64,000 nucleotides of DNA from the NCBI RefSeq assembly GCF_000015645.1, contig NC_008816.1, positions 1,240,001 through 1,304,000 of the forward strand, given 5' to 3'. The first letter of the stretch is position 1. Each line of letters starts with the position of its first letter. Source of the stretch: Prochlorococcus marinus str. AS9601 (GTDB taxonomy: Bacteria; Cyanobacteriota; Cyanobacteriia; PCC-6307; Cyanobiaceae). Made by a program: the position numbers and the translations under genes. The notes beneath the pieces are model-generated. The model searched no databases and was not told where the DNA came from. It saw only the letters and a program-made list of their open reading frames with translations. Shown in pieces: positions 1 to 64,000 of this stretch.

Positions 1-662
1 TAGGTGCCGCTTATCACAAAGTTCCAGTAATAATTATCGGAACTGGTTCTGGGCTATCATATGCAGAATTAGGGGCAACTCATCATTCCTTAGATGATGT
101 CTCAGTTATTAGATCTATTCCTGATATAAGAGTTCTTGCTCCATGCGACAGTAGCGAATTAAAAGCATTTTTACATCAATCTCTTCAAAGTGAATTCCCA
201 ACATATATGAGAATAGGAAAAAAAGGGGAACCAATTCTTACTAAAGAATCTAGCAAGATTGAGATAGGGAAAGCGAATATACTTAAGGATGGGAATGACA
301 TAATTATTCTTGGAATTGGCCCAATTTTAAATGAAGCTTTAGAGGCTGCTAATAACAAAAATATTGATAGAGAAAAGGTATCTGTAGTAAGTATGGGTTC
401 AGTCAAGCCATTAGATACAAATTTTTTAAATCAAATTAACAAAAGAAAATTTAAGAAATGGATAATTCTTGAAGAACACTCAATAATAGGAGGTTTGGGA
501 AGTTCAATAATTGAGTGGAAAATAGATAATAAAATTAAGACTCCTGAGATTAAAAGAATGGCAGCTCCAGATAAATTTATTCATAATCTTGGGAATCAAA
601 AATATATAAGAAAAGAAATTGGACTTGACTCTAATTCAATCTTGCAAGAAATAATATTTTAA
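1..662 (+). CDS. Transketolase C-terminal subunit, 5' truncated by window edge
   Basis: The frame is open from base 3 to the stop at 660-662, so the start lies outside the window. The visible part begins inside the pyrimidine-binding domain (motif THHSLDDVSVIRSIPDIRVL at about residues 27-46 of the visible peptide) and runs through the transketolase C-terminal domain. Split transketolases have separate N- and C-terminal subunits, and the N-terminal partner would be expected just upstream; I infer this because sugar-modifying genes follow at once. An ATG at 207 is internal and is not the start. The stop is 2 nt before the next ATG, so the genes are probably co-transcribed. Such split transketolases in surface-sugar clusters usually make an unusual sugar or a 1-deoxy sugar precursor; the product here cannot be told. 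Confidence 0.85.
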   Translation, partial: GAAYHKVPVIIIGTGSGLSYAELGATHHSLDDVSVIRSIPDIRVLAPCDSSELKAFLHQSLQSEFPTYMRIGKKGEPILTKESSKIEIGKANILKDGNDIIILGIGPILNEALEAANNKNIDREKVSVVSMGSVKPLDTNFLNQINKRKFKKWIILEEHSIIGGLGSSIIEWKIDNKIKTPEIKRMAAPDKFIHNLGNQKYIRKEIGLDSNSILQEIIF

Positions 663-664
663 TA

Positions 665-1261
665 ATGAGAGTAGGATTTGATTTTGATAACACCTTAATA
701 AACTATTATGGAGTTTTTTATGAAATAGCCCTTAGCAAGGGTTTAATCCCGCCATCAATTAGTAAAGATAAAAATAGTGTAAAGGAATATTTGAAAAAAA
801 ATAATAAAGAGGATGCTTTTACCGAAATACAAGGCTTAGTTTATGGTAGAGAAATTTATAAGTCAAAGCCTACAAAACATTTATTAACTGGTTTAAGTGA
901 ATTATTAAAGTTTGCAAAAAATGAAGATCTCTTTATAGTAAGTCATAAAACAAAATATCCTTATATTGGAGAAAGAATAAACCTAAGGGAAGCTGCTGAA
1001 AAGTGGATCGAAGAATTCTTAAAGATTAATAAAAGAAAAATTTTCCCAAAAAATAATATTTTTTTTGAGGCCACAATAGAAGAAAAAATCGCAAGAATTA
1101 ATTCTCTAAAATGTGACTATTACTTTGATGATTTACCTCTTATTATCGAAAAATTGCCTTCGCGAATTAAAGGAATCTTGTATGATCCTTTTAACAAATA
1201 TGAAAATTACAATTTAGATAAAATTTCTAATTGGACATATATTTATGATTGTTTTAAGTAA
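665..1261 (+). CDS. HAD-superfamily hydrolase-like protein
   Basis: This 198-residue protein has the HAD motif I DFDNT at residues 6-10 (Asp6 nucleophile, Asp8 acid/base), a likely motif II serine at Ser93 in IVSHKT, and a motif III-like FDD at 154-156. These fit a phosphatase or phosphotransferase of the HAD fold. The cap between residues 15 and 85 is helical in character. It sits 2 nt after the transketolase subunit and 2 nt before a kinase-like gene, so it belongs to the same operon and may dephosphorylate a sugar-phosphate intermediate. The substrate is unknown; the assignment rests on motifs only. Confidence 0.75.
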   Translation: MRVGFDFDNTLINYYGVFYEIALSKGLIPPSISKDKNSVKEYLKKNNKEDAFTEIQGLVYGREIYKSKPTKHLLTGLSELLKFAKNEDLFIVSHKTKYPYIGERINLREAAEKWIEEFLKINKRKIFPKNNIFFEATIEEKIARINSLKCDYYFDDLPLIIEKLPSRIKGILYDPFNKYENYNLDKISNWTYIYDCFK

Positions 1262-1263
1262 CT

Positions 1264-2235
1264 ATGTCTAATATCGATTTAATTATCAAAAAACATTTAG
1301 AAGATACAGGAGAAAAAATAACCCTTATCAAGGAAATTCATAAATCTTTAAATGGAAGGCTTTATAAAATAAAATATAAAAATAAAATTTCCATTCTTAA
1401 ACTTTATAAATCAGAAGATAAAATTAGATACCATAGAGAAAAAGAAAGTCTTTATATTTTAAATAAAAACCATTTCGAATTCTGTCCTAAATTATTTTAC
1501 TTTAATAATTTTTACAAGTATTTGATTATTGAAGAACTGAAAGCAAATAAACCAATCCCAAATAATAAATTTAAGTTTGATCTAGCAAAATATATAGAAA
1601 ATCAGCAAAATTATATTCTTCCTATTGATAAGAATAAAATGATGAATGCTTCTGAAGCTGGTTTTAGTATATTTGAACATCTAGGAATAGTTAAAAAAAA
1701 AGCAAATTTTATTTTAGAAAAACTAACTTCACAAGCTCAAACAAAAGAAGCTTGTAAATTTATATCACATGAAATTTTCCCATGGCTGAATTCATATGAA
1801 GAACAACTAAGATTAAATGATAATTACTTTAATAAAATTAAAATTTCAGAAATAATTTTTTCTCAATCAGATATAGGAGTACACAATTCATTTATAAATA
1901 ATCAAAAGATTTATACATTTGATTATGAATATGCTGGTTTAGATGATCCCGCAAAAACAATTTGCGACCTATTGATTAATCCTGATCAGATTATTAACAA
2001 AGATGATTTCAATATAGTGTTAGAAAAAATTTCAACTCTTAAAATATTCAAAAATGCAATTGATAGATTTAGGATAATCTTACCTATCTATAGATTAAAA
2101 TGGTTTCTTATAATTTTAAATGGTTATTTAAAAGAAGATAAACAAGGATCTGAAGATAGTTTTAAAATTTTAATGAAAGCGTTTGATTATCTTAAAAACA
2201 GTGAAGAAATTATTCAAATTATTAAAGATTTTTAA
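1264..2235 (+). CDS. Phosphotransferase of the aminoglycoside/choline kinase fold
   Basis: The 323-residue product carries the Brenner-type catalytic motif in variant form, SQSDIGVHN at 200-208, with Asp203 as probable catalytic base and Asn208 as metal ligand. It is followed by the second metal motif FDYEYAG from residue 219 (Asp220). The first motif residue, usually His, is Ser here. An N-terminal lobe with a lysine-rich beta sheet (residues 20-60) resembles the nucleotide-binding lobe. Family members phosphorylate small hydroxyl compounds such as sugars, choline or homoserine. Its place between a HAD-like gene and an epimerase suggests a sugar or nucleotide-sugar precursor kinase; a resistance role is unlikely. 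Confidence 0.7.
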   Translation: MSNIDLIIKKHLEDTGEKITLIKEIHKSLNGRLYKIKYKNKISILKLYKSEDKIRYHREKESLYILNKNHFEFCPKLFYFNNFYKYLIIEELKANKPIPNNKFKFDLAKYIENQQNYILPIDKNKMMNASEAGFSIFEHLGIVKKKANFILEKLTSQAQTKEACKFISHEIFPWLNSYEEQLRLNDNYFNKIKISEIIFSQSDIGVHNSFINNQKIYTFDYEYAGLDDPAKTICDLLINPDQIINKDDFNIVLEKISTLKIFKNAIDRFRIILPIYRLKWFLIILNGYLKEDKQGSEDSFKILMKAFDYLKNSEEIIQIIKDF

Positions 2236-2252
2236 CCTGAAATTATTTTAAA

Positions 2253-3089
2253 ATGAAAGTTTTATTAACAGGATCAAATGGTTTCTTAGGTGGTAATTTA
2301 AAAGATTTTTATATTAAAAAACCATACTTATTACATTTTTATAATAGGCAAAAGTCCTATTATGAAATTCTAAAAGGTAATGAAGAATTTGATTTAATTA
2401 TAAATACGGCTTCTGCAACTCCAAAGAACTGTGATAATAAATTAATCCTAGAGTCAAACATTGTTAATACATCAAAATTATGCAATATAGCTTTGAAATG
2501 CAAAGTAAAGTATTTCATAAATATATCTTCAGTAAGTGTCTATGGGAAACCCAATACAAGTCAGCTTACAGAAGATAGTCCATTGGATGCAAAAGATAAT
2601 TATGGATATTCAAAATTATTATCAGAAGAAATTATCGATAGTAATCTCAAAGCATTTATGAGAGTTTATCATTTTAGAGCTCCAGGAATAATTGGGAAGG
2701 GATCATTCCAAGCTTCAGGAAATTTTATTTCAACATTAATTCATAAATTAAAAAAAAATATTCCCATAGAAATACATTCACCTAAATCAAAGTTTAATAA
2801 CATTACATCTGATTATTCAATTTACAGGTGTATAAATCATGTCCTACAAAATAATATAGAATCTGGGGCTTTTTTAATCGCATCAAATCAATCTTTGCTT
2901 CTAGAAGAATTAGTAGATTTTGTCAAACAAAAAACAAAATCTTTATCTTCTATCAAGTGGATTGAAGAACCTTTAAATCATCAACCTTTTATTATAGATA
3001 ATGCAAAATGTAATAAATTTAAATTCCCAATACGAAAAACACGTGAAGAATTAGAATATTACATAAAAGAGATAAGAGATTATGAATAA
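2253..3089 (+). CDS. NAD-dependent epimerase/dehydratase (extended SDR)
   Basis: A Rossmann dinucleotide motif TGSNGFLG is at residues 6-13, the serine-containing strand ISSVSVYG at 91-98 and the catalytic YxxxK pair is Tyr117/Lys121. At 278 residues it is of usual size for the extended short-chain dehydrogenase family that acts on nucleotide sugars. It overlaps the next gene by 8 nt, so the two are translationally coupled. I infer a role in converting a nucleotide sugar for a surface glycan. The exact reaction (4-epimerisation, dehydration or reduction) cannot be read from the sequence. Confidence 0.8.
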   Translation: MKVLLTGSNGFLGGNLKDFYIKKPYLLHFYNRQKSYYEILKGNEEFDLIINTASATPKNCDNKLILESNIVNTSKLCNIALKCKVKYFINISSVSVYGKPNTSQLTEDSPLDAKDNYGYSKLLSEEIIDSNLKAFMRVYHFRAPGIIGKGSFQASGNFISTLIHKLKKNIPIEIHSPKSKFNNITSDYSIYRCINHVLQNNIESGAFLIASNQSLLLEELVDFVKQKTKSLSSIKWIEEPLNHQPFIIDNAKCNKFKFPIRKTREELEYYIKEIRDYE

Positions 3090-4266
3090 AAAAGCATTAA
3101 TTATAGGTGGCGGGTTTGCAGGCTGCTCAGCTGCTCATCAACTAGAACTAATAGGGAACTGGGATGTCACTTTAATAGAAAAAGCAAATTATCTTGGGGC
3201 AGGTAATAAGACCAGATGGTATGGAGGTCATCCTTATACATTTGGCCCACGTCATTTTTTAACGCCTTATCAAGAAGTTTTTGATTATATAGATAAAATT
3301 ATTCCAATTAGAAAATGTCCTGAACATGAATTCTTAACATATGTTGAGAGAGATAACGCTTTCTATGCATATCCAATAAATATGCAAGATGTAAGAGAAA
3401 TGCCCGATTACGAAATAATCGACTCAGAACTTAAATCAATCAAAGAATCGCAATATAAAGGGGTAAAATTTGCAAGAAATCTTGAAGAATATTGGATCGC
3501 AAGTGTAGGTCAAACTTTATATTCAAAAATGATTGATAAATATAATAAGAAAATGTGGTTAGTTGAAGATAACAAATCAATTGATACCTTCAATTGGTCT
3601 CCCAAAGGAGTTGCTTTAAAAGATGGCCCAAGAGCAGCATGGGACTCAGCAATTTCTGGATATCCCTATGCTAAAGATGGATATGATAAATACTTCCCTT
3701 TTGCTACAAAAAATACAAAAGTTCTTTTAAATACAACTTGTCAAATCGTAGATATAAATAAGAAGAAAGTACTTATAGAAGGTGAAGAATATTATTTTGA
3801 CCTTATCATTTCTAGTATTGCACCAGATATATTTTTAAATGAAATTTTTGGACCTTTAAAATACATTGGCAGAGAGCTAAAACTTATGGTTTTCCCTTCA
3901 GAATATATTTTTCCCGAGAATGTATATTTCCTTTACTACGCAAATGCTGAGCCTTTCACTAGACTTGTTGAATACAAAAAATTTACTCACCATAAATCAA
4001 ACACAACCTTGGTTGGGATGGAAATACCAGCATTAAATGGAGGATATGAATATCCTGTACCATTTAAAGAAGAACAAAAAAAAGCAATGAAATATTATGA
4101 AGCAATGCCTGAAGGGGTTTATTCAATCGGCAGAGCTGGATCATATCTATATGGAATTGATATTGATGATTGCATTCGACAAACAATGATTATTTCTGAA
4201 GAATTAAAAGAGGGAGGGCAAGATAATACCGTGCCTGGGAAAGAATATCAATTCCCAGAATTATAA
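3082..4266 (+). CDS. UDP-galactopyranose mutase-like flavoprotein
   Basis: This 394-residue protein begins with an FAD-binding motif IGGGFAG at 8-14 and continues with the acidic end of the second strand (LIEK). In the C-terminal third the segment TRLVEYKKFTHH resembles the conserved region of UDP-galactopyranose mutases, which interconvert pyranose and furanose forms of UDP-hexoses on reduced FAD. It closes the visible sugar operon and overlaps the epimerase by 8 nt. Divergence from classic Glf proteins leaves the substrate open; a related FAD-dependent amine oxidase fold is the main alternative. Its 3' end overlaps the convergent gene by 6 nt. Confidence 0.75.
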   Translation: MNKKALIIGGGFAGCSAAHQLELIGNWDVTLIEKANYLGAGNKTRWYGGHPYTFGPRHFLTPYQEVFDYIDKIIPIRKCPEHEFLTYVERDNAFYAYPINMQDVREMPDYEIIDSELKSIKESQYKGVKFARNLEEYWIASVGQTLYSKMIDKYNKKMWLVEDNKSIDTFNWSPKGVALKDGPRAAWDSAISGYPYAKDGYDKYFPFATKNTKVLLNTTCQIVDINKKKVLIEGEEYYFDLIISSIAPDIFLNEIFGPLKYIGRELKLMVFPSEYIFPENVYFLYYANAEPFTRLVEYKKFTHHKSNTTLVGMEIPALNGGYEYPVPFKEEQKKAMKYYEAMPEGVYSIGRAGSYLYGIDIDDCIRQTMIISEELKEGGQDNTVPGKEYQFPEL

Positions 4267-5625
4267 ATCAATTTTTATATTTGATTTTAAAAATACAGCT
4301 TCCGAATTAAATGTCCATCTATAACTTTGAAAGAAATTATAATCCTTTATTGATTTTGCCGAATATTTTTTCAATATTTGATTACGATTAACAGAGGGAT
4401 CCTGCAACTCTAGAAATAATTTCAACGCTATTAAAAGATCTTCTGAACTATTAGATACAAGTTTTATTTCCTTTTTTTTAAAAAGAGATGAAAATCTAGA
4501 AGGTATATCTAATCCTAAATTTACAAATTCCTGAAAGGAAATTTGATCCCCAGAAGATGAAAAATACTTCTTCCAAATAACCACATCATTTGCTTTTAGA
4601 GGCATCCAAAATGGAATGTGAGAATTAGTAAATAAAACAGGAATATTTCTCATTAAGGGAATAACACTTGCACCCGTCGAGCTGCCAATAAAATATTTAC
4701 AAGATATTAGAGACAATAAATTTTCAAATTGACCAACCTTATCTCGTGAATCAAAAATTCTATAAGTTATAGATAAGGCATCTAGCTTTTTAAGAAGTTC
4801 ACTTCCAGGTGAATGGGTAAATGCGATGGAATAGTCTCTTTGAAATAGATAAACACACACATCAAAGTAATCCACTCCACTAACATTTCTAAGGGACTTC
4901 CTTTCTTCTTTATAAAATGATGAATTCCTTAAATTAAGGGTTACTAAGCCATTTTTTTTTATCTTACTTTTAAAGTTTAACCTAGCTTTATCAAGCTCAA
5001 TATCTTCTAATTTTTTTTCTATGTCAAATGAGATAGAGTTTGAAATCTCTTTAGAAAATTCAGAAAAATGATTCTCTTTAAAAAATTCAAATTCTTTTGT
5101 ATCTATTGAGCAAAATTCGAACCAAGATAAAGAAGAGTAAAAAAATCTCAAACAAAAATCTTTAACAAAAACAAATTTTTGAAAAGTTTCTTCTGATAGA
5201 TAATCAAAAATATGTTGATTTTGGTATTGAAAAATTCTTGGCAAACATACTACAAAATTGAAATTACAAAATTTATTTTTTTTTTGAGCTGCAATTGATG
5301 CTAGCCATAATAAAGAACCAATTTGAGATAAATCAATTTTTACGATTTTTAATGGAAAAAATGGACTAATACTCAAATATATTAATAATGAGATTGGAGA
5401 AAAAATTAAGGTTGCTGAGTACCAAAATATCGGTATGAGATTGCCTAATTTTCTTGTCTTAAGAAATCCAACAAAATATTTTTTTCTAAGTCTATCAATA
5501 GAACTTTCTTCAACGAATTCGTGGGGTGGTACTAATTGATAATCAACCTTACTCCAAAATTTTCTAATGTTTTTAAAAACAAAAATTTTTAAATTTCGAA
5601 AATTAGGAAAACTTTTACCAATCAA
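4261..5625 (-). CDS. Glycosyltransferase, TIGR04372-like
   Basis: The 454-residue product resembles TIGR04372 proteins, which are putative glycosyltransferases: an early hydrophobic segment (about residues 67-90), the IGSLLWLASIAA region that matches the nucleotide-sugar fold, and a C-terminal donor-site-like stretch with FIGSSTGAS and PVLFTNSH. The frame opens with a TTG at 5625; no ATG lies nearby upstream in frame before a stop, and the first residues are basic. It is convergent with the UGM-like gene and probably marks the edge of the surface-polysaccharide region before lexA. The family call is from recall of motif layout, not from a search. Confidence 0.6.
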   Translation of the reverse strand: MIGKSFPNFRNLKIFVFKNIRKFWSKVDYQLVPPHEFVEESSIDRLRKKYFVGFLKTRKLGNLIPIFWYSATLIFSPISLLIYLSISPFFPLKIVKIDLSQIGSLLWLASIAAQKKNKFCNFNFVVCLPRIFQYQNQHIFDYLSEETFQKFVFVKDFCLRFFYSSLSWFEFCSIDTKEFEFFKENHFSEFSKEISNSISFDIEKKLEDIELDKARLNFKSKIKKNGLVTLNLRNSSFYKEERKSLRNVSGVDYFDVCVYLFQRDYSIAFTHSPGSELLKKLDALSITYRIFDSRDKVGQFENLLSLISCKYFIGSSTGASVIPLMRNIPVLFTNSHIPFWMPLKANDVVIWKKYFSSSGDQISFQEFVNLGLDIPSRFSSLFKKKEIKLVSNSSEDLLIALKLFLELQDPSVNRNQILKKYSAKSIKDYNFFQSYRWTFNSEAVFLKSNIKIDL

Positions 5626-5799
5626 AATAAATAAAGCTTTGAGATAAAATCAAAATAGAAATTGAATATTATCTAATTAAAATTTTTACAATAAAATATT
5701 CTATTACTTCCTAAGTAATATATCAAAAAGGTTAAAAGTCTTATTATTATTTCAGTTCGCATCTGATTTTTTTATCTTAAGAATATTAAAAATTACGAA

Positions 5800-6417
5800 T
5801 TATATTTTTCTCCAAACAGCAAGTAATTTTCCTTGAAAAATAACTTCATCTAAATTCAACTCAATTGGTTCATATGCTGGATTTGCTGCCTCAAGAAATA
5901 TTTTTCCTCCTCTCTTAACAAAATATTTTAAAGTTGTTCCTAAACCTGGAACCAATGCACTAACAATCATTCCGTTTCTAAGAGAGTATGAATCTTTAAT
6001 TGGCTCCATCAAAACCATATCTCCATCTGCAATACATGCATCTATCATAGAATCACCATTAACTGTAAGAGCAAAAACATTTTTCTTTTTTAAAACATCA
6101 GAAATATCTAAATTCTCTTGAACATCAGAATAAGTTTCAATTAAACCTCCAGCTGCGACTGAACCCATAATTGGTACACCTTCTATAATTTCATCAACAA
6201 TTTGCATTGTTCTTGCTTTACCTTCTTGCCAAGAGATGTAGCCCTTTTCTTGCAAATGTTTTAAACGACTTTGAATTGGAGCAGGAGATTTTAATCCCAT
6301 AGCTTGCATCATTTGTCTGATGGATGGACTATGTTGAAAGTTTTTCATATATTCCTTTATCCATTCATAAAGCTCATCCTGAGCTTGGGTCAGCTGGTCG
6401 CCTGAAGAAGCATCCAT
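5800..6417 (-). CDS. lexA: LexA repressor, SOS regulator
   Basis: LexA binds operators in front of DNA-damage genes and cleaves itself when RecA is activated. The 205-residue protein has the winged helix-turn-helix at about residues 10-70, the scissile Ala89-Gly90 bond in GSVAAGG, the catalytic Ser123 in GDSMIDA and Lys164 in TTLKYF. The full catalytic set is present, unlike some cyanobacterial LexA proteins that have lost it. The ATG at 6417 directly follows a LexA-box-like palindrome (see 6418-6447), which suggests autoregulation. It lies 57 nt downstream of argF on the same strand. Confidence 0.95.
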   Translation of the reverse strand: MDASSGDQLTQAQDELYEWIKEYMKNFQHSPSIRQMMQAMGLKSPAPIQSRLKHLQEKGYISWQEGKARTMQIVDEIIEGVPIMGSVAAGGLIETYSDVQENLDISDVLKKKNVFALTVNGDSMIDACIADGDMVLMEPIKDSYSLRNGMIVSALVPGLGTTLKYFVKRGGKIFLEAANPAYEPIELNLDEVIFQGKLLAVWRKI

Positions 6418-6447
6418 AAAACATATGTACTCTAATACATTTGTACC
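6418..6447 (-). promoter_or_regulatory. Two LexA-box-like operators in front of lexA
   Basis: Read on the minus strand, the leader holds GGTACAAATGTATT (6434-6447) and AGTACATATGTTTT (6418-6431). Each matches the cyanobacterial LexA consensus RGTAC-N3-DGTWCB at all but one defined position (T for the C of GTWC). The second one abuts the ATG. Two half-strength sites so close to the start suggest that LexA represses its own synthesis. Binding is inferred. Confidence 0.6.
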
Positions 6448-6474
6448 TTTTTTTTAATTAGTTCGCAAGTATTT

Positions 6475-7401
6475 CTATTGGAGAATGCAAGATAAAAGAG
6501 CTTGTTGAGCATGTAATCTATTTTCCGCTTGATCAAAAATTCTACTTTTGTGACTTTCAAATATTTCATCAGTTATCTCTTTGGATCTATAGGCAGGAAG
6601 GCAATGAAGAATAATTGCATCTTTATCGGCCTTACTAACTAAATCTCTGTCAATAGTAAAACCATTAAAAACTTTTTCTTTCTCATCTTTTTGATTTTCT
6701 TCACCCATAGATGACCAAACATCTGTATAAAGAACATTTGCTCCTAAAACAGCGGTGTTGGGTTCATTAGTGATTTTCAACAAATTCTTATTTTCATATA
6801 TTTCATATGCTTTATCAATTAACAACGAGTTAGGTTCATAACCTTTAGGGCATGCAATCCTAACTTCTACTCCTAATAACGCGCCACATAAAATAAGAGA
6901 ATTTGCGACGTTATTACCGTCTCCAATAAATGTCAAAACTACATCGTTAAAATCAAGAAATTCCTCTTTAATTGTCATAAAATCAGCTAGTGCCTGACAT
7001 GGATGTTCTAAATCAGTAAGAGCATTAATAATTGGTTTAGAGGACCATTTTGCGTACTCTTCCAAATCAGTTTGTTTAAACGTTCTTATCGCAAGAACAT
7101 CGCAGTATCTACTTAGCACTCTTGCTGTATCTCTGATTGGCTCTCCCCTCCCAATTTGTGAAGTAGTAGGATTTAGGTCAACTGTGGTGCCACCAAGTCT
7201 TGACATTGCCACTTGGAAGCTAACTCTGGTGCGAGTTGATGACTTATCAAAAATTAACCCTAAAACTTTTTCTTGGAGTTTTATACTTAGATCTTTATTT
7301 TTAAAATTTTTGGCTAACTCTAAAATATGAAGAAATTCTTCAAGTGAAGTATCCAAGCTTGATAAGAAATTTTTACTTGCAAGCTTGATCGGATTTAACA
7401 T
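6475..7401 (-). CDS. argF: Ornithine carbamoyltransferase
   Basis: This enzyme joins carbamoyl phosphate and ornithine to give citrulline in arginine synthesis, in the cytosol. The 308-residue length is typical. The carbamoyl-phosphate motif SSTRTR spans residues 54-59, HPCQALADF starts at His133, and the C-terminal ornithine-side motif HCLPAYR is near residue 267. The ATG at 7401 is used. It lies 28 nt downstream of ftsH and upstream of lexA, all on the minus strand, though nothing shows they share a transcript. argD of the same pathway is at 42.6 kb. Confidence 0.97.
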   Translation of the reverse strand: MLNPIKLASKNFLSSLDTSLEEFLHILELAKNFKNKDLSIKLQEKVLGLIFDKSSTRTRVSFQVAMSRLGGTTVDLNPTTSQIGRGEPIRDTARVLSRYCDVLAIRTFKQTDLEEYAKWSSKPIINALTDLEHPCQALADFMTIKEEFLDFNDVVLTFIGDGNNVANSLILCGALLGVEVRIACPKGYEPNSLLIDKAYEIYENKNLLKITNEPNTAVLGANVLYTDVWSSMGEENQKDEKEKVFNGFTIDRDLVSKADKDAIILHCLPAYRSKEITDEIFESHKSRIFDQAENRLHAQQALLSCILQ

Positions 7402-7429
7402 CTAACTTTATACTAAAACCCAAATTCTA

Positions 7430-9292
7430 CTATGCTGGCATCTTACTCTCTGCCAAGAGGGTTTTAAGATCCTCACCCTCTATAACTTCTTCTTGGAGAA
7501 TTTTTTGAGAAATCGATTCAAGAAGAGGTAAATTATTCCTCAAAATATTAAGTGCTGTTTCGTGTGCATCATCAACTAAATCTCTAACCTCTTTATCTAT
7601 TGCTTGAGCAGTAGCATCACTAACAGATCTTCTTGGGTTGTTTCCATTTCCTAAAAACTGACCTCCACCTTGTTTGTCATAAGCAAGGGGACCAAGAATA
7701 TCACTCATTCCGAATGTACCGACCATTTGTTCTGCTATATCAGTTGCTCTTTGAAGATCATTTGAAGCTCCAGTTGTTATTTTTCCAAATACGACTTCCT
7801 CAGCAGACCTACCGCCAAGAAGTGTGGCTATTTGACCTTTTAATTCTTCTTTAGAATTTAAAAATCTTTCTTCTGTAGGAAGTTGAAGAGTGTAACCCAA
7901 GGCACTCATTCCTCTAGGAACGATTGAGATTTTTGCAACTTTTGAACCTCCAGGCATAAGATGGCCAACTATTGCATGACCAACTTCATGGTAGGCAACG
8001 ACTTTCTTTTCATCATCTTGCAAAACACGACTCTTCTTTTCCAAACCAGCAACAACTCTCTCAATAGCCTCACTTAAATCTTGTTGCTCTACACTTTTTC
8101 TTTTGGCTCTGGCTGCAAGTAAAGCAGCTTCATTAACCATGTTTGCTAAATCGGCACCTGCAAAACCGCTTGTTGCTTGTGCTATGGAATCTAAATCTAT
8201 AGAGTCTGCTAATTTAACTTTTTTTGTGTAAATTTCTAGAATTGTTTTTCTTCCTGACAAATCAGGTCTATCGACTAAAACTTGCCTATCGAATCTTCCA
8301 GGCCTTAATAACGCGGCATCTAGGACTTCCGGTTGGTTAGTAGCAGCAAGAACTATAACAGGCTTATCAGCTGAAGCGAAACCATCCATTTCAGTTAGCA
8401 ACTGATTTAGAGTTTGTTCTCTTTCGTCATTTCCGCCAACTACTCCCATAGACCCAGAACGACTTTTACCTATAGCATCTAATTCATCAATAAAAATAAT
8501 GCAAGGAGCTTTTTTCTTTGCTTGTTCAAACAAATCCCTAACTCTTGCCGCACCTGCACCTACAAAAAGCTCAACAAATTCAGAACCTGAAATAATGAAG
8601 AAAGGGACTTCTGCCTCACCAGCTACAGCCTTTGAGAGAAGAGTTTTTCCTGTTCCTGGAGGTCCTACAAGGAGTACACCCTTAGGTATTCGCGCTCCAA
8701 TATCAGTATATCTTTCAGGTTTTTTTAAAAAATCAACTATTTCTGTTAATTCATCCTTAGCTTCATCAACTCCAGCTACATCTGCAAATGTTACTTTTGA
8801 TTCATCATCTGGCACATAAACTTTAGCTTTACTTTTAGTAAAACTTAGAGCTCCTTGAGCTCCACCACCACCCATACTTCTTCTAGCAAAGAATTGTAAG
8901 ACAAGGATAAAAATCAAAGGAGGAACAACCCAACTTAAAATTGTTGAGAAGAAATTAGGTTTTTTAGGAGGCGCAGCAGCGAATTCAACCCCTTTACTCT
9001 CTAATCTTTGTGGAAGGTCCATATCAAATATTGGAGTAGTAGCCAATACTGAAGGAGCTCCTTCTTCAGCTCCATTTAATTCATATCTAATTTGTTCTTG
9101 TGTGATGTAAGCACGCTTAACTTCCCCATCATTAACCTGATCAATAAATAAAGAATAAGGAACCCTAGGAATTTGCATATTTTGACTAGGGAAGAGGCTA
9201 CTAAATAGGAGTAATGCTCCAACCCCTATCAAAATGATATTTACAATTCCAAATCTTCTATTAGGTTGATTATCGTCTTGTCTTATTGGCAT
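7430..9292 (-). CDS. ftsH: FtsH ATP-dependent membrane zinc protease
   Basis: FtsH degrades membrane and damaged proteins; in cyanobacteria its hexamers take part in photosystem II repair and stress responses. Two membrane spans (about residues 15-33 and 115-137) flank the lumenal domain. They are followed by the AAA domain with GPPGTGKT and [11 protein letters not shown], then the zinc-protease motif HEVGH. A TTG at 9304 could extend the frame by four residues. I chose the ATG at 9292 because a TATAAT box at 9315-9320 would start the RNA near 9308, leaving almost no leader before the TTG. Length 620 residues is normal. Confidence 0.96.
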
Positions 9293-9314
9293 AATTGTGG
9301 TCAAATTTGAACTT

Positions 9315-9320
9315 ATTATA
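9315..9320 (-). promoter_or_regulatory. Probable -10 box of ftsH
   Basis: On the minus strand this reads TATAAT, a perfect -10 hexamer, 23 nt before the ATG at 9292. No good -35 is visible, which is common in Prochlorococcus promoters. A short inverted repeat (ACGAA at 9327-9331, TTCGT at 9337-9341) lies just upstream. Confidence 0.55.
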
Positions 9321-9406
9321 AACTAAACGAAGGGGTTTCGTATCTGTATTGTTTTTTTTGGGTGAGAACCGTACGGTACTTTAACCCATATAAAATTTCT
9401 TAAAAA

Positions 9407-10507
9407 TTAATTTTTCAATGAACCCTTAACGCATATATCATCACCAATCAAACTATGCTGAGATTCGCTTAATTTAATAATTTCATGCATTTCTCCAAAC
9501 TCAAAATCCCCAAGGGGATTCATACTATTTTCTCCTCCTAAAATTTTTGGAGCAATAAAAGTTATAATTTCTTGAATACAATTAGATTTAATTGCGGCAG
9601 TAGCCAATCGAGGACCACATTCCCACAAAACTTTATTACATCCCCTTTTAGCAAGTATTTTTGAAATTAACTCTGGATTATCTGATGATACCTTTTCAAT
9701 TTCAACAGATTTTGGAATCCTATTAAGGTAGCTTTCATTTGCAGTTGAAGAATCATAAATAACTAATGTTTTTGCTTTATTACAATCCCAAAGATTAGAT
9801 TTTGTTGGCAGGTCTAAACTTTTTGTAAACACAACTCGCAAAGGCTCAGGATTTTTTAAACCTCTTGTAGTCAAAAGGGGATTATCTCTTCTTAATGTGT
9901 TTCCGCCAATGATTATTGCATCAAATTCTGATCTAAAAGAGTGTACTAATGCTCTTGATTCTTCATTAGTAATCCATTTACTTTTTCCATTTTTTAAAGC
10001 TATTCTCCCATCAATACTCATTGCCCATTTAAAAACTCCAAATGCCTTGTTAGTAATATTCCTATGAATGAAAGCGTTATTTAAATCTAAGGATTCCTTT
10101 TTACATAATCCTAAATGAACTTGTATTCCAGCTTCTTCTAACAGTTTAATACCTTTACCAGCGACTCTTGCATCAGGGTCTTCAATAGATATATAAGCCT
10201 TTTTTATCCCCGAGGATATCACTTTATCTACACATGGCGGTGTTCTACCTTGGTGACAGCAAGGTTCAAGATTTACATAAATTGATCCACCTTTGGGATC
10301 TTTTTTTAAATTATTAAAAGCCATCGCTTCAGCATGGGGCATGCCAGCCTTGTAATGAAATCCTTCTGCAATAAGCTTTCCATTCTTATCAATTATCACT
10401 GCTCCCACCCTAGGGTTAGGACTCGTTGTATTTTTTCCTAAAGAAGCCAAAAAGATTGCTCTTTTCATCCATTTTATATGGCTTACATTTTTTTCAGTCA
10501 TCTCCAA
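9407..10507 (-). CDS. ribD: Riboflavin biosynthesis deaminase/reductase
   Basis: RibD carries out the second and third steps of riboflavin synthesis: deamination of the pyrimidine and NADPH-dependent reduction of the ribose. The N-terminal deaminase domain (about 10-150) has the zinc motifs HAE at 58-60 and PCCHQGRTPPC at 82-92. The C-terminal reductase domain (about 155-366) has the strand FKWAMSIDGRIA. The frame opens at a TTG (10507), with an ATG two codons later at 10501; a GGAG overlaps the region between them and does not decide the start. It follows the DUF3122 gene by 9 nt on the same strand. Confidence 0.95.
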   Translation of the reverse strand: MEMTEKNVSHIKWMKRAIFLASLGKNTTSPNPRVGAVIIDKNGKLIAEGFHYKAGMPHAEAMAFNNLKKDPKGGSIYVNLEPCCHQGRTPPCVDKVISSGIKKAYISIEDPDARVAGKGIKLLEEAGIQVHLGLCKKESLDLNNAFIHRNITNKAFGVFKWAMSIDGRIALKNGKSKWITNEESRALVHSFRSEFDAIIIGGNTLRRDNPLLTTRGLKNPEPLRVVFTKSLDLPTKSNLWDCNKAKTLVIYDSSTANESYLNRIPKSVEIEKVSSDNPELISKILAKRGCNKVLWECGPRLATAAIKSNCIQEIITFIAPKILGGENSMNPLGDFEFGEMHEIIKLSESQHSLIGDDICVKGSLKN

Positions 10508-10516
10508 AAGTCAAAT

Positions 10517-11017
10517 TCAGTTTAATGATCTCCATTCTTTAACAACAAAAGGAGGAACAGGTAACTCAGAAAAAACTCCCGACAAAGATAATCTTAATGG
10601 TCTATTTTTATCTAAATTTTTAATCAATTCATCAAGATCGAATTCTGCTGCAGCTTGTCTTCGATCATTTGCCAATTCAACATTAAGTAATGTTTTATCA
10701 TCTAAAAGCCACTGTTTTCTCCCTGATTCAACCCTCAAGTCAGTGGGATGATCAATCCTAAGGTTTCCTGGATATCCTATTACTCTCAAGATCAATTTAT
10801 CTTCAAAAAGAGGTGATTTATAGGCAACTAATTGCCAAGTTTCAAAGTCCAAATCTCTTAAAAACTCACTGCTGGCATTCATAAATTCCCCATTTATTTC
10901 TGTTTCTGTAACTTCTGCGGATACTTTTAATGGGTTAAAAATAAAGGATAGTAGTAAAAGTAAAGGTAATATTTTTTTTAAAAAAATATTTTTATTTGAT
11001 TTTGTAATTTTCTTCAT
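10517..11017 (-). CDS. Secreted DUF3122-like cyanobacterial protein
   Basis: The 166-residue product starts with a lysine-rich N-terminus, a leucine-rich hydrophobic core (about residues 16-30) and a likely signal-peptidase site after SAEV or nearby, so it is probably exported to the periplasm or thylakoid lumen. The mature part is a small beta-rich domain that resembles DUF3122 by recall. Function is unknown. Its start lies inside the end of the upstream gene (26-nt overlap), suggesting coupled translation, and ribD follows after 9 nt. Confidence 0.65.
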   Translation of the reverse strand: MKKITKSNKNIFLKKILPLLLLLSFIFNPLKVSAEVTETEINGEFMNASSEFLRDLDFETWQLVAYKSPLFEDKLILRVIGYPGNLRIDHPTDLRVESGRKQWLLDDKTLLNVELANDRRQAAAEFDLDELIKNLDKNRPLRLSLSGVFSELPVPPFVVKEWRSLN

Positions 11018-11273
11018 TTTCAGAATCCATTAGGGCATCAAGAGTAACAGCTGTTCTTACAATAGCTTGATATCTTTTGATTATTTTACGATTTTTTTCT
11101 ATAACTCGAGATAAATTCAAAGTGTCTTTTTCGGAATAGCTAGATGTTAAATCGCTAGAATCTTCTTCAATTAACTCTAATTCACTATCTTTGTTTATTA
11201 GAGTTAATAATAAATCATGTAATCTCTTTCTTCTTTCAGACAATTGATTTATTATGGAAGTTCGAATAATCAT
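10992..11273 (-). CDS. Small conserved-type protein of unknown function
   Basis: The reading frame opens with TTG at 11297, but the first in-frame ATG (11273) gives a more normal 93-residue product and leaves room for a promoter in the divergent gap before cobL. The protein is charged and helical, with an acidic serine-rich middle (about residues 40-55) and a basic helix RVIEKNRKIIKRYQ. No signal peptide or known motif is seen. The 3' end overlaps the DUF3122 start by 26 nt. I do not recognise a family. Confidence 0.6.
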   Translation of the reverse strand: MIIRTSIINQLSERRKRLHDLLLTLINKDSELELIEEDSSDLTSSYSEKDTLNLSRVIEKNRKIIKRYQAIVRTAVTLDALMDSENEENYKIK

Positions 11274-11326
11274 AAGATAATTTAATAAAACATTCAAATA
11301 AATAAGTTTCTTTTAATTAAATATTC

Positions 11327-12601
11327 ATGACTGAAAAAAAAAGAAAAATTCATGTAGTAGGAATTAATTCTTATAAATTTGAGGATCTATCTTTCAAATT
11401 ACAAAATCTATTTTTAGAAACAGAAAATATTGCAGTTCCAAATTCATATTTTGAAAAAATAAAATCATGGAGCGAAAATGGTTTAGAAAAAAATAAATTA
11501 TTTTTTTCGAGCAACAGTAATCAGGAACTTGTTAACTGGCTTAGATCACAAAAAACTGATGTTATTTTAATTTCAAGAGGAGATCCTCTCTGGTTTGGAA
11601 TTGGGAGAATACTACTAGAAAATTTTTCAAAAGATGAATTAAGTTTCTACCCTGCAAATACTTGCATTCAATTAGCATTTAGTAAGTTAAAGTTCCCATG
11701 GCAAGATACTGTTAATGTGAGTATTCACGGAAGAGATTCGACTAAGTTAATTGAAGCTCTTAAAGCAAGACCGTCAAATTTGGCTGTCATTACAGATTCA
11801 AATAACAAAAGTCTAGAAATAATCAAAAAAAATTTATCAGAACTTGATCTGATTGACATCTATGATTTTTGGCTCTGTGAAGAAATAGGCTTCGAAAATG
11901 AAAAAATCAGGAAATTAAATCTTAAAGAGTCATTGCCCTCAGATATATCAAATTTGAATATTGCTATTCTTTCAAAAAAAAAGGAAAATTATTCGAACAA
12001 CAATCTTCCTCTATTCGGAATCAATGACAATGTTTTTAAGACTTTTGATGATAGACCAAATTTATTAACTAAGAGAGAAGTTCGCATTCAAATATTAGCT
12101 GCTTTAGAGCTCCCAAGAAATGGTGTCATTTGGGATATAGGAGCAGGTTGTGGATCAATTGGTTTAGAGGCATTAAAGCTAAGGCCTAATTTGGATTTGT
12201 TTTGTTTCGATAAAAGGATTGGCTCAAAAGAATTAATACTAGAAAACTCAAAAAGGCTTGACGTCAACCCAAAATTTATTTTTGAGGAAGACATAAATCA
12301 CACCTTGAATGCGAGAAATTTAAGTTCTTTTGAAAACCCTAATAGATTAATAATTGGAGGATGTGATAAAAAAACTAAACTCCAGATTATTAATAAAATT
12401 GCACAAGATATGGATATTGGAGACATTATCGTTATCCCAATAATAAATATTCAAACTATTAAAGAATTGAAAGAGGAATTAGAAGATAAAAATTTCAAAA
12501 CAAATTTAAATTTAATTCAGACCTATAAAAGCTTAAGTATTGCGGAGGGAATGAGACTAGAACCAAATAATCCTGTTTTTCTATTAACAGGGAAAAAATA
12601 A
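11327..12601 (+). CDS. cobL: Precorrin-6Y methyltransferase/decarboxylase (CbiE-CbiT fusion)
   Basis: CobL methylates precorrin-6Y at C-5 and C-15 and decarboxylates the acetate chain in cobalamin synthesis. The 424-residue protein joins a CbiE-type tetrapyrrole methylase domain (about 1-200, with the ISRGDPLWFGIGR loop) to a CbiT-type domain (about 225-424) with the SAM motif WDIGAGCGSIGLEA. It stands alone, divergent from the small gene upstream and convergent with nadK. Together with cbiB at 58.6 kb it shows that this organism makes its own corrinoid; for a picocyanobacterium that is expected to be pseudocobalamin. Confidence 0.92.
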   Translation: MTEKKRKIHVVGINSYKFEDLSFKLQNLFLETENIAVPNSYFEKIKSWSENGLEKNKLFFSSNSNQELVNWLRSQKTDVILISRGDPLWFGIGRILLENFSKDELSFYPANTCIQLAFSKLKFPWQDTVNVSIHGRDSTKLIEALKARPSNLAVITDSNNKSLEIIKKNLSELDLIDIYDFWLCEEIGFENEKIRKLNLKESLPSDISNLNIAILSKKKENYSNNNLPLFGINDNVFKTFDDRPNLLTKREVRIQILAALELPRNGVIWDIGAGCGSIGLEALKLRPNLDLFCFDKRIGSKELILENSKRLDVNPKFIFEEDINHTLNARNLSSFENPNRLIIGGCDKKTKLQIINKIAQDMDIGDIIVIPIINIQTIKELKEELEDKNFKTNLNLIQTYKSLSIAEGMRLEPNNPVFLLTGKK

Positions 12602-12614
12602 ATTCAAATAATTG

Positions 12615-13523
12615 TTATTTTTCAGGTTTAGCCACATGGGGTAAACCCCAACCAAGTTTATTTCTTAAAACTTGGAAAAATTCGTGATCTTCAAGTCTAA
12701 TAAATTTTACTGAGTGTTTACTTTTTCTTATTAAAACCCTATCTTCAGGCCAAACATAACAACCAGCATTGCCATCAACAACCATTACTAATCTTTCAGG
12801 AGTTGCAGGAAAAACAGTTACTGGCTCTGAATCATTAAAAACCAATGCCCTAGATGCCAATGAATGTGGAGCAATTGGAGTTAATTGCACGACTGGACAA
12901 TCAGGTGTGATAACTGGTCCTCCAGCACTTAGAGAATAGGCGGTAGAACCAGTTGGAGTAGATAAAATTACTCCATCAGCTGAAATATCCACAGGAGCAT
13001 GTCGACCTATAGAAATTTCAAAGTGACACATACTTGTTAGAGGTTCTCTATGAAGAGCCATCTCATTAAGGCAAAGAGACTCCCATCTCCTCTGATCATT
13101 CCTCATTACGCTAATGATAAAGCAAGTTCTTTCTTCAATATCCCAATTTCCAGCAATTATTTTATCTATAGCCTCATCTAGGTTAGATAAGTAAGCTTCC
13201 GCAAGAAATCCTAAATGACCAGTATTTATTGTAAGAATTGGAACTTTAGCAGGTGCCGTTTGCCTTGCAGCAGAAAGTACAGTCCCATCTCCGCCAAGAA
13301 CAATTGCGAATTCCATTGATGAGTCAAACCCCTCAGGGACACAATTCGTATATCCCAAGGGACGTACATGTTGATCAGGATTTGCGAAACCAACCATCCC
13401 TCCGGAGCTACTAACTCTTACAACTTCAAAATTAGATTTTTCCAATTTTTTTTGAACAGAAGTTGCAGTTTGAACAGCTAGTTCCTTTCCATCATTAACG
13501 ATTAGTCCTGCTTTACGTACCAA
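12615..13523 (-). CDS. nadK: NAD kinase
   Basis: NadK phosphorylates NAD to NADP. The motif GGDGT is at residues 77-81, [10 protein letters not shown] follows near 100, and the conserved [16 protein letters not shown] segment lies near 188. At 302 residues it is normal for the bacterial family. An in-frame TGA directly precedes the TTG at 13523, and the first internal Met is already past the fold start, so TTG is the only reasonable start. It is convergent with cobL, 13 nt apart. Cyanobacteria often have two NAD kinases; a second one would lie elsewhere. Confidence 0.95.
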
Positions 13524-13593
13524 TCAAAAAATTAAAACTAGGACTATCTTAAACTAATTTGTTGGACAATCCTAATTTAAAAATTAAATACTA

Positions 13594-14601
13594 TTAGAAC
13601 TGTTCTAAGAATCTAATATCATTTGTATAAAATTTTCGGATGTCATCGATCTGATGTCTAACCATACAAAATCTCTCAACTCCTAATCCTGCTGCAAAAC
13701 CAGTCCATTTCTCAGAATCAATTCCTAATTTTTCTAAGACCTTTGGATCAACCATTCCGCAACCCATTACTTCTAACCATTTACCTTTCCACTGGACGTC
13801 TACTTCTGCTGAAGGTTCAGTAAATGGGAAATAACTAGCTCTAAATCTTACAGGAATATCTCCAAAAAAGGCTTTTAAAAATGTAAGAACTGTTCCTCTT
13901 AAATGACTAAAATTAATGTCTTGATCGATACATAAAACCTCAACCTGATTAAATACAGGGGAATGAGTAGCATCTACTGCATCTCTCCTATATACTCTCC
14001 CGGGAGCAATTATTCTTACTGGAGGAGGATTATTCTCTAAGTACCTTATCTGAACAGGTGAAGTATGGGTCCTCAAAAGTTGATTTTCATCTAAGTAGAA
14101 AGTATCCTGCATATCTCTTGCTGGGTGATTCTTGGGTATGTTGAGAGACTCAAAATTATAAAAATCAGTTTCTATTTCAGGACCACTTTCTACTGAGTAT
14201 CCTAAACCACAAAAAATATCTATTATTTCATCTTGAGTTGATATTAAAGGATGTTTTTTTCCTGGTGGTGTTCCAATTGCAGGAATAGTTACATCAATTT
14301 TTTCTGTTTTAATCTTTTTATCTAAAGCTTCACTATTTAGTTGGTTTTTCTTTTCAGTTATTAATTCTTGCAAATTTATCTTTATTAAGTTTGCCTTCTG
14401 GCCAACAATTGGCCTATCAGTAGCAGATAATTGCCCCATTGTTTTCAAGATAACTGACAAATCACCTTTTTTTCCTAGCAAAGAAACTTTTAATTGATCT
14501 AGCTCTTCATGGGTATTAAGATTATCTATATTTTTTTTTGCTGCAAGAGAAAGATTATTTAGTTTTCCCTCAATTTGACTTAATGATTCAATTTGACTCA
14601 C
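13594..14601 (-). CDS. pheS: Phenylalanyl-tRNA synthetase alpha subunit
   Basis: PheS forms the alpha2-beta2 class II enzyme that charges tRNA-Phe. Class II motif 2 is in the stretch around [14 protein letters not shown] and motif 3 near [13 protein letters not shown]. The N-terminal coiled-coil tRNA-binding arm occupies about residues 5-90. The frame is open to a GTG at 14625, but I prefer the GTG at 14601, which gives 335 residues beginning with SQIESLSQ, the usual form. It is divergent from surE. Confidence 0.95.
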
Positions 14602-14669
14602 TGATATAGTAAAAATAAGTATCACTTTATCTTACTTAAATATTGTCCATAAATAAAATGCATTGATTA

Positions 14670-15479
14670 ATGAAACCGTTAAATATATTAATTAGCAATG
14701 ATGATGGTGTTTTTGCTGCAGGGATAAGAGCATTAGCAAAATCAGCTCAAAAAAGAGGACATAAAGTAAAAGTAGTATGTCCTGACCAAGAAAGATCAGC
14801 TACTGGTCATGGTCTAACTTTACAATCTCCTTTAAGAGTGGAAAAAGCTGACGAATTGTTTGGGGAAGGAATTGAAGCTTGGGGATGTTCTGGCACGCCT
14901 GCTGATTGCGTTAAATTAGCACTATCTGAACTATTGGATAATAAACCTGATCTAATTCTATCTGGAATAAATCACGGTCCAAATTTAGGGACAGATATAT
15001 TTTGTTCTGGGACAGTAGCTGCAGCCATGGAGGGCACTTTAGAAAATGTTCCTTCAATGGCAATAAGTGTTGCTAGTTTTAAATGGAAGAATTTTGAAGC
15101 TGCTGGAGAAATTGCTATGAATATTGCCGAACAAGCAATTAACGATAGTTGGCCTGCTTCACTTCTATTAAACTTGAATATACCACCTTGCGACAAAAGC
15201 AAAATAAAAGAATTATCTTGGACAAGATTATCAGTAAGAAAATATAAAAATCAATTTTCCAAAAGGGAGGATCCAAGGGGTGACGATTATTATTGGTTAG
15301 CAGGTGAGGTAGTTTTAGATCTTAAATCAAAAGGTTATGGCCCAAAGAACTGGCCCAGTGACGTATCTCAAATACAAGACAATAAAATATCTCTAACACC
15401 TGTGGAACCAGATTTATTTTGGAGAGGTGATTTAGAAAACTTACCTAAAATTAATAATTCATTTATAAATCCTTCTTAA
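14670..15479 (+). CDS. surE: 5'-nucleotidase SurE
   Basis: SurE is a metal-dependent nucleoside-monophosphate phosphatase linked to stationary-phase survival. The family N-terminus is intact, with SNDDGV at residues 9-14 supplying the metal-binding Asp pair. [10 protein letters not shown] near residue 97 and the GTVAAAMEG motif near 112 complete the active site. At 269 residues it is standard. Its last 21 nt overlap the convergent DUF3611 gene. The gap to pheS is short and must hold two divergent promoters. Confidence 0.95.
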
Positions 15480-15992
15480 AAGCCATAAAGAAAAGCAAAG
15501 CCCAAAAAAATGAGCAGCAATAACTTGTGTGTTACTGAGAACTGATAATATTTCAAGTCCAGTAATTGGAATATCAGATGTCGCAGTTATCAATTGACCA
15601 GTTGTTTGAGAGGATGCCTGTATAAATAGAGCCCCCATAAGTGCTTGATATCCAATTAATCCAAACAAAATACCTAATAAATCAACTATAAGTCCTCTTT
15701 TTATTAATTTACTTGTTTGTCCTCTTGAAGGTCTAGCGTTGCTTGCGATTGCTCTACCTGTTCTAACTATTAACCAACCTTGCCAAAGACTAAAAAGTAG
15801 TAAGATCAAAGATATTGTCGTAAGTGATAGACCAGGCGCTAAGCCAAGCTGTCCTTCGCTATTATTTACAACATTTGAAAAAAGCAAAACAGCTGCAACA
15901 ACAACACCTAAAATGGATTGAACCCAAAAGCGTATCCACCCAATGCGCCGCATTCCAAATGAAAGGGACTGAAAATCAATTTTGTCAGACAT
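15459..15992 (-). CDS. DUF3611-like integral membrane protein
   Basis: The 177-residue product has a soluble start ([12 protein letters not shown]) and four hydrophobic spans, at about residues 22-40, 55-73, 98-118 and 150-170. This layout matches DUF3611, which I know from cyanobacteria and chloroplasts and which has no assigned function. Residues 80-95 form a basic loop with RPSRGQTSK. The ATG is at 15992; the gene is divergent from ribF and overlaps the 3' end of surE by 21 nt. Confidence 0.7.
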
Positions 15993-16060
15993 TCATTTGA
16001 TTGAATAAATTATAATCTATTCAAATTTGCCATCAAAATCATAAAATTGCACGTAATCTT

Positions 16061-16984
16061 TTGATCTCTTTAATATCGCCATCTGAAGTTAAAAGTCCTA
16101 CCTCAATAGCTATTGGAAGTTTTGATGGCCTTCATGCTGGCCACAGACAATTAATAAAAAGTGTAGTTGAAGAGAATCAATATACCCCAACAATTGCAAG
16201 CTTCTGGCCTCATCCCCGAGAAGTTCTTTACAAAGAGATGCGTCTTAGGCTTGATCTCCCTAATGAAAAACTATCTATTCTTGAAGATCTGGGAATTGAA
16301 CAATTAGTTCTGATTCCTTTTGATATAGAACTATCCAAATTAAGTGCAGAAAGATTCGTAAGAGATATTTTGATAAATCAATTACAAGCAAAAAACATTT
16401 CTGTAGGTGCTAATTTTAAATTTGGTTTCAGAAGAAGTGGAGATATAAATACAATAAAAAATATGATTAAGGATACGGATATTAAACTAAAAATTATTCC
16501 AATTTTAGAAGACAAGGACGGTAGAATTAGCAGCAGCAGAATAAGAAATCTATTAGAGAAAAGTGATCTGAACAACGCTTTCAAAATTCTTAATAGGCCT
16601 TATAGTTTTAATGGAAAGGTAGTTAAAGGTAAAGGAATTGGAAAAAGTATAGGATGGCCTACCGCAAATCTTGAAATAGATGGCAGAAAATTTTTACCTG
16701 GAGAAGGAGTTTACGCATCTTGGACAACCATAGAAAATTCCAACAAAAAAATTGAATCTGTTATGAATCTTGGCTCTCAACCAACAATTAATCCTTTATT
16801 GCCATCTGCAGTTGAAGTTCATTTAATAAATAAAGATATCGATCTATATGGTTTAAATCTATCTGTTGAACCAGTTGAAAAACTTAGATCACAAATCAAG
16901 TTCAAAAATATAGATCAACTTTCTAATCAAATTAAAATAGATAGAGATAATGCTCTGAAAATTTTTAAAAACTACAAAAAATAA
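16061..16984 (+). CDS. ribF: Bifunctional riboflavin kinase/FAD synthetase
   Basis: RibF converts riboflavin to FMN and FAD. The N-terminal FAD synthetase domain begins with GSFDGLHAGH at about 22-31 and has the SSSRIRNLL motif near 160. The C-terminal flavokinase domain shows KGIGKSIGWPTANL near 190-203 and an EVHLIN segment near 250. The start is a TTG at 16061; no ATG or GTG is available in frame upstream. It precedes thiE by 7 nt, so flavin and thiamine genes probably share a transcript. Confidence 0.94.
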   Translation: MISLISPSEVKSPTSIAIGSFDGLHAGHRQLIKSVVEENQYTPTIASFWPHPREVLYKEMRLRLDLPNEKLSILEDLGIEQLVLIPFDIELSKLSAERFVRDILINQLQAKNISVGANFKFGFRRSGDINTIKNMIKDTDIKLKIIPILEDKDGRISSSRIRNLLEKSDLNNAFKILNRPYSFNGKVVKGKGIGKSIGWPTANLEIDGRKFLPGEGVYASWTTIENSNKKIESVMNLGSQPTINPLLPSAVEVHLINKDIDLYGLNLSVEPVEKLRSQIKFKNIDQLSNQIKIDRDNALKIFKNYKK

Positions 16985-16991
16985 ATTACAA

Positions 16992-18047
16992 ATGCTGAAT
17001 TCCAATACTAAAGACCATGAAGATTTAAGAATTTATCAGATTATTGACGCTAATCTAGATAGAGCAAGAGAAGGACTAAGAGTATTAGAGGATTGGGCTA
17101 GATTTGGTCTAGGCAAAGAAAAATATGTTGAAAAAATTAAAAATTTTAGACAAATTTTAGGAAAAAATCATTTAGAAGTTTATAAACAATCTAGAAATCA
17201 GATCGAAGACAATTGTAAAGGATTGACTCATCAAGAGCAATTAAACAGAAAAACTTCTGAGCAAATTATAAGTTCTAATTCAGCAAGAGTTCAAGAAGCA
17301 TTACGAGTCATAGAGGAATTCTCAAGGCTGCACAATAATGAGCTTTCAAAAATCGCTTCTGAAATTAGATATGAAATTTATACTGTTGAAATTGACCTAT
17401 TAAGTTTTAGCAAGTTTAAGAAGTCGGAGAAAATATTAAAAGAAAATGACTTATATGTAATCACAGATCAAAAGGACAATTTATTAGAAATAATTGAAGA
17501 GATTTTAATTGCGGGAGTAAAAATTATTCAGCATAGATTTAAAACGGGAACTGATCAAGATCATCTTCAAGAAGCAATTGAGATTAAAAATCTATGTAAA
17601 AGATATAATTCTTTGTTCATAGTTAACGATAGACTTGATATAGCTCTAGCATCTAACGCGGATGGGATTCATCTTGGACAAGACGATTTAGACTTAAAAA
17701 CCACAAGAAAGCTATTTGGATATTCAAAAATAATCGGTATAAGTGCAAATAATGCAATTGATATTTCAAATGCTCTTGACGAGGGTTGTGACTACATAGG
17801 GATAGGGCCAGTATTTGAAACTACGACAAAAAAGAATAAAAAACCTTTAGGTATTGAAAATATCAAAACATTAACAAAGGATTTAAATATTCCTTGGTTT
17901 GCTATCGGAGGAATCAAGTCAAATAACATTTCATATTTAAAAAGAAATGGGTTTAAAAAAGTTGCCTTAGTTTCGGAATTAATGAATTCTGAAGATCCTA
18001 AAGAAGACGCTATGATGATTTTAAAAGAATTGTCTCATGAAAATTAG
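16992..18047 (+). CDS. thiE: Thiamine-phosphate synthase with N-terminal extension
   Basis: ThiE couples the pyrimidine and thiazole moieties to give thiamine phosphate. The 351-residue protein has about 140 extra N-terminal residues, including DANLDRAREGLRVLEDW and a partly repeated ARVQEALRVIEEF. The C-terminal TIM barrel (about 150-351) shows QHRFK, NDRLDIALASNADGIHLGQ and the GIGPVFET phosphate loop. Extended ThiE proteins of this kind are known in cyanobacteria. It overlaps thiS by 11 nt. Confidence 0.95.
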   Translation: MLNSNTKDHEDLRIYQIIDANLDRAREGLRVLEDWARFGLGKEKYVEKIKNFRQILGKNHLEVYKQSRNQIEDNCKGLTHQEQLNRKTSEQIISSNSARVQEALRVIEEFSRLHNNELSKIASEIRYEIYTVEIDLLSFSKFKKSEKILKENDLYVITDQKDNLLEIIEEILIAGVKIIQHRFKTGTDQDHLQEAIEIKNLCKRYNSLFIVNDRLDIALASNADGIHLGQDDLDLKTTRKLFGYSKIIGISANNAIDISNALDEGCDYIGIGPVFETTTKKNKKPLGIENIKTLTKDLNIPWFAIGGIKSNNISYLKRNGFKKVALVSELMNSEDPKEDAMMILKELSHEN

Positions 18048-18246
18048 GGTAAATGGAGAAGAAAAAAAAATAGAACTTGATCAAGAAAATGCTCTACTAT
18101 CTAAAGCTCTTCACCATATGGGATATAAACCAAACACAATTGTAGTGGAGTTAAATAATTTAATTATAAATTCAATGAAATGGGAAAAAGTGAAGCTTAA
18201 AGATGGTGATAATTTAGAAATTGTTTCAATAGTTGGTGGCGGATAA
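18037..18246 (+). CDS. thiS: Sulfur carrier protein ThiS
   Basis: ThiS carries sulfur as a C-terminal thiocarboxylate for thiazole formation. The 69-residue beta-grasp protein ends in VGGG; the Gly-Gly tail needed for adenylation is present. It overlaps the end of thiE by 11 nt, which suggests translational coupling. ThiG, the thiazole synthase that would use it, is not in this window. Confidence 0.93.
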   Translation: MKIRVNGEEKKIELDQENALLSKALHHMGYKPNTIVVELNNLIINSMKWEKVKLKDGDNLEIVSIVGGG

Positions 18247-18358
18247 AAGAAAAATATTTGATTTATTAAAAATCTTCATATTTTTTTAAGTTTAGGCTTG
18301 AAACAATAACCAAATTTCTCCTATTTTCGTTTTATATTTTAAGTGCTTGATTTTAACA

Positions 18359-18526
18359 ATGAAAGAAAAAATTGATAACAACTCAAGGTCTCTAAAATGG
18401 GAGCAAAATGGGGAGTTAGCACATAAAGATCTCTCTGAACTAATTGAAAGATTAAAAAATGTAGAAAGTGAACATACCTCCTCTGAGCTGTCCAGATTAG
18501 GTACAAAATCAAACATAAAAGATTAA
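18359..18526 (+). CDS. Small hydrophilic protein, 55 residues
   Basis: An ATG at 18359 opens a 55-residue frame (begins MKEKIDNNSRSLKWEQNGE, ends KSNIKD) rich in charged residues with a helical middle (LSELIERLKNVESE). No signal or membrane span is seen. It is preceded by an AT-rich promoter-like gap of 112 nt after thiS and points the same way. The amino-acid composition is protein-like, so I regard it as a real small gene, but I recognise no family. Confidence 0.5.
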   Translation: MKEKIDNNSRSLKWEQNGELAHKDLSELIERLKNVESEHTSSELSRLGTKSNIKD

Positions 18527-18593
18527 ATTTGTTACTTAGATCTTGTTTTTATAAAAATCTGTACCAAATTAAAAATACTGAATAAAAAAATAA

Positions 18594-18725
18594 ATGCCGA
18601 AAAGATTTCCAGAATGGGTAAATACAGAAGTCGTAATAAAAGCAATCAAAATGAGAGAAGAAGGAATGCTATCAAAACAACTAAATTTATGGATAGAAAA
18701 CCTATTAGAAATTGAAAAAAAGTGA
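18594..18725 (+). CDS. Small protein, 43 residues
   Basis: This frame starts at ATG 18594 (MPKRFPEWVNTEVVIKAIKM) and ends with a lysine-rich tail at the TGA 18723-18725, 4 nt before the convergent larB stop. It is amphipathic and basic, with two tryptophans, and looks like a single-helix or helix-turn-helix micro-protein. It follows the 55-residue ORF by 67 nt on the same strand. No family is recognised; codon use resembles neighbouring genes. Confidence 0.45.
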   Translation: MPKRFPEWVNTEVVIKAIKMREEGMLSKQLNLWIENLLEIEKK

Positions 18726-18729
18726 TTAT

Positions 18730-19386
18730 TTAAGAAATACTTTTAATAATTCTGAGAGCCGCCATTGCTGCTCCGTAACCATTATCTATATTCATAACTG
18801 CAATGCCTGGAGAACAGCTTGATAACATACTATTTAAAGCGGTTTCTCCATCCTTGCTAACGCCATATCCTACTGAGACAGGTACTGCAATTATCGGTTG
18901 AGCCAACAATCCGCCCACAACTGTAGCCAAAGCTCCTTCCATTCCAGCACAAACTATTAATACATCATATTTATTAATTTCTTCTAACTGACTCATCAAT
19001 CGATGAAGTCCCGCTACTCCAACATCTATAAAAGATTGACAATTCACGCCATAAATTTCAAGCGCTAATTGTGCTTCAAGTGTTATGGCCAAATCGCTAG
19101 AGCCGCCTGAAATTATAGCAACTTTTTTATTGGTGATTATTTTATTAAAATTTTTCCCAATTGTTAGGCAATTTGCTTTTTCATAGAATCGTGCATCATC
19201 ATATAAATCTAAAAGATAATTAGCCTTTTCACTATTAATCCTAGTAATGAAAACAACCTCATTTTTACTTAATACATTTCCACATAATCTTTCTAATTGA
19301 TCGATGCTCTTATCTTGCCCCCAAATAGCCTCAATGAGTCCAAGCCTATCTCTTCTTTGAAAATCAAACTTGATATCAAAATTCAT
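18730..19386 (-). CDS. larB: LarB-type pyridinium-3,5-biscarboxylic acid mononucleotide synthase
   Basis: The C-terminal two thirds (about residues 88-218) are the PurE/NCAIR-mutase-like fold, with IISGGSSDLAI, FIDVGVAGLHR, VCAGMEGALATVVGGL and a GYGAAMAAL end. An N-terminal segment with FQRRDRLGLIEAIWGQ is typical of LarB. LarB makes a precursor of the nickel-pincer nucleotide in organisms with LarC and LarE; I see neither partner here. Its start overlaps the stop of the upstream gene by 4 nt (ATGA). Confidence 0.85.
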   Translation of the reverse strand: MNFDIKFDFQRRDRLGLIEAIWGQDKSIDQLERLCGNVLSKNEVVFITRINSEKANYLLDLYDDARFYEKANCLTIGKNFNKIITNKKVAIISGGSSDLAITLEAQLALEIYGVNCQSFIDVGVAGLHRLMSQLEEINKYDVLIVCAGMEGALATVVGGLLAQPIIAVPVSVGYGVSKDGETALNSMLSSCSPGIAVMNIDNGYGAAMAALRIIKSIS

Positions 19387-19829
19387 CTTTGTTTATCCAA
19401 TTCTCCCTCATAAATCAATTCAAAAGGATTATCCCCTACATTTAGAGCAGCTTTAACATTATCTTCAAATTTTTGTTGAACTAAATTTACTTCTGACATT
19501 GGTATGCTTTTCCATAACTTCTTACTTTTCCAATTTACTAATATTAAAGCTTCTTCTTTTTCCTTATCCCAAAATAACTGTCTACCCAAAAAACCATCTT
19601 GAGAAGATAACCATGGCTCCCATATTTCTTTCTCCGCATTTAGCCAAGCTCCTTTTGCATCAGCAGGTACTTTAAGTCTTAATTCCTCTATGACCATTTC
19701 ACTTTGAAAATTATCCATTGTAAGAGCTTTTAAATTGGGAAATTCAGATTGAAAAATTAAAACTACTGAACAAATTAATAATAAACAAAATCTTTGAAAA
19801 TTTTTTTTCAAATTTAAATTAAAACTCAT
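19383..19829 (-). CDS. TIGR03792-like cyanobacterial protein
   Basis: The product, about 148 residues from the ATG at 19829 (a TTG at 19838 would add three), has a hydrophobic N-terminal segment (about residues 13-28) that is a signal peptide or anchor. A small ABM-like domain with [20 protein letters not shown] and [11 protein letters not shown] follows. This matches TIGR03792 by recall, a cyanobacterial family without known function related to monooxygenase-like dimers. The ATG sits inside the end of the trmD-ispF frame, and the stop overlaps larB, so the set is translationally coupled. Confidence 0.7.
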
Positions 19830-21045
19830 TTTTCTCAAGAAGAACTACTGAATGGCAACTTATACCCTCTTCTCTACCTTCTGGACCCAATTTTTCATTA
19901 GTGGTTGCTTTAATGCCAATTAAATTTTCATCAATATTTAAAATTTCAGAAATGTTTTTTTTCATTAGTTTTACATGTGGCATGATTTTTGGCCTTTCAG
20001 CAACTAGAACACTATCAATATTATTTATTTCCCAACCATCTTGTCTTATCAAGTCAATTACTTTTGACAACAAAAACAAGCTATCAGCATTTTTCCATTT
20101 TTCATCAGATGGGGGGAAATACTTTCCTATGTCGCCCAACGAAAGCGCTCCTAATAATGCATCCATTATTGAGTGACTTAAAACATCAGCATCACTATGA
20201 CCATCCAATCCTAAATTTTCAGGATGATTCAATTTTACACCTCCAATAATTAAATCTCTATCCTCTACTAGTCTGTGAATATCGTATCCATTACCTATTC
20301 TAAATTTCATGAATTGATTATTTTCTTTTATTATTCTCTTACTTTGTGGGGATTTTTTGTAGTTTTCATTTGAAATTAAGTCACTTCTTCTCTCCAATGT
20401 TCTTTCGAAACTTTTTTTTCTTCTCCACGATTTAATCTCTTCATGATTACCGCTCACTAAAATATCTGGCACTTTCATATCTTTAAAAGTTAAAGGCCTT
20501 GTGTATTGAGGATATTCTAATAAAGGAGAATTATGACTCTCATCGATTAAGGAGTCTGGATCACCAAGAGTCCCTGGTAATAACCTAGTCAAACCATTAA
20601 TTATTGATATAGCGGGTATTTCTCCTCCAGAAAGGACATAATCTCCTAACGATATCTCTTCATCAGCTAAACATCTAATCCTTTCATCAAAACCTTCATA
20701 TTGACCACAAATAATTATTATTTGATCCAAAGTGGACCATCTCGCAAGATCCTTCTGCTTTAAAATTTTACCCTGAGGGGTCATCAACAAAGTTTTACTT
20801 TTAGATGATTTTCTAATTGATTCATATGCCTTATAAATAGGTTCAGGTTTTAATACCATACCTGCTCCTCCTCCATAAGGCTTATCGTCTACTTGTCTGT
20901 AAGAACCTTCTCCATATTCTCTTAAATCATGTAAATTTACATCGATTAACTTCTTATCTAGAGCTCTTGTTATGACCCCTAAATTATTTATTAATTCAAA
21001 AGCTTTAGGGAACAATGTAATTACATCAAAATTAAAACCACTCAT
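19819..21045 (-). CDS. trmD-ispF: TrmD-IspF continuous reading frame
   Basis: One 408-codon frame spans two enzymes. Residues 1-245 are TrmD, the SPOUT tRNA m1G37 methyltransferase, with the knot motifs [21 protein letters not shown] and [14 protein letters not shown]. Residues 246-408 are IspF, the MECDP synthase of the isoprenoid pathway, with [24 protein letters not shown] and the KATTNEKLG end. No stop separates them: the codons read straight through a linker to Met246 at 20310, where a normal IspF would begin. Either a fusion is made, or IspF is also started at 20310. The gene follows era with no gap (stop TAG then ATG). Confidence 0.92.
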
Positions 21046-21957
21046 CTAGAATTCTTCCTCATAACCAAACTCAATTAACCTTGATTCTTTTTTTCTCCAA
21101 TTAGGAACAACTTTCACAAACAACTCTAGGTGAACTGGACCATCAATTAATTTTGACATATTTGATCTTGCTGACTGACCAATCATTTTTAACATTGAAC
21201 CTTTCTTTCCGATAAGAATGCCTTTTTGAGTGGACCTTTCAACAATAATAGTAGCCAAAATGGCTGTAAAAACTTTGCCATTTTTTCTTTTCATTTCCTC
21301 TCTCTTTTCTATCTTTACTGCGACACTATGAGGTACTTCTTCTCTTGTATTTTTTAATACCTGTTCTCTTACTAAATCAGATAATAAGTTATCTAACGGT
21401 TGGTCGCAAATCGTCTCTTCGCCATAAAGTTTTGGTCCTTCAGGAAGAAAATTAAGAGCCATATCTATTAGTTCAGAACATCCTTCTCCTTGAGAAGCAC
21501 TTACAACTTGAAAGTTTCTATAAATTCCAAAAAATCTTCTATATTGATCTAATCGTAAATTCCTAAATTCTTTATTAACCAAATCCCACTTATTTAATGC
21601 AACAATAAACTCAGTTTTATTTGCGATTAAAAAGTTCAAAATATATTCATCACCTCTTCCAGGTTCTTCACTTGAATCAATTACAAAAATTACCATATCA
21701 ACTCCATTAATTGCCGATTTTGCGTTTTTTACTAATATCTCTCCAAGTCGATGATGAGGTTTATGCACACCAGGAGTATCGACAAAAATTATTTGCCCAT
21801 CTTTTGTAGTAAGTATTCCTTTTAATTTATTTCTTGTAGTTTGCGCTATTGGAGAAGTAATTGTTATTTTTTCGCCAATCAATTTATTTATTAAAGTAGA
21901 TTTACCCACATTTGGCCTTCCTAGTAAAGTTACAAACCCAGATCTATAATTGGTCAA
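21046..21957 (-). CDS. era: GTPase Era
   Basis: Era is a ribosome-associated GTPase needed for 16S rRNA processing. The G1 motif GRPNVGKST is at 13-21, DTPGVHKPHHR supplies G3, NKWD is G4, and the C-terminal KH domain has ILIGKKGSMLKMIG. At 303 residues it is normal. The start is a TTG (21957); an in-frame TAA lies two codons further upstream, and the G1 loop sits too close to the N-terminus for a later start. It abuts trmD and is divergent from the next gene by 38 nt. Confidence 0.95.
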   Translation of the reverse strand: MTNYRSGFVTLLGRPNVGKSTLINKLIGEKITITSPIAQTTRNKLKGILTTKDGQIIFVDTPGVHKPHHRLGEILVKNAKSAINGVDMVIFVIDSSEEPGRGDEYILNFLIANKTEFIVALNKWDLVNKEFRNLRLDQYRRFFGIYRNFQVVSASQGEGCSELIDMALNFLPEGPKLYGEETICDQPLDNLLSDLVREQVLKNTREEVPHSVAVKIEKREEMKRKNGKVFTAILATIIVERSTQKGILIGKKGSMLKMIGQSARSNMSKLIDGPVHLELFVKVVPNWRKKESRLIEFGYEEEF

Positions 21958-21995
21958 AGACTTTTAATGCATCAATAATAAAATTCTGATCAAAA

Positions 21996-22523
21996 ATGAA
22001 AAAAAAAACCATAAATTTAAAAGAAGCTTCGTTCACGCAAGCAATAAACATATCCGCACAATGGTGCAAAGAGTGGGGTGAAGATTTACTCAGCGAAGAG
22101 GTTTTAGCAGATAGAATCGCGGAACTAACTAAAACAAGAAATGGACTCAGAGGATTTTTTGCATACGCTTTATCTGATAAAGATTGTTTTTTATTAGATA
22201 AACTTCCTTTTTCACTAATTTACAAACTGAACGAAGGTGGTGATGCTGTAACAGACATAGTAGTAAAAAATTTAATAATGAGTTCTGCTCAAATTATTAT
22301 TCATCGAAGAGATAATAATCATGAATATGAGATAACATCAGAAAACATTTCAGATAGATGTAAGGCTATTTTAAGACTGTTAGAATCTAAGTCAGTTGCA
22401 AAGTCTGTCAATCAAGTCCTTAGAGACTTAGATGATATGGGCAATAGTTTTGATAAATCAGTAAAGTATGATAAAGAGCAAAAGGAATTTATAAAAAAAC
22501 AAATTCTTGATATCGCCCAATAA
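21996..22523 (+). CDS. Conserved-type protein of unknown function
   Basis: The 175-residue product is soluble, with no signal peptide. Notable stretches are SAQWCKEWGEDLLSEEVLADR (about 21-41), RNGLRGFFAYALSD and a long helical C-terminus (VNQVLRDLDDMGNS). It begins 38 nt from the divergent era gene and ends at a bidirectional hairpin. I recognise no family; its neat layout next to era makes me fairly sure it is a real gene. Confidence 0.75.
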   Translation: MKKKTINLKEASFTQAINISAQWCKEWGEDLLSEEVLADRIAELTKTRNGLRGFFAYALSDKDCFLLDKLPFSLIYKLNEGGDAVTDIVVKNLIMSSAQIIIHRRDNNHEYEITSENISDRCKAILRLLESKSVAKSVNQVLRDLDDMGNSFDKSVKYDKEQKEFIKKQILDIAQ

Positions 22524-22551
22524 AAAAGCGTAGAAACAAATCTACGCTTTT
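22524..22551. terminator. Bidirectional intrinsic terminator
   Basis: A perfect 11-bp inverted repeat, AAAAGCGTAGA (22524-22534) and TCTACGCTTTT (22541-22551), with a 6-nt loop, carries an A-run on one side and a T-run on the other. It lies between two convergent genes, at the end of the 175-residue gene and before the stop of the Bax-inhibitor-like gene, so it can end transcription from both sides. Confidence 0.85.
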
Positions 22552-22575
22552 AGTTTAGTTATTTACGTAATGTGT

Positions 22576-23313
22576 TTAGTCTCTTCTTCCGCCTCCTTGA
22601 AGTGCAATCATTAATCTCAATATAAAAACAAAAAGATTTATATAAGTTAGATACATACCTAAAGCCCCTGCAAGGTATTGATCATCATTATATCTTCTTG
22701 GCATTGTATAGAAATCGACAAATGACATTGCGACGAATAAGACAGTTCCAAATCCTGCAATTATCAATTCGAGTCCTGAGCCTCCAAAAACGCCTGGAGC
22801 AAAAAATCCTCCAATTAATTGGACAAACATTGCTATAAGCAGTCCTATCAACCCAAGACCAACTACCCCACTTAGTGCTTGACCAACACTATCACTCATT
22901 CTCTGGCCAGTATAAGAGGCAATAACAAAAGTTATACCAGTGGCTAAGGCAGCTGTTCCAACCGAACCAATACCAATAGTTCCTATTGCTAAAGCAACTA
23001 TTCCACTTAAGGTGAATCCAGTTAACAAACTAAATCCTGTCAACAAGGGTAGGGCCTTCGCATTATTTGCATTATTTGCAGCACTTGTGGCTATAAAAAA
23101 CAAAATCAATTCTGCAATTAATGCAACTATTGAAAGAGGCTGGAAAAGCCCAGGATTTGTTGCTATGAGTGAGACACCTGCTAAAACTCCTAAAGAAGTT
23201 AGAACCATACCTCCACCAACGTAAGGTAAAGCTTTTTGAACAACATTAGGTCCAACAATTGAACTAGTTTGTGCTTCACGAATAGCTTGATTGAAATTAC
23301 TACTTGCTGGCAT
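22576..23313 (-). CDS. Bax inhibitor-1/YccA family membrane protein
   Basis: The 245-residue protein has seven probable membrane spans beginning near residue 28, with short loops, and a C-terminus with YLTYINLFVFILRLM, the hallmark of the BI-1/YccA family. Family members modulate calcium leak or, in E. coli YccA, interact with FtsH. The final residues GGGRRD are basic. It is convergent with the preceding gene and shares the hairpin terminator. The call rests on layout and C-terminal motif. Confidence 0.85.
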   Translation of the reverse strand: MPASSNFNQAIREAQTSSIVGPNVVQKALPYVGGGMVLTSLGVLAGVSLIATNPGLFQPLSIVALIAELILFFIATSAANNANNAKALPLLTGFSLLTGFTLSGIVALAIGTIGIGSVGTAALATGITFVIASYTGQRMSDSVGQALSGVVGLGLIGLLIAMFVQLIGGFFAPGVFGGSGLELIIAGFGTVLFVAMSFVDFYTMPRRYNDDQYLAGALGMYLTYINLFVFILRLMIALQGGGRRD

Positions 23314-23386
23314 TTTCTTTTTTAAATATGGTTTTATTCTACTCGATTTTTAAAATTTCAGGGTACGGATCTCCAGAGTTATGAAG

Positions 23387-24343
23387 TTATTGATAAGCCT
23401 CAATAATTTTCTGAACTAAAGGATGACGAACCACATCTTCAACAGTTAAATAACAAAATTTTATATCTTGAGTTTTTGAGAAAATTCTCGATGCTTCGAT
23501 GAGGCCGCTTTCCTGATCTTTTTTTAAATCAATTTGTGTAATATCTCCATTTACAACCATTTTGGATCTCTCTCCTAATCTGGTCAAAAACATTCTCATT
23601 TGAGAGCAAGTAGTATTTTGCGCTTCATCTAGGATAACTATGGAGTTATCTAAGGTTCTGCCTCTCATAAATGCCAAAGGAGCAACTTCAATAATTCCCT
23701 TATCAATTAACGAATTTGTTCTGTCAATCCCGAAAATACTATGTAAAGAATCAAATAAGGGTCTTAAATATGGATCTACTTTTTGTTGCAAATCACCAGG
23801 TAGGAATCCCAAACTTTCACCAGCTTCTACAGCTGGTCTGGTTAAAATAATTTTTTCAATTTTTTTCTCGTTTAATAGTCTTGCCGCGCAAACAGTTGCT
23901 AAAAATGTCTTACCAGTTCCAGCTGGACCGATCGCAAAGGTAAGATCAAAGCTTTCAATTGATTCAACATATTCTTTTTGTCTTATAGTTCTTGGTCTTA
24001 AATATCTTCCTTCTTTGGAACGCGCAAGAATTTTTTTTCCTAGTTCAGCATGTGAAGACGATTCGCCCATATTTAAAGAACTTAAAGCCGCTTTAAGATC
24101 TACCTCTGGGACTTCTAACCCTTGTTCCCAAATTGGTCTTGTTAGTTCTACTAATGCTGAGGCTCTCTCAATTTTAGATATGACACCGTTCATCTCAAGT
24201 TGTAAGCCCCTTATAGTTAAAGAAACTCCTGTAAGAGACTCAAATTTTTTTAAGAAAGAATTACCAGGTCCAGATAATGCTGTAGCAGCATCAGAGCTTG
24301 GCAGATCTATTGTGAAGTGACCAGTTTTGGAAACTTCTTTCAT
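23387..24343 (-). CDS. phoH: PhoH-like ATPase
   Basis: The P-loop GPAGTGKTFLA (about residues 138-148), Walker B IVILDEAQN (about 217) and the GERSKMVVNGDITQIDL segment define the PhoH family of RNA-linked ATPases, often coupled to phosphate stress or RNA processing. The length of 318 residues is normal for PhoH proteins without a PIN domain. The N-terminal 110 residues include a KH-like part. It lies 36 nt downstream of rpsP in the same direction. Confidence 0.92.
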   Translation of the reverse strand: MKEVSKTGHFTIDLPSSDAATALSGPGNSFLKKFESLTGVSLTIRGLQLEMNGVISKIERASALVELTRPIWEQGLEVPEVDLKAALSSLNMGESSSHAELGKKILARSKEGRYLRPRTIRQKEYVESIESFDLTFAIGPAGTGKTFLATVCAARLLNEKKIEKIILTRPAVEAGESLGFLPGDLQQKVDPYLRPLFDSLHSIFGIDRTNSLIDKGIIEVAPLAFMRGRTLDNSIVILDEAQNTTCSQMRMFLTRLGERSKMVVNGDITQIDLKKDQESGLIEASRIFSKTQDIKFCYLTVEDVVRHPLVQKIIEAYQ

Positions 24344-24379
24344 CTAGTTATTGAATAAGAATAAAAATTTAACAACTCA

Positions 24380-24745
24380 CTAGCTTTCAGCTTCATTACC
24401 CTCGCTTTCAACTTTACTATTATCATTTTCTTCGTCTTTAGTTTTAGCCTTAGCTAATTTTTCCTTCTCTAACTTTGCTTTACCAATTGCGATCGAGGGT
24501 CTTTCTGTTTTTTCTAATAACCCTCCTTTTTCTAATAAAGTTCTTACAACATCAGTTGGCTGAGCACCCTGCGTAAGTCTTGTTCTTAAAGCTTCTGTGT
24601 CAAGTCTGGTTTCCTTTGTTCTTGGATTATAAAAACCTAGTTCTTGCAGGGGTCTACCATCTCTTCTGGAAGTACTGTTGCATGCAACAATTCTGAAACT
24701 TGCCTCTTTTTTCTTTCCAAAGCGCTTAAGGCGCAATTTAATCAT
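24380..24745 (-). CDS. rpsP: Ribosomal protein S16
   Basis: S16 stabilises the 30S subunit. The N-terminus [20 protein letters not shown] is diagnostic. The core is followed by a lysine/glutamate-rich tail (about residues 85-121), longer than the 80-90 residues common in bacteria; such tails occur in cyanobacteria. It lies between ffh and phoH on the minus strand, an arrangement consistent with a translation operon. Confidence 0.97.
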
Positions 24746-24799
24746 CTTAAATTAATGCGTTTTAAATAATAATATCATTTAAAGGTAAAAATATAGAAA

Positions 24800-26296
24800 C
24801 TATAAATCAGCAAAACCTTTTTTCTTTTTATTATTTTTTTGTTTTTTCATTTGCCTATTACCACTCATACCTCCCATTCCTGGCATACCTCCCATTCCTG
24901 GCATTCCTCCCATTCCTGGCATTCCTCCCATTCCTGGCATTCCTCCCATTCCTGGCATACCTCCCATTCCTGGCATTCCTCCCATTCCTGGCATCCCTCC
25001 GTTAGACATTTGTTTCATAAAACCTCTCATTCTTTGAAAATCGGCTAAAACTTTATCTACATCTTTTGCTTCATAACCGCTACCTTGAGCGATTCTTTGT
25101 CTTCTTGAGGGGTGAGCGGCAAGAACTTCGGGTTTTTGTTTCTCCTCAAGAGTCATTGACGAGATCATAGATTCTATTTTCTTAAGTTGATCTTCTCCAT
25201 CTTTTATCATCCCATCATCTATTTTATTCATTCCAGGAATCAATTTAATCAATCCACCAAGTGAACCCATTCTTTTAATTAATCTCATTTGCTTTACAAA
25301 ATCATTAAAATCAAAAGTCGCTTCTTGAAGTTTCTTTTGCATCGCTTCTGCATCAGCAAGTTCAACTTCTTTTTGTGCTTTTTCAACAAGTGTCAATACA
25401 TCGCCCATGCCTAAAATTCTGCTGGCCATTCTCTCTGGATGAAATGGTTGCAATGCCTCTATTTTTTCACCTACACCTATAAATTTGATTGGTTTACCAC
25501 TTATTTTTCTTATCGATAAAGCAGCTCCACCTCTTGAGTCGCCATCCAACTTAGTTAATATCGCCCCTGTGATTCCTACTTTTTCATGAAATGATTTTGT
25601 TAAGTCTGCAGCTTCTTGCCCAATCATTGAATCAACTACAAGCAAAATCTCATCAGGATTAGAAACTTCTTTTATTCGAACCATTTCACTCATCATGGAA
25701 TCATCAATTTGCAGTCTTCCTGCGGTATCAATAATTATCGAATTAAAATCATTTTCATTAGCAAAATTCAATGCTTCCTTTGCTATTTCTTCTGGTTTGC
25801 TATTTTTTTCTTTAGCTGAAAAAACTTCCAATTCATATTGACTTCCCAATGTTTTAAGCTGCTCTACAGCTGCTGGTCGATAAATATCTGCAGCCACCAA
25901 AAGAACTTTTTTATCTTTTTCCTTTAAATAAAGTCCTAATTTTCCTGTTGCAGTTGTTTTACCAGCTCCCTGAAGTCCAGCCATCAAAATGACTGTAGGA
26001 CTTTTTTCATTTTCGTTTAATGGAGAATTTTCATTCCCCATAATGTTAATCAACTCTTTATTTACAACTTCAATAAATTTTTGACCTGGGTTTACACCCC
26101 TAACTACTTCTTCCCCAATAGCTTTATCTTTGACATCTGAAATAAACTCTTTTACTACAGACAAACTAACATCTGCATCAAGGAGTGCTCTTTTTACCTC
26201 CTTCAAGGCATCGTTTATATTATTTTCACTAATTTTTGCTTCGCCTCTTAAACCCTTTACTGCGTCTTCAAAGCGTGACGAGAGTTCATCAAACAT
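24800..26296 (-). CDS. ffh: Signal recognition particle protein Ffh
   Basis: Ffh binds the SRP RNA and signal sequences and delivers nascent membrane proteins to FtsY. The NG domain has GLQGAGKTTATGKLG (about 105-119), DTAGR and TKLDGD. The M domain follows from about residue 320. Near the C-terminus (about 432-480) a six-residue unit GGMPGM is repeated about eight times, a methionine/glycine-rich expansion. The last residues are lysine-rich. The matching RNA is at 52.9 kb. Confidence 0.96.
   Translation of the reverse strand: MFDELSSRFEDAVKGLRGEAKISENNINDALKEVKRALLDADVSLSVVKEFISDVKDKAIGEEVVRGVNPGQKFIEVVNKELINIMGNENSPLNENEKSPTVILMAGLQGAGKTTATGKLGLYLKEKDKKVLLVAADIYRPAAVEQLKTLGSQYELEVFSAKEKNSKPEEIAKEALNFANENDFNSIIIDTAGRLQIDDSMMSEMVRIKEVSNPDEILLVVDSMIGQEAADLTKSFHEKVGITGAILTKLDGDSRGGAALSIRKISGKPIKFIGVGEKIEALQPFHPERMASRILGMGDVLTLVEKAQKEVELADAEAMQKKLQEATFDFNDFVKQMRLIKRMGSLGGLIKLIPGMNKIDDGMIKDGEDQLKKIESMISSMTLEEKQKPEVLAAHPSRRQRIAQGSGYEAKDVDKVLADFQRMRGFMKQMSNGGMPGMGGMPGMGGMPGMGGMPGMGGMPGMGGMPGMGGMPGMGGMSGNRQMKKQKNNKKKKGFADL
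24865..25002. repeat. 18-bp minisatellite inside ffh
   Basis: Tandem copies of an 18-bp unit, on the plus strand CCTCCCATTCCTGGCATT with A/C variants at the last bases, fill this stretch. In the Ffh frame each copy encodes GGMPGM or a permutation. Copy number is near eight. The units are almost identical at the DNA level, so copy number probably changes by slippage. Confidence 0.9.
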
Positions 26297-26343
26297 TATT
26301 AAAAAGTAATTTTAATTATTATAGATGATCTTGAAGTTTGTAA

Positions 26344-28449
26344 TTACAAGCCGCTCACGAAATCAACCAATTTCCACGATTTATTTGAAAAGCCCAAAAT
26401 ATATTTAACTTTAAGGGGATTTAAAGATGTTTCATTAATAAATTCTCCCGAATTCTTTACTAACCTCTCTAAATAATTCAATTCTACTAAAACAACTATC
26501 CTAGATGAAGTTTGCGATTCCAAATCAATTTTAAGTATTTGGGAATTAATCTCCTTATAAATTCCTTTCTTGATATCGTTCTGTCTTTCTTCGATTGTTC
26601 GATCAATTAGACCTTTACTAACAATCTTAGAAAGATTAATTTCACCCTTTCCCTCTAAGTAATTACTTTTATTAAGAAGCCATCTATTAATTAAATTCTT
26701 TATATCTTCCAAAGTAGGTGAAGCAGTATTAAGTTCTTTGAATTCATAAGAAATAATTGAAGTAGATTTCTCAGAAATAGAATTCAATTTATTTGAAGGA
26801 TTTTTTTTTATTTCTTGAATAATATCTATCTCACTAATCTTTTGATTTTTATCTTTTGCAATTAATGGTTTTTCAGCAATAGATTCGTCCTGAATTGATT
26901 TTTTAAAATTATTTCTTAAAAATCCAATACCAATACCAAATGCAAATAAGATCAAAAATGCATAGATATAAATTAAATACGGAGACCGATTAATTATCTC
27001 TTTATCCTTTAAGAATTCCCCAAAACTAAACTTAAATTCAGCAATTTTTTCAATTAAAAAATTATAAAACTCAATTGGTTTTTTCTTAAAGTATTCCTCA
27101 TTGAATTCTGTTTTTTTGGTCTCAACCTTCTCATAGCCTTGTTTTATGCCACCAGGCCAAGGTAATCTTCTTTCATCAATATTCCCCAATACATTATCAA
27201 AATCTTCAGTCGTTTTTGTGGAGGATTCCTTCTCAGTTTGTTGGTTTTGAAGATTTGATCTAATTGCAATTTTTTTTGTTTTCTTTTCTAATTTTTCAAT
27301 AAATTCTTGAATTTCCCTATCTTCAAACCAAGAATCTAAATCCACCTCTTTTGAGTTAATGTCTCTATACCCAACTAAAACATCATTTTCTAACCAATTT
27401 TTACAGAAAATACATATAGCTTCTAACTTATTTCCAGGATAATTATTGAGCCAATCTCGTAAATTTTCATCAGAACTACTTGAAAACCTTGCAGAGGCTT
27501 GGTCAATGTCAGCTAAAAGTAAATCTAAACAACCAACTAGAGGCATTGAATCAAGACCTGATAAATTTAATTTTTTTAAAATTCTTCTCGCTTCAAATAA
27601 TTTTTCTGGCTTTCTTCTAGAGAAACCAATAGCTGTTAAAGATAGAAACGCTAAAAATCCTGCTTCTAATGATCCTCTTTTTTGTAATTCAAGAAACAAA
27701 TCAATCTGTTCTTGCACTGTCAAAAATGGCTTTATTTGTTGAAAAAAAGCTTCAAACTCTTGCTGATTTAAATAATCTTTATATTCAGATTTATTATTAC
27801 CTTCCAAACCACCTCTTTTGATTATTAAATTTTCCAACATACTTAAACCTTTTTTATGAGAGTCTTGATCATTTAGATCTCTACTAAGTAGATCTAGTAT
27901 TCTGTAAGGAAGCAAAGCAGCCAAATCTTCTTCAAGTTCTTTTCTTTTTTCTCCAAGCTTTCCCATTCTTTGTAGAAGTTTTATACCTTCATGTAAAAAG
28001 TCTGACGCGCTCGAATAGGATCTAAGCTGTTGTTCTTGTATTGCAGAATCTCTAGCTGTTAAAGCAGCCAATAATGTTAAATCAGCTTCTCTACTACTTC
28101 CTAAAGCTGGGGTTTGAGGGGGTTGCAATGCTTTTCTCGTTATTTTAAAAGCTTCTTTTGGTGAACCTGATTCCCAAAGAAGTATTAATCCTGCTACTTC
28201 TCTATTTGAGGAAAAATCCAATCCAGAATTCCCATTTAATAACAAATTTTCGTATTCTCTTCTGCTTTCTGGATCTGTAAGTAGATCGGCAGTGAGGCGA
28301 AGTAGCTCAGATCTTTGGGTTAAAACTTCATAAGTAAAACCTTCATCAGGTGTTTTATCTAACCGCAATTGAAACGCCCTTAATATTTCCTCAGAAGTTG
28401 CAGAGGGGCTTACGCCAATTAAACGAAAATGGTCTAAAGGAAGTTCCAA
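26344..28449 (-). CDS. zipN: Cell division protein ZipN/Ftn2 (ARC6 homologue)
   Basis: ZipN/Ftn2 anchors FtsZ to the membrane in cyanobacteria; ARC6 does so in chloroplasts. The 701-residue protein starts with a J-like domain (LDHFRLIGVSPSATSEEILR) lacking an HPD triad, as in ARC6. A long helical cytosolic region and one membrane span (about residues 488-510) follow. The C-terminal domain, ending in the pattern ILGFSNKSWKLVDFVSG, matches the ARC6-like IMS domain. The start is TTG 28449; a TAG lies four codons upstream. ftsZ and ftsQ are at 51-53 kb. Confidence 0.88.
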   Translation of the reverse strand: MELPLDHFRLIGVSPSATSEEILRAFQLRLDKTPDEGFTYEVLTQRSELLRLTADLLTDPESRREYENLLLNGNSGLDFSSNREVAGLILLWESGSPKEAFKITRKALQPPQTPALGSSREADLTLLAALTARDSAIQEQQLRSYSSASDFLHEGIKLLQRMGKLGEKRKELEEDLAALLPYRILDLLSRDLNDQDSHKKGLSMLENLIIKRGGLEGNNKSEYKDYLNQQEFEAFFQQIKPFLTVQEQIDLFLELQKRGSLEAGFLAFLSLTAIGFSRRKPEKLFEARRILKKLNLSGLDSMPLVGCLDLLLADIDQASARFSSSSDENLRDWLNNYPGNKLEAICIFCKNWLENDVLVGYRDINSKEVDLDSWFEDREIQEFIEKLEKKTKKIAIRSNLQNQQTEKESSTKTTEDFDNVLGNIDERRLPWPGGIKQGYEKVETKKTEFNEEYFKKKPIEFYNFLIEKIAEFKFSFGEFLKDKEIINRSPYLIYIYAFLILFAFGIGIGFLRNNFKKSIQDESIAEKPLIAKDKNQKISEIDIIQEIKKNPSNKLNSISEKSTSIISYEFKELNTASPTLEDIKNLINRWLLNKSNYLEGKGEINLSKIVSKGLIDRTIEERQNDIKKGIYKEINSQILKIDLESQTSSRIVVLVELNYLERLVKNSGEFINETSLNPLKVKYILGFSNKSWKLVDFVSGL

Positions 28450-28562
28450 ACAAATATCCTATTGAAAATTCTTAGACAAATTTTATCAAGTTAAAAAATT
28501 TTTTCACAAGGTCTTACAGAGTTATTAAAAAAAATCATGAAAATCGCCCATCACGGCTTAGA

Positions 28563-29636
28563 ATGTTAACAAATCAAAACTTCGTTAAGGTATTTTTCTT
28601 GGAAACACACGTAGAGAGAATCTCAAATCTTCAAGACATAAAAAAAGCCGAATTAGATCGAGAAACCGGATTATTCCTTTATGAAGACATGACGCTTGGT
28701 CGTAGATTTGAAGATAAGTGTGCAGAAATGTATTACAGGGGGAAAATGTTTGGTTTCGTTCATTTATATAACGGTCAAGAGGCTATAAGCACAGGAGTAA
28801 TTGGCGCCATGAAAAAGAAACATGATTGGTTTTGTAGTACCTATCGCGATCATGTTCATGCACTAAGTGCGGGTGTTCCCTCATTTGAAGTAATGAGTGA
28901 ACTTTTTGGTAAATCCACTGGTTGTAGCAAAGGCCGAGGTGGATCCATGCACTTATTTTCAAGAGAGCATCACCTACTAGGAGGATATGCATTTATTGGA
29001 GAGGGAATTCCTGTTGCCTTAGGGGCAGCCTTTTCAAGTAAATACAAAAAGGAAGTTGCTGGAAATAGTAATAGTGATGCTGTAACTGCAGCATTTTTTG
29101 GGGATGGGACTTGCAATAATGGGCAGTTTTTTGAATGTTTAAATATGGCCCAGTTATGGAAATTACCCATAATTTTTGTTGTTGAGAATAATAAATGGGC
29201 TATTGGTATGGCTCATGATAGAGCTACTAGTAATCCTGAAATCTGGAGAAAAGCGTCTGCTTTTGGCATGCACGGTGAGGAAGTTGATGGAATGGATGTA
29301 TTAGCAGTAAGAGGGGCAGCACAAAGAGCAATTGAGCGAGCTAGGGCAGGAGAAGGTCCCACACTTTTAGAATGTTTAACTTATAGATATAGAGGGCATT
29401 CTCTTGCAGATCCAGATGAATTAAGGTCTGAAAAAGAGAAGGAGTTTTGGGGAAAAAGAGACCCTATTAAGAAATTAGCTCAAGAAATTATTGACGGTAA
29501 ATTCGCTACGGAAGAAGAATTAAAAATTATTGAAAAGAAGATTGATGCTGAAATAGCGGAGTCAGTTAAAAATGCAATTGAAGCTCCTGAACCTCCTTCA
29601 GAAGAATTAACCAAATATATTTGGGCAGAAGATTAG
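28563..29636 (+). CDS. pdhA: Pyruvate dehydrogenase E1 alpha subunit
   Basis: PdhA with PdhB forms the thiamine-diphosphate E1 enzyme that decarboxylates pyruvate. The ThDP motif starts at [10 protein letters not shown] (about residue 180) and ends at VVENN about 30 residues on. The phosphate-loop region [15 protein letters not shown] lies near 280. The first ATG (28563) gives 357 residues; a TTG at 28599 would remove 12 residues ahead of the conserved HVERISNLQ. It converges with a sigma factor gene after 1 nt. lpdA, the E3 partner, is at 38-39 kb. Confidence 0.95.
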
Positions 29637-29637
29637 A

Positions 29638-30579
29638 TTAAATACCGCTAGGTAATTTTCTGGTTAAATTCCTTAATTTTCTTAGTGCCTTAAGTTCAAC
29701 TTGTCTTACTCTTTCTCTAGAAACTTCTAATAATCTTCCAATTTCTGCAAGCGTATGTCTCTCATTTGCATCAAGTCCAAACCTTAGTTTGAGAACATGT
29801 TGTTCTTGCTCGCTTAAATGACTTAACCATTTACCAAGCTGCTCTTGATGCATTTTTTGTTCAACTTGATCTAGAGGTTCTTCATTATTACTATCTGCAA
29901 TCAAATCACCTAAAAAGCTCCTGCCATCATCACCATTTACTGGGGCATCTAAACTACTTGTCGATAAGGCTTGTCTCAAAACAGAATCCAATTCTTCTAC
30001 ATCAATTTCCATTGCTTCTGCAATTTCAATTCTGCTTGGCATAGCACCAAGCTTATGAGCCAAATCTCTACTAACTTTTCTGATAGAAGCCAACCTTTCA
30101 CTTAAGTGAACAGGTAAACGGATTGTTCTTGATTGACATGCAATAGCTCTTGTCATACTCTGCCTAATCCACCAAAATGCATAAGTAGAAAACTTATATC
30201 CTCTTGTCGGATCAAATTTTTCAACAGCCCTCTCCAACCCAAGAGAACCTTCTTGAACTAAATCAAGTAATTCCAGTCCTTTACCTTGATATTTTTTTGC
30301 CACACTGACAACTAATCTTAAATTAGCTTTCATCATTCTTTCTTTAGCTCTTCGTCCAATTTTTATAGTTCTTTTTTGCTGTGTTGTAAATTCATTAACC
30401 TTTTCATTTAATTGTCCATCTTCTGTAAGAATCATCATCTTCTGGACTTGATTACCCAATTCAATCTCTTCGGCAGGCGTTAATAAGGGAACTCTACCAA
30501 TATTTTGCAAATACCAACTTATTGGATCATTACTCCTCCTTTTAGGTGGTTCTGATTGTATGGGTAATGATGAGACCAT
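29638..30579 (-). CDS. RpoD-like (group 2) sigma factor
   Basis: A primary-like sigma factor lacking the long N-terminal region 1.1. Region 1.2 has DPISWYLQNIGRVPLLT; region 2 has LRLVVSVAKKYQG, LLDLVQEGSLGLERAVEKFD and the -10-binding KFSTYAFWWIRQSMTRAI; region 4.2 has the helix-turn-helix TLAEIGRLLEVSRERVRQ. At 313 residues and with full regions 2-4 it fits group 2 sigma factors of cyanobacteria, which control stress or circadian genes. I cannot say which one. It converges with pdhA. Confidence 0.93.
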   Translation of the reverse strand: MVSSLPIQSEPPKRRSNDPISWYLQNIGRVPLLTPAEEIELGNQVQKMMILTEDGQLNEKVNEFTTQQKRTIKIGRRAKERMMKANLRLVVSVAKKYQGKGLELLDLVQEGSLGLERAVEKFDPTRGYKFSTYAFWWIRQSMTRAIACQSRTIRLPVHLSERLASIRKVSRDLAHKLGAMPSRIEIAEAMEIDVEELDSVLRQALSTSSLDAPVNGDDGRSFLGDLIADSNNEEPLDQVEQKMHQEQLGKWLSHLSEQEQHVLKLRFGLDANERHTLAEIGRLLEVSRERVRQVELKALRKLRNLTRKLPSGI

Positions 30580-30718
30580 TTTTAGACCTAATAAGGTATT
30601 AAAACTCTCCTACACTTTTATGAAAATGGCCAAATATTTAATGCGCGCTTCAGATTTCAAGTAATATTTGTACACTTATGTGTTTAAAACTATAAATAAC
30701 TCTCTTAAATTGTTTCTT

Positions 30719-32284
30719 TCAAGATATTTGTCTCGTTTTTATATTTCTCATTAATTTTGACAATTCGTCACCAATAACAGAAGCATTTGACCCTTTTTTG
30801 CACTTTGATGCAGCAAATGAATGCAGAAGTACATACTTAGCAAAAAAATCTGTTGATATATTTCTACACAAGGTTGAATCAATTGCAGAACTACCAGCTA
30901 CAAAACCAGATAAAAGATCTCCCAATCCAGCTCGAGCTGTCTGAGAATCGGTTCCAAAAAGTTGCCATACTTTTCTATTATCAGCAACTACACTGTTAGC
31001 TCCTTTTAACAAAATACTGATATTGAATTCTTTTGCCGCTTCACGGGCAAGCCCAACATTGGTATGAGAATTGATATTGGGAAATAATCTTCCAAATTCT
31101 TTGCTATGTGGTGTAATCCATGTCTTAAACTTTCTCTCTAAAAAGAAATTTGCCCCCAACTTAGATTCCGAAATTCTATTAAGTGCATCTGCATCCAAGA
31201 TCAATAATCCTCCAAAATCAATAAGATAGTCTTTTGATTTTTGCCAATCATCATTATCAATTCCTATTCCTGGACCGACAGCTAATGAATCAAATGCACT
31301 TAAATCAATATTCCTTAATGCACTAAATAAAGATGCATTGCCATTTTGGTTAGATTGCATAGTTTCTTTCAAAACTATTTCTGGGGCAACTTGCCAAATA
31401 GATTCAGAAACTATCCCAGGAAGGACCGCAGAGATAAAGCCTGCTCCACTTGACATAGCCCCTTTTAATGCCAAGTATGCGGCACCAGGATATTTTTCAC
31501 TTCCTGCTATTAGTAATGTCCTACCTCTTTGATATTTGTTGTAATTTTTTGGTAAAGAAGGTAAATCAATATGTTTAATGTCTTTGTAAGTAACCTTAAA
31601 AATCTTTTTATCAACTTTGGACAGTTTACTAGTAGGTATCCCAACATCTATATGGTGCAATTCTCCAATAAAAGGCAAAGCAGAATCTTGGGTCAACCCA
31701 ATCTTATAAAGACCAATGGTCAAGGTATAATCTGCCTTTACTGCGTTATCTAAAAAAGGCTCTCCTTTATCAGGACATAATCCTGTTGGAATATCAATAC
31801 TTATTACCTTTCCATGTTTTTTATGAAATTTTTGATTAAACAGTTTAATTAATTTATCATCAACTTTTCTTGTTTGATTGTTACCAAAAACTGCATCAAT
31901 CCAAAGCTCTTTCCCATTTGCATCAGGAGGCTCTACTAATTTTGTGACACCAATAGATGTAAGATAATTAAGGTGGTTATTTGTTAATGTTTTTTTTATC
32001 GGGAATGGACACCATACCTGAACATTAAAACCTCTCAAAAAAAGTTCTCTAGCTATTACTGCACCATCCCCGCCATTATGCCCAGGACCTATAAAAAAAG
32101 TTATTCCATGCTTGAGAAGAGGTTTCTTTTTTAAGAGCCATCTACTAATTTGGATACCAGCTTTTTCCATCAATGCTTCTTTTGGCATCCCATCAGAAAA
32201 CATTTCTTTCTCTAATACCAGCATTTGCTTTGAATCAACAATTAAATGTTCAGAGTCAATTGTTGGCCATACAATTTCATTCAT
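30719..32284 (-). CDS. nnrD: Bifunctional NAD(P)H-hydrate epimerase/dehydratase
   Basis: This repair enzyme re-forms NAD(P)H from hydrated NAD(P)HX. The N-terminal YjeF epimerase domain (about 1-215) has GPGHNGGDGAVIAREL and DIPTGLCPD. The C-terminal carbohydrate-kinase-like dehydratase (about 230-521) has GSEKYPGAAYLA, AVGPGIG, a metal/nucleotide LDADALN and the active-site region ARAGLGDLLSGFVAG. The 521-residue fusion is standard. It is divergent from mnmA by 46 nt. Confidence 0.94.
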   Translation of the reverse strand: MNEIVWPTIDSEHLIVDSKQMLVLEKEMFSDGMPKEALMEKAGIQISRWLLKKKPLLKHGITFFIGPGHNGGDGAVIARELFLRGFNVQVWCPFPIKKTLTNNHLNYLTSIGVTKLVEPPDANGKELWIDAVFGNNQTRKVDDKLIKLFNQKFHKKHGKVISIDIPTGLCPDKGEPFLDNAVKADYTLTIGLYKIGLTQDSALPFIGELHHIDVGIPTSKLSKVDKKIFKVTYKDIKHIDLPSLPKNYNKYQRGRTLLIAGSEKYPGAAYLALKGAMSSGAGFISAVLPGIVSESIWQVAPEIVLKETMQSNQNGNASLFSALRNIDLSAFDSLAVGPGIGIDNDDWQKSKDYLIDFGGLLILDADALNRISESKLGANFFLERKFKTWITPHSKEFGRLFPNINSHTNVGLAREAAKEFNISILLKGANSVVADNRKVWQLFGTDSQTARAGLGDLLSGFVAGSSAIDSTLCRNISTDFFAKYVLLHSFAASKCKKGSNASVIGDELSKLMRNIKTRQIS

Positions 32285-32330
32285 AATGAGTACAAAGCAA
32301 TTGAAGTACTGTTCAAAAATTTAAACATTC

Positions 32331-33488
32331 ATGTTAAAGACACAAAAGGATAAAAACTTAGAGAACTTTTTTTCTTCTAATAATAAAACTAAAAAGAAGA
32401 AAAATATTATTGTAGGTCTATCTGGTGGCGTAGATAGTTCCCTTTCAGCTGCCCTTCTTGTAGAAAGAGGCTGGAATGTTGAGGGACTAACTCTTTGGCT
32501 AATGAAAGGACAAGGCTCCTGTTGTTCTGAAGGATTAGTAGATGCTGCTGGCCTTTGTGAAGATTTGGGAATAAATCATAAAATAATAGACTCAAGAGAA
32601 ATTTTCGAAAGAGAGGTAATTAAAAAAACTACTGAAAGCTATGAGAAAGGGTTCACTCCACTTCCATGTTCGATGTGTAACAAGAATGTGAAGTTTGAAG
32701 AGATGCTTAATTACGCAATAAGCAAAAAAGACTTTACTCATATTGCGACAGGACATTACGCAAGGATAAATAAATCATCATATGCTACAACACTTGATTG
32801 CAAGAACCTTGTATTTAAGGAATTCCTTCTTCTCAGAGGTGCTGACGAAAACAAAGACCAAAGTTATTTTCTTTATTCTCTTTCTCAAGAAGTACTAAGC
32901 AGATTAGAATTTCCTCTTGGTGAAATGAAAAAAGAAGATACAAGAAGGGAAGCCCTCAGATTAGGCCTTAGAACTGCTCAAAAACCAGAAAGTCAAGATT
33001 TATGTTTAGTTGAGCATTATGGATCAATGCAGATATTTATCGATAAACACATAGAACCCAAAGAAGGAGAAATTGTTCATGTAAATGGGAAAGTCCTTGG
33101 GAAGCACAATGGAATTCAGCACTTTACGGTAGGTCAGAGAAAAGGGTTGGGCATTGCCTGGCCTGAACCATTATATGTAAAAAGTTTAGATAGGTTAAAA
33201 AACATAGTTTATGTAGCAGATAAAAGTGATCTATTTAATAAAGAAGCAATAATTAGTAAGGTTAACTGGGTTTCAATCGAAGAACCTGAGCAAGAGATAG
33301 AAGTACAAGCACAAATTAGATATAGAAGTAATCCAGTAAAAGGTACATTAATCCCTTTGAAAAATTTAGATAATACAACTACAACATTTAAATTAATTTT
33401 TGAAGAAAGTCAAAGTTCGGTAACGCCCGGACAAGCTGCAGTTTTTTATAAGGGAGAAATTTTATTAGGTGGTGGATTAATTAGTTAA
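32331..33488 (+). CDS. mnmA: tRNA-specific 2-thiouridylase MnmA
   Basis: MnmA puts sulfur on U34 of tRNAs for Lys, Glu and Gln. The PP-loop GLSGGVDSS lies at about 29-37, the active-site cysteine is in PCSMCN (about 108), and the second catalytic cysteine is in [11 protein letters not shown]. The C-terminal TrmU beta-barrel is complete at 385 residues. The N-terminal 25 residues are charged and poorly conserved. The 3' end overlaps lnt by 8 nt, convergently. Confidence 0.95.
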
Positions 33489-34968
33489 TTTTCCAAAAGA
33501 AATTCAATCCCACAAATAATATAAATAAAAACAAAATAGGTTTATCTCCAAATTTTGTATAGAAAGTCTTTTCGGATGAAAAATTAGGGAACACTATTTC
33601 ATTTTGCTCAACATCATAATCTAAAATTTTAATTATTTTTCCATCATCTTGAATTAAGCCCGAAGGGCCGGTATTTGATACAAGTAAATTATTTTTCATA
33701 TTTTCAATACTTCTTAATCTAGCCAAAGATAGGAATTGATTATAAAGCTTAGCTGGATATGGATCTAAATTTGCTGCAGTTATTATTAGTTTTGCACCGC
33801 TACTAATAGCCTTTCTTATTTTTAGTCCATCACTAATTTCGTAACATATAGCTACTGCTAGTGGGGGTGTAAATTTAGGATCAAAAAATCTTGAATCAGA
33901 GCCTGGTTGAATGCCTCCTACTGCAGATAATCCTCTTGAAAAACTATCTAGAAATCTAGGTATTTTTTCACCTATTGGAACAAGTCTATTTTTATCTATA
34001 AATGTGGTAAAAGATTTATCTCCAATTTGAAATCCGAGTAAAGAACTTCTTAACTCATTATTTGAATTTCTGAAACCTCCTAACAAGGAATTAACCTTAA
34101 TGCCTTTAGAAGAATAAAAATTATTAGATAGAGTTCCTTCTGGAGCAACAAGAAGTTTCGCTTTGTTTGACAAAGCATATTTTTGAGCGATAGATAGCTT
34201 TTCTTCAATAAATTCGTCATTTATTTTGAATTTTTCTCTTGTTGGTATATTTGTTTGCCAAATAGCTACTGGATATTCATAATTTCTTTTTATTGGAGTT
34301 GTTAAACCTCCAAATAAATGTAAGAAAATAAAAACCAAAATTCCTAAAAGAAATATTTTCTTAAAGTAAAGTTTTCTTTCCCATCTACCTTGAATATAAA
34401 AAATCCAAAATCCAAACAATATTTGCAATACGCATAAACCACTTGCACCAATCCATCTTGCTAAACCAGCAAGATAAATATCACCTGGTATAAGACTCTC
34501 TCCTAAACCTATCCAAAAAAAAGGGGTTTGAGAAAGTATCAATTCACCAATACCCCAAGTCAAAGATAGAAAAAATACTTTTACTATTAAAGATAATTTT
34601 TTCATTTTGAAAACATCCTCTTTCCAGAGAATAATTTCAACTAATAATCCCCATAAATAAACTAATATCCCACCCCAGAAAGCGCAAAATAATAATATTA
34701 AAATGGCAATACTTATACTTGCAAGCTTTGAAAAACCAAGCCATGTCAATGGATGAAGATCATAAAGCCAAGAATGACTTATCAAGATAAAGAAAAAACC
34801 CCAACAAAAATTTGCTATTCTCCTTTCACTTCCCTTCCATAAAATAAATAATGATATCGGCATAAAAATCAGCCAAAAATGAGTTGAAACTGAAATACCT
34901 CCTAAAATCCCTCCTAAACAAGGGTAAAAATATTGTCTTAGACTTTTAACTTGAGTTGGGATTAACAA
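33481..34968 (-). CDS. lnt: Apolipoprotein N-acyltransferase
   Basis: Lnt acylates the N-terminal cysteine of lipoproteins at the plasma membrane. Eight or so hydrophobic segments fill residues 15-215, then the nitrilase-like domain carries the catalytic Glu in [10 protein letters not shown], a Lys region and the Cys in [13 protein letters not shown]-terminal membrane span follows. The start is TTG 34968. The 495-residue length is typical for cyanobacteria. It is divergent from the FKBP gene. Confidence 0.9.
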
Positions 34969-35054
34969 TCTAAAATTACGAAATTAAATTTATAATCACC
35001 CATTTATTGTACCTTCATTCTGTAGACTAAGTTGTAGTAACTTTCAAAATTTAA

Positions 35055-35627
35055 GTGAGAGAAGTCTTTATTAGTTTTGCAGTTTTTGTTTTTTGTGTTT
35101 CATTAACTCTTTTCAGTCAATTTAATTCACCTCAAGTTGTTAATGCTGCTGAATCAGAAATTCAGTCAGTTCAAAGATCACCTGTTGCAAAATCATCAAA
35201 TGTCTCAAATAATAATTTATTTGAACTAGACCCATCAGATCCAAATCCTATACTTTTCGCTATGGCAGAAGAAACACCATCAGACAACAATTCAAGGACT
35301 ACAGAAAGCGGTCTAATTATTGCAGATATCGTAAACGGGGAAGGAGATGAGGCTAGTGCTGGGCAAACAGTTACTGTAAATTACACAGGAACGCTAGAAG
35401 ACGGGACACAATTTGATACCAGTATTGGCAGAGCTCCATTCAGCTTTCCATTGGGTGCTGGCCGAGTAATAAAGGGTTGGGACGAAGGTGTAGCAGGCAT
35501 GAAAGTTGGAGGCAAAAGAAAATTAACAATACCTCCGGAACTTGGTTACGGATCAAGAGGAGCTGGAAATGTAATTCCTGCTAATGCGACTTTAATATTT
35601 GAAGTTGAATTATTAAAAGTCAATTAA
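35055..35627 (+). CDS. FKBP-type peptidyl-prolyl isomerase, exported
   Basis: The product begins at a GTG (35055) with a hydrophobic export signal (about residues 4-28, cleavage near AAES). A low-complexity linker follows, and then an FKBP domain (about 85-190) with [30 protein letters not shown] and [15 protein letters not shown]. This is the FkpA/Mip-like folding helper expected in the periplasm or thylakoid lumen. It lies 78 nt upstream of sodN in the same direction. Confidence 0.93.
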
Positions 35628-35705
35628 ATTAAGTAAGAAAAATATCTAAGACTTTTCAATTTAGTTAATCTCCAAGTAATATATATACAACATCAAATAT
35701 TTGAA

Positions 35706-36179
35706 ATGTTAAGTAAATTCATCAATTCTTTTCTAGATAAAAAATCCCCAATGACAGTCCATGCTCACTGCGATGGTCCTTGTGGAGTTTACGATCCAGC
35801 ATCTACGAGAGTTGCAGCTGAAGCAGTTTTATCAATGACAAAAAAACTTATTGCATTAGAAGCTCCTTCTAGCACTGATTCAGCAGAGTGGGCTGCATAC
35901 AGTAATACATTTTCTAGATATGTTGCAGTTAAAGAAGAGCAAGCAAAAGAAACAAAGAAAGATATTTTAATTTTGTGGACAGATTACTTTAAACCAGTTC
36001 ACTTAGAAACTTATCCAGACTTACATGAAACCATTTGGAAGGCGGCCAAATTATGCAGTGCATGCAAAGTTAATATTGACTTAGCCCAAGCTGAAGAACT
36101 AATGAGTTATGTAGAAAAAATTCATAATATCTTCTGGGCTTCAAAAGGAAGATCAGACGCTTTTGTAAAAGCTAGTTAA
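35706..36179 (+). CDS. sodN: Nickel superoxide dismutase precursor
   Basis: NiSOD destroys superoxide with a nickel centre held by the mature N-terminus. The nickel hook HCDGPCGVYDP starts at His21, giving mature ligands His1, Cys2 and Cys6 after removal of a 20-residue propeptide ending in TVHA. The helical rest of the protein is complete at 157 residues in all. Use of nickel instead of iron suits low-iron ocean life. The processing protease gene follows, and a nickel transporter-like gene is convergent. Confidence 0.97.
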   Translation: MLSKFINSFLDKKSPMTVHAHCDGPCGVYDPASTRVAAEAVLSMTKKLIALEAPSSTDSAEWAAYSNTFSRYVAVKEEQAKETKKDILILWTDYFKPVHLETYPDLHETIWKAAKLCSACKVNIDLAQAEELMSYVEKIHNIFWASKGRSDAFVKAS

Positions 36180-36580
36180 TCAGAATTATTTTCAAAAGTT
36201 TTTTTGATTTTATTTTATTTTTTTTAGGTTTAAGAAGAACCGCGATTATTAGTGGTGAATCTATGTTTCCTTGCCTAAAAGAAGGCGACATTGTATTTTT
36301 TAAAAAATATAAAAAGAATAAATCAATACTTAAAAATCGACAAATAGTTATTTTTAATCATCCAATTAAAAATAAAAAACTAATAAAAAGGATAAATTCA
36401 GTAAATAAAAATAACGTTGAGGTTATTGGCGACAATATTGAATTTAGCGAAGATAGTAATAAATTTGGATTAATCAATAACGAAAAAATAATTGGGATTG
36501 TTACCTCTAAAATGATTATTCCTAAATTAAAAAATTTTTTAATTCAAAAAAACAGAAGCGCTTCTTTGAATCCAAAATAA
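36176..36580 (+). CDS. sodX: Nickel SOD maturation protease SodX, non-standard start
   Basis: SodX is an S26-family signal-peptidase relative that removes the NiSOD propeptide. The first in-frame ATG (36263) comes directly after codons reading SGES, so it would cut off the motif with the catalytic serine (GES-MFPCLKEGD). The frame stays open upstream to the sodN TAG-frame stop, giving a membrane-anchor-like LFFLGLRRTAII before the motif, but holds no ATG, GTG or TTG. Likely starts are an ATT at 36185 or 36188, or a TTG at 36204 reached only if the T8 run at 36218-36225 had one more T. The coordinates given are the full open frame. The Lys dyad region KKLIKRINSV is present. Confidence 0.75.
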   Translation, partial: LIRIIFKSFFDFILFFLGLRRTAIISGESMFPCLKEGDIVFFKKYKKNKSILKNRQIVIFNHPIKNKKLIKRINSVNKNNVEVIGDNIEFSEDSNKFGLINNEKIIGIVTSKMIIPKLKNFLIQKNRSASLNPK

Positions 36581-37210
36581 TCCCAAAGAAAAGGAAAGAC
36601 CTCCTGCTACAGTTATTAATCTTTTAATAAATTTTTGACTTGCTTTAAAGGTAGTAAAAGATATTAAAAAAGTAAAAAGATTCATACTTATGATTGAACC
36701 AATCAAATATGAAATCAAATAAAAGCAAGCGCTTATTAAAGGTAGTGCTAAAGCAGGAAGAACTGCAAGAAAATGTGAACCTCCAGCTATACCGTGTAGC
36801 AAGCCTAAACCAGTCAAAGCATGTGAGTGCTTATTATTATTTTTTTGTTCCTTAACATGAAAGTGAAAGTGACGATGGGCAATTCCATTCTCATGCTTAT
36901 GGGAATGCGAGTGGATACTTAATTGAAAAGAATTTTTTATAGCAAATACTCCAACAATTAAAAGTGAAATTCCAACTAAGAATTCGGCAATACTAGAAAA
37001 TTTGTTTAATGGCGTAATATCCTTAATAAAAATCGCTAGAAAAGCTAACAAAAGGACTCCTGAAGAATGTCCCAAACCCCATGAGAAACTATTTTTAAGA
37101 GCTTTTTGGGGATTATTAATCGCTGCTGGTGCCATTGCAATTAGATGGTCAGCGCCGCTAACTACATGCACAAATCCTGAGACTATACCTGTTAAAATTA
37201 CAGCCTGCAT
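36539..37210 (-). CDS. NicO/HupE-like nickel or cobalt permease
   Basis: The 223-residue membrane protein has six hydrophobic spans. Its first carries HVVSGADH at residues 15-22, close to the HX4DH metal motif of nickel/cobalt permeases. A histidine-rich loop (about 98-132, with HSHSHKH and HRHFHFH) is a typical metal-binding loop. A second histidine-containing span has LLHGIAGGSHFL. It overlaps the end of sodX by 42 nt in the opposite direction. With NiSOD beside it, nickel is the most likely cargo; this is context inference. UreH/HupE-like is the nearest family by recall. Confidence 0.82.
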   Translation of the reverse strand: MQAVILTGIVSGFVHVVSGADHLIAMAPAAINNPQKALKNSFSWGLGHSSGVLLLAFLAIFIKDITPLNKFSSIAEFLVGISLLIVGVFAIKNSFQLSIHSHSHKHENGIAHRHFHFHVKEQKNNNKHSHALTGLGLLHGIAGGSHFLAVLPALALPLISACFYLISYLIGSIISMNLFTFLISFTTFKASQKFIKRLITVAGGLSFSLGLFWIQRSASVFLN

Positions 37211-37265
37211 ATATATTCAGGACAACTCTGTTTATCCAATTTTATAGCACGATTTGAAGTCAATT

Positions 37266-38153
37266 TTAAATTGAGTTAAATAATTTCTTGAACGATTGTT
37301 CAATATCAGTTTCTCTCATAAAAGTTTCACCAATTAATACTCCCATGATTCCAATAGATCTAAGCGATTCTAAATCTTCGGCACAATTAATTCCAGATTC
37401 ACTTATGGGAATAATATTTTGTTTTAAAAATATATCTGCATATGTATTCATCAATTCTTTTGATGTTTTTAAATCCGTTTTAAAAGTCTTTAAGTCCCTA
37501 TTATTTATTCCAATCAAATTAAAAGATTTTAACTTTAGAATCCTTTCTAATTCATAAGAGTTATGGACTTCAACAAGAACACTCATCTTTAAATTATCAG
37601 CTATTTTCTTTAAATAAATTAAATCATCATCACTTAAAATCGCAGCGATTAATAATATTGCATCAGCACCAGATACCCTTGCTTTATAAATCTGATAAGC
37701 AGAAATAATAAAATCTTTGCAGAGTAGAGGGAGATTAGTAGATTTCCTTACAGTTTCGAGTATTTCATAACTACCTTGAAAAAACTTTTTATCGGTAAGT
37801 ACTGAGATACATGATGCACCTAATCCTTCATAACAAATTGCTATGTTTTCAGGGTTAAAATCTTTTCTAATAACTCCTTTACTCGGACTAGCTTTTTTTA
37901 TTTCAGCAATAACTCCTGGTTTTATTTTTGACTCCAAGATATTTTTATAAAAATCTTTGGGAGTAGGAAGATTTTCAATTTTTTTGATGAGATCTTCTAA
38001 AGAGACTATTTTTTTAAAATTCTTAATTTCAATATCCTTGTGCCATACAATTTCTTCCAGAATGTTTTTTGCTTGTGCTTCTCTATGAGGTACAGCATAT
38101 TCTAAGTTTTCTACCCTCACTGTTGGATTTGGTGGCCTGCGTCTTATCTCCAT
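37266..38153 (-). CDS. trpC: Indole-3-glycerol phosphate synthase
   Basis: TrpC closes the indole ring in tryptophan synthesis. The TIM-barrel motifs are in order: [13 protein letters not shown] (Lys catalytic, about 90), [13 protein letters not shown] (about 140), [26 protein letters not shown] and ESGI. It has an N-terminal extension of about 25 residues ([12 protein letters not shown]), as in other cyanobacteria. It lies 12 nt downstream of lpdA on the same strand. Confidence 0.95.
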
Positions 38154-38165
38154 TAATTTTAGGTA

Positions 38166-39605
38166 TTATTTTATTTGAGAAGCCGCCTGTTTATATGCGA
38201 CCTCCACTACTTCACTAAGAGTAGGATGAGTATGAACTTCTTTAGATAGTTCAAGTACATCTTGGTTCCTTGAAATAGCGTTCGAAATTTCTTGAATTAA
38301 ATCAGCTGCATGTAACCCAAAAATATGAGCCCCTAATACTTTCCCATTATCTTTGTTGAAAATCAACTTTAGCAATCCATCACTCTCTAATTCAGCCAAT
38401 GCTTTTGAATTAGCCTTAAAGAAACTTTTGACAACTCCCAAAGTAAAATTTTCTTTTGTAGATATCTCTTTAGCTTCAACTTCAGAGAGACCAACTGAAC
38501 TTATCTCTGGGTGAGTAAAGGTTGCTGCGGGGATACTTTTATAGTTAATTTCGACATTACCACCGCAAATATTATCAACAGCAATAGTACCCTGCGCTGC
38601 AGCTGTATGGGCTAGCATTAATTTGCCTGTTACATCTCCAACAGCCCAAATGTTAGGTATTATTTCATCACCATTCTTAACTCTCATTTGATCATCTACA
38701 GGAATAAAACCTTTTACTGTTTCGATACCAACCGACTCAAGATTTAAGTTATTACTATTAGGACTTCTGCCAGTTGCTACTAGTACAGCGTCAACTTCTA
38801 AAGTTTCTACAACTTCCTTAGATTTTGCATCAGTCAGTTCTATTTTTACAGGGCATCCAGGTGTTATTTTTGTCGCAAAGACATTTGATTTTGTGTCTAT
38901 ATCTCTTGCTTGAATAAGGTTCTTCTTGGCAATTTTAGTGATGTCTGGATCAAATGTTGGCATAATATTCTCCAAAGCCTCAATCATGGTAACTTCACAA
39001 CCAAGCGCGGTATAAACATCAGCAAATTCTAGACCTATATATCCACTTCCAATAATTGCTATCCATCTTGGAAGCCACTCAAGTTTAACCGCATCATCGC
39101 TAGTAAATACGGTCCTATTATCCAAAGTTATTCCACGGGGCACAAAAGGAGAAGAGCCTGTTGCTATAACAATATTCTTACATGTAAAAATTTTATCAAT
39201 TCCGTTTTTATCTCTTACACCTACTTTTTGATTTCCTTCAATTCTTCCAATGCCCAAAATAATTTCAACTCCACTCCTTTTAAGAGTTTTTGTTAAATTT
39301 TCTCTAACATTTAAAACTAAATTATTTGCATGATCTGCAATTTTTGATCTCTCGAACCTTACTGGTGAAGCATGTATACCAAATTTAGCTAAATGTTCAT
39401 AATCAGCTATTTCTCTAACTTTTCCACTTGCAGCCAAAAGAGCTTTAGAGGGAACACAACCCTTGTTAACACAAGTGCCTCCCATATCAGAAGATTCTAC
39501 TATTGCGACTTTCAGCCCCTTACCAGCAGCATGTTTAGCGGCATCAAAACCTCCATATCCTGCTCCTATTACAATTAAATCAAAATCAAAACTTGAATCA
39601 GTCAC
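38166..39605 (-). CDS. lpdA: Dihydrolipoamide dehydrogenase (E3)
   Basis: E3 re-oxidises lipoamide for pyruvate dehydrogenase and glycine cleavage. FAD-binding IVIGAGYGG begins near 11; the redox-active pair is Cys45/Cys50 in GGTCVNKGC; the NAD-binding GSGYIGLEFADV lies near 195; the C-terminal active-site HTHPTLSE is complete. Start is a GTG at 39605. The 479 residues match the family. The gene lies between the SpoU methyltransferase and trpC, all on the minus strand. Confidence 0.95.
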   Translation of the reverse strand: MTDSSFDFDLIVIGAGYGGFDAAKHAAGKGLKVAIVESSDMGGTCVNKGCVPSKALLAASGKVREIADYEHLAKFGIHASPVRFERSKIADHANNLVLNVRENLTKTLKRSGVEIILGIGRIEGNQKVGVRDKNGIDKIFTCKNIVIATGSSPFVPRGITLDNRTVFTSDDAVKLEWLPRWIAIIGSGYIGLEFADVYTALGCEVTMIEALENIMPTFDPDITKIAKKNLIQARDIDTKSNVFATKITPGCPVKIELTDAKSKEVVETLEVDAVLVATGRSPNSNNLNLESVGIETVKGFIPVDDQMRVKNGDEIIPNIWAVGDVTGKLMLAHTAAAQGTIAVDNICGGNVEINYKSIPAATFTHPEISSVGLSEVEAKEISTKENFTLGVVKSFFKANSKALAELESDGLLKLIFNKDNGKVLGAHIFGLHAADLIQEISNAISRNQDVLELSKEVHTHPTLSEVVEVAYKQAASQIK

Positions 39606-39616
39606 TTTTTATTTAT

Positions 39617-40438
39617 TTATTTAGAGGTATATGCGACTCTTTTTCGTTCAAGTAATAACGGAACTGCAACACAAGCCACATTCAATGATTCTACAATCTC
39701 GCTATGCGGAATTGTAATTGTTTCATTAAAAGCTTCTTGAATTTTTTTATGAATACCTTTACCTTCATTACCCAAAATTAATGCTGTACGTCTAGACCAA
39801 TCAACTTCCCAGTAAGGTTTTGAAGGTTTTTTTGTACTCTCATTATGGCTACTAGTAGAGAAAATCTTAAATCCTACATTTGATAATTCAGACAAAGAAT
39901 TAAGTAAAGAATTTAATATTTCTTCTTCAATGCCATCAAATCTTAAAAATGGCAGATGAAAAACTGCACCTGAGGATGCTCTTAATACCTTTTGGCCTAA
40001 TGGGTGCGCACCTCCAGCTAAAAAAATTGCATTAACACCCGCAGCTAAAGCGGTTCTAAATAGATTACCCATATTCCCAGGATCTTGAATTCTGTCGAGA
40101 ACAAGAACAAAATCATCTTTTCTATTAAATTGATAATTAGGTATTGCTGAAATCTCTACTAAAGCTGCTATCCCATCTGGATTAATTGTTGAAATCGCTG
40201 ACGCCAAGACTTCCTCTGAGACAATATTTATTAATGACTCATCAAATTTTTTGCTTAGATTTTGATTCTTTCTTAGCCATTTTTCAGTAACTAAAATCTT
40301 AGAAGGATTTTTTCCAGACTTCAGCAATTCTTCAATGAGATGTGTACCCTCTATGCAAAAAAAGTCTTGATCTTTTGGAGATGATCCTCTTTTAAATGAT
40401 CTAAATCTTTTAACTAGATTATTGTTTTTACTAGTTAT
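39617..40438 (-). CDS. SpoU/TrmH-family RNA 2'-O-methyltransferase
   Basis: The C-terminal domain has the SpoU knot motifs DRIQDPGNMGNLFRTALAAG, LILGNEGKGI and IPHSEIVESLNVA. The first standard start in frame is a TTG at 40327, inside the N-terminal substrate-binding domain. The frame is open upstream to a TAA at 40493-40495 and reads ITSKNNNLVKRFRS, then FCIEGTHLIEELL, both conserved in this family. Homologues commonly begin MITSK, so I place the start at the ATA codon at 40438, where that Met would be. Target RNA is unknown. Confidence 0.75.
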   Translation of the reverse strand: MTSKNNNLVKRFRSFKRGSSPKDQDFFCIEGTHLIEELLKSGKNPSKILVTEKWLRKNQNLSKKFDESLINIVSEEVLASAISTINPDGIAALVEISAIPNYQFNRKDDFVLVLDRIQDPGNMGNLFRTALAAGVNAIFLAGGAHPLGQKVLRASSGAVFHLPFLRFDGIEEEILNSLLNSLSELSNVGFKIFSTSSHNESTKKPSKPYWEVDWSRRTALILGNEGKGIHKKIQEAFNETITIPHSEIVESLNVACVAVPLLLERKRVAYTSK

Positions 40439-40648
40439 TTTTAAAAAAGTATTTTCTATGAGTATTTTGAAAAATTTGTTATCAACTATATTTTAATTAC
40501 ATAAATATTTTGAACAATTATTTATTAAATTTTTATTTCCCAAAAAATCAAAAAATACATTTTCACTTTTAATTAATATTCATGACGTTACATAGGGTGG
40601 ACTTAATAATATTAGTTTGTCATGATGAATCTAATAAATTAAGTCTTA

Positions 40649-42019
40649 ATGATTTGCGGAAGCAAAACGAAGTCATATCTTAAATCGCAAAATTTAAAGA
40701 TTCTTGGCCAAGGCAAGTTAAATGGAATAGTTGAAATAAGTGGTGCTAAGAATTCCGCCTTAGTTTTATTAGCCTCATCATTGCTAACTAATGAAAAAAT
40801 AATTCTTGAAAATGTACCTTTTCTCACTGATATTGAAAAGATGGGGAATATCCTAAAGAATCTAGGAGTGAATTTAGTTCGTAAAAACAACCAACTAGAA
40901 ATAGATCCAACAACTATTTCGATTAAAGAACTTCCATATGAACTTGTTAAAGGATTAAGAGCTAGTTTCTTTTGTATAGGTGCACTATTAACTAAATTTG
41001 GAGAAGCTCAAGTACCGTTACCAGGTGGATGCAACATTGGTTCAAGGCCAATAGAAGAGCACATTAATGGATTAATCGCACTAGGAGCAGAAATTATTAT
41101 TGAAAAGGGAATTGTAAAGGCAAAAATAAGGGGGAACAAAAATAGACTTCATGGCACTCATATTAAATTAAATTGTCCAAGTGTAGGTGCGACTGAAACT
41201 TTAATTATGGCAGCATCTTTAGCCAAAGGAAGAACTACTATTGAAAATGCTGCTAGAGAGCCTGAAGTTCAAGATTTATGCCAAATGCTTAATAAAATGG
41301 GGGCAAAAATTTATGACTCCGGTAAAGAAACAATCATTATTGATGGTGTTAATAAGCTTGGCGGATGTACCCATAAAGTAATTCCAGACCGAATAGAAGC
41401 TGGGACTTTTCTAATTGCTGCTGCTGCAACTTCCTCTTCAATAACAATTTCTCCAGTAATCCCTCATCATCTTGAAGCTGTCACTAATAAGCTTCAAGAG
41501 AGTGGGAGTAAAATTACGATTAAAGGTAATTCTATTTCTATCAAGAGTAAAGAGATTAAAGGAGTAGATATTGAAACAGCTCCTTTCCCAGGCTTTCCTA
41601 CTGATTTGCAGGCACCATTTACAACTCTAATGACAATCGCAAATGGTGAATCAAAGATAACTGAAACAATTTTCGAAAACAGAATGAATCATATTTATCT
41701 ACTTAATGAAATGGGCGCCAGTATAAAACTAAACAAAAACGTAGCTCACATCAAAGGTGTTAAAACAATTAATGGGATGAATCTAGTTGGCTCAGATTTA
41801 AGGTCATCAGCTGCATTAATAATTGCAGGAATCATCGCAAAAGGTAGTAGTAATTTCTATGGATTAGAACATCTTGATAGAGGTTATGAAAATTTTGAAT
41901 TAAAACTAAAAAATTTAGGTGTAAAAATAATTAGAGAGATCAGTAAAAATACTTTTGAGGAGAATGGATATAAAATTGAATCTAAATCTGAGAATCTTTC
42001 AAAACTCGGAGCAGCCTAA
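40649..42019 (+). CDS. murA: UDP-N-acetylglucosamine 1-carboxyvinyltransferase
   Basis: MurA makes the first committed step of peptidoglycan synthesis, joining enolpyruvate to UDP-GlcNAc. The 456-residue protein has the UDP-binding ISGAKNSALVLLA motif (about 29), the catalytic cysteine in PLPGGCNIGSRPIEEHI and repeated inside-out barrel halves. The ATG at 40649 gives a short extra N-terminus (about 15 residues) before the fold. It stands alone after an AT-rich 156-nt gap. ddl of the same pathway is at 49 kb. Confidence 0.96.
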   Translation: MICGSKTKSYLKSQNLKILGQGKLNGIVEISGAKNSALVLLASSLLTNEKIILENVPFLTDIEKMGNILKNLGVNLVRKNNQLEIDPTTISIKELPYELVKGLRASFFCIGALLTKFGEAQVPLPGGCNIGSRPIEEHINGLIALGAEIIIEKGIVKAKIRGNKNRLHGTHIKLNCPSVGATETLIMAASLAKGRTTIENAAREPEVQDLCQMLNKMGAKIYDSGKETIIIDGVNKLGGCTHKVIPDRIEAGTFLIAAAATSSSITISPVIPHHLEAVTNKLQESGSKITIKGNSISIKSKEIKGVDIETAPFPGFPTDLQAPFTTLMTIANGESKITETIFENRMNHIYLLNEMGASIKLNKNVAHIKGVKTINGMNLVGSDLRSSAALIIAGIIAKGSSNFYGLEHLDRGYENFELKLKNLGVKIIREISKNTFEENGYKIESKSENLSKLGAA

Positions 42020-42057
42020 CCTTTTCCAAATATGTTTTTAAAACTAAGGGAATTGAT

Positions 42058-42168
42058 TTAAACGTAAGCAATATTAATTAGTGAAATACAACCCAAAAAT
42101 AATATAAACAAAACTAGAAAGCGATTAGACCAAATTTTATTTAAACCATTAAAATTGAATTCGTTCAT
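42058..42168 (-). CDS. Tiny membrane-like ORF (36 residues), second of a pair
   Basis: This frame starts at ATG 42168, which overlaps the stop of the preceding tiny ORF by ATGA. It encodes MNEFNFNGLNKIWSNRF followed by a hydrophobic run LVLFILFLGCISLIN, one probable membrane helix. The stop is at 42058-42060. Size and single span resemble accessory subunits of photosynthetic or respiratory complexes, but I cannot match it to one. The overlap with its neighbour supports translation. Confidence 0.4.
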   Translation of the reverse strand: MNEFNFNGLNKIWSNRFLVLFILFLGCISLINIAYV

Positions 42169-42272
42169 ACCCAAGTTCCGCTATTAGATCCGAATGTTGT
42201 GAGTATAGTTACCGCAACAAAAAGATAAGGTACAAATTTAAAGGATAATTTTTTAGCTTGAGTTTTAGACAT
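42165..42272 (-). CDS. Tiny membrane-like ORF (35 residues), first of a pair
   Basis: Starts with MSKTQAKKLSFKF, a positively charged N-terminus, followed by VPYLFVAVTILTTFG, one probable membrane helix, and ends with SNSGTWV. Charge distribution predicts the N-terminus in the cytosol. It overlaps the next tiny ORF by ATGA, the coupling seen in real operons. It lies on the opposite strand from murA, tRNA-Leu and argD. The family is unknown to me. Confidence 0.45.
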   Translation of the reverse strand: MSKTQAKKLSFKFVPYLFVAVTILTTFGSNSGTWV

Positions 42273-42554
42273 TTGCTTTTTTTTATTAAATATAACACAA
42301 TATTACTAATCATGAAGCTATATCCTCTAAAAAAAGACTTTTAATCGCATTTAATCACAAAAATGTATCATAAATGTTTAAATTTCCTTTTTTACCTCAT
42401 TTCTTGTCAGCAAATGCAATAAATATAATTCTAAGTTTTTATCGGAAAGATTAACTATTAACAAACGTTATCTTGATCATTGTTCCTTGACCAAAACAAT
42501 AGTCAACAAGTTGATTTTTGTTATAATAAAAAAGTTCATTTTTTCAAAAGCCTT
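42273..42554. other. Gap of 282 nt before tRNA-Leu
   Basis: No supported ORF. An extended -10 element (TG at 42519-42520, TATAAT at 42522-42527) lies 28 nt before tRNA-Leu. The left part should hold the promoter of the tiny minus-strand pair. The rest is AT-rich with several short T-runs and no hairpin of note. Confidence 0.6.
42519..42527 (+). promoter_or_regulatory. Extended -10 promoter for tRNA-Leu
   Basis: TGTTATAAT is a perfect extended -10, 28 nt before the tRNA, so RNA would begin about 20 nt ahead of the tRNA. No strong -35 is seen, which extended -10 promoters can do without. argD probably depends on this promoter also, since it begins 5 nt after the tRNA. Confidence 0.6.
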
Positions 42555-42637
42555 GGGAGCGTGGTGGAATTGGTAGACGCACCGCACTCAAAATGCGGCA
42601 CCTTCGGGTATGTCGGTTCAAGTCCGACCGCTCCCAC
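42555..42637 (+). tRNA. tRNA-Leu (anticodon CAA)
   Basis: The acceptor arm GGGAGCG (42555-42561) pairs with CGCTCCC (42630-42636), with discriminator A at 42637. The anticodon stem CCGCA/TGCGG encloses the loop CTCAAAA, giving CAA. A long variable arm (GCACCTTCGGGTATGT) and the TTCAAGT T-loop identify a class II leucine tRNA. The 3' CCA is not encoded. It reads UUG codons. argD starts 5 nt downstream. Confidence 0.97.
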
Positions 42638-42641
42638 TTTG

Positions 42642-43817
42642 ATGAATACCTATAGTCGATTCGATATATCTTTCAAAAAAGGAAAAGGTTGTTGGTTATG
42701 GGACAAATCAGGTAAAAAGTATCTTGATGCAGTCGCTGGTATAGCGACTTGCAGTCTTGGACATAGCGATAGAGTTTTAAGAAGAAGGCTATCAAGTCAA
42801 CTAAAAAAGATTCAGCACATTTCCAATCTCTACAACATTGAAGAACAAGAACAATTAAGCAGAACTTTAACGAATATGAGTTGTGCCAAAAGCGTCTTCT
42901 TCTGCAACAGTGGTGCAGAAGCAAATGAATCAGCAATTAAATTAATTAAAAAATATGGTAATACAACAAATAAAGGTAAAGAATCAATTATTCTCGCAGC
43001 AGAATCTAGCTTTCATGGAAGAACGCTGGCAGCCTTGAGTGCTACTGGACAGCCCAAATACCAAAAAGGTTTCGAACCAATGATTCAAGGGTTCAAATTT
43101 TTTAAATTTAACAATTTTGATTCTGTAAAAAAATTATTTGAAGAGTGTGAAAATAATGACCAAAAGATTTCCGGCGTTTTAGTTGAACCAATACAAGGAG
43201 AAGGTGGCGTAATTCCAGGAAGTAAAATATTTTTCAAAGGCCTTAGAGATATATGTAATAGACATAATTCTCTTCTAATTTTAGATGAGGTCCAAAGTGG
43301 AGTAGGTAGAACTGGAAAAATGTGGGGTTATGAGAATTTAGGAATAGAACCTGATGGATTCACCCTTGCTAAAGGATTAGGAGGAGGTCATGCAATTGGA
43401 GCATTATTAGTAAAAGAAAAAGCCAATATTTTTACTCCAGGAGATCATGCAAGCACTTTTGGGGGAAACCCTTTCGCCTGCAAAGCTGCTCTAACTGTAT
43501 TAGAAGAAATAAATAGAAGAAATCTTATTAATAATGTTTATCTAAGAGGGGAACAATTAAGTGCTGGATTTGAAGAATTGTCAAAAAAATTTCCAAATAT
43601 TATTAGCGAAAAAAGAGGTTTAGGTTTAATACAAGGTCTTGTGATCAATGATGATTATGCTGAAGCAAAAAAAATTACATTAAAAGCTTTTGATAAAGGA
43701 TTACTGGTAGTTCCTGCAGGAGGAAACGTCGTAAGAATTGTCCCACCATTAGTTATATCTCGAAGAGAAATTAATATTCTTTTGAATAAGCTAAATTCAA
43801 TTTTTGAAGAGTTATAA
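42642..43817 (+). CDS. argD: Acetylornithine aminotransferase
   Basis: ArgD is a PLP enzyme of arginine synthesis (391 residues from the ATG at 42642). Motifs are VAGIATCSLGH, FFCNSGAEANESAIKL (substrate/PLP), LILDEVQSGVGRTG and the Schiff-base lysine in LAKGLGGGHAIGA. The open frame continues upstream through the tRNA gene, but the ATG after the tRNA gives the normal N-terminus. It lies 11 nt upstream of folC on the same strand. Confidence 0.95.
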   Translation: MNTYSRFDISFKKGKGCWLWDKSGKKYLDAVAGIATCSLGHSDRVLRRRLSSQLKKIQHISNLYNIEEQEQLSRTLTNMSCAKSVFFCNSGAEANESAIKLIKKYGNTTNKGKESIILAAESSFHGRTLAALSATGQPKYQKGFEPMIQGFKFFKFNNFDSVKKLFEECENNDQKISGVLVEPIQGEGGVIPGSKIFFKGLRDICNRHNSLLILDEVQSGVGRTGKMWGYENLGIEPDGFTLAKGLGGGHAIGALLVKEKANIFTPGDHASTFGGNPFACKAALTVLEEINRRNLINNVYLRGEQLSAGFEELSKKFPNIISEKRGLGLIQGLVINDDYAEAKKITLKAFDKGLLVVPAGGNVVRIVPPLVISRREINILLNKLNSIFEEL

Positions 43818-43828
43818 CAATTTAAATT

Positions 43829-45061
43829 TTGAAAAATGCAAATTTAAAAATTTTTGAATTATTATCTCCTAAATACGAAAGGGATAATATCAAATTAGGT
43901 TTATCAAGAATTAAAAAAGCACTTCAAGAACTTGGTAATCCCTGCGGAAATGTCCCTGCGATACAAATTATTGGAACCAATGGGAAAGGATCAATCGCAG
44001 CATATATAGAGAGTATACTTTTTGAAGCTAAAAAGAATTTTGGTGTAACGACATCTCCTCATCTTTTTGACGTATGCGAAAGGATTAGAGTAAATAAAAA
44101 AAATATCAGCAAAACTGATTTTGAAAAAATCTATAAATTAATAGAAACAAAATTTTCAAAATTTGAATTAACACCTTTTGAAAAAATTATTTGCTGCGCA
44201 CTTAATTTTTTTGATAATAAAAAAGTTGAATTGCTCATTCTTGAAGCTGGCTTAGGGGGACGATTAGACGCGACAACAGCTCATAAATCTAGACCAATAA
44301 TTGCTATTGGGAATATTGGCTTAGACCATAAGGAATTTCTTGGAGATACGATTGAAAAAATTGCCAAAGAAAAATTAGCAGTTATTGAACAAAATTCAAT
44401 TGTTATCTCATGCCACCAAAATAGTAAAGTTGAAAATTTAATAACCAAAAAAGTTAAAGAGGCAGGTGCAGCAATTATTTGGAAAGATTCAATTTCAAAC
44501 AGCTATGAGCTTGGATTAAAAGGAATTTTTCAAAAGCAAAATGCTTCAGTAGCTGTTGGAGCAATTGAAGCGCTGAATAATTTGGGATTCAATATAAAAG
44601 AAAAACATATATCTGAAGGTCTTAAAAAGACAACTTGGAACGGAAGGCTAGAAATAATAAATTATTTAAACAAAGAAATTCTTGTAGATTGTGCGCATAA
44701 TTATCCTGCTGCAAAAGCACTCTCTAATGAGCGAAGCAATTGGGAGAATGAAGATAAAGGAATTTATTGGATTTTAGGTGTCCAAAGACAAAAAGATATT
44801 TACGCAATATTAAAAACACTTCTAAAGAAAAATGATCACTTATTACTTGTGCCAGTTCCAAACCAACCTTGTTGGCAATTAAATGATCTCTCTCAGATTA
44901 AAGAAATTGACTTTCAAAAAATAATTGAATTTAAAAAATTTGAACATGCCATTGAGTATTTATTTTCCCTGGAAACATGGCCACCTAATCATCCTGTTGT
45001 AACAGGTTCTATTTTTTTAGTTGCTGAATTTATTAAATTTGCGTATAAACAGAAATTCTAA
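43829..45061 (+). CDS. folC: Folylpolyglutamate synthase/dihydrofolate synthase-like
   Basis: FolC adds glutamate to dihydropteroate or folates. The Mur-ligase-like P-loop GTNGKGSIAAYIES lies near 49-62, TSPHLFDVCERIRVN near 79 and the LEAGLGGRLDATT loop near 144. WNGRLE and LVDCAHNYPAAKAL mark the C-terminal half. The TTG at 43829 is in frame and an ATG a few bases on is out of frame. It is 410 residues and converges with the flavin dehydrogenase, 4-nt overlap. Confidence 0.92.
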   Translation: MKNANLKIFELLSPKYERDNIKLGLSRIKKALQELGNPCGNVPAIQIIGTNGKGSIAAYIESILFEAKKNFGVTTSPHLFDVCERIRVNKKNISKTDFEKIYKLIETKFSKFELTPFEKIICCALNFFDNKKVELLILEAGLGGRLDATTAHKSRPIIAIGNIGLDHKEFLGDTIEKIAKEKLAVIEQNSIVISCHQNSKVENLITKKVKEAGAAIIWKDSISNSYELGLKGIFQKQNASVAVGAIEALNNLGFNIKEKHISEGLKKTTWNGRLEIINYLNKEILVDCAHNYPAAKALSNERSNWENEDKGIYWILGVQRQKDIYAILKTLLKKNDHLLLVPVPNQPCWQLNDLSQIKEIDFQKIIEFKKFEHAIEYLFSLETWPPNHPVVTGSIFLVAEFIKFAYKQKF

Positions 45062-46410
45062 ATTTTAAATTGTTCTCTTACTTCCCAACCTTCCAATTTC
45101 CCTGGATTTAATAGCCCTTTTGGATCAAATCTTAATTTCGCTTTTACTTGATCTGCATCCACCACTCCGAGACCTCCTCCTTCAACTGTTAAAACATGAG
45201 GATTAAAAATAAACGCACCAAGTTTCTTGCAATCTTCCATTATTTCTTTTAATTCTTCTGGCCCATTCCACTTTAAAACAGGCAAAGCCGCTAATCGCGG
45301 TGATCCTTGTTGTGAAACTGCCTCTAAATGCCAAAGAACTTTTTTACCCCATTTTTTCCTCAAAAAATTAATTAATTCTATTTCATTATTAAGTGGCAAA
45401 AGCATCTGTAAATACGTCCAATTTTTATCCCTAGACCTCATATGAAGAGTTGTATGATTCCATACGACTTCAGAAATTCCATTCACGAGCTTTTCTTCTT
45501 CCCCAAGTAAGGTAGATTCAACTTTAAATTTTTTACAAATAAGCTCGATGGTTTTTATTCCTCCAAGGGTAGATTGTATTAATATCTTGTGACTTCTAGA
45601 TTTACCTTTAAACCATTTTGGCATTTGATCTACAATTTCTTCTTCAAGAATTGCTCCTAATTTCAGATTAATTGCTGCGCTAGTAAGAGTTTTTAATATT
45701 TCTATTGTTTTTTCAAATTCAATACAGTCGATAACTAATGAGTACCACTTACGTTTGATATCAGTAGCAAGTAATAAAGAAGTAATTATTCCATTAGTCC
45801 CATAAGCATGATTAAGAGGTTCGGATTCTTCAGCATCAAATTTTAGTAATTCAGGTTTTTCATTCATCGTTACTGCCTCTAAACCTAAAAGATTTCCTGG
45901 ATCCCTTAAAAATCCCCATCTAATGGAACCAATACCTCCTGAACCACCTGCAATAAAACCTCCAATTGTGGCAGTTTTCCAAGTACTAGGAAGTAACCTC
46001 AATTCCCTCCCATATTTATCTAATTGTTTATTCAAATCTCCCATAACACAGCCAGATTGTACTTTTACAAAGCCTGTATCTGGATCAAATTCTTCTAACT
46101 TATTAAATTGACTCATCTGCATCACAACTCCTTTAAATAATGGGACAGCTTGTCCATAATTACCCGTACCTGAACCCCTTAAAGTAAGTGGGATAGATAA
46201 TTCCCAACAAATTTCTGCTACTTCTTTTACCGCTTTGTGATCACTAGGTCTTACCACCACATCAGCAATACATTCGTCTAATTTTTCAGTAAGGATTGGA
46301 GAGTAGTTATAAAAATCTTTTGAAAGTCTTTTTACATCGGATTTATTTTCAATAATCTCTAAGTTTTTGACTTCTCTAAATTTGTCTATAAATTTAAGTT
46401 TTGATATCAT
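45058..46410 (-). CDS. FAD-linked oxidase (GlcD/vanillyl-alcohol-oxidase type)
   Basis: The N-terminal half is the PCMH-type FAD domain: VVVRPSDHKAVKEVAEI, LRGSGTGNYGQAVPLFKGVVMQM and GGFIAGGSGGIGSI. The C-terminal half contains a substrate-cap-like region and ends with RFDPKGLLNPGKLEGW, typical of glycolate or lactate dehydrogenase-like proteins. The 450-residue length is right. The substrate is unknown. It sits 37 nt downstream of an amidohydrolase gene on the same strand; the two may act together. Confidence 0.85.
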   Translation of the reverse strand: MISKLKFIDKFREVKNLEIIENKSDVKRLSKDFYNYSPILTEKLDECIADVVVRPSDHKAVKEVAEICWELSIPLTLRGSGTGNYGQAVPLFKGVVMQMSQFNKLEEFDPDTGFVKVQSGCVMGDLNKQLDKYGRELRLLPSTWKTATIGGFIAGGSGGIGSIRWGFLRDPGNLLGLEAVTMNEKPELLKFDAEESEPLNHAYGTNGIITSLLLATDIKRKWYSLVIDCIEFEKTIEILKTLTSAAINLKLGAILEEEIVDQMPKWFKGKSRSHKILIQSTLGGIKTIELICKKFKVESTLLGEEEKLVNGISEVVWNHTTLHMRSRDKNWTYLQMLLPLNNEIELINFLRKKWGKKVLWHLEAVSQQGSPRLAALPVLKWNGPEELKEIMEDCKKLGAFIFNPHVLTVEGGGLGVVDADQVKAKLRFDPKGLLNPGKLEGWEVREQFKI

Positions 46411-46447
46411 TAATAAAATTTTTATGATTTGTATATAAATTAGCCAA

Positions 46448-47683
46448 TTAGGAATGTAAATCGCCGTTTATAAATACTTTTCTCTTTAAATTGCTCGAAA
46501 AAACATCTGCCCACCTTTGTGCATCTAAAATCACAAAATCAGCAGGACAACCTTTTTTAATTAAACCATCCCATTTTAAATTTAATAATCTGCTTGGAGC
46601 TAAAAAAATAGAAGATAGAGTCATTCGCTCCCAGGGATTTAGTTGAAGCATAGGCATCGAGCAAGACAGCATATAAAAAGGGTCAAAATTACCAAATGGG
46701 TACCAAGGGTCTTGAACATTATCACTACCAAGAGATACATCCACATGTGATTTTTGTAATTGCTTTATTGGCGCAACTGGTCTTTTAAATGAAGTAGTTT
46801 TATTACTTCGATTGAGCAGCCAAAAATTTGTTAGGGGTAAAGCAACAACCTTAATATTTTTCTCAGCCATTTTTTCTCCTAAATTTAAAATCTCACTATT
46901 ACTTAGAGAAATAAGACTACTCAAATGACTACAAGTGATTGGAATACTATTAATTTTTAAATTTTCTATTGTTTCTAATAAAACTTTTATTCCCGCTCCA
47001 GGTTCAATAATTGATTCATCTATATGCAAATCAATTTCTAATTTATATTTTCTAGCAAGAAGAAGCATCTTTGCTAGAAATTTGCTTGTATTTTTTTTAT
47101 TGAAAGGGGGTACAATAACACCTCCTAAAATACCTCCATTAGAGGAAAATATTTTTGCCAAATCTTCTCCATCAGTTGTATCCCAGAATTCCACTGGAGC
47201 TAGAGCAACGTATTGTAGTGTCAACTCAGATGAAAATATTTTTTGTAATTTAAAAAGTTCAATCCAAATGTCAATAGATTGACCTTTGTATGTATCGATA
47301 TGACTTCTAATTGCTCGGTATCCATTTTGTATGGCAAGTTTTAATGATTTATCAACTCTCTCAAGAACCTTATCTGTAGTTCTAGTTTTATGTTCTTCAA
47401 GATTTACTGATAACGCTCCTCCGTAGTTTGATTCCAGATTAGGAAAGTCTGCCCATGTAAAAGATTTATCAAAATGCGAATGCGTTTCAACAAATCTTGG
47501 GAATAAAATATTTTTTGGTTTTGTAATTTTATTTTTTAAAGGCTTTAACTCAGAAACTAATCCATCCTCCCAACTAATGGAAACTGAACATAAATCCTCT
47601 ACATCGATAATGAGGTTATCTATATCTTCTATTAGACAAAGGCTTCTGGGAATAAGAACCTCAGCTGTGCCGGAATTACTCAA
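46448..47683 (-). CDS. Amidohydrolase, cytosine deaminase-like
   Basis: Metal-binding motifs of the amidohydrolase superfamily are visible: FVETHSHFDKSF (first HxH, about 65), ITCSHLSS (later His) and SLGSDNVQDPWYPFGN (catalytic Asp, about 320). The DKSFTW segment and the SDNVQDPW motif resemble CodA-type cytosine deaminases and related creatinine or guanine deaminases. The TTG at 47683 starts a 411-residue product. The natural substrate is not certain; a pyrimidine or other cyclic amide is likely. Confidence 0.82.
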   Translation of the reverse strand: MSNSGTAEVLIPRSLCLIEDIDNLIIDVEDLCSVSISWEDGLVSELKPLKNKITKPKNILFPRFVETHSHFDKSFTWADFPNLESNYGGALSVNLEEHKTRTTDKVLERVDKSLKLAIQNGYRAIRSHIDTYKGQSIDIWIELFKLQKIFSSELTLQYVALAPVEFWDTTDGEDLAKIFSSNGGILGGVIVPPFNKKNTSKFLAKMLLLARKYKLEIDLHIDESIIEPGAGIKVLLETIENLKINSIPITCSHLSSLISLSNSEILNLGEKMAEKNIKVVALPLTNFWLLNRSNKTTSFKRPVAPIKQLQKSHVDVSLGSDNVQDPWYPFGNFDPFYMLSCSMPMLQLNPWERMTLSSIFLAPSRLLNLKWDGLIKKGCPADFVILDAQRWADVFSSNLKRKVFINGDLHS

Positions 47684-47812
47684 ATTTTTAAATTTTCTTT
47701 TTATTTTAAATCATAAGAAAACTTTACTGAATTTGAAAATAATTCAAATTTCGCTAAAAGATAAAAATAACTATGAAAAATTACCCTTGAGTTGTTAAAT
47801 TTATAAATGTGA

Positions 47813-47886
47813 GGCGGGCGTCGCCAAGTGGTTAAGGCAGCGGCTTGTGGCGCCGCCATTCGGGGGTTCGAATCCCCTCGCTCGCC
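47813..47886 (+). tRNA. tRNA-His (anticodon GTG)
   Basis: The extra G at position -1 (47813) pairs with the unusual discriminator C at 47886, the identity mark of histidine tRNA. The acceptor GCGGGCG pairs with CGCTCGC, with one G-T wobble. The anticodon stem GCGGC/GCCGC encloses TTGTGGC, giving GTG. T-loop TTCGAAT is standard. The CCA is not encoded. It stands between the amidohydrolase (divergent) and miaB. Confidence 0.97.
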
Positions 47887-47957
47887 CTCAAAAAAATTGC
47901 AGCAAAATTTTTTAAATTGTAATTTTGAATTAAAGAATCATAAAAATTCCTAGCAAA

Positions 47958-49352
47958 GTGCTAACAAACACAAAACCAGACGAAAAAATTTTTCAAAAGA
48001 ATTCAACTACTGGTAGTTATTGGATAACCACATTTGGATGCCAAATGAACAAGGCTGATTCTGAGAGAATGGCTGGTACATTGGAGAAAATGGGATATAC
48101 CAGAGCAGATAATGAATTAAATGCGGATTTGGTCTTGTACAATACATGCACAATCAGAGATAACGCGGAGCAAAAAGTCTATAGCTTTCTAGGAAGACAA
48201 GCAAAAAGAAAGCACAAAACACCTAGCTTAAAACTTGTTGTTGCAGGTTGCCTTGCTCAGCAGGAGGGAGAGTCCTTACTAAGGAGAGTCCCAGAACTTG
48301 ATCTGGTTATGGGGCCTCAACACGTAAATAATCTTGAGAATCTTCTGGGGAAAGTTGATTTAGGAAATCAAGTTGCTGCCACAGAAGAAAACTTCATTTC
48401 TGAAGACATAACAAGTGCCAGAAGAGAAAGCTCTATTTGTGGCTGGGTTAATATCATTTATGGATGTAATGAAAGATGTTCATATTGTGTAGTCCCCTCT
48501 GTAAGAGGAAAAGAGCAATCAAGATATCCAAATGCGATAAAAAGTGAGATTCAAAAATTAGCTGGTGATAATTTTAAAGAAATTACTCTTTTGGGTCAGA
48601 ACATTGATGCATATGGTAGAGATCTTCCAGGAACAACAAAAGAGGGAAGAAAAGAAAATACTTTAACTGATCTTTTATATTATATTCATGATGTTAAAGG
48701 AATTCGCAGAATAAGATTTGCTACTAGTCATCCAAGATATTTTTCAAAAAGGTTGATTCAAGCTTGTTATGAACTTGATAAAGTCTGTGAACATTTCCAT
48801 ATTCCTTTCCAAAGTGGAAATGATGAGATTTTAAAGCAAATGTCCAGAGGATATACTATCAAAAAGTATAAAAATATTATCGAGAATATAAGATCATTAA
48901 TGCCAGATGCATCAATCACAGCTGACGCAATAGTTGCATTCCCAGGAGAAACCGAAAAACAATACCAAGATACGTTAAAGCTAATAACAGAAATTGGCTT
49001 TGATCAAGTAAATACAGCAGCATACTCTCCAAGACCAAATACGCCTGCGGCAGTTTGGTCGAATCAACTTTCAGAAGAGGTGAAAAAAGCTAGATTGCAA
49101 GAAATAAATGATTTGGTCGAGAAAACTGCTAGGAGCAGAAACAAAAGATACATAAATAATATAGAAAGCGTTTTAATTGAGGGTTTAAATCCAAAAAATT
49201 CCTCGCAAATTATGGGTAGAACTAGAACGAATAGACTAACTTTCGTAGAGATTCCAAAAAACATTGACTTTAATTTTTCATTGGGAGATGAGATAGATGT
49301 CAGAATTAATGAAACAAGACCTTTCTCTTTAACAGGCGAACTTTATCTATAA
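47958..49352 (+). CDS. miaB: tRNA-2-methylthio-N6-dimethylallyladenosine synthase
   Basis: MiaB is a radical-SAM enzyme that adds a methylthio group to i6A37. The N-terminal MTTase domain has TFGCQMN (about 25-31), [13 protein letters not shown] and [10 protein letters not shown]. The radical-SAM domain has the CNERCSYC cluster (about 171-178) and the C-terminal TRAM domain follows. The GTG at 47958 gives 464 residues. It is followed by ddl after 12 nt. Confidence 0.95.
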
Positions 49353-49364
49353 TTTTTTTTCTAA

Positions 49365-50432
49365 ATGATTGGGGGAAAGAAAAAATGTATTGGGTTAATA
49401 TTTGGTGGTAATTCCAATGAACATGAAGTATCGATATCCTCTGCAAAAACAGTTTTTCAAGCATTTAAATCAGAAATAAACAAAGAACGCTTTACGATAA
49501 GAGCTTTTTACATAAACAAATATGGAGATTGGCTTGATAGTGATAGTTCAGAAAAAATCCTAATTGATGAATCTAAAAACAAAAACACAACAAAAAAACA
49601 AATTTTCAATCAAGAAAAAATTAACTTCCTGGACGGAGTTGATTTTCAAAATGTTGATGTTTGGTTTCCTCTTTTACATGGAATTAATGGAGAAGACGGA
49701 TCAATTCATGGCTTACTGAGATTCACAAAGAAACCTTTAGTCGGATGTGGAATTATAGGCTCTGCACTTGGAATGGATAAAATATTGATGAAAATAATTT
49801 TCTCAAATCTAAAAATTCCACAAGTTAATTATCTAGTTTTTCAGAATCAAGATCTTAACGATGAGGAAGTAAAAAATAAGTTAATTCATGAAATCTTAAA
49901 AAAATTAAATTTTCCTGTTTTTGTTAAACCATCGAACTCCGGATCATCTCTAGGCATCTCCAAAGTCATAAATAAGTCAGAAATAATACCAGCATTAGAA
50001 AAAGCTCGGGGAATAGATCCAAGTATCTTAATAGAGGAAGGTTTAGAGGTAAGGGAGATTGAATGCGGAATAATTGGGAATTCAAAACTCTTAACCTCTG
50101 AGATAGGTGAAGTTAATTACAAAAGTGATTGGTATGATTACAACTCAAAATATCACTCAAATAACAAAATAATTATCCCAGCCGAAATAGATTCTAAAAT
50201 CTCAAAAGAAATTAAAGAAATCGCTATTAAAAGTTGTAGAGCACTAAATATTTTCGGTTTTGCGAGAGTAGATTTCTTTTTAGAAAAATCTTCAAATAAA
50301 ATTTTTTTAAATGAAATAAATACAATTCCTGGTTTTACAAAAAATAGTATGTTCCCAATGCTTTGGAAAGCTTCAGGTTTAAAAATTGAACAACTTGTGG
50401 CTAAACTGGTAGATATATCTTTAGATTTGTAA
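49365..50432 (+). CDS. ddl: D-alanine-D-alanine ligase
   Basis: Ddl makes the D-Ala-D-Ala end of the peptidoglycan stem. It has GLIFGGNSNEHEVSISSA at about 9-26, PLLHGINGEDG near 101, the ATP-grasp KPSNSGSSLGISKV and the metal-binding FLNEINTIPG near 317. At 355 residues it is slightly longer than many. It heads the division run ddl, small protein, ftsQ, ftsZ, which is a conserved gene order. Confidence 0.94.
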   Translation: MIGGKKKCIGLIFGGNSNEHEVSISSAKTVFQAFKSEINKERFTIRAFYINKYGDWLDSDSSEKILIDESKNKNTTKKQIFNQEKINFLDGVDFQNVDVWFPLLHGINGEDGSIHGLLRFTKKPLVGCGIIGSALGMDKILMKIIFSNLKIPQVNYLVFQNQDLNDEEVKNKLIHEILKKLNFPVFVKPSNSGSSLGISKVINKSEIIPALEKARGIDPSILIEEGLEVREIECGIIGNSKLLTSEIGEVNYKSDWYDYNSKYHSNNKIIIPAEIDSKISKEIKEIAIKSCRALNIFGFARVDFFLEKSSNKIFLNEINTIPGFTKNSMFPMLWKASGLKIEQLVAKLVDISLDL

Positions 50433-50442
50433 TTTAAATCAA

Positions 50443-50853
50443 ATGTTGCATGGACTTCTTTGGTTACCATTACTTTTAATCTTCATTTTATTAACTGCGC
50501 TTGGATGGTTAGAAAGAAGAAGGCAAAATCTTTTTAGAAGTTGGGCGAGTGATTCTGAACTATGCAAGTTAGACAGTTCAGGTGCAGCCTCTTTAAAAGA
50601 TGGGGAGTTAAGGTGGAGCGCATTTGAAGCTGGTAAATTTGAAGAAAAAGATAGTTTTATAATCAAAAAACTAGAGTTGGTTGAATTAATGGCACTAACT
50701 TCAGGAGAAGCTCCTCTAACAAATGAATCTCAAGGTAAGTGCAGGTTGAGATTAGTAGGTGACGGGAAAGAGATGGATGTACCTTTTTCAGATGCAGAAC
50801 AAGCGAGAGAATGGATGGATCAATTGATGGAAAAAGCTAGATGTGACCTTTGA
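50443..50853 (+). CDS. Small membrane-anchored protein between ddl and ftsQ
   Basis: The 136-residue product has one N-terminal membrane span (about residues 4-22), then a soluble part with SWASDSELCKLDSSGAASLK and an acidic-basic C-terminus ending DAEQAREWMDQLMEKARCDL. It overlaps ftsQ by 11 nt. Placement in the division run suggests a link to the divisome or cell wall, but I recognise no family; this is context only. Confidence 0.65.
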   Translation: MLHGLLWLPLLLIFILLTALGWLERRRQNLFRSWASDSELCKLDSSGAASLKDGELRWSAFEAGKFEEKDSFIIKKLELVELMALTSGEAPLTNESQGKCRLRLVGDGKEMDVPFSDAEQAREWMDQLMEKARCDL

Positions 50854-51574
50854 AAACCAAAAAAAAATCAAAAATAGAAGCTTTTTTTTTCTAATTTCAT
50901 TTTTCTTTTTAACAAGCTTATTAAGCATAAAAACTCTCAAAAAAGTTGATATTAAGGACATTAGGGTTTCTGGTAGTGAATTATTTTCACCGAATGATGT
51001 GATAAATAATTCATCTTTAAAATTCCCGATCCGATTAATTTTTGTCAAAACTTATTTGTTAGAACAAGAGTTAAAACAAAATTTGTCTCTCAAGAATGTT
51101 TCAGTAAACAGAGAATTATTTCCTTTTGGTTTGAAAGTTCATATTGATTCAAGAATCCCAATAGCTTACGGTGAGAGAATATTAAAAGATAAAAAAATAT
51201 TAGGCTACATTGATAAAGATGGAATTTTTATAAATAGACAAAATGCAGACAAAAAAACTTTAAACAAATTAACCATAGAAGTGTTTGGATGGAAAGAAAA
51301 ATTTAAAAAAATATTATCTGATATTTTTATCGCTATAGAAAATTATGAATTAGAGATAGTTAAAATAACTTTTTCATCCGATGGGTTTCTAACTGTTGAG
51401 GAAAAAGATTTAAAAACAATATTCTTAGGATTTAAGCCAAATTTAATCAACTATCAATTACAAATAATCAATAATCTGAAAAATGAATTTAAGAAAAGTA
51501 GCTTTTCAAAAAAAATAGATAATATTGATCTTACTAACCCAGATAAACCAAAAATAAAAGTGTTCAAACCCTAA
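50843..51574 (+). CDS. ftsQ: Cell division protein FtsQ
   Basis: FtsQ bridges early and late division proteins. A short cytosolic N-terminus is followed by one membrane span (SFFFLISFFFLTSLLSI, about 13-29), then a POTRA domain (IKDIRVSGSELFSPNDV) and a beta domain. Start GTG 50843, overlapping the upstream gene by 11 nt. The 243-residue length fits. Weak conservation is normal for this family; the gene order beside ftsZ supports the call. Confidence 0.85.
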   Translation: MTFENQKKIKNRSFFFLISFFFLTSLLSIKTLKKVDIKDIRVSGSELFSPNDVINNSSLKFPIRLIFVKTYLLEQELKQNLSLKNVSVNRELFPFGLKVHIDSRIPIAYGERILKDKKILGYIDKDGIFINRQNADKKTLNKLTIEVFGWKEKFKKILSDIFIAIENYELEIVKITFSSDGFLTVEEKDLKTIFLGFKPNLINYQLQIINNLKNEFKKSSFSKKIDNIDLTNPDKPKIKVFKP

Positions 51575-51753
51575 TATTTAAAAAAGGATTTTGAGTAATT
51601 TTTTTTAATTATTGTAGTGTTGATATGGGTTTTGCATTCAAAACAAAATATTTAATAAATAAATATTTTTAGGATTTTCCTCAACAAATTCCTACAGATG
51701 AGCGCAGTAAGTTCATAATGCACCCAATACTAGTAATAGATTCCTATTAAGAG

Positions 51754-52869
51754 ATGAGCTTCGGTAACAATCCAAACTTTGATCAATCGAGAGAAATCCT
51801 TCCAAGCCAAAACGCCAAAATAGAAGTTATTGGTGTAGGTGGTGGTGGCAGTAATGCAGTCAATAGAATGATAAATAGTGATTTAGAAGGTGTTTCATTT
51901 AGAGTCCTCAATACAGATGCACAAGCCCTACTACAATCTTCTGCAGAAAGTAGAGTTCAACTTGGACAAAACCTCACTAGAGGTTTAGGTGCAGGAGGGA
52001 ATCCAAGTATTGGACAAAAAGCAGCCGAAGAATCCAAAGAAGAACTTCAACAAGCTTTAGAGGGATCTGATCTAGTTTTTATAGCCGCTGGAATGGGTGG
52101 AGGAACTGGCACAGGTGCAGCTCCCGTTGTCGCAGAAGTAGCAAAACAAAGTGGTGCTCTAACTGTAGGTATAGTAACCAAACCTTTTTCTTTTGAGGGG
52201 AAAAGAAGAATGCGTCAAGCAGAGGAGGGGATCGCAAGACTAGCTGAAAACGTTGATACTCTTATTGTTATTCCAAACGACCGATTAAAAGATGTTATAG
52301 CAGGAGCTCCCCTTCAAGAAGCATTTAGGAATGCTGATGATGTTCTAAGAATGGGCGTCAAAGGCATAAGCGACATAATTACTTGCCCAGGATTAGTTAA
52401 TGTTGATTTTGCAGACGTAAGATCAGTTATGACAGAAGCTGGCACTGCTCTCCTCGGCATAGGAATAGGTTCAGGAAGATCGAGAGCTATAGAGGCGGCA
52501 CAGGCTGCAATGAATAGTCCTTTACTAGAAGCTGCTAGAATTGATGGAGCTAAAGGCTGCGTTATAAATATTACTGGTGGCAAAGACATGACTTTAGAAG
52601 ACATGACCTCTGCATCTGAAATTATTTATGATGTTGTTGATCAAGAAGCAAATATTATTGTTGGTGCAGTCGTTGATGAAGCAATGGAAGGGGAGATACA
52701 AGTTACTGTGATTGCTACAGGATTTGAGACAACTCAACCATTAAATCAACAAAGAATAAAAAACAGATTATCTAATCAACCCTTATATAATTTTTCCGAA
52801 AATAAAGAATCAGGAGCTAGTATTCCTGAGTTTTTGAGATTAAGGCAAAATAAAAAAGATATAGGTTAA
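51754..52869 (+). CDS. ftsZ: Cell division GTPase FtsZ
   Basis: FtsZ is the tubulin-like ring protein. The nucleotide-binding start [13 protein letters not shown] lies at about 27-39, the signature [17 protein letters not shown] at about 112-128 and [20 protein letters not shown] near 208. The C-terminus ends [16 protein letters not shown], matching the conserved tail that docks partners such as ZipN. It is 371 residues. A gap of 179 nt after ftsQ holds its own promoter region. Confidence 0.97.
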
Positions 52870-52883
52870 AAGGTAAAATAGAG

Positions 52884-52979
52884 TGACTCGGTTATCTCGC
52901 CTGCCTCAAGCATCCCTTGTGGCTGCTACCTTCCGGTCCTGACCAGGTTTAGGCGTTAAAACCGCGAAAGGCCGAGTCA
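52884..52979 (-). ncRNA. ffs: Signal recognition particle RNA (4.5S type)
   Basis: On the minus strand the segment reads CTGGTCAGGACCGGAAGGTA in its core, matching the SRP Alu-less small RNA apical loop (GGAAGGWAGCA with the flanking GTCAGG pairing). The ends TTGACTCGG and CCGAGTCA pair as a long terminal stem. Total about 96 nt. It runs opposite to ftsZ and panB. The protein partner Ffh is encoded at 24.8-26.3 kb. Confidence 0.92.
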
Positions 52980-53025
52980 AGATCATATTAGCAATTCTTG
53001 TTTAAAAAAGATACATAAATTTATT

Positions 53026-53799
53026 ATGTTACCTTCAGACCTAGTTAACTATAAAAAAAAATCTCGCAAAATCATTGCTCTAACAGCATGGGACTCCATA
53101 TCAGGATCTATTGCAGAACAAGCAAATGTTGATCTTGTACTAGTAGGAGATTCATTAGCAATGGTCTGTTTAGGATACAAATCGACATTGCCATTAACTT
53201 TGGAAAATATAATTTACCATACTAATGCTGTTTCTAGAGGATTCAAGAAGAAAATTGAGGAACAACCTTTAGTAGTTTCAGATATGCCTTTTCTAACTTA
53301 CCAATGTGGTGAGGATAAGGCTGTTGAGTATGCAGGGAAAATCATTCAGAGCACTTATGCAAAAGCTGTAAAAGTGGAAGGGGCAGAACCAGAAATACAA
53401 AAAGTTATCTCTAGATTAATAAGGATGGGAATCCCTGTTATGGGTCATATAGGTCTTACACCACAAAGCTACCTAAATATTGGATTAAGAAAACAAGGAG
53501 AAAGCTTAGCAAGCCAAGAAAAAATTAAGAAAGAGGCTTCAATTCTTGAAGAATTAGGATGTTTTTCAATAGTTCTTGAACATATTCCTGATTTGCTTGC
53601 TAAAGAAATAAAAAATTCTTTAACAATTCCCATAATAGGTATTGGTGCAGGCAATTATTGCGATGGGCAAGTAAGAGTTACTGCAGATTTGTTAGGCCTA
53701 AATGATGATCAACCACCATTTTGCCAACCAATTATCCAGGGAAAGAAATTATTTAAGGATAAATTAAAAGAATGGGTAGACTCTGAAAGACTTAATTAA
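53026..53799 (+). CDS. panB: 3-methyl-2-oxobutanoate hydroxymethyltransferase
   Basis: PanB adds a hydroxymethyl group to ketoisovalerate for pantothenate synthesis. The TIM-barrel motifs are TAWDSISGSIAEQANVDLVL, VGDSLAMVCLGY (metal Asp), DMPFLTY, VKVEGAE, GHIGLTPQS and IGIGAGNYCDGQV. At 257 residues it is complete. Ketoisovalerate comes from the branched-chain pathway, of which ilvC is at 57.7 kb. Its 3' end overlaps hemW by 8 nt, convergently. Confidence 0.96.
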   Translation: MLPSDLVNYKKKSRKIIALTAWDSISGSIAEQANVDLVLVGDSLAMVCLGYKSTLPLTLENIIYHTNAVSRGFKKKIEEQPLVVSDMPFLTYQCGEDKAVEYAGKIIQSTYAKAVKVEGAEPEIQKVISRLIRMGIPVMGHIGLTPQSYLNIGLRKQGESLASQEKIKKEASILEELGCFSIVLEHIPDLLAKEIKNSLTIPIIGIGAGNYCDGQVRVTADLLGLNDDQPPFCQPIIQGKKLFKDKLKEWVDSERLN

Positions 53800-55015
53800 T
53801 CTCATCCCACCACTTAAACATAGAAACAAGAACTTGATTGCTTAGTTCCATGCCATTAGGCTCACTTAAAAAGAATCTATAACCCTTTCTTACTAAAAGT
53901 CCACTTTCAAGAAACCTTTCCCATTCTTTGAGCAATTTACTAAAGTTGCTTTCAAATTTTTTGTTCTCCCAGTTTTGTTCTTGAAACACTTTTTTGATAT
54001 CTAAACCCTCTTTGAGTCTTAATCCCAACATTATTTTCTCATCAAGTTCTTTGTAGACAAAATCCTTATTAGTTAAGGATGAATCTAAATTAAATTCGTA
54101 TTGTCTAATTACCCATTCTTTATATTCTTTACTAACTCTTGGTCTAGTTAATTTTTCCCCCCAAGGTGAACTAGTGGAGCCTTGACCAAAACCCCACCAG
54201 CCTAAACCACTCCAATAAACTCTATTGTGTCTCGATTGATGTCCCGGAAGGCAATAGTTTGAGATTTCATATCTTGAATACCCTAAGTTTTTTAAAATTA
54301 AATGTGTTGATTCACTATTTCTAACAGCTTCTTCATCACTTGGGAGTTTTAATTTGCCTAAATTAACTAATTTCTTAAAAACAGTGCCATTTTCAATATT
54401 TAAATCGTAAATAGATAGATGCGGCGGTGAAAATGTTATTGCTTTTTTTAAGTCATCTTGCCATTCTTTAAATCCACTAAGTGGCAAGTTTTGTATTAAA
54501 TCTAAACTCCAGCTTTTTATTAACCCAGAATCATATTCTCTCTTCAACCAGAAACAAGATTTTTCTGCATCTTCTTTCAAATGACGCCTTCCCGACTTTT
54601 GAAGTACCTGATTATTAAAACTTTGTACTCCGAGACTAAATCTATTTATCCCAGCATTTATGAATCCAAAAAGATCATCTTGAGTAAAACTAGCTGGATC
54701 AATCTCCATAGTGATTTCAGCACCATAGTCAATGCCATAATTTTCTTTAAAAAGATCAATTAATTCTTTGATTTGGCTGGGATCTAAAATTGATGGTGTA
54801 CCACCTCCTATATAAATTGTCGATAGAGGTGATTTATGTTTAATTGACAATATTTCTTTAAATAAAAATTGCAAATACTCTTGAACAGTTTTGCTTCCAT
54901 AACCTTTTAAAGTTTCAACTTTGTTTCCTAATGGAATAACTGCAAAATCACAATAAAAACATCTTCTGTGGCAAAAAGGAATGTGCACATAAGCACTTCT
55001 TGGAAACTTATTCAT
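53792..55015 (-). CDS. hemW: HemW-like radical SAM protein (heme chaperone)
   Basis: The radical-SAM cluster motif HIPFCHRRCFYCDF lies at about 11-24, followed by YIGGGTPSIL and FSLGVQSFNNQVL. The HemW/HemN-like C-terminus is present. Missing the extra N-terminal residues of HemN oxidase, it fits HemW, now seen as a heme chaperone and often mislabelled coproporphyrinogen oxidase. At 407 residues it matches. The start is ATG 55015. Confidence 0.88.
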   Translation of the reverse strand: MNKFPRSAYVHIPFCHRRCFYCDFAVIPLGNKVETLKGYGSKTVQEYLQFLFKEILSIKHKSPLSTIYIGGGTPSILDPSQIKELIDLFKENYGIDYGAEITMEIDPASFTQDDLFGFINAGINRFSLGVQSFNNQVLQKSGRRHLKEDAEKSCFWLKREYDSGLIKSWSLDLIQNLPLSGFKEWQDDLKKAITFSPPHLSIYDLNIENGTVFKKLVNLGKLKLPSDEEAVRNSESTHLILKNLGYSRYEISNYCLPGHQSRHNRVYWSGLGWWGFGQGSTSSPWGEKLTRPRVSKEYKEWVIRQYEFNLDSSLTNKDFVYKELDEKIMLGLRLKEGLDIKKVFQEQNWENKKFESNFSKLLKEWERFLESGLLVRKGYRFFLSEPNGMELSNQVLVSMFKWWDEIN

Positions 55016-55110
55016 AATATAAATTCATTCTTAAGCTCCAAAAAAGTATTAAGGATCAAAAAAATAAGATCCTTATTTACTCAATTAATAAATCCTAGTA
55101 GATTATATAT

Positions 55111-56220
55111 ATGACAGATATTTTAGTATTAATTTTATTTGTATTGTCTGGGGCTGCTTCAGGATGGCTTGGTGTTGATTTATTGCCAGTAGACATACTC
55201 AAACAGGTTTCTAATGTAGAAGGTTTTAGAATTGTTTTAGCAATAATTGGTTTTTTTGTAGGATTAGCAGCTGGTTTTGTATTTCTTCAACTTAGAAAGA
55301 CGTTTCTTGATCAAATAAGAACAATGCCAACAGATTTACTAATAAGTAGGTCCGTTGGTTTAATTTTAGGATTACTTGTTGCGAATCTGCTACTTGCTCC
55401 AATACTATTAATTCCCTTCCCTAGAGAGGTTTTTTTCGCAAAACCCTTGGCAGCTATATTAAGCAACATTTTCTTTGGTGCGCTTGGTTATAAGTTGGCA
55501 GATACCCATGGAAGGACATTATTGAGATTATTCAATCCAAATAATACTGATGCATATCTAGTTAATGAAGGTATACTCCCTGCTGCAAGTCCAAAAATTC
55601 TAGATACCAGTGTAATTATTGATGGAAGAATCAATGGCCTATTAAGTTGCGGATTATTGGAAGGGCAATTAATTGTTGCTCAAAGTGTAATTGACGAATT
55701 ACAAACTTTAGCTGACTCAAGCAGTAATGAAAAAAGGTCGAAAGGCAGAAGAGGTCTCAAGTTATTAAAAGAATTAAGAGATCTATATGGGAGAAGACTT
55801 GTAATAAACCCAACAAAGTATGAAGGTAATGGGGTAGATGAAAAACTCTTGAAAATTACTGAGGATATGACAGGAACTTTAATTACGGCTGATTACAATC
55901 TTTCTCAGATTGCTGAAGTTAAAGAATTAAAAGTTATGAATTTGAGTGATCTAGTTATTGCTTTAAGGCCAGAAGTTCAACCAGGAGAATCACTGAATAT
56001 AAAAATCGTGAGAGAAGGCAAAGAAAAAATGCAAGGTATTGGATATTTAGATGACGGCACAATGGTTGTTATTGACGAGGCAAAGAATTTTGTTGGCAGC
56101 AGATTAGATATTATTATCACAGGAGCATTACAAACTCCCACTGGAAGAATGGTCTTTGGAAAACTAATAAATAATCCTGAGTCAAACAAATCTTTTAAAT
56201 CACCAGCGACACAGGGCTAA
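55111..56220 (+). CDS. PIN/TRAM-domain membrane protein
   Basis: Four hydrophobic segments occupy about residues 3-140, followed by a PIN-type nuclease domain (ILDTSVIIDGRINGL, about 163-177, with acidic residues on to NLSDLVIALRP) and a C-terminal TRAM domain (GIGYLDDGTMVVIDEAKNF). This layout is the PIN-TRAM membrane RNase family common in cyanobacteria and Firmicutes (YacL-like). The 369-residue length is typical. It stands 31 nt ahead of clpR. Confidence 0.88.
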   Translation: MTDILVLILFVLSGAASGWLGVDLLPVDILKQVSNVEGFRIVLAIIGFFVGLAAGFVFLQLRKTFLDQIRTMPTDLLISRSVGLILGLLVANLLLAPILLIPFPREVFFAKPLAAILSNIFFGALGYKLADTHGRTLLRLFNPNNTDAYLVNEGILPAASPKILDTSVIIDGRINGLLSCGLLEGQLIVAQSVIDELQTLADSSSNEKRSKGRRGLKLLKELRDLYGRRLVINPTKYEGNGVDEKLLKITEDMTGTLITADYNLSQIAEVKELKVMNLSDLVIALRPEVQPGESLNIKIVREGKEKMQGIGYLDDGTMVVIDEAKNFVGSRLDIIITGALQTPTGRMVFGKLINNPESNKSFKSPATQG

Positions 56221-56251
56221 ATCTAGCTAGAATCAGTTCAATCTTAATTTC

Positions 56252-56923
56252 GTGATACAAATGACTGTATCTGCTCCTTATTACGGGGAAAATACCGTTA
56301 TGAGGACCCCTCCCCCTGATCTCCCATCTCTTTTATTGAAAGAGCGAATTGTTTATCTTGGTTTACCATTATTTTCAGATGATGATGCTAAAAGACAATT
56401 AGGAATGGATGTAACTGAGCTAATCATTGCTCAACTTCTTTATTTAGAGTTTGAGGATCCAGAAAAACCAATCTATTTCTATATCAATTCAACGGGGACA
56501 AGTTGGTACACTGGTGATGCAGTTGGTTTTGAAACAGAAGCTTTTGCTATCTGCGATACAATAAGTTACATCAAGCCCCCAGTACACACAATATGTATCG
56601 GACAAGCAATGGGGACTGCCGCAGTTATCCTTTCATCTGGCACTAAGGGACAAAGGGCGGCTCTTCCACATGCTTCTATTGTTTTACATCAACCTATAAG
56701 CGGAGCAAGAGGCCAAGCAACCGATATCCAAATAAGAGCTGAGGAGGTTTTGAAAAATAAAAAATCAATGCTGGAGATTCTATCTCGTAATACTGGGAAG
56801 ACTATCGAAGAACTCTCAAAAGACTCTGACAGGATGAGTTATCTCAACCCCCAAGAAGCCCTAGATTATGGAGTTATCGATAGAATACTAACAAGTCAAA
56901 AAGATTTACCAAATAAAATTTAA
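56252..56923 (+). CDS. clpR: ClpR, inactive ClpP-like protease subunit
   Basis: The fold is ClpP (GTKGQRAALPHASIVLHQP), but the active-site serine position reads CIGQAMGTAAVIL with Gly121 where ClpP has Ser in GLAASMG. The oxyanion-loop segment NSTGTSWYTG also differs from NSPGGSV. This is the noncatalytic ClpR of cyanobacteria and plastids. It mixes with active subunits in a hetero-oligomer. The start may be GTG 56252 or ATG 56261. It is followed by clpP after 24 nt. Confidence 0.93.
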   Translation: MIQMTVSAPYYGENTVMRTPPPDLPSLLLKERIVYLGLPLFSDDDAKRQLGMDVTELIIAQLLYLEFEDPEKPIYFYINSTGTSWYTGDAVGFETEAFAICDTISYIKPPVHTICIGQAMGTAAVILSSGTKGQRAALPHASIVLHQPISGARGQATDIQIRAEEVLKNKKSMLEILSRNTGKTIEELSKDSDRMSYLNPQEALDYGVIDRILTSQKDLPNKI

Positions 56924-56947
56924 CTCTCACAAAACTATTTTAAAATC

Positions 56948-57559
56948 ATGCCAATAGGAACTCCAAGCGTGCCTTACAGACTTCCAGGAAGTCAGTACGA
57001 AAGATGGGTTGACATATACACAAGACTAGGTGTTGAAAGAATTCTTTTTCTTGGACAAGAAGTGAATGATGGAATTGCTAATAGCCTTGTAGCACAAATG
57101 CTTTATTTAGATTCTGATGATAATTCCAAACCTATCTATCTGTATATCAATAGCCCAGGAGGATCAGTAACTGCAGGCTTGGCTATATATGACACCATTA
57201 AATATGTAAAAAGTGATGTAGTAACCATATGCGTAGGCCTCGCAGCCTCCATGGGAGCTTTCCTTTTGGCCGCTGGCACAAAAGGTAAAAGAGTTGCTTT
57301 GCCCCATAGCAGAATAATGATACATCAACCCTTAGGGGGGACATCTCAACGTCAAGCAAGTGATATTGAAATAGAAGCTAAGGAAATTTTAAGAATTAAA
57401 GACATGTTAAATATGTCTATGGCAGATATGACAGGCCAATCATTTGAGAAAATTGAAAAGGATACTGATAGAGATTATTTTTTAAGTGCGGAAGAAGCAA
57501 AAAACTATGGCCTAATTGATAGAGTAATTACACATCCAAGCGAAGCAAATCAATCTTAA
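56948..57559 (+). CDS. clpP: ATP-dependent Clp protease proteolytic subunit
   Basis: The catalytic Ser101 lies in [13 protein letters not shown] and His126 in [12 protein letters not shown], with the Asp near 175 in the DTDRDYFLS segment; the oxyanion loop NSPGGSV is intact. The 203 residues are complete. It is coupled to clpR by 24 nt, the cyanobacterial ClpP3/ClpR pairing, and is part of the essential Clp core. Confidence 0.96.
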
Positions 57560-57669
57560 ATTTTCTAAATTAATATTTTAATTTTAATTTTTAAATTAAT
57601 AATTATTTAGTTTATTTACACCTTTAAAGTCTAAAATATTAATTATTAAATGCAAAGAAACTACAACTA

Positions 57670-58659
57670 ATGACCCAACTCTTTTACGACACAGATGCTG
57701 ATCTAAGTCTTTTAAATAATAAAACAATAGCGATTATTGGATATGGTTCACAAGGTCATGCACATGCCCTAAACCTTAAAGATAGCGGTATGGATGTAAT
57801 TGTTGGATTATATAAAGGAAGTAAGTCTGAGAGCAAAGCTATTAGCGATGGACTACAAGTATTTAGCGTTTCTGAAGCTTGCGAAAAAGCAGATTGGATT
57901 ATGATTCTCCTCCCAGATGAGTTTCAGAAAGATGTTTACCTTAAAGAAATAGAACCAAACTTAAAAGAAGGAAAGATATTAAGTTTTGCTCATGGCTTCA
58001 ATATCAGATTCGGACTTATCAAACCTCCTAGTTTTGTGGATGTTGTAATGATTGCCCCAAAAGGACCTGGACACACTGTTCGTTGGGAATATCAGAATGG
58101 TCAAGGAGTTCCAGCATTGTTTGCCGTAGAGCAGGATTCTTCAGGGAATGCAAGATCATTGGCGATGGCTTACGCAAAAGGGATTGGCGGAACGAGAGCT
58201 GGGATTCTTGAAACAAACTTCAAAGAAGAAACAGAAACTGATTTATTTGGAGAACAAGCAGTTTTGTGCGGAGGGTTATCAGAACTCGTCAAATCAGGAT
58301 TCGAAACTCTTGTAGAGGCAGGCTATCAGCCCGAACTTGCTTACTTCGAATGCTTACATGAAGTTAAACTTATTGTTGATTTAATGGTGAAGGGAGGCTT
58401 ATCTCAAATGAGAGATTCCATTTCAAATACTGCAGAATATGGAGATTATGTAAGTGGTAAAAGACTTATCAATAGTGATACAAAGAAAGAAATGCAGAAA
58501 ATTCTAAAGGATATTCAAGATGGTACTTTCGCTAAGAATTTTGTGGAAGAATGCGATAAGAACAAACCCTTAATGACAAAATTAAGAGAAGAGAACTCAA
58601 AACATGAAATTGAGAAAGTGGGTAAAGGTCTGCGCTCGATGTTCAGTTGGCTGAAATAA
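57670..58659 (+). CDS. ilvC: Ketol-acid reductoisomerase
   Basis: IlvC acts in valine and isoleucine synthesis. The NADP-binding [17 protein letters not shown] lies at about 25-41, the KGPGHTVR region at about 131 and the metal-binding [12 protein letters not shown] (Asp and Glu) at about 191. At 329 residues it is the short class I form. It overlaps the following gene by 13 nt. Substrate ketoacids feed panB as well. Confidence 0.97.
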
Positions 58660-59666
58660 ATTTATTTTTACTATTTCTTGGATCAATTGGTTTTGATTTA
58701 TTGTTAGGCGATCCAAAATTCTTAATACACCCTGTTCAAGTAATTGGCTTTTACATAAAAAAAATATCTGATTACCTTATAAATAATTTTGGAGAAAATA
58801 AAAATATATTGTATTGGGGTGGTCTCTTTGTCGCCATATCATCTATTGGAATGAGTTTTGGTTCAGGAAAATTGATAGAACTAAGTTATGCGCAATCGGG
58901 AAATCATTTTTTTGTTGGATTGTTAATTTTTTTTGGGCTTTCAAGTTGTATTGCTACAAAGGGACTTATTTCAAGTGTGAAAGAGATTGCAGAGCTAATA
59001 GAACGCGAGGAAATTAATGACCAAAATAAGAAAATAATCAAAGAGAAGGTACAAAGAATAGTAAGTAGGGATGTAAGGTCATCTTCTATAAAACATCTCT
59101 TGAGATCAAGTACCGAGAGCCTTACCGAAAATTCTGTTGATGGAATATTTGGGCCATTATTTTGGATTTTTATTGGAATTATTTTTATGAAGTTTTCAAT
59201 TTTTCTACCAGGACCTTTGTCACTTGGTTTTGCTTATAAAGCCATAAGTACTTTGGATTCAATGATAGGTTACAAATATGATTATTTTAGATATTTGGGT
59301 TTTTTCAGTGCAAAAATCGAAGATATTTTTACGTTTGTTCCTTCAAGATTAGTTTTAATCACGTTACCTTTAATTAGCTCTAAAGTTAATGAGTATGGAT
59401 CAATCATAAAAAAAAGTTATCTTGATGGTAAAAAATATGATTCGCCTAATGCTGGGATTTCAGAAGCTATATTTGCCTATATTTCCGAAATTAAATTGGG
59501 AGGCAAAAGTAAATATAAAAATGAAATTATTGAAAAGCCAATAATTAATGAGACTGGAGATAATTGCACTGAAGAAAAAATCAAATTAATTTGTCAATTA
59601 ATTTTGAGATTACAATTTTTATGGATAATAATTTTTGCCTTAATTTTTTTTATAATATCGATTTAA
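58647..59666 (+). CDS. cbiB: Adenosylcobinamide-phosphate synthase
   Basis: CbiB/CobD attaches aminopropanol to adenosylcobyric acid in the membrane. It has [18 protein letters not shown] at about 15-32 and several membrane spans. The [16 protein letters not shown] motif near 157 and [15 protein letters not shown] near 216 are conserved. Start is TTG 58647, inside the end of ilvC. With 339 residues it is complete. It works with cobL at 11.3 kb. Confidence 0.93.
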
Positions 59667-59714
59667 ATTTAATAATAAATTAGTTTAAAAATTATTAGAA
59701 TAAACCTAAAATCA

Positions 59715-59960
59715 ATGCAAGAAAACGGCTCTCCTATGGAAAATCAAAATGATGGCTTAACTAATACTTCATCAAGTGATAATGAATACTCAAAATGGGT
59801 AGACAATCAGGGGGATGAAGTAAAGAATGTTTTTGGATTCAATAGCAGCGCCGAGCTTGTGAATGGGAGAGCAGCTATGGTTGGATTCTTAATGCTCATA
59901 TTAACCGAGTTGGTTTTTAGCGGCAGGCCTGTGACTTCTTCAATTTTTGGTATTAATTAA
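59715..59960 (+). CDS. hli: High-light-inducible protein (CAB-like)
   Basis: The C-terminal half has the chlorophyll-binding motif NSSAELVNGRAAMVGFLM, one membrane helix related to plant LHC helix I and to PsbS. An acidic hydrophilic N-terminus of about 45 residues precedes it. HLIPs bind chlorophyll and help protect photosystem II under excess light; they are numerous in high-light Prochlorococcus. The 81-residue size is at the longer end. A second Met (residue 8) could also be the start. Confidence 0.95.
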   Translation: MQENGSPMENQNDGLTNTSSSDNEYSKWVDNQGDEVKNVFGFNSSAELVNGRAAMVGFLMLILTELVFSGRPVTSSIFGIN

Positions 59961-59962
59961 AA

Positions 59963-60175
59963 ATGGATGAAAAGAAATCTAATCCAATAAAAGCAATCCT
60001 ATACATATCTGTATGGGTAATAATTTGGGGAACATTAGGCTCTTTCATTGATTATCCTCTTTATAAAAACAAAATTTACTTAGAAGGAAGCTTATATCAG
60101 TATCTTACTTTCACAATTACAGCGATAATATCAATAATAAGTGCAAAGTTTTTTTATAAAAAATTTGAGTTATAA
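59963..60175 (+). CDS. Small membrane protein of unknown function
   Basis: The 70-residue product has two hydrophobic segments (about residues 10-28 and 45-62) and charged ends. It begins 2 nt after the hli stop, so it is likely co-transcribed with it and may act at the thylakoid. No family is recognised. It overlaps the convergent ORF at 60170 by 6 nt. Confidence 0.6.
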   Translation: MDEKKSNPIKAILYISVWVIIWGTLGSFIDYPLYKNKIYLEGSLYQYLTFTITAIISIISAKFFYKKFEL

Positions 60176-60427
60176 AAATTTGTACCTAAACTTCTTAATA
60201 ATTTTTGCTGGTTCTTTTTTGTCATTTGACTCGTAAAGTATCCACTGATGTGTCTCAGTATCATGATCACAATCATATTTTCCAGAGATAGTATCGTAAC
60301 TTGAAAGATATGAATGACAATTTTGGTCTGCTTCAAAAGCAGAATCATAACCTGTTAGAAAATATATCAAAAATAGAACAGTTATTAACAAAAAAAACAC
60401 ATTAGAAACTAAATTAACTACCTTCAT
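60170..60427 (-). CDS. Small secreted or anchored protein
   Basis: The 85-residue product starts with VVNLVSNVFFLLITVLFLIY, a signal-anchor or signal peptide, and continues with a short soluble part with three cysteines and the pair CDHDTETHQW. An overlapping shorter frame on the same strand is rejected. The function is unknown. It is the first of three small minus-strand genes in a row. Confidence 0.55.
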   Translation of the reverse strand: MKVVNLVSNVFFLLITVLFLIYFLTGYDSAFEADQNCHSYLSSYDTISGKYDCDHDTETHQWILYESNDKKEPAKIIKKFRYKFL

Positions 60428-60485
60428 AAGATATTGTAAAATTTAAATATATCATCTAATAAAATTTTTCGATCTAAAAATATAG

Positions 60486-60740
60486 CTAACGACCAACATT
60501 AAATACAAAGTCATGGAATTCTTGATTCTTTAAATACAGGATGACTAACAATACTAAAATCATATTTAAGCCTATTACTATTGATCCAAAAATATTTATT
60601 TGTTTTTTACCTGGCAAAGTGTAAGTAAATTTTTTGCCTTTAAGAAAACCAGCTAAGCCTTTTTTTTCTTTTTTTATTTCTTTTATTTGAGTTTTTTGAG
60701 TATTATCCTTAACTTCATTATCAGAAAAACCTTTTGCCAT
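60486..60740 (-). CDS. Small membrane protein with charged N-terminus
   Basis: 84 residues: a lysine-rich cytosolic part (KIKEIKKEKKGLAGFLKGKK region, about 17-37), then one membrane span (IFGSIVIGLNMILVLLVILYL, about 50-70) and a short outside tail. Charge distribution predicts N-in. It lies among other small minus-strand genes downstream of hli. No family is recognised. Confidence 0.6.
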   Translation of the reverse strand: MAKGFSDNEVKDNTQKTQIKEIKKEKKGLAGFLKGKKFTYTLPGKKQINIFGSIVIGLNMILVLLVILYLKNQEFHDFVFNVGR

Positions 60741-60794
60741 TTCACATTAAATAACAGATTTATAATATTCCAAAAAAATAAATTATTTTAATAA

Positions 60795-61106
60795 TTAACA
60801 ATTTTTAATCACAAAAGGGATCATTAATGAGATTCTCTTATTTGAGGAATTATTAAAAAAATAAGCTTCAATAATTTCCGTTTGAAGCCCCAATAAACTA
60901 GATTGACATTTAAATTTATTTTGGTCAAATACTACTAATTGAAGTTTTTCTATTTCTGAAACTAATTCTTTACATAATTGCGTTCGAGAATCTTTTAAAC
61001 AATTATTAGATTGTTTTAAAATTTTAGACTTCGTTGATATTGGTTCTGCCATAAGGAAATTTGATAATAATAAAAATTTAAAGAATAAAATAGTTAAAAA
61101 TTTCAT
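60795..61106 (-). CDS. Small exported protein
   Basis: 103 residues with a signal peptide (FLTILFFKFLLLSNFLMA, about 3-20, cleavage near AEP) and a mature part with four cysteines that may form disulfides (NNCLKDSRTQLCKE and a C-terminal KNC). It looks periplasmic or lumenal. The ATG at 61106 is the chosen start. It is followed by no clear terminator. The family is unknown to me. Confidence 0.6.
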   Translation of the reverse strand: MKFLTILFFKFLLLSNFLMAEPISTKSKILKQSNNCLKDSRTQLCKELVSEIEKLQLVVFDQNKFKCQSSLLGLQTEIIEAYFFNNSSNKRISLMIPFVIKNC

Positions 61107-61183
61107 TACTTTTTAAGATTTCAAAATTTTAGATACCTTGGCAGGAGTTTTGGTTATTTAGCTAATTCCATTTTAATGCGATT

Positions 61184-61212
61184 AAAAAAAAAGATGCCCT
61201 AAAAGAGCATCT
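61184..61212 (-). terminator. Terminator of the HU gene
   Basis: On the minus strand AGATGC (from 61212) and GCATCT (61197-61192) form a 6-bp stem with a 9-nt loop, followed by a run of T. It lies 33 nt past the HU stop. The hairpin is short but its T-tail is good. Confidence 0.65.
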
Positions 61213-61244
61213 AGTTATTAAGGGAATAAATAGATTAAAAAATA

Positions 61245-61520
61245 TTACCCTTGAACTCTATCCTTAAAAAGTTTACCTGCAGAGAATGTTGGAACTCTTT
61301 TAGCAGGTATTGCTATTTTTTCGCCTGTCTTAGGGTTTAATCCCTGTCTTGCAGAACGATCTCTTGGTTCGAAAGAACCAAATCCTAGTAAGGAGACTTT
61401 TTTGCCTTCCACTACTGAGTCAACAATAGTTTCAATAGCTGCATCAACAACTAAAGAAACATCAGTTTTTGTGAGCTCTGTACGAGCAGCAACGAGGTTT
61501 ACTAAATCAGCTTTGTTCAT
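61245..61520 (-). CDS. hupB: DNA-binding protein HU
   Basis: HU bends and packs DNA. The 91-residue protein starts MNKADLVNLVAARTELTK and has the HU arm sequence GFGSFEPRDRSARQGLNPKTG and the ending FSAGKLFKDRV. The start ATG 61520 fits. It is followed by a small terminator and is divergent from the dubious ORF at 61595. Confidence 0.96.
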   Translation of the reverse strand: MNKADLVNLVAARTELTKTDVSLVVDAAIETIVDSVVEGKKVSLLGFGSFEPRDRSARQGLNPKTGEKIAIPAKRVPTFSAGKLFKDRVQG

Positions 61521-61594
61521 TGAATTGTTTATAAAGCAGAGATTTTAAGACAAGTTTTTTAAGCAAGCCTAAAAACCTCGAACTTGCATATCAT

Positions 61595-61786
61595 ATGGAG
61601 CAAATTCAAATACGGCAACCGAAAATGCCGGCGGCGCAAAGCTTTATACAAATCTTAGGGACATTTTTAGCTCCATTATTTATTTTTATAGCGTCACTTT
61701 TTTCTTATATAAAATTAGCACCTCTAACTATAAAACAGCTAAAACCATTAGTACCACTTGATTTATCCTTGAAAAATCTAACTTAA
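61595..61786 (+). CDS. Possible small membrane protein
   Basis: 63 residues from ATG 61595, with a polar start (EQIQIRQPKMPAAQ), one hydrophobic segment (FIQILGTFLAPLFIFIASLF, about 17-36) and a second weaker one. A short stretch, CCGGCGGCGC at 61629-61638, is GC-rich compared with the surroundings. It could be a gene or a chance frame; I give it low weight. Confidence 0.35.
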   Translation: MEQIQIRQPKMPAAQSFIQILGTFLAPLFIFIASLFSYIKLAPLTIKQLKPLVPLDLSLKNLT

Positions 61787-62143
61787 TTTTTCAAAGAAAA
61801 AATGTCAAAGATAAATAAAGTTAAGAATTTGTGCCATTTATTATGTTTTATTAATTTTCAGATATATTTCCTTCTCATCACATGAAAAAGCATAATTTGT
61901 ATTTTGAAATCAAGAAAAATCTGGTTTTCTCACAATTAAGCTTTCTCTCTAAATCTTTTTATGCATTGAGAAAATGGATAAACAAATTGTAATTAATTTG
62001 GAAATTAATAATCTCAAAGTCTAATAAAGTTGATTACTGAAACCTTATATTTTAGTTTTTTTCTCAATTTTGTATCTATTATTCTAATATCAGTAATTTG
62101 AATAAATTATCTCAATATTTAATTAATCAATGATAAAGAGAAC
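61787..62143. other. 357-nt intergenic gap
   Basis: No ORF of size, no tRNA and no strong hairpin is seen. The DNA is AT-rich with several T-runs and will hold the promoter of the glycoside hydrolase gene to the right. A small RNA could hide here, but I see no motif that I know. Confidence 0.5.
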
Positions 62144-64000
62144 GTGACTCATATCAATAAAGGTAAACCATTTCCCCTAGGAAGTTCTCTAACTTCACAA
62201 GGGGTTAATTTTTCCCTAGTAGCCACAAATGCAGAATATGTAGAAATCTTATTGTTTGAGAAAGAGGGCTCTATTTCCCCAAAAAGTATATTGAAACTAG
62301 ATCAGAATCATAATACAGGTCCCTACTGGCATGCAGAGGTAAAGAATCTAAATGAAGGTTGTATTTATGCTTTCAGAGTAAAACAAAAAAATAATGCGAT
62401 CAACAATAACTATGAAAAAAAAGTATTACTCGATCCATGTTCAAGGGGTATAACTGGGTGGGAAAGTTATAAAAGAGAAAATGCATTAAAAACACAAGAA
62501 AATACTAATTCTTGTCTTAAAAGCGTTGTTTGCGATAGAAAATTATTTAATTTTAAGGATTTTCCAAGACCGAAACATTCTTGGGAAGAAACAATAATTT
62601 ATGAACTCCATATCAAATCCTTCACTGAATCAAATGATAAAACCGAAAGTTGTTTCAAGAAATTTTTAAAAAAAATTCCATATCTCAAAGAACTGGGAAT
62701 TACCTCTATAGAATTACTTCCAATTTTTTGTTTTGATCCAACTGATGCACCAAGTGGTTTAGAGAATTTTTGGGGTTATAGTCCAATTAATTGGTTTACT
62801 CCGCATTTTGAATACGTTTCGAATGAATCAGCTGAAAAGAATAGAGAGGAATTTAGAAAATTAGTAGAGGAGTGTCATAAGTCAGGCATTGAAGTTATTT
62901 TAGATGTCGTATACAATCACACTTCTGAAGGAGATTACAAAGGGCCTGCGATATGTTGGAAAGGTATAGATGAAAATCTTTATTACTTTATTGGGAAAGA
63001 TAAAAATTATCAGGACGTATCTGGTTGTGGGAATACTATTGCAGCAAACAGAGGATTAGTTAGAAAACTAATTATTGAATCATTAAAGTGTTGGGCGAGT
63101 GAATTTGGAGTAGATGGTTTTAGATTTGATTTAGGTATTGCCTTATCAAGAGGTGAAAATCTTTCGCCACTCGATAATCCTCCAATTTTTGAAGATATAG
63201 AATGTGAGCCAGAACTTGTTGATATAAAGTTTATAAGTGAGCCATGGGATTGTGGTGGGTTATATAAATTAGGTGATTTCCCATCTAAGAATACTTTCAC
63301 TTGGAATGGTCATTTTAGAGATGATTTGCGTAGATTTTGGAAAGGGGATAAAGATACAGCTTGGAATATGAGCGATAAAATCAAAGGTACTCCATCGATT
63401 TATAAAGAAGATACTATTTTCCCAAAATCAATAAACTTTATTACTTCACATGATGGATTTACTCTAAAAGATTTAGTAACTTTCAATAGAAAACATAATT
63501 TTGCCAATAGAGAACAAAACAGAGATGGTGATAACCATAACAATTCTTGGAATCATGGTACGGAGGGACCAACTACAAATTTATTAATTAATGATTTAAG
63601 AAAAAGACAACAAAAAAATCTTATTCTTAGTTTACTTATCTCTAAAGGTGTTCCAATGATACTAATGGGTGATGAGATAGGAAGATCACAAGGCGGTAAT
63701 AATAATTCTTGGTGCCAAAATAATTTACTGGGCTGGATGAATTGGGAACATGGTCAACAAGATTTGGAATTATTAGAATATTTTAAATACGTTATAAAAA
63801 TCCGAAAAAAACTAATACACATTTTTAATCCATCATTCTTTCCTAATAATCAAACCAATGAAAATATTCCAACATATCATTGGCATGGAACAAAGTTAGA
63901 TAGCCCAGATTGGAGTAGTTGGTCACACACAGTTGCATTTAGCATTAACGAAGGCAATACTAATCCGCTGGTCTGGATAGGTTTAAATGCATATTCAAAA
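62144..64000 (+). CDS. glgX: Glycogen debranching (isoamylase/GlgX-type) enzyme, 3' truncated
   Basis: The frame opens with GTG 62144 and is still open at the window end (619 codons). A CBM48-like N-terminus (GKPFPLGSSLTSQGVNFSL) precedes a GH13 barrel: IIYELHIKSFTES, ILDVVYNHT (region I), GFRFDLGIAL (region II, nucleophile Asp), KFISEPWD (region III, acid Glu) and FITSHDGFTL (region IV). It cleaves alpha-1,6 branches in glycogen. About 60 C-terminal residues are probably missing. Start is after AAAGAGAAC. The name glgX is by family; TreX-like activity is possible. Confidence 0.88.
   Translation, partial: MTHINKGKPFPLGSSLTSQGVNFSLVATNAEYVEILLFEKEGSISPKSILKLDQNHNTGPYWHAEVKNLNEGCIYAFRVKQKNNAINNNYEKKVLLDPCSRGITGWESYKRENALKTQENTNSCLKSVVCDRKLFNFKDFPRPKHSWEETIIYELHIKSFTESNDKTESCFKKFLKKIPYLKELGITSIELLPIFCFDPTDAPSGLENFWGYSPINWFTPHFEYVSNESAEKNREEFRKLVEECHKSGIEVILDVVYNHTSEGDYKGPAICWKGIDENLYYFIGKDKNYQDVSGCGNTIAANRGLVRKLIIESLKCWASEFGVDGFRFDLGIALSRGENLSPLDNPPIFEDIECEPELVDIKFISEPWDCGGLYKLGDFPSKNTFTWNGHFRDDLRRFWKGDKDTAWNMSDKIKGTPSIYKEDTIFPKSINFITSHDGFTLKDLVTFNRKHNFANREQNRDGDNHNNSWNHGTEGPTTNLLINDLRKRQQKNLILSLLISKGVPMILMGDEIGRSQGGNNNSWCQNNLLGWMNWEHGQQDLELLEYFKYVIKIRKKLIHIFNPSFFPNNQTNENIPTYHWHGTKLDSPDWSSWSHTVAFSINEGNTNPLVWIGLNAYSK

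Follow-up and report, generated by a model that had tools for sequence, protein, structure and literature searches.

A probable AUU start codon for sodX, the nickel superoxide dismutase maturation protease gene of Prochlorococcus, from comparison across the genus

Where does translation of sodX begin? In the window, a stretch of 64,000 nucleotides of the Prochlorococcus marinus str. AS9601 genome (NC_008816.1, positions 1,240,001 to 1,304,000), the gene for nickel superoxide dismutase (Ni-SOD), sodN, is adjoined by an open frame for a predicted protease, as expected of the SodX family. SodX is said, in work by Eitinger from 2004, to be required for active Ni-SOD. The relatives found with solved structures are signal peptidases (4wvh, 4wvg and 4nv4). 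The serine of its GxSM motif is taken here to be the nucleophile, as in S26 peptidases, and the lysine of its LIKRI motif presumably acts as the general base, as in signal peptidase I. The original prediction stated that, after the stop of sodN, the sodX frame reaches the codon of the catalytic serine without an ATG, GTG or TTG, that its first ATG directly follows the codons for S-G-E-S, and that a run of eight T residues and an out-of-frame TTG lie upstream; inspection of the sequence confirms each of these points (Table 1). The GESM motif is retained only with a translation start upstream of position 36260. Initiation at the ATG would, by homology, remove the nucleophile, as had also been predicted, and the TIGR02754 score falls from 72.1 bits with the upstream codons to 64.0 bits (cut-off, 63.25), the match then beginning at profile position 8. 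Among the matches listed, residue 1 of the open frame coincides with the start of the match in 23 of 35. Three ways out of this dilemma had been offered, namely an ATT or ATC start, slippage on the T run and a sequencing error.

Table 1. Coordinates and evidence for the features of the sodN–sodX locus and of two other genes with a proposed non-standard start. Positions refer to the window unless a locus is named.
Feature	Position	Strand	Evidence and remarks
sodN, nickel superoxide dismutase	35706-36179	+	TIGR02753, 242 bits; PF09055; C-terminal end ...KAS-TAA
sodN stop codon TAA	36177-36179	+	
sodX open frame	36176-36580	+	TIGR02754, 72.1 bits for the whole frame (cut-off 63.25); PF10502 (Peptidase_S26)
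sodX, re-delimited	36188-36580	+	130 aa; Ni-SOD maturation protease; N-terminal segment hydrophobic
ATT, proposed sodX start	36188-36190	+	codon -22 from the G of GxS; comparison across the genus
TTG, candidate start of the original prediction	36204-36206	+	not in the sodX frame; unsupported
T8 run	36218-36225	+	part of the hydrophobic-segment coding; length not conserved
Ser25 codon, proposed nucleophile	36260-36262	+	G-E-S-M motif; role by S26 homology
ATG, first standard start in the sodX frame	36263-36265	+	read as an internal Met
Lys67 codon, likely general base	36386-36388	+	L-I-K-R-I motif; from sequence
SpoU/TrmH-family methyltransferase	39617-40492	minus	proposed start ATA 40459-40457 (codon 12)
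pgeF	L355 9809-10621	minus	proposed start ATT 10591-10589 behind AGGAG; TIGR00726, 159 bits

A convergent gene for a His-rich membrane protein (36539-37210, minus strand) shares 42 bases with the 3' end of sodX. A Pfam search with this protein gave nothing above the cut-off. A nickel transporter gene, sodT, has been named next to sodX (PMC10119275), and the His-rich protein is perhaps its product.

A run of 29 codons without ATG, GTG or TTG has a chance of about 0.28 at the base composition of AS9601, and so the start-less stretch of a single genome proves nothing; what exceeds chance is its conservation. A total of 289 sodX loci were gathered from the genus of AS9601 and from other genera of the same family, the named ones being mostly Prochlorococcus (MIT 9302 and MIT 9201 among them) and two being Synechococcaceae. 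The genus set holds 160 loci, including AS9601's own genome and repeated genomes, of which 159 are usable (L081 is without sodN) and 106 are distinct in DNA; the genus of L031-L110 is assumed from similarity and titles, and the sequences share ancestry, so that the counts are not independent events. Codons are numbered here from the glycine of the GxS motif as the reference position. The comparison of sodX N-termini and of the gap across Prochlorococcus, which had been proposed as a check, finds no standard start upstream of this glycine in 99 of the 106 distinct sequences. Two of the remaining seven (L155 and L157) were counted through a reference glycine set four codons too far downstream, at N-N-S and not at G-x-S. 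A standard codon lies upstream of codon -10 in three sequences (L058, L124 and L141), and it is TTG in all three.

The point at which coding constraint sets in was located by counting parsimony changes on a tree of 123 sequences, all distinct when sodN and sodX are taken together, and scaling the counts by the spectrum of changes at sodN fourfold sites; the tree excludes L141, L155-L157 and L081, which have indels, a wrongly placed reference codon or no sodN. The ratio of nonsynonymous to synonymous changes in the sodX frame is 0.69 at codons -24 to -23, 0.12 at codon -22, 0.44 at -21 to -17, 0.34 at -16 to -10, 0.14 at -9 to -1 and 0.21 downstream. The frame of the TTG gives 1.68 at -21 to -17 and 1.99 at -16 to -10, with ten stops gained over codons -21 to -10, where the sodX frame gains none; the third frame gives 0.65 and 1.69 over the same two intervals, and the two non-sodX frames together span ratios of 0.65 to 2.66. 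These ratios indicate that translation in the sodX frame begins well before the T run and that the TTG frame goes untranslated. The value of 0.69 at codons -24 to -23 comes from 28 changes with three stops gained and marks no sharp boundary alone, and synonymous changes, too, are fewer near the start of sodX. Parsimony scores two stop gains in the sodX frame at -9 to -1, which are probably steps inside codons that changed twice because no sequence used has a stop there. The Ser25 codon has undergone 24 synonymous and no nonsynonymous changes by the same count.

An upstream limit is set by L025, L145 and L149, which carry an in-frame TAA or TGA at codon -24 and have frames that are intact from codon -22 (122, 114 and 130 residues). 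Initiation thus lies at codon -23 or later, and constraint is clear from codon -21. The comparison therefore shows that the start of sodX translation in this genus, as far as it can be read from sequence, has to lie close to codon -23 or -22. Codon -22 is ATT in 116, ATC in five and ACC in two of the 123 sequences, and both sequences with ACC (L146 and L151) have ATT at codon -23. Among the 106 distinct sequences, codon -22 is ATT or ATC in 101, and ATH occupies codon -22 or -23 in 103. Two of the three exceptions are L155 and L157, in which the reference is misplaced and ATT codons follow the sodN stop. The third is L141, in which a 5-base deletion puts the ATT out of frame and the TTG equivalent to window position 36204 in frame, the resulting frame being intact; L141 is thus, on its sequence, the one member of the genus that favors this TTG. 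Isoleucine is plausible as an internal residue, and so ATT alone is weak evidence for a start; codon -22 has changed from ATT to ATC three times and to ATA not once, too few events to tell selection on a start codon. The constraint on the frame does begin at this place with no standard in-frame start upstream, which, together with the position of ATH, supports the first of the three options. We therefore consider it very likely that sodX is an intact gene that is started at AUU, or at AUC in some relatives, 8 nt downstream of the sodN stop. The re-delimited translation reads fMet-FKSFFDFILFFLGLRRTAIISGES-MFP...

Several other readings of the locus have to be weighed against an AUU start. The nearest to it, to which a small but real probability is given, places initiation at another non-standard codon close to position 36188 (the ATT at 36185-36187, or TTC or AAA just downstream) or at several of them. 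AS9601 has ATT at codon -23 as well, and L146 and L151 have their ATT there with ACC at -22; codon -23 is, however, GTT in 59 of the 106 sequences, whereas ATT or ATC is kept at -22. It is improbable that slippage of the transcript or a -1 shift of the ribosome at the T run joins the TTG to the sodX frame, an event that might regulate SodX. A TTG is present at the equivalent place in 90 of the 106 sequences, in 73 of them together with at least eight T residues, and the deletion in L141 brings this very TTG into frame. The TTG is missing, however, in 16 sequences, the divergent L146 and L152-L154 among them, and the longest T run within 21 bases has eight T residues in 77 sequences, nine in six and only three to seven in 23. 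The combination of TTG and T run, as seen in this set, is common but not kept across the genus. Neither mark of a slippage gene is found: the length of the homopolymer is not conserved, and the upstream frame is unconstrained up to the run and gains stops. Slippage, one of the three options that had been offered, is thus unsupported.

A SodN–SodX fusion, made by a frameshift or by reading through the sodN stop, is more improbable still. It would fit the other genera of the family, in which 77 of 125 distinct sequences (L161, L170 and L179, for example) share one phase, here called phase 1, and the sodX frame is open all the way between the end of sodN and codon -15 (no stop in 966 codons, vs 53 and 53 in the other two frames). 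The fixed relation between the sodN and sodX frames that marks a programmed fusion is not seen within the genus of AS9601, where all three phases occur (85, 13 and 8 of 106); L025, L145 and L149 have their sodX-frame stop between sodN and the ATT, and AS9601 itself has a TAG in the sodX frame one base before the sodN stop. In the other genera a start inside sodN would explain the shared phase of many sequences: a GTG, ATG or TTG stands at codon -29, -26 or -23 with an open frame in 48 of 80 phase-1 sequences, the count being 80 rather than 77 because duplicates were removed over a longer stretch. The sodN stop and the glycine are 68-77 bases apart in 104 of the 106 genus sequences, the other two being the misplaced L155 and L157, and 75 bases apart in 12 loci (seven distinct) through a single base inserted just past the sodN stop. 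These distances and the three phases together indicate that the gap is not translated from sodN in this genus. Least probable of all is that the missing start reflects a sequencing or assembly error, or that sodX is a decaying pseudogene made from the ATG at 36263. The protein from this ATG would still clear the TIGR02754 cut-off; the same arrangement recurs, however, in about a hundred distinct sequences, which disposes of the proposed sequencing error, and strong purifying selection extends through the serine codon.

How far does this start extend beyond the genus? Of the 125 distinct sequences of the other genera, 94 have a gap with no standard start 15 or more codons before the glycine, and 40 of these 94 are also without a standard start inside sodN in an open frame. 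The stop-free gap of the 77 phase-1 sequences suggests that translation of sodX seems to enter there from within sodN. The sodN-internal codons at -29, -26 and -23 come after an AAAGG-like stretch of the codons for SKGR, and a start at one of them, behind this stretch, may be suggested for the other genera. A +1 frameshift at the sodN stop was considered for these genera and set aside, as the internal standard codon makes an internal start simpler. The sodX of genus g79, at one stage a candidate for a start-less gene, was likewise dropped when a standard codon was found inside sodN. Twenty-four of the 80 phase-1 sequences lack a standard start both at -29, -26 and -23 and in the part of the gap that lies 17 or more codons upstream; ATH is found there in 17 and CTG in two. 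The last five (L161, L162, L171, L176 and L246) have none of ATG, GTG, TTG, CTG and ATH at these places, and L162 has a TTG at codon -14 inside sodN.

The start codon appears to be exchanged in place. At one and the same position, L177, L241 and L244 have ATG ATG where L187 has CCC ATT, and L217 has GTG where L180 has CTG. Among 25 loci of genus g28, 15 have an ATC or ATT immediately 5' of a GCA-GCA-GCA-GGT-like stretch. The sodN stop of some Synechococcus-like genera makes CTGA with a CTG in the sodX frame, resembling the ATGA overlap with a weak start (L180, L191, L192, L201-L205, L207, L208, L210, L218-L225 and L227-L231).

To see whether sodX stands alone, the window and 200 kb more of the genome (264 kb) were scanned for presumptive genes. 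The first standard start lies at codon 17 or later in 30 of 272. Pfam was run on five new ones of these 30, picked by eye, and on six open reading frames of the window, which include two of the 30; the rest of the 30 were judged by eye or already known (sodN and sodX). Three of the 272 (sodX, a methyltransferase gene and pgeF) are probable cases of a non-standard start, a rough figure since the 272 are open reading frames picked by length and not curated genes.

The SpoU/TrmH-family methyltransferase gene has no standard start before a TTG at codon 56, which already lies within the substrate-binding domain. All 47 genus loci (43 distinct) have ATA as codon 12, a count that leaves out the short loci L312 and L320 and eleven loci of other genera or families, and the codons upstream vary and contain stops. 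The isoleucine codon 19 is variable in the same loci (ATA in 43, ATT in three and ATC in one). A standard codon is found in the open frame near the start in four of the 47, upstream in L306 and L318 (TTG) and L317 (ATG), and downstream of the ATA in L325 (TTG). In pgeF, the TIGR00726 match begins at residue 35 and the first standard start comes only at codon 76. Of the 28 genomes searched for pgeF, two gave no match, and the count leaves out three from other genera. In 24 genus sequences, codon -17 is ATT in 17 and ATA in one, and a sister clade has ATG in three and TTG in one; the other two are L375, with TTT at -17 and ATG at -20, and L384, with GTG at -18. Of the 18 sequences that carry ATT or ATA, 17 have a GGAG or AGGA no more than 20 bases upstream, and in 15 the stretch between the last in-frame stop and codon +30 is free of standard codons. 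A TTG lies upstream in L376, L377 and L378. Very probably, then, judging by conservation, an rRNA-methyltransferase-like gene of the AS9601 genome starts at AUA and its pgeF at AUU, suggesting that such starts are tolerated more generally in the lineage and are not peculiar to sodX. AUU and AUA starts look like a recurring class in this lineage.

How could so weak a codon serve sodX? A Shine–Dalgarno sequence was looked for by eye upstream of the ATT, and none was seen. The close spacing behind the sodN stop and the lack of a visible Shine–Dalgarno sequence suggest that the ribosomes come from sodN, and those terminating on sodN, presumably an abundant message, would start sodX by translational coupling. 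IF3 discriminates against AUU (PMC5472188), and an increase in IF3 lowers re-initiation in E. coli, as measured at an AUG (PMC2268962). A weak AUU may thus hold the protease to catalytic amounts in relation to its substrate, and scarce SodX would suit a protease that acts on an abundant precursor. A lead that IF3 of AS9601 might itself be made from an AUU was dropped, since infC there begins with ATG and, on visual inspection, encodes an unremarkable protein.

Gene finders usually accept ATG, GTG and TTG only, so that SodX would be annotated without its catalytic N-terminus, and the annotation of Prochlorococcus probably truncates or overlooks some proteins. In one survey, sodX is reported missing from ten cyanobacteria that carry sodN, including four picocyanobacteria without another SOD (PMC8346466), and a missed non-standard start offers a testable reason for some of these reports. 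Taken as a whole, the observations allow a wider reading that we regard as evenly balanced between right and wrong. According to this reading, AUU, AUC and AUA form a standing class of start codons in Prochlorococcus, conserved by clade and used by perhaps one gene in 100; the start of sodX has been swapped repeatedly across the family (AUG, GUG, UUG, CUG, AUU, AUC and perhaps codons inside sodN) as if it were a tunable dial for the dose of the protease; and annotations miss or truncate such genes, from which some reports of absent sodX may stem. If AUU and AUA starts do recur in Prochlorococcus, the question arises of how its initiation machinery tolerates them, and the family would provide a comparative test bed for start-codon strength in the setting of protein ratios.

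AUU starts are of a kind already known; what would be new is that their use in sodX is conserved, that the start has been exchanged repeatedly across the family and that two more genes of a single small genome show such starts. The literature searched, which was mostly other than subscription literature, gave nothing on a non-standard sodX start in Prochlorococcus. The E. coli infC gene, which encodes IF3, resembles sodX in being a bacterial gene that starts at ATT, and its initiation is repressed by IF3 (PMC5472188). It differs in that infC is autoregulated by IF3, no such loop being apparent for sodX, and in that sodX lies closely behind the stop of another gene. In this last respect sodX resembles translationally coupled pairs, in which the downstream start is close to the upstream stop, as for galT and galK at +3 nt, a distance of +73 nt being termed weak (PMC12548453); the main text of that review, by a text search, contains neither "non-AUG" nor "AUU". 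Streptomyces and Prochlorococcus MIT9313 share the sodN–sodX gene pair with AS9601, but in Streptomyces a conserved intergenic region lies between the genes (PMC3919588). The Streptomyces sigR gene differs from sodX in its GTC codon, its extensive ribosome-binding site and its product, a sigma factor, and its case is experimental whereas that of sodX is comparative. The two are alike in a non-canonical start, an operon pair and oxidative-stress physiology, and the GTC start of sigR sets the ratio of the two operon partners, holding one below the other (PMC5472188).
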